The translations under genes and the position numbers were made by a program. A stretch of 20,400 bases of DNA from Nitrospinota bacterium (GTDB lineage Bacteria; Nitrospinota; Nitrospinia; JACRGO01). How positions within the stretch are numbered: position 1 is the stretch's first letter; each line of letters begins with the position of its first letter. Under the pieces are notes generated by a model. That model did not search any database. It was not told where the DNA came from and worked only from the letters and a program-made list of their open reading frames with translations. Shown piece by piece: positions 1 to 20,400 of this stretch. The stretch is taken from the NCBI GenBank assembly GCA_016212295.1, contig JACRGO010000121.1, positions 1-20,400 of the forward strand, in the 5' to 3' direction.

Positions 1-133
1 CTCTTTGATACCAGCAGAATCGGGCTTTCCTGTGCATGCCTTGCGACGAGAATAACGGGTGAGCCGTATTAGTGGAAATCTCTGTCTACGGTTCGACGAG
101 GACCCCGGGATTAAACCCCCGGGGTTACTCTAC
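1..133 (+). mobile_element. Group II intron, 3' end (domains V-VI; rest lies upstream of the window)
   Basis: Bases 61-94 have the length (34 nt) and sequence layout of a bacterial group II intron domain V: GAGCCGTAT at the 5' side, a GAAA loop, and CTACGGTTC at the 3' side. Domain VI follows at 95 to about 133, with an 8-bp perfect stem ACCCCGGG (102-109) / CCCGGGGT (118-125) and then TTACTCTACT. That tail contains the expected bulged branch-point A a few bases before the 3' splice site, placed near 132-134. Bases 2-55 form an open frame ending in TAA just before domain V. This is where the intron-encoded reverse transcriptase normally ends, but the 17 residues visible are too few to identify it. 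The distal helix of domain V pairs imperfectly, so this copy may be degenerate. Confidence 0.72.
61..94 (+). ncRNA. Group II intron domain V (catalytic hairpin)
   Basis: This 34-nt element contains the catalytic AGC triad (62-64) in a lower helix GAGCCGTA / CTACGGTTC, which pairs along 8 positions including one G-U. A GAAA loop lies at 75-78. Domain V binds the catalytic magnesium ions of the ribozyme. The lower helix is intact. The upper helix contains mismatches, so ribozyme activity cannot be assumed. Confidence 0.7.
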
Positions 134-169
134 TGTGAGAACTTCCTCAGTAAAAATCATGGAAAATTT

Positions 170-220
170 TTTCTGGCCCCTAACCGCCAGCCCCTAATCC
201 CTGCCTCCTCGCCCCTGCCC
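170..220. repeat. Low-complexity G-rich (minus strand) intergenic repeat
   Basis: Directly after the pncB stop the minus strand is a run of imperfect repeats of the type TTAGGGGC / GGCAGGGG, for example TTAGGGGCTGG and GGTTAGGGGCC. It fills the space between pncB and the intron. No hairpin is obvious. It resembles the other word-repeat intergenic elements in this window but has only one orientation. Confidence 0.4.
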
Positions 221-1483
221 CTACACCTTCCTAAGCCGCCGGTTGGGGCGGTATGCCCTGCCCGCCTTGGCGAGGCGCTTTCCATCCACCTGGACCACGT
301 CCGCCGTGAAATCAAAGGAACCGGCAAGGAGATTTGACCCAACTCCATAGGAATCCACAGGCGCGCCGTTCTCCTCGAAGGAGCGGATCTTCTCCGCATT
401 GAAGCCCCCGGAGACTATTATCTTCACGTGCCGGAAGCCCTCCCGGTCCAGTGCCTTTCTCACGTTCCACACCAGTTCCTCGCACACCCCCGTTGGCTTG
501 AACTGCCCCATTTGGTCCTGCACGGATTTGTCAACCATGGTCTCCGAGGTGTCGAGACGGACCCCGTACAGTTTGTCCTTTAGCCTCCGCGCCGCCTCAA
601 GGGAGGTCCTTACGCAATCGTTATCGAAGTCAACCAAGGCTATGCAATTTGTTCCGGGAAAGTGTTCGGTGAAGCGTTCAGCCACTATGGCGGTGTCTCC
701 CCCGTAACAGGCGATGAGGGCGTGGGGAATGGTCCCCGCCCCTTCGGAGCCCCACCACGCGGCCTGGGCGTCGGTCGAGACAAGGCTCGCTCCCCCTATT
801 CTGGCGGCGTAGCCGTCGCCCCCCTGGTTTCCCCAGTGGTCGAACCTGGCTGGAAAGAAGAGGATGGGTTTTCCCGCCGCGGCCCGGACCACGTTATGGA
901 CGTTGGTGGCCACGCGGGTCCTCCTGGCCAGCACCCCAAGGTAAAGGGTCTCCAGGTGGATGAAATATCTTGCGTCTCCTTCGATGGTGAGGACAGTCTC
1001 AAGAGGGACAATTGGGTCGCCGTCGCGCAGGGCCTTGACGTCAAGGTCCTGGAACCGGTTGTCCCATAGATTATCCAGGGCCTCCTGGACCTTGAGCTTT
1101 TCCTTCATACCGGCCAGGAACTTGCTGCTGTTCGCGTGGAAGAGGCGCCTGGTCTCGGCCTTGATCTTCATGAGACGGTCAAAGAGCTTGTACGCCTTTT
1201 CCCTGTCCGTGTAAAACCCTGAGGCCACCTTGATTATGGCGATGGCCTCGTCTATGCCGCACAGGACGGCGCTCTTTTTCTGGAATGTCTGGATGAGGGC
1301 GCGAGGGTGGCGTCCGTCCTTTTCGAGGAGGACCTTTGAGCGCCAGAAGTAGATGTCGCTGCGGTATCCCCTTCTCAACTCATGTATAGGAAGATCGAAG
1401 GTGGAGACGTCGAGGCGTTTAGACCCCGCCGAATATGTACTTGCTGATGAGTTCTTCCAAATCGACCGTGGACTCTGTTTCAT
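221..1483 (-). CDS. pncB: Nicotinate phosphoribosyltransferase (NAPRTase)
   Basis: This 420-aa protein catalyses nicotinate + PRPP (+ATP) to nicotinate mononucleotide, the first step of NAD salvage, in the cytosol. Visible family features are the N-terminal HELRRGYRSDIYFWRS segment (residues 34-49), EGAGTIPHALI with a candidate catalytic His254, the phosphate-binding VSGGFNAEKI (357-366) and YGVGSNLL (379-386). Length fits the family. The ATG at 1483 lies inside mlaD (65-bp overlap) and is preceded by AGGAGGA about 6 bases upstream. That sequence also encodes the conserved PGG of MlaD, so the apparent ribosome site may be coincidental. No later ATG/GTG/TTG precedes the conserved part. It is the last gene of the mlaEFD operon, probably translationally coupled. 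Function confidence is high; the exact start is less certain. Confidence 0.9.
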   Translation of the reverse strand: MKQSPRSIWKNSSASTYSAGSKRLDVSTFDLPIHELRRGYRSDIYFWRSKVLLEKDGRHPRALIQTFQKKSAVLCGIDEAIAIIKVASGFYTDREKAYKLFDRLMKIKAETRRLFHANSSKFLAGMKEKLKVQEALDNLWDNRFQDLDVKALRDGDPIVPLETVLTIEGDARYFIHLETLYLGVLARRTRVATNVHNVVRAAAGKPILFFPARFDHWGNQGGDGYAARIGGASLVSTDAQAAWWGSEGAGTIPHALIACYGGDTAIVAERFTEHFPGTNCIALVDFDNDCVRTSLEAARRLKDKLYGVRLDTSETMVDKSVQDQMGQFKPTGVCEELVWNVRKALDREGFRHVKIIVSGGFNAEKIRSFEENGAPVDSYGVGSNLLAGSFDFTADVVQVDGKRLAKAGRAYRPNRRLRKV

Positions 1484-1859
1484 TGAGAACTCCTCCTGGC
1501 TTTACAATGGTGTCGGAACCGCCGGGATTAAGCTTCAGGATTTTCTCTCCGATCAAGCCCCTGGTTTTTATGGATGCGATGGTGTCGTTGGTGAGCTTTA
1601 TGTCCTTCCGTATCCTCAATGCCAAGCGGGCCATGTCGTTGTGGACCAATACTTTTTCCACACGGCCTATTATGACCCCGGCGAGTTCAATGTCCGCCCC
1701 TTCACGGACGCCTGAGGCGTTCTCGAAATCCGCGAAGATGGTGTAGTAATCGGAACTCATTATTTCCAGCTTCCCCAATTTAAGGGAAATGTAAACCAGG
1801 GAAAAAATGCCCATCAGGACAAAGACGCCTACAATAGCTTCAGTGCTTAGTTTTCTCAT
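1419..1859 (-). CDS. mlaD: MlaD-family MCE-domain lipid transport protein
   Basis: This 146-aa protein is the periplasmic substrate-binding component of an MlaFED-type ABC system that moves phospholipids between inner and outer membranes. Residues 7-27 form one transmembrane anchor with the short N-terminus inside. An MCE domain follows (about 38-116), with the typical YYTIFADFENASGVREGADIELAGVIIGRV stretch split over residues 38-68. The C-terminus DLEELISKYIFGGV is like that of short MlaD proteins of delta- and nitrite-oxidiser-type bacteria. The start ATG directly abuts the mlaF stop (TGAATG), indicating coupling. It is shorter than E. coli MlaD, as is common in these lineages. The pncB start lies inside its 3' end. 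Confidence 0.9.
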   Translation of the reverse strand: MRKLSTEAIVGVFVLMGIFSLVYISLKLGKLEIMSSDYYTIFADFENASGVREGADIELAGVIIGRVEKVLVHNDMARLALRIRKDIKLTNDTIASIKTRGLIGEKILKLNPGGSDTIVKPGGVLNETESTVDLEELISKYIFGGV

Positions 1860-2606
1860 TCAGGCCACCTTTATCGGACCGTCAATCCTGCCCGATATGA
1901 ATTGTTGGGTTATTGGATTACTGGAATTCTGGAACTCCTCCGCAGGGAGGTCTTCCACTATGGTTCCATTGTGCAGCATGGCCACGCGATGGGCCACGTG
2001 GAATATTTCCGGAATTTCGTGGCTTACTATGACCGCCGTGAAGCCGAACCTTTTTTGCGCCTCCATGATCATCAGATGGATCGCGGTTTCCATCATCGGG
2101 TCCATGCCCGTGGTGGGCTCGTCGAAGAGGATGATATCAGGGTTTTGAATAAGGGCGCGGGCCAGGCCCACCCTTTTCTTCATCCCGCCGCTTACTTCGT
2201 CCGGGTATTTATCGCCCATGCCGGAAAGGTCAAGGGCCTCGAGTTTTTCCTCCACCCTGTCCCGGATTTCCTTTTCCTTCATCCTGGTTTTTTCCCTGAG
2301 CGGGAAGGCGACGTTTTCAAACACCGTCATGGAATCGAACAAGGCCGCCCCCTGGAACAGCATCCCGAATTTTTTCCTGACCTCGTTCAACTGGATTTCG
2401 CCCATTTTGGTTATGTCCAACCCGTCCACCAGGACGCTTCCGCTGTCCGGCCTCAGGATGCCTATCAAATGCTTGAGGAGAACGCTCTTGCCTATGCCGC
2501 TTCGCCCTATTATGGCGGAAATTTTACCGACGGGAAATTCCATGCTGATCCCGTCAAGGACCACCTGCTTGCCGAACCTTTTTGTCACATTCACTAACTC
2601 GATCAT
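1860..2606 (-). CDS. mlaF: ABC transporter ATPase, MlaF type
   Basis: This 248-aa cytoplasmic ATPase powers the MlaE permease. Motifs are complete: Walker A GRSGIGKS (34-41), Q-loop Gln85 in LFQGAALFD, signature VSGGMKKR (138-145), Walker B IILFDEP (158-164), D-loop TTGMDP and H-loop His196 in IVSHE. The GMLFQGAALFDSMTVFENVAFPL segment is typical of MlaF/Ttg2A rather than of general importers. Its start overlaps the mlaE stop by 4 bp (ATGA), and mlaD follows without a gap, so the three are co-translated. Confidence 0.95.
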   Translation of the reverse strand: MIELVNVTKRFGKQVVLDGISMEFPVGKISAIIGRSGIGKSVLLKHLIGILRPDSGSVLVDGLDITKMGEIQLNEVRKKFGMLFQGAALFDSMTVFENVAFPLREKTRMKEKEIRDRVEEKLEALDLSGMGDKYPDEVSGGMKKRVGLARALIQNPDIILFDEPTTGMDPMMETAIHLMIMEAQKRFGFTAVIVSHEIPEIFHVAHRVAMLHNGTIVEDLPAEEFQNSSNPITQQFISGRIDGPIKVA

Positions 2607-3373
2607 ATCAGAACCGAGGTCATGAAATAGTCCCAGATAAGGACCATAACCGAGGAGAGGACCACCGAGTTAGTGGTGGACTTGCTGACCCCTTCCGCTC
2701 CATGGCCTGTGTAGTAGCCTTCATAGCACGTGATCCACGTTATAATGACCCCGAAGCTGAGTGACTTTAAAAAGCCCACATAAATGTCCTTGAATTCCAC
2801 GCTGGTCTTCATCTCCGCGAAAAAGGCCCCTTTGTTCACGCCGAGAAGCTCCACCCCGACCATGTATCCGCCGTAGATGCCCACGACGTCGAACATGGCG
2901 GTGAGCAAGGGGACAGCTATGATCCCGGCGATTATTTTCGGGACCACCACGAATTTAACCGGATTTACGGCCATGGTCTTCAAGGCGTCGATCTGTTCTG
3001 TTATCCGCATGATCCCGATTTCCGCGGTGATGGCCGACCCCGCCCTGCCTGTCACCATGAGGGCGGCCAGGACAGGCCCAAGCTCGCGCAGGAGGCTAAG
3101 CGCCACCGCCGCCCCCAAAAGCCCTTCGGCCCCGAACTTTTGCAAGGTGTAAAATCCCTGGAGTCCGAGCACTCCGCCAGTGAAGAAAGCGGTAAGGAAT
3201 ATGACAAAGAGGGACTTTACGCCGATAAAGTTGATTTGCTTTATGATATGCCGGACTTTATACGGGGGGCGTATGGCCCAAAACAGGAACTGGTAAAAAA
3301 AAATCACCATGTTTCCCAGTTTCTCCAGGACGCGTAATCCAGGCGCCCCCAAAAATTCCAGAAATCTTACCAT
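2603..3373 (-). CDS. mlaE: MlaE-family ABC transporter permease
   Basis: This 256-aa inner-membrane permease of the Mla-type phospholipid transporter carries the family core GRAGSAITAEIGIMRITEQIDAL, split by the LREL-GPVLAALMVT helix before it. It has about five to six hydrophobic segments and the C-terminal NSVVLSSVMVLIWDYFMTSVL. I prefer the ATG at 3373 (MVRFLEFLG...), preceded by AAGG with a 7-base gap. The frame stays open upstream to 3481, but the extra 36 residues are basic, lack family similarity and run into an AT-rich repeat. Genes for MlaB (STAS) and MlaC (periplasmic carrier) are not adjacent. Confidence 0.93.
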   Translation of the reverse strand: MVRFLEFLGAPGLRVLEKLGNMVIFFYQFLFWAIRPPYKVRHIIKQINFIGVKSLFVIFLTAFFTGGVLGLQGFYTLQKFGAEGLLGAAVALSLLRELGPVLAALMVTGRAGSAITAEIGIMRITEQIDALKTMAVNPVKFVVVPKIIAGIIAVPLLTAMFDVVGIYGGYMVGVELLGVNKGAFFAEMKTSVEFKDIYVGFLKSLSFGVIITWITCYEGYYTGHGAEGVSKSTTNSVVLSSVMVLIWDYFMTSVLI

Positions 3374-3475
3374 TGATAGCCTTAATATTATTACGTTCAG
3401 AAGTTTGCGTTTTCCACGCAAGTTTTTCAACCGCTTCTCGGGGCGCGCATGGCAGCAACCAAGGATAAAGCAAAA

Positions 3476-3600
3476 CCCCAAATGTCAAATAACAAATTAC
3501 AAACAAATTACAAATTACAATTACCGAATGTCCAAAAACAATTCCTTATCCTTGTTTGCTCTTTGTAATTTTGTTTATTGAGATTTATTTGATAATTGAT
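3476..3600. repeat. AT-rich word-repeat palindrome upstream of mlaE
   Basis: The left half repeats the words CAAATAACAAATTAC and CAAACAAATTAC. The right half (3560-3598) carries their rough complements, GTAATTTTGTTTATTGAG and ATTTGATAATTGA. The whole can fold as a long imperfect hairpin. It lies between the preceding gene's end (3728) and mlaE and could act as a terminator or leader structure. It belongs to the class of intergenic palindromes found throughout the window. Bases 3600-3727 hold nothing else I recognise. Confidence 0.55.
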
Positions 3601-3727
3601 TTTTGAAGCTTCATACTCTCGCTAATGGCGCTGGCGGAGACTCGTGGTCCGGCATTCTTAGGCAGCGCCTGAGAGCGAAAGACAAAAATTTATAAGGGAA
3701 TAATGTAGCATTTCCTTGAGAAAGCAG

Positions 3728-4360
3728 TCAATTACCGGTGGGATCCACCCCCTGCTGCAATCTGCCCAGGGTGTGCATGGGGTTTTTATCCAGAAATTTC
3801 CGGCAGGATTCCTTGAAGTCCTGCCCGTTTTTTAAAAGGCCATGCAGGGCCAATGTATCGGCGTCGTTCTGATGCCCCAAGGCCAAGGCGCTTTCAATGG
3901 CAAGGAGATTGCTCAACTCAGCGATGGCAAGGCCCTTTTTTCCCTCTTCCGGTTTTTCGGACGCGCAAAGCGGCTCCACCAGCATTTTAGCGGACTGCGA
4001 CGCCTTTCCATAAAAGAAGTATTCCTCGATTTTGTCCCTTTTCATCACATCCAGCGCCTGGGCATTCAAAATCTTGAACTGTTCCAGGGACTCGCGAGGA
4101 TTCATCTTCCCGGTGAGAAAATCGATTTGCCGGCCGTATACCTCGATGTTCAGCCTCTGGAGCTCTTTTTGAACGGCTTTCCGCAATTTTTCGTCCGGGA
4201 GCTGGTCTTTTTCGAGCGCCGCTTGCATCTCAACCAGGTAGCCGCCTACTCTTACGGCAATGAAACGCTGGTACTGCATGGAGTTATCATACTGGTAATA
4301 CCACATAAGGGACATAAAGCAAAACCCGGCAACGTAAAAAAGAACCGTTTTTTTCTTCAA
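3728..4360 (-). CDS. Hypothetical single-pass membrane-anchored protein
   Basis: About 210 aa with no recognised family. A lysine-rich N-terminus is followed by one hydrophobic segment (roughly residues 6-21, VLFYVAGFCFMSLMWYY), so the protein is probably anchored in the inner membrane with the rest outside the cytoplasm. The remainder looks mostly alpha-helical and charged, with two cysteines (in LCASEK and ESCRKF) that might pair. The best start is the TTG at 4360, with AAGGAG about 8 bases upstream. A TTG at 4366 is too close to that ribosome site. A sigma-70-like promoter lies at 4402-4431. It is alone on the minus strand, 350 bp before mlaE. No function is proposed. Confidence 0.7.
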   Translation of the reverse strand: MKKKTVLFYVAGFCFMSLMWYYQYDNSMQYQRFIAVRVGGYLVEMQAALEKDQLPDEKLRKAVQKELQRLNIEVYGRQIDFLTGKMNPRESLEQFKILNAQALDVMKRDKIEEYFFYGKASQSAKMLVEPLCASEKPEEGKKGLAIAELSNLLAIESALALGHQNDADTLALHGLLKNGQDFKESCRKFLDKNPMHTLGRLQQGVDPTGN

Positions 4361-4401
4361 AACCAACTCTCCTTTTCAAGAATGGATCAGCGGAACGTTC
4401 T

Positions 4402-4431
4402 ATGTTACGACGCGCGGGTCCTTTCAGTCAA
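4402..4431 (-). promoter_or_regulatory. Predicted sigma-70 promoter of the membrane protein gene
   Basis: Read on the minus strand, TTGACT (4431-4426) is followed by an 18-base spacer and TAACAT (4407-4402). This puts transcription start near 4395, about 35 bases before the TTG start. Confidence 0.45.
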
Positions 4432-4690
4432 ATTGCGATTATTTTGATATTGTTTCGGATTTAGTTATTCGGATTTCTAATTTAAGCATTGTCTCTCCCT
4501 ATAATGCCCTGCTCTGAAACCTTGGCAAAAGAGACTCCGCTTCTTTCCTCAAATATGCAGAGCCTCGGCAGGAACAGTTCCCATTGCGACCCAAAAGAAA
4601 CAAAAGACGGCAGGTTAGACCTTGATTTCCAGCGGCATACTGCGCTTCATTAAATCCTAGCCAAGATATTTGAATTTTTTATTTGTCATA
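4432..4690. other. Intergenic stretch without a recognised gene
   Basis: Nothing in this stretch has coding character on either strand. Bases 4446-4480 carry a word repeat read on the minus strand as AATCCGAATAACTAAATCCG, resembling one arm of the palindromic intergenic elements elsewhere in the window. The rest shows no recognisable RNA or site. Confidence 0.4.
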
Positions 4691-4699
4691 AATTTTTCT

Positions 4700-4778
4700 C
4701 TAAGGAAGGCAGGAATGCGGGAAAGTTTTTTATTTTTCTCACCTTCCCGGTTTTTTCCTGGTTTCCTGCATTCCTTAG
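4700..4778. repeat. Palindromic element next to truncated hicA
   Basis: CTAAGGAAGGCAGGAA (4700-4715) is complementary to TTCCTGCATTCCTTAG (4763-4778) at 15 of 16 positions. Inner GCGGGAAAG / CTTCCCGG extends the stem. The centre is AT-rich. The element lies immediately beyond the point where hicA similarity is lost. T-rich tracts flank both sides (TTTTTTATT left, TTTTTTTATT right) and could be a target duplication or low complexity. Confidence 0.65.
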
Positions 4779-4790
4779 CTAAAATTTTTT

Positions 4791-4817
4791 TTATTTAGAA
4801 TGTGCGTTTCGCTTCAT
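4791..4817 (-). pseudogene. hicA-like toxin remnant (first codons only)
   Basis: The ATG overlaps the TGA of the upstream hicB-like frame (ATGA), the usual hicBA coupling. The reading is MKRNA followed by HSK and stop. MKRNA is a common HicA-type beginning; everything after it is lost and the palindromic element at 4700-4778 follows. The toxin cannot be made. The identification rests on few residues plus the position behind hicB. Confidence 0.45.
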
Positions 4818-5025
4818 ACCGCTATCTGTTCTTCATGATATATACTCCCGGCGGCAACGATGGCGTCTTGGCGATTAAACTCAATGGTTTCCCGCAAGGT
4901 GATTTTCAGAGTTTCCATTAATTCTTTTTTGATGGTTCCTGGCAATTGACTCCAGGCACTTCCTCGATCCAACCAATCCACCAGCCACCTTCTTCCTTGA
5001 TGATTGCCGTGTACGTGTTATTCAC
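4814..5025 (-). pseudogene. HicB-family antitoxin, frameshifted
   Basis: The GTG at 5025 has AAGGAGG 6 bases upstream. The first frame reads MNNTYTAIIKEEGGWWIGWI and then EEVPGVNCQ, a clear HicB-type antitoxin start of the short ~70-aa kind, but stops at codon 36. One frame over, the protein continues as GTIKKELMETLKITLRETIE and then FNRQDAIVAAGSIYHEEQIAV. Restoring one base near 4938-4942 (CAGGAA from CAGGGAA) rejoins both halves into a normal-length protein. A -10 candidate TATAAT (minus strand, 5101-5096) lies upstream. With the cognate toxin gone, loss of the antitoxin would carry no penalty. Confidence 0.8.
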
Positions 5026-5142
5026 AATGAACCTCCTTATAGATTTCTATCCTGCCATTTATACAACCAACGGGTTTATATTTGCATTGCGATAAATTAT
5101 ACCACGAACTTTCTAAAGTACGGGACCTTGAAAAAATACCTT

Positions 5143-5300
5143 ATTCCCCGATCCTACAATCCTTCAATAATCCTCACCTCTTCTTCCGTCAATCCGTATA
5201 GTTCGTAAACCAGCCGGTCGATCTCCCTGTCCGTGGCGTCGATCTGGCGCTTCAGGACCGTCTGGTCGTGGGCGGTCTTGGCCTTTTGAAGCTGTTTGAA
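5143..5300 (-). repeat. Direct repeat copy 1 (matches 5890-6045)
   Basis: From ATTCCCCGATCCTACAATCC onward this segment matches 5890-6045 closely on the same strand (about 85-90 % by eye), and decays near 5300. The two copies flank the toxin-antitoxin pair at 5347-5825. Confidence 0.85.
5153..5300 (-). pseudogene. Fragment of restriction-modification enzyme C-terminus
   Basis: The minus strand encodes about 45 residues, QLQKAKTAHDQTVLKRQIDA followed by TDREIDRLVYELYGLTEEEV and RIIEGL, then TAG at 5155-5153. This is nearly identical to the last residues of the intact restriction-modification protein ending at 5901. Most differences are synonymous or conservative, suggesting divergence under selection before it became a relic. 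There is no start and no catalytic part. It is the stump of a second, related gene or of the same gene before rearrangement. Confidence 0.8.
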
Positions 5301-5346
5301 AAATTGAAGCCGGACATTGATTATTTAATGGCAACTCTGAAGGGGA

Positions 5347-5652
5347 TTAGAAAGATGCTGGTAAATATCGGTCGATGTCTAATGCTCCGTGGAATACGCC
5401 AAGGATGTCAATATTCCCATTCGATTTTATTATGTAGGCGATTCTGTAGTGGCCATATAGAAGAATTCGGATGTTTTCATCCGGGCATCGGTCGTATCGA
5501 TGGCCTATTTTCGGAAACCGCTTCAATATTTGGGCTTTCTGATAAATACCCTCAACCATTTGCCGAGCGGCTTTGGGGTTATCCAATGCAATATAGTCGT
5601 ATATATCGTGGAGCCATTTTTCCGCTTCGCGCGTCCATCTTATTTCGGCCAT
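5347..5652 (-). CDS. RelE/ParE-superfamily toxin
   Basis: The 101-aa protein has the ParE/RelE fold pattern: TREAEKWLHDIYDYIALDNP (helix hairpin, residues 7-26), then KRFPKIGHRY, then a beta-sheet with ILLYGHYRIAYIIKSNGNIDILGVFHGALD. The GHYRIAY...V.H pattern marks this superfamily. It cannot be told from sequence alone whether it poisons gyrase (ParE) or cleaves ribosome-bound mRNA (RelE). It overlaps the upstream antitoxin frame by 13 bp. It is full length with no disruption, so the module may be active. Confidence 0.88.
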   Translation of the reverse strand: MAEIRWTREAEKWLHDIYDYIALDNPKAARQMVEGIYQKAQILKRFPKIGHRYDRCPDENIRILLYGHYRIAYIIKSNGNIDILGVFHGALDIDRYLPASF

Positions 5653-5825
5653 GCTTTGATTCGCTTTTTTAGTTCCTCGTTGCTGATGGTCCTGTTGGCT
5701 TTTGAATCCGCGAGGCCCCGTTCCACCATTCGGATAAACGCCAGTTCCCGAAGAATTTCATCATAGGTGCTATCGTCCGGTTGTTCTTCAATGATTTTCG
5801 CCATTTCCTCTTTGGCCGTATTCAT
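5640..5825 (-). CDS. Small antitoxin of the RelE/ParE-type module
   Basis: This 61-aa, strongly charged and helical protein resembles the short antitoxins found just upstream of RelE/ParE toxins: EEMAKIIEEQPDDSTYDEIL, then a second helix, then the C-terminal SNEELKKRIKAWPK. GGGAG stands 5 bases before the ATG. It probably neutralises the downstream toxin and may autoregulate, although no classic ribbon-helix-helix or HTH DNA-binding motif is obvious. A promoter is predicted at 5862-5890. Confidence 0.82.
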   Translation of the reverse strand: MNTAKEEMAKIIEEQPDDSTYDEILRELAFIRMVERGLADSKANRTISNEELKKRIKAWPK

Positions 5826-5861
5826 TTTTCTCCCTTCGTCGATATTTGTCGGTTACTTAAT

Positions 5862-5890
5862 AATTTACTCCCGTTGCCTTTCCTGGTCAA
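5862..5890 (-). promoter_or_regulatory. Predicted sigma-70 promoter of the toxin-antitoxin pair
   Basis: On the minus strand, TTGACC (5890-5885) is followed by a 17-base spacer and TAAATT (5867-5862). The -35 element falls exactly at the outer edge of direct repeat copy 2, between the restriction gene stop and the antitoxin start. Confidence 0.45.
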
Positions 5891-6045
5891 TTCCCCGATC
5901 CTACAATCCCTCAACGATTTTAATCTCTTCCTCCGCCAATCCGTATAGCTCATAAACCAGCCGGTCGATTTCCTTGTCCGTGGCGTCGATCTGGCGTTTC
6001 AGGGCCGTCTGGTCGTGGGCGGTCTTTGCCTTTTGAAGTTCCTTG
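5890..6045 (-). repeat. Direct repeat copy 2 (3' end of the intact restriction gene)
   Basis: This is the partner of copy 1. Both copies begin with ATTCCCCGATCCTACAATCC and cover the stop codon and the last ~45 codons. The spacing between copies is about 590 bp. Confidence 0.85.
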
Positions 6046-8960
6046 TTGAGGTCCAGCATCCGGTCCACCAGAGAGACAATGCGGTCGTGGCGGGATTTGT
6101 CGGAGGGGTTGGAGAAGTCGATGGCGCGGATGGGGAGTTTTTCAATGTATTGTTTATTAGCAGCAAAATAACCACCATGAAAGGTTGTAGAAACTTGCTT
6201 AAAGCAAAAATCCAGCAAACGTGAATTAAGCAGTCCAGATAAATAGAGGTAACTGATTTTATTTTCGTTTAGTGTTATTCCATACCCACCCGTTGTCACA
6301 TTGATAAAATAAAAGTTATCGTTGAGGTCAGGGTAAGCGCTCAATTGTGTAACCATATACGGGACAAGAATTTTAGGTTGCTCCCACATGCCCAAATTTT
6401 GTGTGCGCCCAAAACGGTACCACTGCGTATCTTTAAATGCGCCTTTCTCACGGCTTTCCAGTGATTGTTTGTTACGCTCCAAATAATCCCAACAAAGGGG
6501 GAATTTATCACGTAACGCGCTTTTTTCAATAAGCTTCGCACGAGTTTTTTCTATTAAATAAGGGAATAATATATAGGCATTTGAATTAACCCAATATTGC
6601 CCGATATCACCACTTCGGACAACTTGTTTTAAAATATTTTTTTCCAGTTTTATCCATTCATTTAATTTTTTTGAAAAAACTTCTATATGTTTTTTTGATT
6701 CATTGCGATACTTTTTGAAAAGGAAAATTGTATCAGCGCTTGTTTGTAAGCCGACAAACATCCCGGTAGATACCTCGCCTAATTTCACAAACGTCTTACT
6801 TAATTTTTCAAATAATGGAGCGCTTTTCCCCACAGTGAAGTTCCATTCAGATGACGTAACGACTCTGTTTTTAATTTTTTCAACTTTTTGTATTTTTCCA
6901 TTTTGCCAGTTATTTAAATTTTCTACACGAACTATTTGAAAAGATTCTCCAGCATTTTTATTCAAGAACATCAGGCACGTGTAAGTAGTTGCTCCATCAA
7001 ATACCTGTTGGTCTCCAAAGTGAATTATTTTTGAAAGGTGAGCGCCTTTAGCAATTATTTCACGCAAGTGTTTACCATACTGGGCATTAAAAAACTTATG
7101 TGGCAAAATGAAACCCAAGCGCCCAGATTTGTTAAGCAAATTTAGGCCCTTTTCGACAAACATCACATAAATATCACAACTCCCTGTTTTAGCGACTTGA
7201 TATTGTGTTTTGTAAAAAGCGACTTCCAACGGTATCCATTCTTTCATTGCCTGTATGCGTACATACGGCGGATTGCCGATCACCGCGTCAAACCCGCCGT
7301 CCTTCATGATCTCCGGGAATTCCGCCTCCCAGTCAAAGACGTTCACGCGGTGGCGCTCGTCGTCATCGAAGAAATTCAACTGCTTGCCGTTGTAAAAATC
7401 CGGGCCTATAAGGGAGTTGCCGCACTTGATGTTGTTCCCAAGGTCCGGGAGGGCGCGCTCGTGGAGCAGCTTCCATTGTTTAGTGATGGTCTCCCCGGAC
7501 TCCCCTTCCAGCACCTTGAGAAGCAGGGAGAGCTTGGTGGTTTCAACCGCCTGGGCATCGATGTCCACTCCGTAAATATTGTTGAGCAGGATGCGCTTCT
7601 TCTCCGTTGTGGTGAGACGCCATTCTCCGCCCTGGGCCTGAAATAATTCCTTCTTGTGCCTTTCCGGACCCGCCTCCAGATACTGGTCGCGGTGCCAGTC
7701 CAAAAGATATTGATAGGCCCCGATGAGGAAGGAGCCGGACCCGCAGGCCGGATCGAGGACACTGACCTTGCTCGCGCTCCCCTTGGGGCCGGGCTTTTTT
7801 CCATCCAGCAATTTCCCCACGGTCTCTTTTACGATGTAGTCCACGATATAGGTAGGGGTGTAGAAGACCCCGCCCGCCTTCTTCACTTCGGGCTTGTCCT
7901 CCACCTGGGCGCGGTGGCCGGAGGTTAGGCGGATCACCTTTCCCAGGAACTGTTCGTAGACCTGGCCCAGAATATCGGAGGGGAGGACGGAAAACTCGTA
8001 AGGGCTATCCGGATAATAGAGGTTTCTGAATATGTCCTTTAGGACCTTGTCGTCCACTGAGAGATTGAGGGTGAGGTCGTCCGGCGGCGTTGGGCGGTCC
8101 TTGGACTTCCTGAAGTGGAAGAGGCCGGAGTTGTACCGGTTGTCCGCCTCCTGGAAAAGATGGCAGAGGCGGCGGTAGACATCGCTCCCGTTTTGCAGGG
8201 CCATGAGGCGTCCGTACATCTCCATGCCCCGGTCCTCGCATATACGAAGGAAGATGACGCGGTCGATGATGCGCTGCACAGCGAAGTTGAGTTCGCGCTG
8301 GGCCAGGGAGGGATTTCTGAGGGCGAGATTTTTCGCCAGGCTGTCGCGCCAGGACTCTATTTCCCGGAGGAAGGCGGCGTCCACTTCCGCCGTGCCTTTC
8401 TTGGCCTTGGCGGACTCGGCGTATTTGTCGAATGACCCCTTGAGCACCGCCTCGCGGGAGAAGATGGAGGCCAGCTCTTCCCATCGGGCGGGGTAGTCGG
8501 TGTATTTCAGGTAGAGGGTGCGCCCGGTGGACGCCTTGTCCGTTTTCACGGGCTTGACGCGGCAGTCGTAAACCGCGAATTCCTCGAAGTCGGTGAGCAC
8601 GCTCAAGGGGAGCTTGGCCGACCACGCGTAACGGCGGAGCTGAAAGGCGGGGTTTTCGTCTTCCTTGATGTTCACTGAGGGCTTTTTTGCTTCCAGGAAA
8701 AATTTCCGGGTCCCGCCGATGCGGAAGCAATAATCCGGGGCCTTGGTTGCGCCGCCGATCTTCACGGCGTCCTCGTGCACCACGTCCTTGTAAGCCTCGG
8801 CGTATCCTTGCGTGTTGTCCGTGTCCCAACCCAGGAGTTTAAAGAGGGGATCGATGAATTCCCGCCGTGCCTGGGTCTCGTTGTACGCGCCGGATTTGTA
8901 GGCGTCTATATTGCGGTGGAAGCGGTCCACCAGTTGGAGGAGTTCGGTTGGAGCGGGCAT
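5901..8960 (-). CDS. Single-chain restriction-modification enzyme (type IIG, Eco57I-like)
   Basis: About 1019 aa from the ATG at 8960 (MPAPTELLQLVDRFHRNIDA). It combines DNA cleavage, adenine methylation and target recognition in one chain. The N-terminal nuclease domain has a PD-(D/E)XK pattern: Asp76 (PDYCF), Glu90 and Lys92 (FFLEAKKP). A helical connector spans about 200-360. The methyltransferase has YTPTYIVDYIV (367-377), SAM motif I DPACGSGS (403-410), GVDIDA (464-469) and catalytic NPPY (563-566). The target-recognition region spans about 590-940, and the C-terminal coiled end is DATDKEIDRLVYELYGLAEE. Codons for about 570-940 (roughly 6130-7260) are distinctly AT-rich, unlike the GC-rich ends, suggesting exchange of the specificity region. 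An open frame extends to 9095 but its residues look non-coding. No ribosome site is evident at 8960. Confidence 0.9.
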   Translation of the reverse strand: MPAPTELLQLVDRFHRNIDAYKSGAYNETQARREFIDPLFKLLGWDTDNTQGYAEAYKDVVHEDAVKIGGATKAPDYCFRIGGTRKFFLEAKKPSVNIKEDENPAFQLRRYAWSAKLPLSVLTDFEEFAVYDCRVKPVKTDKASTGRTLYLKYTDYPARWEELASIFSREAVLKGSFDKYAESAKAKKGTAEVDAAFLREIESWRDSLAKNLALRNPSLAQRELNFAVQRIIDRVIFLRICEDRGMEMYGRLMALQNGSDVYRRLCHLFQEADNRYNSGLFHFRKSKDRPTPPDDLTLNLSVDDKVLKDIFRNLYYPDSPYEFSVLPSDILGQVYEQFLGKVIRLTSGHRAQVEDKPEVKKAGGVFYTPTYIVDYIVKETVGKLLDGKKPGPKGSASKVSVLDPACGSGSFLIGAYQYLLDWHRDQYLEAGPERHKKELFQAQGGEWRLTTTEKKRILLNNIYGVDIDAQAVETTKLSLLLKVLEGESGETITKQWKLLHERALPDLGNNIKCGNSLIGPDFYNGKQLNFFDDDERHRVNVFDWEAEFPEIMKDGGFDAVIGNPPYVRIQAMKEWIPLEVAFYKTQYQVAKTGSCDIYVMFVEKGLNLLNKSGRLGFILPHKFFNAQYGKHLREIIAKGAHLSKIIHFGDQQVFDGATTYTCLMFLNKNAGESFQIVRVENLNNWQNGKIQKVEKIKNRVVTSSEWNFTVGKSAPLFEKLSKTFVKLGEVSTGMFVGLQTSADTIFLFKKYRNESKKHIEVFSKKLNEWIKLEKNILKQVVRSGDIGQYWVNSNAYILFPYLIEKTRAKLIEKSALRDKFPLCWDYLERNKQSLESREKGAFKDTQWYRFGRTQNLGMWEQPKILVPYMVTQLSAYPDLNDNFYFINVTTGGYGITLNENKISYLYLSGLLNSRLLDFCFKQVSTTFHGGYFAANKQYIEKLPIRAIDFSNPSDKSRHDRIVSLVDRMLDLNKELQKAKTAHDQTALKRQIDATDKEIDRLVYELYGLAEEEIKIVEGL

Positions 8961-9080
8961 TGTTTGTAAGGGAAAAGTTGTTGTATAGCAGTGGGTTAAA
9001 TTATCACAAAGAAGGGGAGGGGGCAAGAGGAGGATTGAGGGACAGGGAGAATGAGAGATAGCATTGATATGACCCACCCC

Positions 9081-9110
9081 GGCGCTCCGCGCCACCCCTC
9101 CAAGGAGGGG
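9081..9110. repeat. Double hairpin upstream of the ThiC-family gene
   Basis: GGCGC-tcc-GCGCC (9081-9093) is followed by CCCCTCC-aa-GGAGGGG (9095-9110) and then AATTTTT on the plus strand. The second hairpin plus T-run resembles a terminator for plus-strand transcripts but has no gene to terminate there. The plus strand runs between two divergent genes. It belongs with the other palindromic intergenic words. Confidence 0.55.
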
Positions 9111-9199
9111 AATTTTTATGTGCTTTCCATTTTGAGGCGGTTAATATTTAAAAAAATAACCTCCGCATTCTTAATTTGGCTGTCTTGGCGTCCAATCCC

Positions 9200-9228
9200 T
9201 TGATATGCTTCCTTATATTTGGTACATT
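9200..9228 (+). promoter_or_regulatory. Candidate promoter of the ThiC-family gene and cobD
   Basis: TTGATA (9200-9205), a 17-base spacer, and TACATT (9223-9228). This would leave a leader of about 130 nt containing the palindrome at 9252-9316. No TPP or cobalamin riboswitch core is visible in the leader. Confidence 0.35.
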
Positions 9229-9251
9229 TTGTTAATGTTCACTACTTTAAA

Positions 9252-9316
9252 GCGCACAAAGCCCACAAAATTTTTTCTTTGTGTTCTTTGTGAATTTTTT
9301 GTGTTCTTTGTGGTTA
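9252..9316. repeat. CACAAAG/CTTTGTG word-repeat palindrome in a leader
   Basis: GCGCACAAAGCCCACAAAA (9252-9270) can pair with copies of TTTGTG..CTTTGTGG that follow (9278-9313; TTCTTTGTG occurs three times). It can fold in more than one register. A short GC palindrome GCGGCGCCGC lies near 9335-9344, just before the ribosome site. Confidence 0.55.
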
Positions 9317-9368
9317 ATTCTTATTTTGATTGCGGCGGCGCCGCGTTGTATTTTTTTAAGGAGAATCA

Positions 9369-10682
9369 ATGAGAACGGAACTGGAATCCGCTGTGGCGGG
9401 AGAAATCACGCAGTCCATGAAAAAAATCGCTGAAATGGAAAATGTCCCTCACGAATATGTCCGGGACAAGATGGCCCAGGGGCAGATAATCATCGCCCAG
9501 GGGAGATTCAATGGAAAAAAAATCGTCGGGATCGGCAAGGGGCTGCGCACCAAGATCAACGCCTCCATCGGGACCTCAAGCGACGTCATGGACCTTGAGA
9601 TGGAAAAGAGAAAGGCCCTGGCCGCTGAAAGGGCCGGAGCTGACACCTTGATGGAGCTGTCCGTTGCCGGAGACCTGGACGCCATCAGGAACGGGGTCCT
9701 GTCCGTTACGTCCCTGCCGGTCGGCAATGTCCCCCTGTACCAGGCTTTTTGCGAGGCGGCAAAAAAACATGGAGCGCCTTATAAGCTGGAAGAGGAGATG
9801 CTTTTTGATCTCATTGAAAAACAATGCGCGGACGGCATAGGCTTCATGGCGGTCCATTGCGGGATCAACCTGTTCACCATAGAGCGGATGAAGAAGCAGG
9901 GGTACCGCTACGGCGGACTCTGCTCCAAGGGCGGCACGCTGATGGTGGAGTGGATGATCGTAAACGGCAAGGAAAATCCCCTTTACGAAAAATTCGACAG
10001 GGTCTGCTCCATCCTGAAAAAATACGACACGGTCCTGAGCCTTGGAAACGGAATCCGCGCCGGGGCCATACACGATTCCCTGGACCGCGCCCAGATGGCG
10101 GAACTCATCCTCAATTGCGAACTGGCGGAGATAGGACGCGGCATGGGATGCCAGATGATGGTGGAAGGGCCGGGCCATGTCCCACTCAATGAAATCGAGG
10201 CCAATATCATGCTGCAAAAAAAGATGTCCAATGACGCGCCCTACTATATGTTAGGCCCCCTTCCCACTGACATCGGCGCCGGAATGGACCACATAACGGC
10301 GGCCATCGGCGCGGCCCATTCCTCCATGCACGGGGCGGACCTGATATGCTACATCACACCCGCTGAGCACCTGGCCCTCCCCAATGAAGAAGAGGTGGTG
10401 ACAGGGGTCAAGGCCGCGAGGCTTGCCGCGCATATCGGCGACGTGGTGAAGCTCAAGGGAAAGGCGGACTCGGTGGACAAGCAGGTAAGCAAGGACAGGC
10501 GGGATTTCCGCTGGGATTCGCAATACAAAAACCTTCTCTTCCCGGAAGACGCCCGGAAGATCCGGGAATCGCGGACAACAGCCGCAAGGAAAAGCTGCTC
10601 CATGTGCGGCGATTTCTGCGCCCTTGAGAGCGCTGAGAGGGTCCTCAACCGGTACCTCACGGGCGATAAACTGAATGCTTGA
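9369..10682 (+). CDS. ThiC-family radical-SAM enzyme; candidate 5-hydroxybenzimidazole synthase (BzaF) rather than ThiC
   Basis: The 437-aa protein belongs to the ThiC family, whose members rearrange aminoimidazole ribotide by radical SAM chemistry. AAGGAG lies 6 bases before the ATG. The C-terminal [4Fe-4S]-binding cysteines are C410-xx-C413-xxx-C417 (CSMCGDFC). EGPGHVP (266-272) and CYITPAEHL (327-335) are family core. Several positions depart from the canonical thiamin enzyme as I know it: GLCSKGG instead of GIVSRGG (183-189), SLGNGIRAG instead of SLGDGLRPG (224-232), NCELAEIG instead of LGELxxxA (249-256), and MELSVAGD instead of MDLSTGGD (95-102). These, and the 8-bp overlap with cobD, fit the anaerobic B12 lower-ligand enzyme BzaF. 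Generic annotation would call it thiC (phosphomethylpyrimidine synthase). Family membership is certain; the paralogue assignment is inference. Confidence 0.9.
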   Translation: MRTELESAVAGEITQSMKKIAEMENVPHEYVRDKMAQGQIIIAQGRFNGKKIVGIGKGLRTKINASIGTSSDVMDLEMEKRKALAAERAGADTLMELSVAGDLDAIRNGVLSVTSLPVGNVPLYQAFCEAAKKHGAPYKLEEEMLFDLIEKQCADGIGFMAVHCGINLFTIERMKKQGYRYGGLCSKGGTLMVEWMIVNGKENPLYEKFDRVCSILKKYDTVLSLGNGIRAGAIHDSLDRAQMAELILNCELAEIGRGMGCQMMVEGPGHVPLNEIEANIMLQKKMSNDAPYYMLGPLPTDIGAGMDHITAAIGAAHSSMHGADLICYITPAEHLALPNEEEVVTGVKAARLAAHIGDVVKLKGKADSVDKQVSKDRRDFRWDSQYKNLLFPEDARKIRESRTTAARKSCSMCGDFCALESAERVLNRYLTGDKLNA

Positions 10683-11772
10683 GGGCCACGGCGGAAACAT
10701 ACACGAGGCCGCCAGGATCGCGGGATGCCTCCCTTCCGGGATTATCGACCTGAGCAGCAATATCAGCCCCTTCCCTCCGTCCCGAATAATCATGGACCGG
10801 TTGAAGGAAGGGCTGAGGGAAATCAGCGCCCTCCCGGAAGTGGCTTCCCAAAGCCTGGCCGGACTGGTTGCAAGGAGGCACAATCTATCCGAAGGCCAGG
10901 TCCTGATCGGGAACGGGACCACTGAGCTCATCTTTTCCCTGCCTCGTTCTCCCGGTTCCCGCTCCGCGTTGATTTGCGCCCCGACCTATTCTGACTACGC
11001 CGACTCCTGCCGCCTCTCATCCGTGGAGACGCGGTTTCTGTTCTGCCGCAAGGAAGAAAATTTCGAGTTTGATTTGAGGCGGCTCAGGACGGAAGCAGGT
11101 AAAGCCGATCTCGTTTTTTTGTGTAATCCGAATAATCCCACCGGAGCGCTTGTTGGCGGAGAAAGCTTAAGGGGCCTGATCCGTCTCCTTCCATCCACCA
11201 CGTTCATAATCGATGAATCCTATCTGCCCTTCGTGGAAGGCGGCGACGCGGATTCCATGCTGAAGGGCGACATCCCTGACAATCTTATCGTCCTGCGCTC
11301 CTTTTCAAAAATTCATGCGATTCCAGGACTGCGGCTCGGCTGGCTGGCCTCCTCTGAAAGGACAGTGGAAACCTTACGGAGCAGGATGCTGCCCTGGAGC
11401 GTGAACCGGCTGGCCCAAATAGCGGGAGAGGCTATTTTGGAATCAGCGCAAGGCGGAAATTTGGAGGAAGATACGGCCCGTTACATGGCGGTGGAGAGGA
11501 CGGAATTTCTGGCCCGCCTTGCCCCTTTAATGCATGGCGCCGGCGCGGCGAATCCCCTGGCCGTTTACCCTGGTAAAGCCAATTTTCTTCTATTTGAGTT
11601 GAAGGGGACCATCGACGCTCCCGTGTTCTTCAACCTCATGTTGAAGAGGAGGATACTGGTCCGCGACTGTTCCAACTTCAGGGGGCTTGGCTCGCGCTTT
11701 TTCAGGATTTCACTTAAGACAAGGGAGATGAACAGTCTTTGTATAGATGCTATGTTGGAGATTTTGGGTTAG
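10675..11772 (+). CDS. cobD: Threonine-phosphate decarboxylase (PLP aminotransferase fold)
   Basis: The 365-aa PLP enzyme makes (R)-1-aminopropan-2-yl phosphate from L-threonine O-3-phosphate, the linker of the cobamide nucleotide loop. The N-terminal EGHGGNIHEAAR and IDLSSNISPF (24-33) are typical of CobD and separate it from HisC. PLP-binding features are GNGTTELI (79-86), NPNNPTG (151-157), IIDESY (178-183) and the Schiff-base lysine K212 in SFSKIHAIPGLRLGW. A C-terminal arginine FRISLK is expected to hold the substrate carboxylate. The ATG lies 8 bp inside the upstream gene, so translation is coupled. HisC remains the less likely alternative. Confidence 0.88.
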   Translation: MLEGHGGNIHEAARIAGCLPSGIIDLSSNISPFPPSRIIMDRLKEGLREISALPEVASQSLAGLVARRHNLSEGQVLIGNGTTELIFSLPRSPGSRSALICAPTYSDYADSCRLSSVETRFLFCRKEENFEFDLRRLRTEAGKADLVFLCNPNNPTGALVGGESLRGLIRLLPSTTFIIDESYLPFVEGGDADSMLKGDIPDNLIVLRSFSKIHAIPGLRLGWLASSERTVETLRSRMLPWSVNRLAQIAGEAILESAQGGNLEEDTARYMAVERTEFLARLAPLMHGAGAANPLAVYPGKANFLLFELKGTIDAPVFFNLMLKRRILVRDCSNFRGLGSRFFRISLKTREMNSLCIDAMLEILG

Positions 11773-11806
11773 TTTACGCCATCTCTATAGTTAATTTTTT
11801 TTAATA

Positions 11807-11875
11807 ACCGCGGAGGCGCGGAGAAAAGCTCTTTAATTTAAATATATTTTCTCCGCGTCTCAGCGTCTCCGCGGT
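11807..11875. terminator. Palindrome between convergent cobD and aclA (likely bidirectional terminator)
   Basis: ACCGCGGAG (11807-11815) pairs perfectly with CTCCGCGGT (11867-11875). Inner GCGCGGAGAAAA pairs with TTTTCTCCGCGT (11847-11858), leaving a small CTCAGCG bulge. T/A runs flank both sides (TTTTTTTT before, ATATTTTTAATTTTT after), so it can terminate from both directions. It shares its word with the element at 14693-14796. Confidence 0.7.
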
Positions 11876-11939
11876 ATATTTTTAATTTTTAAGTACTTCG
11901 GACAAAGCGTTCAATCCATGTAAAATTTTTTGCTTAATA

Positions 11940-14651
11940 TCACCCCACAAATGAAACCTGGCTTGCCGGCGTGCGGGTGTCCATATTGCGGCCGCGATTC
12001 AGGTGGTCGTCGATCTCCGCCGCGCAGCCGATCATCCTTCCATAAAGGAAGGTTGTGAAGGCAGCGGTTTCCACTTCCTGGCCGGAGATGGCTTTTTCCG
12101 CCAACGCCTTCCAGAAAATCTTAAGCAGTATGACTGCTATGACCGCGTCCACGTTCACGCAGTAGACGTTCTTGGTGACCTTGGATTCAAACAGCGACCG
12201 CACAAGGTTGTGGTAGAAATCGAGGAAGATGTTGTAGCTCCCCCTTTCCTCCAGCAGGCGGCTTACGAATTGCTCCCTGGGGTCCACGTTCACCTCTTTT
12301 CCCTTGAAAACCGGATGGTTCACGCAAGGGATCTTGGCGTAGTCGATGTTGCCCGCCTCTTTTTCGCTCTTTTTGTAGCCTGAGTACCACTTGGAATACT
12401 TGTCCGCTATGGCCCTAAGGTTGATGCCGTGCTTCCGGTCGCCCGGGTCCTGGAGCTTCGAGTCCTTGAACTGGTCGATCAGGAAGGCGATGGCCTCATA
12501 GCCGTTCCCGCCGTGGGCGAACCCTGTGTGGGTGAGGAAGCCGATGACGCATTTATTGATCTGCACGCGTTCCGGCTGCTCCGGTCCGTCGGCGCTCACC
12601 GCCCCCTTGCTTCCCTGCGCTGAAATGGTGCCTGGTCCGTTCGAGATGATCAGCCCAAGGAGAAGGGTGAACTCGAAAAGCTCTATTGTGGACGGCCTGC
12701 GTCCCACCAGGGACAGGAACGCCACTTCCGTGAAGCTCCAATTTTCCAGTATCTCCGTGAACGGGACCCCGCATAAGGACTCCTTTTCGTGCTTTTTTGA
12801 AGGCACGGAGGCGCCGATAATGGCTGAAAAGATTTTTGAGTGCCACGGAAGATTGAGGAATGACGCCTTGGATATTTTGCGCTTCATCAAGGCGGGCCAT
12901 CCGAGAGTGGCCCAAATGGCGCCCAGCAGGGCGTCCGAGGAGGGCTTTCCATTCGTCGCTTCAATGACGAATTCCACGAAAATTGATTTCCCACCCATTT
13001 TCCCCAAGGTGGAAATAATCCGCGCGGCAAGATGGTTGCCGTTCCCGCTGGAGAGCGCCTTTTTCTGCTCAGCGGAAAGTTTTTTCAATATTTTGGAATA
13101 ATCGAAATGGTTTGTCGCGCTTTCGATTTTTTCGTATTGAAAGAGGTCAAGCAGCAAGGCTGAAGCGGCCTTTGCGTCACGGACCCTTGCCTTTCCAATG
13201 ATTCCAACCGCGGTTGACAACACGCTGTTGGGTGACGATTCCGCCTCGCGCGCGGCGTCAGCGGCCAGGACCACAGGGTCGCCCGGCATGTGGACAAAGG
13301 CGTTGAACGCCAGGTTCGCGAATTCCTTCTCCGTCTGGTCCGGAAAGGATTTAAGGAGCGCGAACACCAAATTTTCCTCCAGGGAGTACTTGGACGCGTC
13401 CAGGATGGAAAGGTTGTGGATCTTGGTTACCTGCGTGCCGGGGTCCATCATGGAGGCCCCGCTGGCGTCCTTCATGGTCTGGCGCGGGAATTGAGCCCCT
13501 ATCTGGCGGCTGATGATTTCGATCTGTTCGTTATAGGGGGCCACCGCCTCAACCGGCTTGACGTCCAATTCATCCGGCAGTACCAGGCCCTGGCTGTTTC
13601 CGAACCAGCACTTCAGGGAAAGGCTGCCCCTTGGCTCGAAATCCGGCTTGATCCCGTTAAGCGCCATTACCTTTGTGAGGGCCTCGGGTATGTGCGCGAT
13701 GTTAGTGACCACCGCGCCCTTCTTGGAGAATATGGGGTTCTCCGGGGTGTAAATGCCGTCCACTCCGAAATAATTCATGAACCATTGCTCCTTGGCCCTG
13801 GCGTCGTCCCCGGAGCCGGCGAGGGACCCGGCGTGGCCGCACGCCTTGGTGAGCTTCGCCTTCCAGCGTCCCACAACGCATACCACGGTGGGCTTGTTGA
13901 TCCGGAGGCCGCGCTCGTAATATCCGCCCGGCTCAACGTAGATAACCGATCCCTTGCTGCGGTTGTCGTTATCCACGGCATGGAGAAATTCCCTGGGCGC
14001 GAAGTGGATATAGACGTCCTTGCCGCTGGAAATGGATGTGGTGGTGCCCCATCCCTCCGAGGTGAGATACACCGCGATGGTGGTGGTGAAGTTTCCGGAG
14101 TTGGAAAAGAGGGCAATGCTCCCTTTTATCAGGGACTCCTCCGGTTTGCTTCCACCTAGGGCGCCGCCCATGCGGACCCTGCTCCAGGCGTCTGCCACCC
14201 CAAGGGCGTTCCCTCCGAATGCGTCAACGCCGTTCATCTGGCAGATCGCCCGGATGGTGCGCGCGTCGCTGACCGATATCTTTTCCGTGACTATGATGAT
14301 TTTTTTCAGGTCCTTGTTGGCGCGGACCATTTCCGCGACGCCGTCCTTGACGCCCGACGGCGGAAGGTAAACCACGCCGGTGCTGAAGGCGTGTCCTGCG
14401 GCCAGGCCCTCCTTCACTGAGTTATATACCGGGATCGGGCCTGATTTGGTTGGAAGGGATTGCCCGGTCCGCCCCGGGCTGGTGCCAAAGGCCACGTTGC
14501 CCCCTGAGAATTCATGGCTGGTCGGGGTCACGGAACGGCTCTCCGTGCCCAGGATGTTCAATACGCAAACTCTGTCCTCGCGTGTGGCCACCTCGGCCAG
14601 GGAATTAATTCCCACGTAATAAGGAAACCCTTCAGCGCCTTTTTTATGCAT
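11940..14651 (-). CDS. aclA: ATP-citrate lyase large subunit (citryl-CoA synthetase/lyase fusion, extended form)
   Basis: The 903-aa protein, with AclB, cleaves citrate with CoA and ATP to acetyl-CoA and oxaloacetate, the key reaction of the reductive TCA cycle. The N-terminal half (1-340) is a succinyl-CoA-synthetase-alpha-like CoA-binding and phosphohistidine domain; the phosphorylated residue should be His273 in ACGHAGSLAGSGDDARAKEQ. The C-terminal half is citrate-synthase-like. The usual ADHGP lyase signature reads IISNGPGTIS (Asn671 in place of His). TGFAHGGNGYEA (His713), NHPVFKGKEVNVDPRE (His779) and CVNVDAVIA (Asp835) are present. Typical bacterial AclA is about 600 aa; the extra length lies mainly between about 400 and 640. 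AGGAGA stands 9 bases before the ATG. The gene follows aclB after 173 bp. Confidence 0.88.
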   Translation of the reverse strand: MHKKGAEGFPYYVGINSLAEVATREDRVCVLNILGTESRSVTPTSHEFSGGNVAFGTSPGRTGQSLPTKSGPIPVYNSVKEGLAAGHAFSTGVVYLPPSGVKDGVAEMVRANKDLKKIIIVTEKISVSDARTIRAICQMNGVDAFGGNALGVADAWSRVRMGGALGGSKPEESLIKGSIALFSNSGNFTTTIAVYLTSEGWGTTTSISSGKDVYIHFAPREFLHAVDNDNRSKGSVIYVEPGGYYERGLRINKPTVVCVVGRWKAKLTKACGHAGSLAGSGDDARAKEQWFMNYFGVDGIYTPENPIFSKKGAVVTNIAHIPEALTKVMALNGIKPDFEPRGSLSLKCWFGNSQGLVLPDELDVKPVEAVAPYNEQIEIISRQIGAQFPRQTMKDASGASMMDPGTQVTKIHNLSILDASKYSLEENLVFALLKSFPDQTEKEFANLAFNAFVHMPGDPVVLAADAAREAESSPNSVLSTAVGIIGKARVRDAKAASALLLDLFQYEKIESATNHFDYSKILKKLSAEQKKALSSGNGNHLAARIISTLGKMGGKSIFVEFVIEATNGKPSSDALLGAIWATLGWPALMKRKISKASFLNLPWHSKIFSAIIGASVPSKKHEKESLCGVPFTEILENWSFTEVAFLSLVGRRPSTIELFEFTLLLGLIISNGPGTISAQGSKGAVSADGPEQPERVQINKCVIGFLTHTGFAHGGNGYEAIAFLIDQFKDSKLQDPGDRKHGINLRAIADKYSKWYSGYKKSEKEAGNIDYAKIPCVNHPVFKGKEVNVDPREQFVSRLLEERGSYNIFLDFYHNLVRSLFESKVTKNVYCVNVDAVIAVILLKIFWKALAEKAISGQEVETAAFTTFLYGRMIGCAAEIDDHLNRGRNMDTRTPASQVSFVG

Positions 14652-14692
14652 TTTTAAGTTTCTCCTGTGTTATACAAATTTATAATTAAGGA

Positions 14693-14796
14693 ACCGCGGA
14701 GACACAGAGGCGCGGAGATTTTTATAAAATGTTTTGGTTGTTGGGGCACGATGCCTCGCGCCCTTACCTTTCTCAGCGTCTTTGCGCCTCAGCGGT
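14693..14796. repeat. Palindrome between aclB and aclA
   Basis: The 26-base left arm (14693-14718, starting ACCGCGGAGACACAGAGG) and the right arm (14771-14796, ending GCGCCTCAGCGGT) are complementary at about 20 of 26 positions, with purine-for-purine differences. The centre holds a nested GGGGCACGATGCCTCGCGCCC-like hairpin. It interrupts an otherwise coupled two-gene operon and could attenuate aclA or stabilise the aclB message. Confidence 0.65.
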
Positions 14797-14824
14797 AAAA
14801 AATCATTCGTGTCCAGGTTTTCTA

Positions 14825-16099
14825 TCAAACCTCAATTCCTTTTTTGGCGGCCAGAAGCCTTCTTCCTTCACGCGCCATCCACTCATCAATCTTCAGGGCA
14901 TAGTTCACCACTTCAGACATGGCGCTGTCGTGCCCGAAGAAGCGGTAGGGCAGGCCAAGGGACTCCAGGGTGTCCTTCATATAAGCCATGCCACGGATGA
15001 GGTTGGGTCCGCCGCGTCCAACGACCACGAATATCGGCCTTGGGCCATAAGTGTTGAAGAACCACCGGAGCGCGTCCGCCATGGCCCTGAAGGTCTCGTA
15101 TATGTCCGTGTTGTTGGCCTTTCCGCCGATTATGAAAAGGACGTTGGACTGTCCAAGCCAGTATTTAAAAACTATCTGGGAGATCTGGAACATTTTTTCA
15201 TAGGGCGGGTTTCCGCCGAAGTCGGACGAGATGGTCGCCCTCTCGCCCAGAAGCTCTGTGACCAGGGCGTTTGCGCCGCCGCCGAAGGTGGGCGCGGTGA
15301 TGGTCCCCTTTTCGTTGATTACGAACACGTCGCTTTGCCCCTGGTAAGTCCGCAGTTGGTTGATTTCCTGCTCGAATTCGGAATAATCCGACGCGAATAA
15401 ATGGGCTGGTATGTCCAGCCGCTTCCAGGAAGGGTCGTCGATGTCAAAGGAGCACTTGAAGTCGCACGCCACAGGAACCAGTCTCCCCTGCGTGGTGGTT
15501 GACATGCGGACCGGATTGATTTCCAGCATGCTCATGCCGTAGTTGTTGTACAAGGTCCAAAGCCTGGACAGATTTTGCACCAGGGGACTGATGATCTCCT
15601 TGGGGGCGTTCAATTCTGCCAGGGCATTGGCCACGTGAAAGGATTTGAGCCCGGTCAGCGGGTCGAACGGAACAACCCGGATCTTGTCCTTTGGAAGCTC
15701 CTCGATGTCCATCCCGCCGTGATGGGTGATGGTCATAACCGGCGCGCGGTATTCCGTGCTGTCCGATATCGAAAAATACACCTCGTGCTCGGCCGGGACC
15801 CCTCCCTCGAAGGTGACGCCGTCGGCCTTGGACACGGTGTTTCCATGTGTGTGCTTGGCGAAATAGAGGCGCTCTTTTTCCTCCAGGGCCTTGGCTATGT
15901 CGCTTGCCCTGCCTATAAGCCCGGATTTTCCCTTCTTTCCGACCCCCCCCTTGAATATGGGTTTAATGAATATTTGCCCCTTTCTCTTGATCAAGTCCTT
16001 GATCTCGTCCACGCTTGCCTCTGGACCCAACACCTCGGCCGCTGGAAAATCCACGCGCCGCAAGAGTTTCGCCCCCCACAGAAGTCCGGTCAGTTGCAT
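14825..16099 (-). CDS. aclB: ATP-citrate lyase small subunit (ATP-grasp, succinyl-CoA-synthetase-beta-like)
   Basis: The 424-aa cytoplasmic subunit binds ATP and citrate and phosphorylates the AclA histidine. The N-terminal ATP-grasp part includes IFIKPIFKGGVGKKGKSGL (43-61), EHEVYFSISDS (104-114) and the metal-binding GMSMLEINPVR (188-198). The C-terminal CoA-ligase-like part includes TFGGGANALVTELLG (271-285), SDFGGNPPYEKM (292-303) and FIIGGKANNTDIYETFRAM. Length is close to the ~400 aa usual for AclB. GGGAGGA lies about 8 bases before the ATG. It precedes aclA on the same strand and is divergent from the DUF4912 gene. Confidence 0.9.
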   Translation of the reverse strand: MQLTGLLWGAKLLRRVDFPAAEVLGPEASVDEIKDLIKRKGQIFIKPIFKGGVGKKGKSGLIGRASDIAKALEEKERLYFAKHTHGNTVSKADGVTFEGGVPAEHEVYFSISDSTEYRAPVMTITHHGGMDIEELPKDKIRVVPFDPLTGLKSFHVANALAELNAPKEIISPLVQNLSRLWTLYNNYGMSMLEINPVRMSTTTQGRLVPVACDFKCSFDIDDPSWKRLDIPAHLFASDYSEFEQEINQLRTYQGQSDVFVINEKGTITAPTFGGGANALVTELLGERATISSDFGGNPPYEKMFQISQIVFKYWLGQSNVLFIIGGKANNTDIYETFRAMADALRWFFNTYGPRPIFVVVGRGGPNLIRGMAYMKDTLESLGLPYRFFGHDSAMSEVVNYALKIDEWMAREGRRLLAAKKGIEV

Positions 16100-16146
16100 T
16101 GATTATTTCCTCCCTGTATATATTCAGTTTATATAAAAAGTAGTAA

Positions 16147-16220
16147 CCGTTCACGGTTTCAGGTTCCGGGTTCCGGATTTTATAAAACCTTGACCCTTGA
16201 ACCCTTGAACCCGTGAACGG
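16147..16220. repeat. Palindrome in the divergent aclB/DUF4912 promoter region
   Basis: CCGTTCACGG (16147-16156) and the following GGTTCCGGGTTCCGG pair with GACCCTTGAACCCTTGAACC (16191-16210) and CCGTGAACGG (16211-16220), around an AT-rich centre ATTTTATAAAA. GAACCC words recur on the right arm. The position between divergent genes argues against a simple terminator role. Confidence 0.65.
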
Positions 16221-16327
16221 CTACATAAAGTACTATATAATAACAAATAATTTTTTTTATTCAAAGGCCGGTTTAATTTTTTTCGCCTTGCCTGGCGGGA
16301 TGTGAACTTCCTGCCGGAATTTTGGCA

Positions 16328-16356
16328 TTGACAAAATAGATATTCTCCTTTATAAA
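16328..16356 (+). promoter_or_regulatory. Near-consensus sigma-70 promoter of the DUF4912 gene
   Basis: Perfect -35 TTGACA (16328-16333), a 17-base spacer, and -10 TATAAA (16351-16356). Transcription should start near 16363, about 35 bases before the TTG start. This is the strongest promoter visible in the window. Confidence 0.8.
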
Positions 16357-16397
16357 AGAACCTCACTAAAGATGTGTGGGTTTGTTGGAGAGTGAAG

Positions 16398-17372
16398 TTG
16401 GCGTTGAAGAAAAAAACAAATAAAACCGGGCCAGGGCCACGAAAATTCTCTGTTGCCGGGGCGCGAAAGACCGTTAAAAAGGCCGTAAAAAAGAAGAGCG
16501 GCCTTAAAAAAACGAAGCCTGAAAAGGCGGCTGCAAAGGTACTAAAACCAAAAAAGGCGTCCAGGACTGCCCAGGCTTCCCGAAAGAAAAGTCCTTCCAG
16601 GAAAAAAACAGCAAAGGCGTCTCCCCCAAAAAAAGGGGCCGCCATAAAACCAATGGGACCTAAAACTCCGGCTGTAATTAAATCCAGGACGGCGATGTCC
16701 TTTAAGAAAAGGGCGTCGGCAACCCCGAAAAAGACGGCTATGCGCCCAATCCGGCGGGTCGCGCCGGCGCTCAAGGCCGGGCCGCGCCGGCCGTCTCCAT
16801 ACGAAAGTACCCCATACGCCACGGCCCCCAGGATCATGGCCTTGTTAAAGGACCCCAAATGGGCATATTGCTTTTGGGACTCCGGCAATGAGCAAAGGGA
16901 AAAGGCCGCCGGAAAGTTGGGATGTCCGGTCCGGGATGCGAAAACGGTTGTAAGGGTTTGGGACAGGACAGAGCCAGGTGACGTCACATACTTTGATATT
17001 GAGCCGGGAAAGGGAGCTGAAAGTTATTACATTAGATTGGACCAGAATAAACGCTATTCTCTTGAAATCGGGTTCTCCTCCCCCAAAGGAGCACTTTATT
17101 CCCTGGCCGGGACGGACGTAATCCAAACGCCGATGATAAGACCCGCGCTAAGGACAATAGCGCAGGCGGCAAGAGCGGAAAGCGCGGCGGGATTGGAAGC
17201 CCCTCTTCCTCAAGCGCCTCTTCCACTTGCCGGGAAGGCCGTATTTTTGCCGGAGGAAGAAAAGGAGTTTCTGCGCATCTACGCCCTCTCGCATGGAGTG
17301 GATGAAAGCGCCATTACGGAGGGCGGCGCATGGGAAATAGCCGGTGAACTTCCGTCTGTTTTTTCTTATTAA
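16398..17372 (+). CDS. DUF4912 protein with histone-H1-like basic tail
   Basis: About 324 aa from the TTG at 16398, which has GGAG 7 bases upstream; GTG starts at 16374 and 16392 fit the ribosome site less well. Residues 1-132 are a disordered Lys/Ala/Pro-rich tail resembling histone H1 (KKAVKKKSGLKKTKPEKAAA and similar). A DUF4912 domain follows (about 138-248): PYATAPRIMALLKDPKWAYC, then FWDS, VVRVWDRT, YYIRLDQNKRYSLEIGF and LAGTDVIQTP. The C-terminal ~75 residues are Ala/Pro-rich and then acidic, ending LPSVFSY. DUF4912 genes often sit next to GH57 genes, as here, so a role in alpha-glucan metabolism or its spatial organisation is possible; the biochemical function is not known to me. The tail could bind nucleic acid or an anionic polymer. 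Confidence 0.82.
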   Translation: MALKKKTNKTGPGPRKFSVAGARKTVKKAVKKKSGLKKTKPEKAAAKVLKPKKASRTAQASRKKSPSRKKTAKASPPKKGAAIKPMGPKTPAVIKSRTAMSFKKRASATPKKTAMRPIRRVAPALKAGPRRPSPYESTPYATAPRIMALLKDPKWAYCFWDSGNEQREKAAGKLGCPVRDAKTVVRVWDRTEPGDVTYFDIEPGKGAESYYIRLDQNKRYSLEIGFSSPKGALYSLAGTDVIQTPMIRPALRTIAQAARAESAAGLEAPLPQAPLPLAGKAVFLPEEEKEFLRIYALSHGVDESAITEGGAWEIAGELPSVFSY

Positions 17373-17417
17373 ATGCGCTTTAGAACATAGCTTCACAATT
17401 AATTAATGAAAAGCCTG

Positions 17418-17457
17418 GAACCACAAATTAGTGTCCATTAGTGTTAATTCGTGGTTC
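17418..17457. repeat. Palindrome between the DUF4912 and GH57 genes
   Basis: GAACCACAAATTA (17418-17430) is complementary to TAATTCGTGGTTC (17445-17457) at 12 of 13 positions. The loop GTGTCCATTAGTGT itself carries a repeated TTAGTGT word. It is followed by AT-rich TTTCAAATTTCAAAT up to the GH57 start. It may be a terminator or a processing site in a two-gene transcript. Confidence 0.65.
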
Positions 17458-17514
17458 AAATGCCTTTAATTTCAAATTTCAAATCTAAAATCTTAAATAT
17501 CTTCTAAAATTTCC

Positions 17515-19095
17515 TTGCCTAATCCAACAGGATACATAGCCCTTGTCCTGCACGCCCATCTTCCTTTTGTCCGGCACCCGGAACATGAGGAATTTCTGGA
17601 AGAGGACTGGCTGTACGAGGCCATCACCGAATCCTATCTGCCGCTGGTCCGCGTCCTTGGCCAACTGGCCTCGGACAAGGTCCCTTTCAGAATTGTCCTG
17701 TCCCTCTCCCCGACGCTTGTTTCCATGCTCAGGGACCCTCTTTTGCAAGGCCGCGCCCTGCGGTATATGGACAGGTCCATTGAACTGGCGGAAAAGGAGA
17801 TCAGGCGCACCCGCGAAAATCCGGAGCTTTGCGAATTGGCGGGCATGTACCATTCCAGGCTTTCCCAGGGAAGGGAGCTGTTTGCGGAATATGGCCATGA
17901 TCTGGCAGGCGCGTTCAAAAGACTCCAGGAGCTTGGCGCCCTGGAAATAATCACTTGCTCCGCCACCCATGCAATCCTTCCGCTGATAGCAGGGAATCCC
18001 AAGGCCGCCACGGCCCAAATCGGCCTTGCTGTTGAGCAATACCAGGAAATTTTTGGACGCAGGCCAATGGGGTTCTGGCTGCCGGAGTGCGCTTATGCGC
18101 CGGGCCTGGACGCCGCGCTCAAGGACTTCGGCATTAAATATTTTTTTCTTGAATCTCATGGACTGCTGAACGGCGCGCCCAGGCCGAAGTCCGGGACCTT
18201 CGCCCCTGTCCGCTGCCCTTCAGGGGTCCATGCCTTTGGCCGGGACATGGTCTCATCCCGCCAGGTATGGTGCGGCTTGACCGGATATCCAGGCGACGCG
18301 GATTACCGCGATTTTTACCGGGACATAGGGTTTGACCTTGACCCTGAGGAAATCCGCGGCCATATTCAGCCGGACGGCAAGAGGAAGTTCACCGGGATGA
18401 AATATTTCCGGGTCACTGGAAAGGACGAGAAAGAGGTTTATAACCGGAGATTGGCCTTGGAAAAGGCGGATCTGCATGCGGAAGATTTTTTGAGGAACCG
18501 CATCGCCCACGTTGAAAAGGCCGCGAAGGCGATAAGAAAAAAGCCGGTCCTTGTTTCCATGTTTGACGCGGAGCTCTTCGGGCACTGGTGGTTTGAAGGG
18601 CCTGAGTGGCTGGACTGTCTCGCGAGAAAGGCCCACGCCGGTTTCAAAACGCTGGAGTTCATCACCCCGTCTGACTATCTAGAGCGCCATCCAAGAGCCC
18701 AAAGGTCGGCCCCTGCCATGTCTTCATGGGGAGCGGGAGGATACTTCGAGGTGTGGTTGAATAATAAAACCGATTGGGTATACAAGCCTCTCAGGTCCGC
18801 CGTGGAACGAATCTCATCTCTTGCCAGTCGTTATAAGGACAGCAGTGGGTCAACGGAAAGGGCCTTGAACCAGGCATGCAGGGAACTGCTTCTGGCGCAA
18901 TCCAGCGACTGGCCCTTTCAAATGAAAATGGGCGCCGCGGCTGAGTACTCCGCGAAACGGGCGGCGGAGCACCTGGAAAATTTTAACCTGCTTTGCGACG
19001 CGGCGGAATCGGGCGATGTCGAGCTTTTAAGGCTCGCGGAGTTAGAGGAGCGGAACAATATTTTTCCTGGCTTGGATTTCAGGGTTTTTTGTTAA
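17515..19095 (+). CDS. GH57 family alpha-glucan branching-type enzyme
   Basis: The 526-aa protein belongs to the GH57 (DUF1957 C-terminal) group that includes thermophile and cyanobacterial 1,4-alpha-glucan branching enzymes; it would form alpha-1,6 branches in glycogen. The barrel starts with GYIALVLHAHLPFVRHPE (6-23). The candidate nucleophile is Glu191 in GFWLPECAYAPG and the acid/base is Asp351 in SMFDAELFGHWWFEGP. A helical C-terminal domain contains WGAGGYFEVWLNNKTDWVY and SSDWPFQMKMG, both typical. Length matches the family. The start is a TTG at 17515 without a clear ribosome site, immediately behind AT-rich repeat DNA; this start is tentative. It follows the DUF4912 gene by 142 bp. 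Confidence 0.9.
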   Translation: MPNPTGYIALVLHAHLPFVRHPEHEEFLEEDWLYEAITESYLPLVRVLGQLASDKVPFRIVLSLSPTLVSMLRDPLLQGRALRYMDRSIELAEKEIRRTRENPELCELAGMYHSRLSQGRELFAEYGHDLAGAFKRLQELGALEIITCSATHAILPLIAGNPKAATAQIGLAVEQYQEIFGRRPMGFWLPECAYAPGLDAALKDFGIKYFFLESHGLLNGAPRPKSGTFAPVRCPSGVHAFGRDMVSSRQVWCGLTGYPGDADYRDFYRDIGFDLDPEEIRGHIQPDGKRKFTGMKYFRVTGKDEKEVYNRRLALEKADLHAEDFLRNRIAHVEKAAKAIRKKPVLVSMFDAELFGHWWFEGPEWLDCLARKAHAGFKTLEFITPSDYLERHPRAQRSAPAMSSWGAGGYFEVWLNNKTDWVYKPLRSAVERISSLASRYKDSSGSTERALNQACRELLLAQSSDWPFQMKMGAAAEYSAKRAAEHLENFNLLCDAAESGDVELLRLAELEERNNIFPGLDFRVFC

Positions 19096-19104
19096 GGTAT
19101 TTGA

Positions 19105-19133
19105 TTGACAACTGTATCGAAACACGGTACGCT
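19105..19133 (+). promoter_or_regulatory. Predicted higBA promoter
   Basis: Perfect TTGACA (19105-19110), a 17-base spacer, and a weak TACGCT (19128-19133). Start of transcription near 19140 would place the toxin ATG (19142) at the very 5' end of the mRNA; no ribosome site precedes it. Confidence 0.55.
19114..19130 (+). promoter_or_regulatory. Candidate HigA operator
   Basis: The inverted repeat GTATCG-aaaca-CGGTAC (5 of 6 positions complementary) sits in the promoter spacer and overlaps the -10 element. This is where an autoregulating HTH antitoxin would be expected to bind. Confidence 0.4.
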
Positions 19134-19141
19134 CATTTTAT

Positions 19142-19420
19142 ATGATAAAAACTTTCAAGCATAGAAGCTTGAAGAGGTTGTATTATCATGCTGACCGTTC
19201 CCGCCTGCCGAGTGATCATATCAAACGTATTGAGGATATTCTTGCCCGGCTGGATGTGGCGGCAGTTCCAACGGACCTCGACTTGCCAGGTTATCGCCTA
19301 CATGCTCTGAAAGGTGCCTTAAAAGGTTTTTGGAGTGTCAAGGTTTCCGGTAATTGGCGAATTATTTTTCGATTAAAAGAAGGCGATGTTTTTGATGTGG
19401 ATTTGATTGATTACCACTAA
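19142..19420 (+). CDS. higB: HigB-family toxin (plasmid-maintenance killer type)
   Basis: This 92-aa protein of the RelE superfamily acts as a translation-dependent mRNA interferase in known HigB systems. Characteristic stretches are [62 protein letters not shown] and the C-terminal DVDLIDYH. All are typical and complete, so it is probably functional. The toxin gene precedes the antitoxin, as is normal for higBA. There is no visible Shine-Dalgarno sequence; a leaderless message is likely. Its TAA overlaps an upstream ATG of the next frame. Confidence 0.92.
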
Positions 19421-19434
19421 TGGAGGACAACACC

Positions 19435-19728
19435 ATGGCAATGAAAAACCCGCCTCACCCTGGCCGTTCCATCAAGGACGCCTGTCTGGATGAACTTGGG
19501 CTTTCAGTTACGGACGGAGCGCGTATACTTGGCGTGGCCCGGCACACCCTTTCCCGCGTAATAAATGGACAGGCCGGAATTTCTCCGGAAATGGCTATTC
19601 GGCTTGAAAAGGCTTTTGGCGCCGCCGCCGATAGCTGGTTGCGCATGCAAGCCGCTTATGACTTGGCGCGGGCAAGGAAAAATGAAGACCGGATTGATGT
19701 AAAGCGTTATGAAGCACAGCTTGTTTGA
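19435..19728 (+). CDS. higA: HigA-family HTH antitoxin
   Basis: The 97-aa XRE-type DNA-binding antitoxin contains [20 protein letters not shown] (typical HigA opening) and a helix-turn-helix, [20 protein letters not shown], then [18 protein letters not shown]. It should neutralise HigB and repress the shared promoter. I choose the ATG at 19435, with GGAGG 8 bases upstream, over the in-frame ATG at 19420 that overlaps the higB stop and has no ribosome site. Confidence 0.92.
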
Positions 19729-19776
19729 CTAAAAAAGGAAGGCGACGAAATCCCGGATTTTTCCACAAACACAAAA

Positions 19777-19850
19777 TGGCCTTTTATGACGGCGCGGGCA
19801 AATGAAAGCGAAGTGAAATAACGCCAAAGGCCAACGGTTTTTCTGTTTTT
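19777..19850 (+). terminator. Candidate terminator after higBA
   Basis: TGGCCTTT (19777-19784) pairs perfectly with AAAGGCCA (19826-19833), enclosing an inner GGCG (19791-19794) / CGCC (19822-19825) stem, followed by GGTTTTTCTGTTTTTTATT. The loop is large for a classic terminator. Confidence 0.4.
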
Positions 19851-20094
19851 TATTCTGAGTTAATACCGTGTAAGAATTTTTATGAAAATTTTGGCCCTTA
19901 ATAAATACAAATGCCTGGAACTTGCGGATGCCACGGAGGATGGGGGACTTTTAGTGGTTAGGTTAAAATGGCTTTTTTCGAAAATTAAAGCGTGTCCATG
20001 CAAAAAAAATTTATAGGCATATCGGATAATAAATCCATCTATTGAGCAAAAAAACAACCCTTTTTCTGAACTCTTTTTTCAAATATCTTAAAAT
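19851..20094. other. AT-rich intergenic region before the truncated ORF
   Basis: No gene is recognised. It contains ATAGGCATAT at 20013-20022, the inverse complement of ATATGCCTAT at 20260-20269. The two sites bracket the short ORF that follows and may be insertion-sequence ends or their remains. Confidence 0.4.
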
Positions 20095-20277
20095 ATGAAA
20101 AAAAACGAAAATTTTAACAACGAAAAACTGAAAAATGCGGTTTTAGAGTCTTTACGTTTCCAAGGTTTCCAGATTGGTGAGAATGGCATAAAAAAAAATG
20201 AAACCCCCTCCAAGACTAGTTTTAGGATGCTTCATAGGCTTTCGGTGGAAAATAAATTTATATGCCTATCCAGTTAG
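20095..20277 (+). pseudogene. Truncated ORF, possibly N-terminus of a DUF4338 (DruA-like) protein
   Basis: The 60-residue frame has the pattern LKNAVLESLRFQGFQIGENG followed by a LHRLSVENK segment. That is like the opening of DUF4338/DruA-type proteins, whose members normally run to several hundred residues. Similarity would end at about codon 55, where the sequence AAATTTATATGCCTATCCAG begins; this looks like the left boundary of the IS1595-type element whose transposase starts at 20317. No ribosome site precedes the ATG. The family suggestion is weak; the truncation reading is stronger. Confidence 0.4.
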
Positions 20278-20400
20278 CTCCTAATTTGATATACTCTGTT
20301 GCAAGAGGGTATTGCAATGGCGAAATCGTACAAAGAGCGGAGCCTATTGGATTTTCAGAAAGATTTTTCTACAGACGAAGCCTGTGCTAGGCACTTGGCC
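20260..20400 (+). mobile_element. IS1595-type insertion sequence, left part (continues beyond window)
   Basis: A transposase start at 20317 is preceded by about 55 bp of non-coding DNA beginning near ATATGCCTATCCAGTTAGC, a plausible terminal-repeat position. The right end lies outside the window, so the boundary and any target duplication cannot be confirmed. Confidence 0.55.
20317..20400 (+). CDS. IS1595-family transposase, N-terminal 28 codons
   Basis: The reading MAKSYKERSLLDFQKDFSTD EACARHLA matches the usual opening of ISXO2/IS1595-type DDE transposases (MAKxYKERTLxxFQxxFxTEEAC), which normally continues into a Cys4 zinc ribbon. AGAGGG lies about 7 bases before the ATG. The frame is open to the window edge and the gene is partial here. 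Confidence 0.75.
   Translation, partial: MAKSYKERSLLDFQKDFSTDEACARHLA

Follow-up and report, generated by a model that had tools for sequence, protein, structure and literature searches.

A type II ATP-citrate lyase of Nitrospinota with a predicted tandem pair of lyase domains, one of them degenerate

Citrate-cleaving enzymes described so far and the type II locus

Canonical (type I) ATP-citrate lyase (ACL), known from Chlorobium, Methanothrix and human, combines an acyl-CoA synthetase (ASH) part with a citryl-CoA lyase / citrate synthase homology (CSH) domain, and has a tetrameric CSH core (PMC10115795). The cleavage site of human ACLY is disputed and was placed either in CSH, or in ASH with CSH being only allosteric (PMC10115795). 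ATP-citrate lyase is a human drug target. In Hydrogenobacter and Aquifex, a two-subunit citryl-CoA synthetase and a separate citryl-CoA lyase are found instead.

Type II ACLs, such as those of Magnetococcus MC-1, tubeworm endosymbionts and Thioflavicoccus, are two-gene enzymes of a class that has so far been postulated from genomes, and no report of a purified type II ACL was found in the literature searched. Citrate cleavage activity was reported for Magnetococcus MC-1, in which type II ACL genes are the only citrate-cleaving ones (PMC6783814). By phylogeny, type II clusters near CCS-CCL (PMC5459899), and two primers for type II aclA, acl2F1 and acl2R1, have been published (PMC3522073). In Nitrospinae, rTCA genes including ACL were described (PMC8026999), and Lucker et al. 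2013 reported two genes of N. gracilis with very low similarity to ACL that were assumed to be functional (PMC3578206). The analysis of such a gene pair provides the rTCA-capable Nitrospinota, which are among the main marine nitrite oxidisers, with a defined predicted citrate-cleaving enzyme.

The window, a stretch of 20,400 nucleotides from a Nitrospinota bacterium (contig JACRGO010000121.1), carries aclB and, 173 bp downstream and preceded by a good ribosome site (AGGAG), aclA (Table 1). The encoded subunits together have the ATP-grasp, citrate-binding, CoA-binding, phospho-His and CSH domains of an ATP-citrate lyase. Both published type II primers encode peptides of AclA: VAKEEWF of acl2F1 corresponds to residues 286-291 (AKEQWF; 6/22 mismatches at the primer site) and NGFEAIA of acl2R1 to residues 716-722 (NGYEAIA; 1/21 mismatches), and both peptides are missing from canonical AclA. 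AclA can therefore be assigned by its sequence to type II, with the primers as the sole means of comparison to other type II enzymes. In the tree, the aclB-aclA pair is distant from type I, and the whole clade is separated from canonical ACL by a very long branch. An earlier note on this DNA had suggested a link to type II ACLs of nitrite oxidisers; the primer matches agree with type II, but type II is not mainly an enzyme of nitrite oxidisers.

Table 1. Positions of the features of aclA and aclB in the window, and of ACL genes of family f6 on their own loci
Feature	Position	Strand	Basis
aclA, type II ATP-citrate lyase large subunit, 903 aa, coordinates with stop codon	11940..14651	-	ORF and translation
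aclB, small subunit, ATP-grasp and citrate-binding domain, 424 aa	14825..16099	-	Pfam
ASH alpha part, AclA residues 1-344, CoA-binding and phospho-His domain	13620..14651	-	Pfam
His273, phospho-histidine, in GHAG	13833..13835	-	invariant 55/55
Predicted degenerate second citryl-CoA lyase-fold domain (pseudo-CSH), residues 391-618	12798..13481	-	hhalign, AF2, 6hxp match
Predicted catalytic citryl-CoA lyase / CSH domain, residues 619-903	11943..12797	-	NCBIfam profile, 6hxp alignment
S670-N671-G672-P673, at the canonical ACL DHGP site	12633..12644	-	N671, G672, P673 invariant 55/55
A712-H713-G-G-N-G, AHGG motif of citrate synthase / citryl-CoA lyase	12501..12518	-	alignments, invariance
His779, counterpart of GIGHR / GFGHR His	12315..12317	-	profile alignment, invariance
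D790-P791-R792, DPR motif with presumed citrate-binding Arg	12276..12284	-	invariant 55/55
Asp835, counterpart of human ACLY Asp1026	12147..12149	-	profile alignment, invariance
Arg872, counterpart of human ACLY Arg1065	12036..12038	-	invariant 55/55; equivalence by motif LxRxxG
f6 ACL with DNGP	L077, 113-3184
f6 ACL with DNGP	L078, 870-3941
f6 ACL with DNGP	L079, 1013-4084
f6 ACL with DNGP, incomplete or split	L080, 1772-3556
f6 ACL with DNGP, incomplete or split	L081, 2006-3607

Two lyase-fold domains in one chain

The unusual length of AclA had been pointed out in the earlier note, where the nature of the added sequence was not recognised, and the open reading frame of 903 aa was confirmed. 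Canonical AclA of the same class has 610-612 aa, which leaves about 270-290 extra residues in the window's AclA. A frameshift, a fusion artefact or a misassembly was ruled out as the source of this length by 43 Nitrospinota and 12 plasmid genes, in which length and domain order are identical.

Profile comparison and structure prediction identify the extra sequence as a putative second, degenerate citryl-CoA lyase domain, so that the order in AclA would be ASH, a dead lyase copy and a live lyase copy. In hhalign, the profile of residues 400-618 aligned to the C-terminal domain with a score of 78.2 (E 5.4e-11), as compared with at most 20.7 for 40 column-shuffled controls, 15.2 for the reversed profile and 15.3 for the unrelated ASH domain. 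When the middle domain was compared directly in hhalign to citrate synthase or canonical CSH, no match was obtained, and the case for homology thus goes via AclA's own C-terminal copy and via structure. Predicted alone (AF2, 43 sequences), the middle domain reached a pLDDT of 88.6 and a pTM of 0.85, and its best solved match was the Hydrogenobacter citryl-CoA lyase 6hxp (Z 18.5 (VIA), rmsd 3.7, 205 residues aligned; Foldseek E 2.0e-4), followed by the CSH modules of Chlorobium, Methanothrix and human ACL (Z 15-18). The model of full-length AclA was of moderate confidence (pLDDT 68.7, active-site loops below 50) and matched citrate synthase / 2-methylcitrate synthase over residues 394-891 (Z 19.6). 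These enzymes have the His-His-Asp triad in common with AclA, but are devoid of synthetase domains and carry the His of ADHE/DHG where AclA has Asn671.

Residues ~391-618 vary fast, with a single invariant residue in the range 501-650 and an identity to a distant relative of 25%, as compared with 49% for the C-terminal domain. The catalytic positions are lost or variable in the middle domain: the position of His713 is mostly Met, Arg or Thr in what is a weak pairing, no residue lies opposite His779, Arg792 is mostly replaced by Cys, and Arg872 by Thr. The Asp is kept in 51/55 relatives and a structural Trp in 55/55. The literature searched contained no description of a tandem lyase domain and no study of the active site or the domains of type II.

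The C-terminal domain is covered by the NCBIfam citryl-CoA lyase profile (AclA 617-895, E 2.1e-8). Its conservation was assessed in 55 full-length relatives (43 from Nitrospinota and 12 Pseudomonadota plasmid sequences) with 46-72% identity. Invariant throughout were Asn671, Gly672, Pro673, His713, His779, Asp790-Pro-Arg792, Asp835, Arg872 and Arg893, and also Glu123 and His273 of the synthetase half; the motif starting at position 670 reads SNGP or TNGP, and HGG with its His is found in every relative. As they are invariant in this set, the motif changes are due neither to sequencing error nor to chance. A profile alignment with the CSH of canonical ACLs of the same class, which taken alone is weak (probability 42%, E 2.7e-4), places SNGP opposite DHGP, His713 opposite the Phe of RFGG, His779 opposite the His of GIGHR and Asp835 opposite the Asp of NVD. 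In the alignment with 6hxp, Asn671 lies opposite the DHG His and His713 opposite the AHGG His. Arg792 of the DPR motif we take to be the citrate-binding Arg, an equivalence that comes from known citrate synthase chemistry. Compared with canonical type I ACL, AclA thus shares the logic of ASH and CSH, the phospho-His and the equivalents of Asp1026, His975 and Arg1065, but has SNGP/TNGP, HGG and two CSH-fold domains where type I has DHGP and RFGG in a single CSH domain.

Most of what the earlier note had read from the active site was retained, namely SNGP at residues 670-673 in place of DHGP, AHGG with His713 opposite FGG, and the presence of His779, Asp835 and phospho-His273. The note gave no strand for the gene, which is on the minus strand. 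Its rendering of the Chlorobium motif as FGGALD was incorrect, as Chlorobium reads FGGAV, and AHGG, which it had taken as a trait resembling citrate synthase, also occurs in the stand-alone citryl-CoA lyase of Hydrogenobacter, which carries DHG and AHGG. The proposal of a distinct active site was supported in part: the changes are real and family-wide, but AHGG is shared with the Hydrogenobacter lyase, and Asn at the DHGP His with other ACLs of the class, which read DNGP. AHGG was accordingly rejected as a novel lyase motif, being present already in 6hxp. AHGG is the ordinary state in citrate synthase and stand-alone lyase, and the FGG of canonical ACL is the exception that lost the His. Asn671 in place of His is the sole real departure of the active site.

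Asn671 is not unique either. Five ACLs of family f6 from the same class, otherwise canonical, combine DNGP with FGG; where complete, they are fused and have 1023 aa (Table 1). By sequence, the equivalent of His900 appears to have been lost a second time, independently, in this family. With Asn in both the f6 ACLs and type II, the replacement seems to be tolerated at the DHGP His site in two branches that are far apart. This agrees with the role of the equivalent His in citrate synthase, where it binds the oxaloacetate end without belonging to the catalytic triad.

Synthetase half and the site of citrate cleavage

Residues 1-344 of AclA match Pfam Succ_CoA_lig and CoA_binding, and AclB matches Citrate_bind (66.6 bits) and ATP-grasp_2. 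For both parts, the best solved relative is citryl-CoA synthetase: the small subunit 6hxq_A for AclA (97.9 bits; Chlorobium AclA 29.6) and the large subunit 6hxq_B for AclB (128.7 bits; ACLs at most 90.1). AclB and citryl-CoA synthetase have ANNT and GGNPP motifs in common where ACL has ANFT, whereas GGK(A/S)NNTD and FGGGAN of AclB are family-specific. Residues of the canonical citrate site are altered in AclB, with Phe347 and a Ser both replaced by Asn. On these comparisons, the synthetase half appears closer to citryl-CoA synthetase than to canonical ACL, in agreement with the reported placement of type II near CCS-CCL. The Hydrogenobacter/Aquifex system, with which AclA also shares AHGG, differs in that synthetase and lyase are separate, whereas here one AclAB pair carries both, the lyase domain is duplicated, and the His of DHG is replaced by Asn.

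The reading preferred here, to which we give a probability of about three in four, is that AclAB is a citryl-CoA synthetase-lyase fusion of the rTCA cycle in which one lyase domain is live and the other dead, and that cleavage takes place in the C-terminal domain. By homology, AclB and AclA 1-344 would work like citryl-CoA synthetase, with ATP phosphorylating His273, the phosphate activating citrate and CoA then yielding citryl-CoA. The C-terminal lyase domain would split citryl-CoA into acetyl-CoA and oxaloacetate, with Asp835 handling the acetyl-CoA proton, His713 holding the enol oxygen, His779 acting on the carbonyl of oxaloacetate, and the carboxylates being held by Arg792 and Arg872; Asn671 would bind where the usual His does. 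Two points make citryl-CoA formation in the ASH half and cleavage in the C-terminal domain the simplest interpretation: the synthetase half is of a type whose citryl-CoA is passed on to a stand-alone lyase, and under selection the complete triad has been retained by only one of the two lyase copies. Residues 391-618 may have been retained for structure, and we speculate that they complete a four-domain lyase core, a guess in keeping with the tetrameric core that CSH forms in canonical ACL. Extended to the whole class, this leads to a tentative view, which we hold at somewhat below even odds, that type II ACL arose by independent fusion of citryl-CoA synthetase with a tandem lyase pair. Owing to the dead copy, two AclA chains would suffice for the four-domain core that takes four chains in the canonical enzyme, with half the active sites, and cleavage would occur only in the live C-terminal copy bearing Asn for His.

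The invariant Glu123 of AclA, probably the counterpart of human ACLY Glu599, would also suit a lyase step in the ASH part, with the C-terminal domain only binding CoA and acetyl-CoA. Such an allosteric model was argued for human ACLY by one group from cryo-EM and mass spectrometry of the D1026A variant (PMC10115795). For the enzyme of the window it is unlikely: Phe347, a gate in that model, is Asn here, the closest solved synthetase pairs with a separate lyase, and the lyase triad is unfailingly kept in the C-terminal domain and lost in the adjacent middle copy. The presence of live and dead CSH copies in one chain, with the triad only in the live one, would rather constitute evolutionary evidence for CSH chemistry in this branch. 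As one enzyme carries both copies, type II ACL offers a natural test of where citrate is cut.

A single citrate synthase is found in the genome of the window (90.5% complete), along with two genes of the 2-oxoacid:ferredoxin oxidoreductase (POR) type. Since other bacteria are known to run citrate synthase in reverse and the DHGP His is gone, AclAB might act in vivo only as citryl-CoA synthetase, its product being cleaved by citrate synthase or an unseen lyase. The invariant catalytic triad and the citrate cleavage reported in Magnetococcus MC-1, with type II ACL only, make this very improbable. The earlier note had also considered a separate lyase elsewhere in the genome, but none was found there with the citryl-CoA lyase profile at E 0.1, and the matches listed for complete relatives included none either. 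Action on a different substrate, i.e., another tricarboxylate or a 2-hydroxy acid, with the enzyme being mistaken for ACL, could be read from the changed citrate pocket of AclB and from diverse plasmid neighbourhoods (tricarballylate genes among them, and oxidoreductases in Aminobacter), but is hardly probable given that the enzyme occurs class-wide in predicted rTCA autotrophs needing citrate cleavage, that canonical-type ACL takes over in genomes without type II, and that the pocket is citryl-CoA synthetase-like with the same ANNT motif.

Distribution, plasmid copies and neighbouring sequences

The named relatives, MAGs labelled Deltaproteobacteria and a Nitrospinaceae MAG, place the window in or near the Nitrospinota. 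Type II AclA was found in 60/77 genomes of the phylum, including all 31 with a completeness of at least 90% and a contamination of at most 5%. Family f6 genomes are without type II AclA and have the canonical-type ACL instead. In one genome (G004), a canonical split aclBA occurs alongside a long type II aclBA (L075, L083). AclA is apparently absent from G001, the only relative of the same genus that was examined, in which the aclB match ends part-way; this looks like an assembly gap, with the match probably ending at a contig end.

Outside the phylum, relatives covering at least 80% of the length were found on 19 plasmid records, and a search of viral contigs returned no AclA relative. Full-length plasmid copies, with 53-58% identity, come from Microvirga, Sinorhizobium, Paraburkholderia, Caballeronia, Aminobacter, Polymorphobacter and Gemmobacter, and have aclA directly after aclB. 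In the tree with midpoint rooting, they branch outside the Nitrospinota group. At most annotated plasmid loci (L099-L110), transport or use genes of the TctAB, TcuAB, 2-hydroxycarboxylate or DctA type lie within ~10 kb, and a thioesterase is found near aclBA at two plasmid loci. The Aminobacter copy is located among oxidoreductases and without such transport or use genes. It is possible that aclBA serves ATP-dependent citrate use outside autotrophy in these heterotrophic Pseudomonadota. As the same enzyme is present on plasmids of heterotrophic soil bacteria, aclA alone is no proof of autotrophy.

In the window, intergenic repeats of the type CGCGGAGACGCTGAGACGC were seen on both sides of aclA (11807-11875 and 14695-14713). 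The CGCGGAGACGCTGAGACGC-type pattern has 48 exact matches genome-wide, as compared with 33 for the backward control pattern, which amounts to some excess only. Just upstream of aclB, an inverted repeat (16143-16224) has 19-nt arms that are 89% complementary and 44 nt apart, and might be a regulatory site. Two further open reading frames, named by eye from the sequence, resemble thiC (phosphomethylpyrimidine synthase; 9369-10682) and hisC/cobD (histidinol-phosphate/threonine-phosphate aminotransferase; 10675-11772); they share 8 bases, and both converge on aclA.
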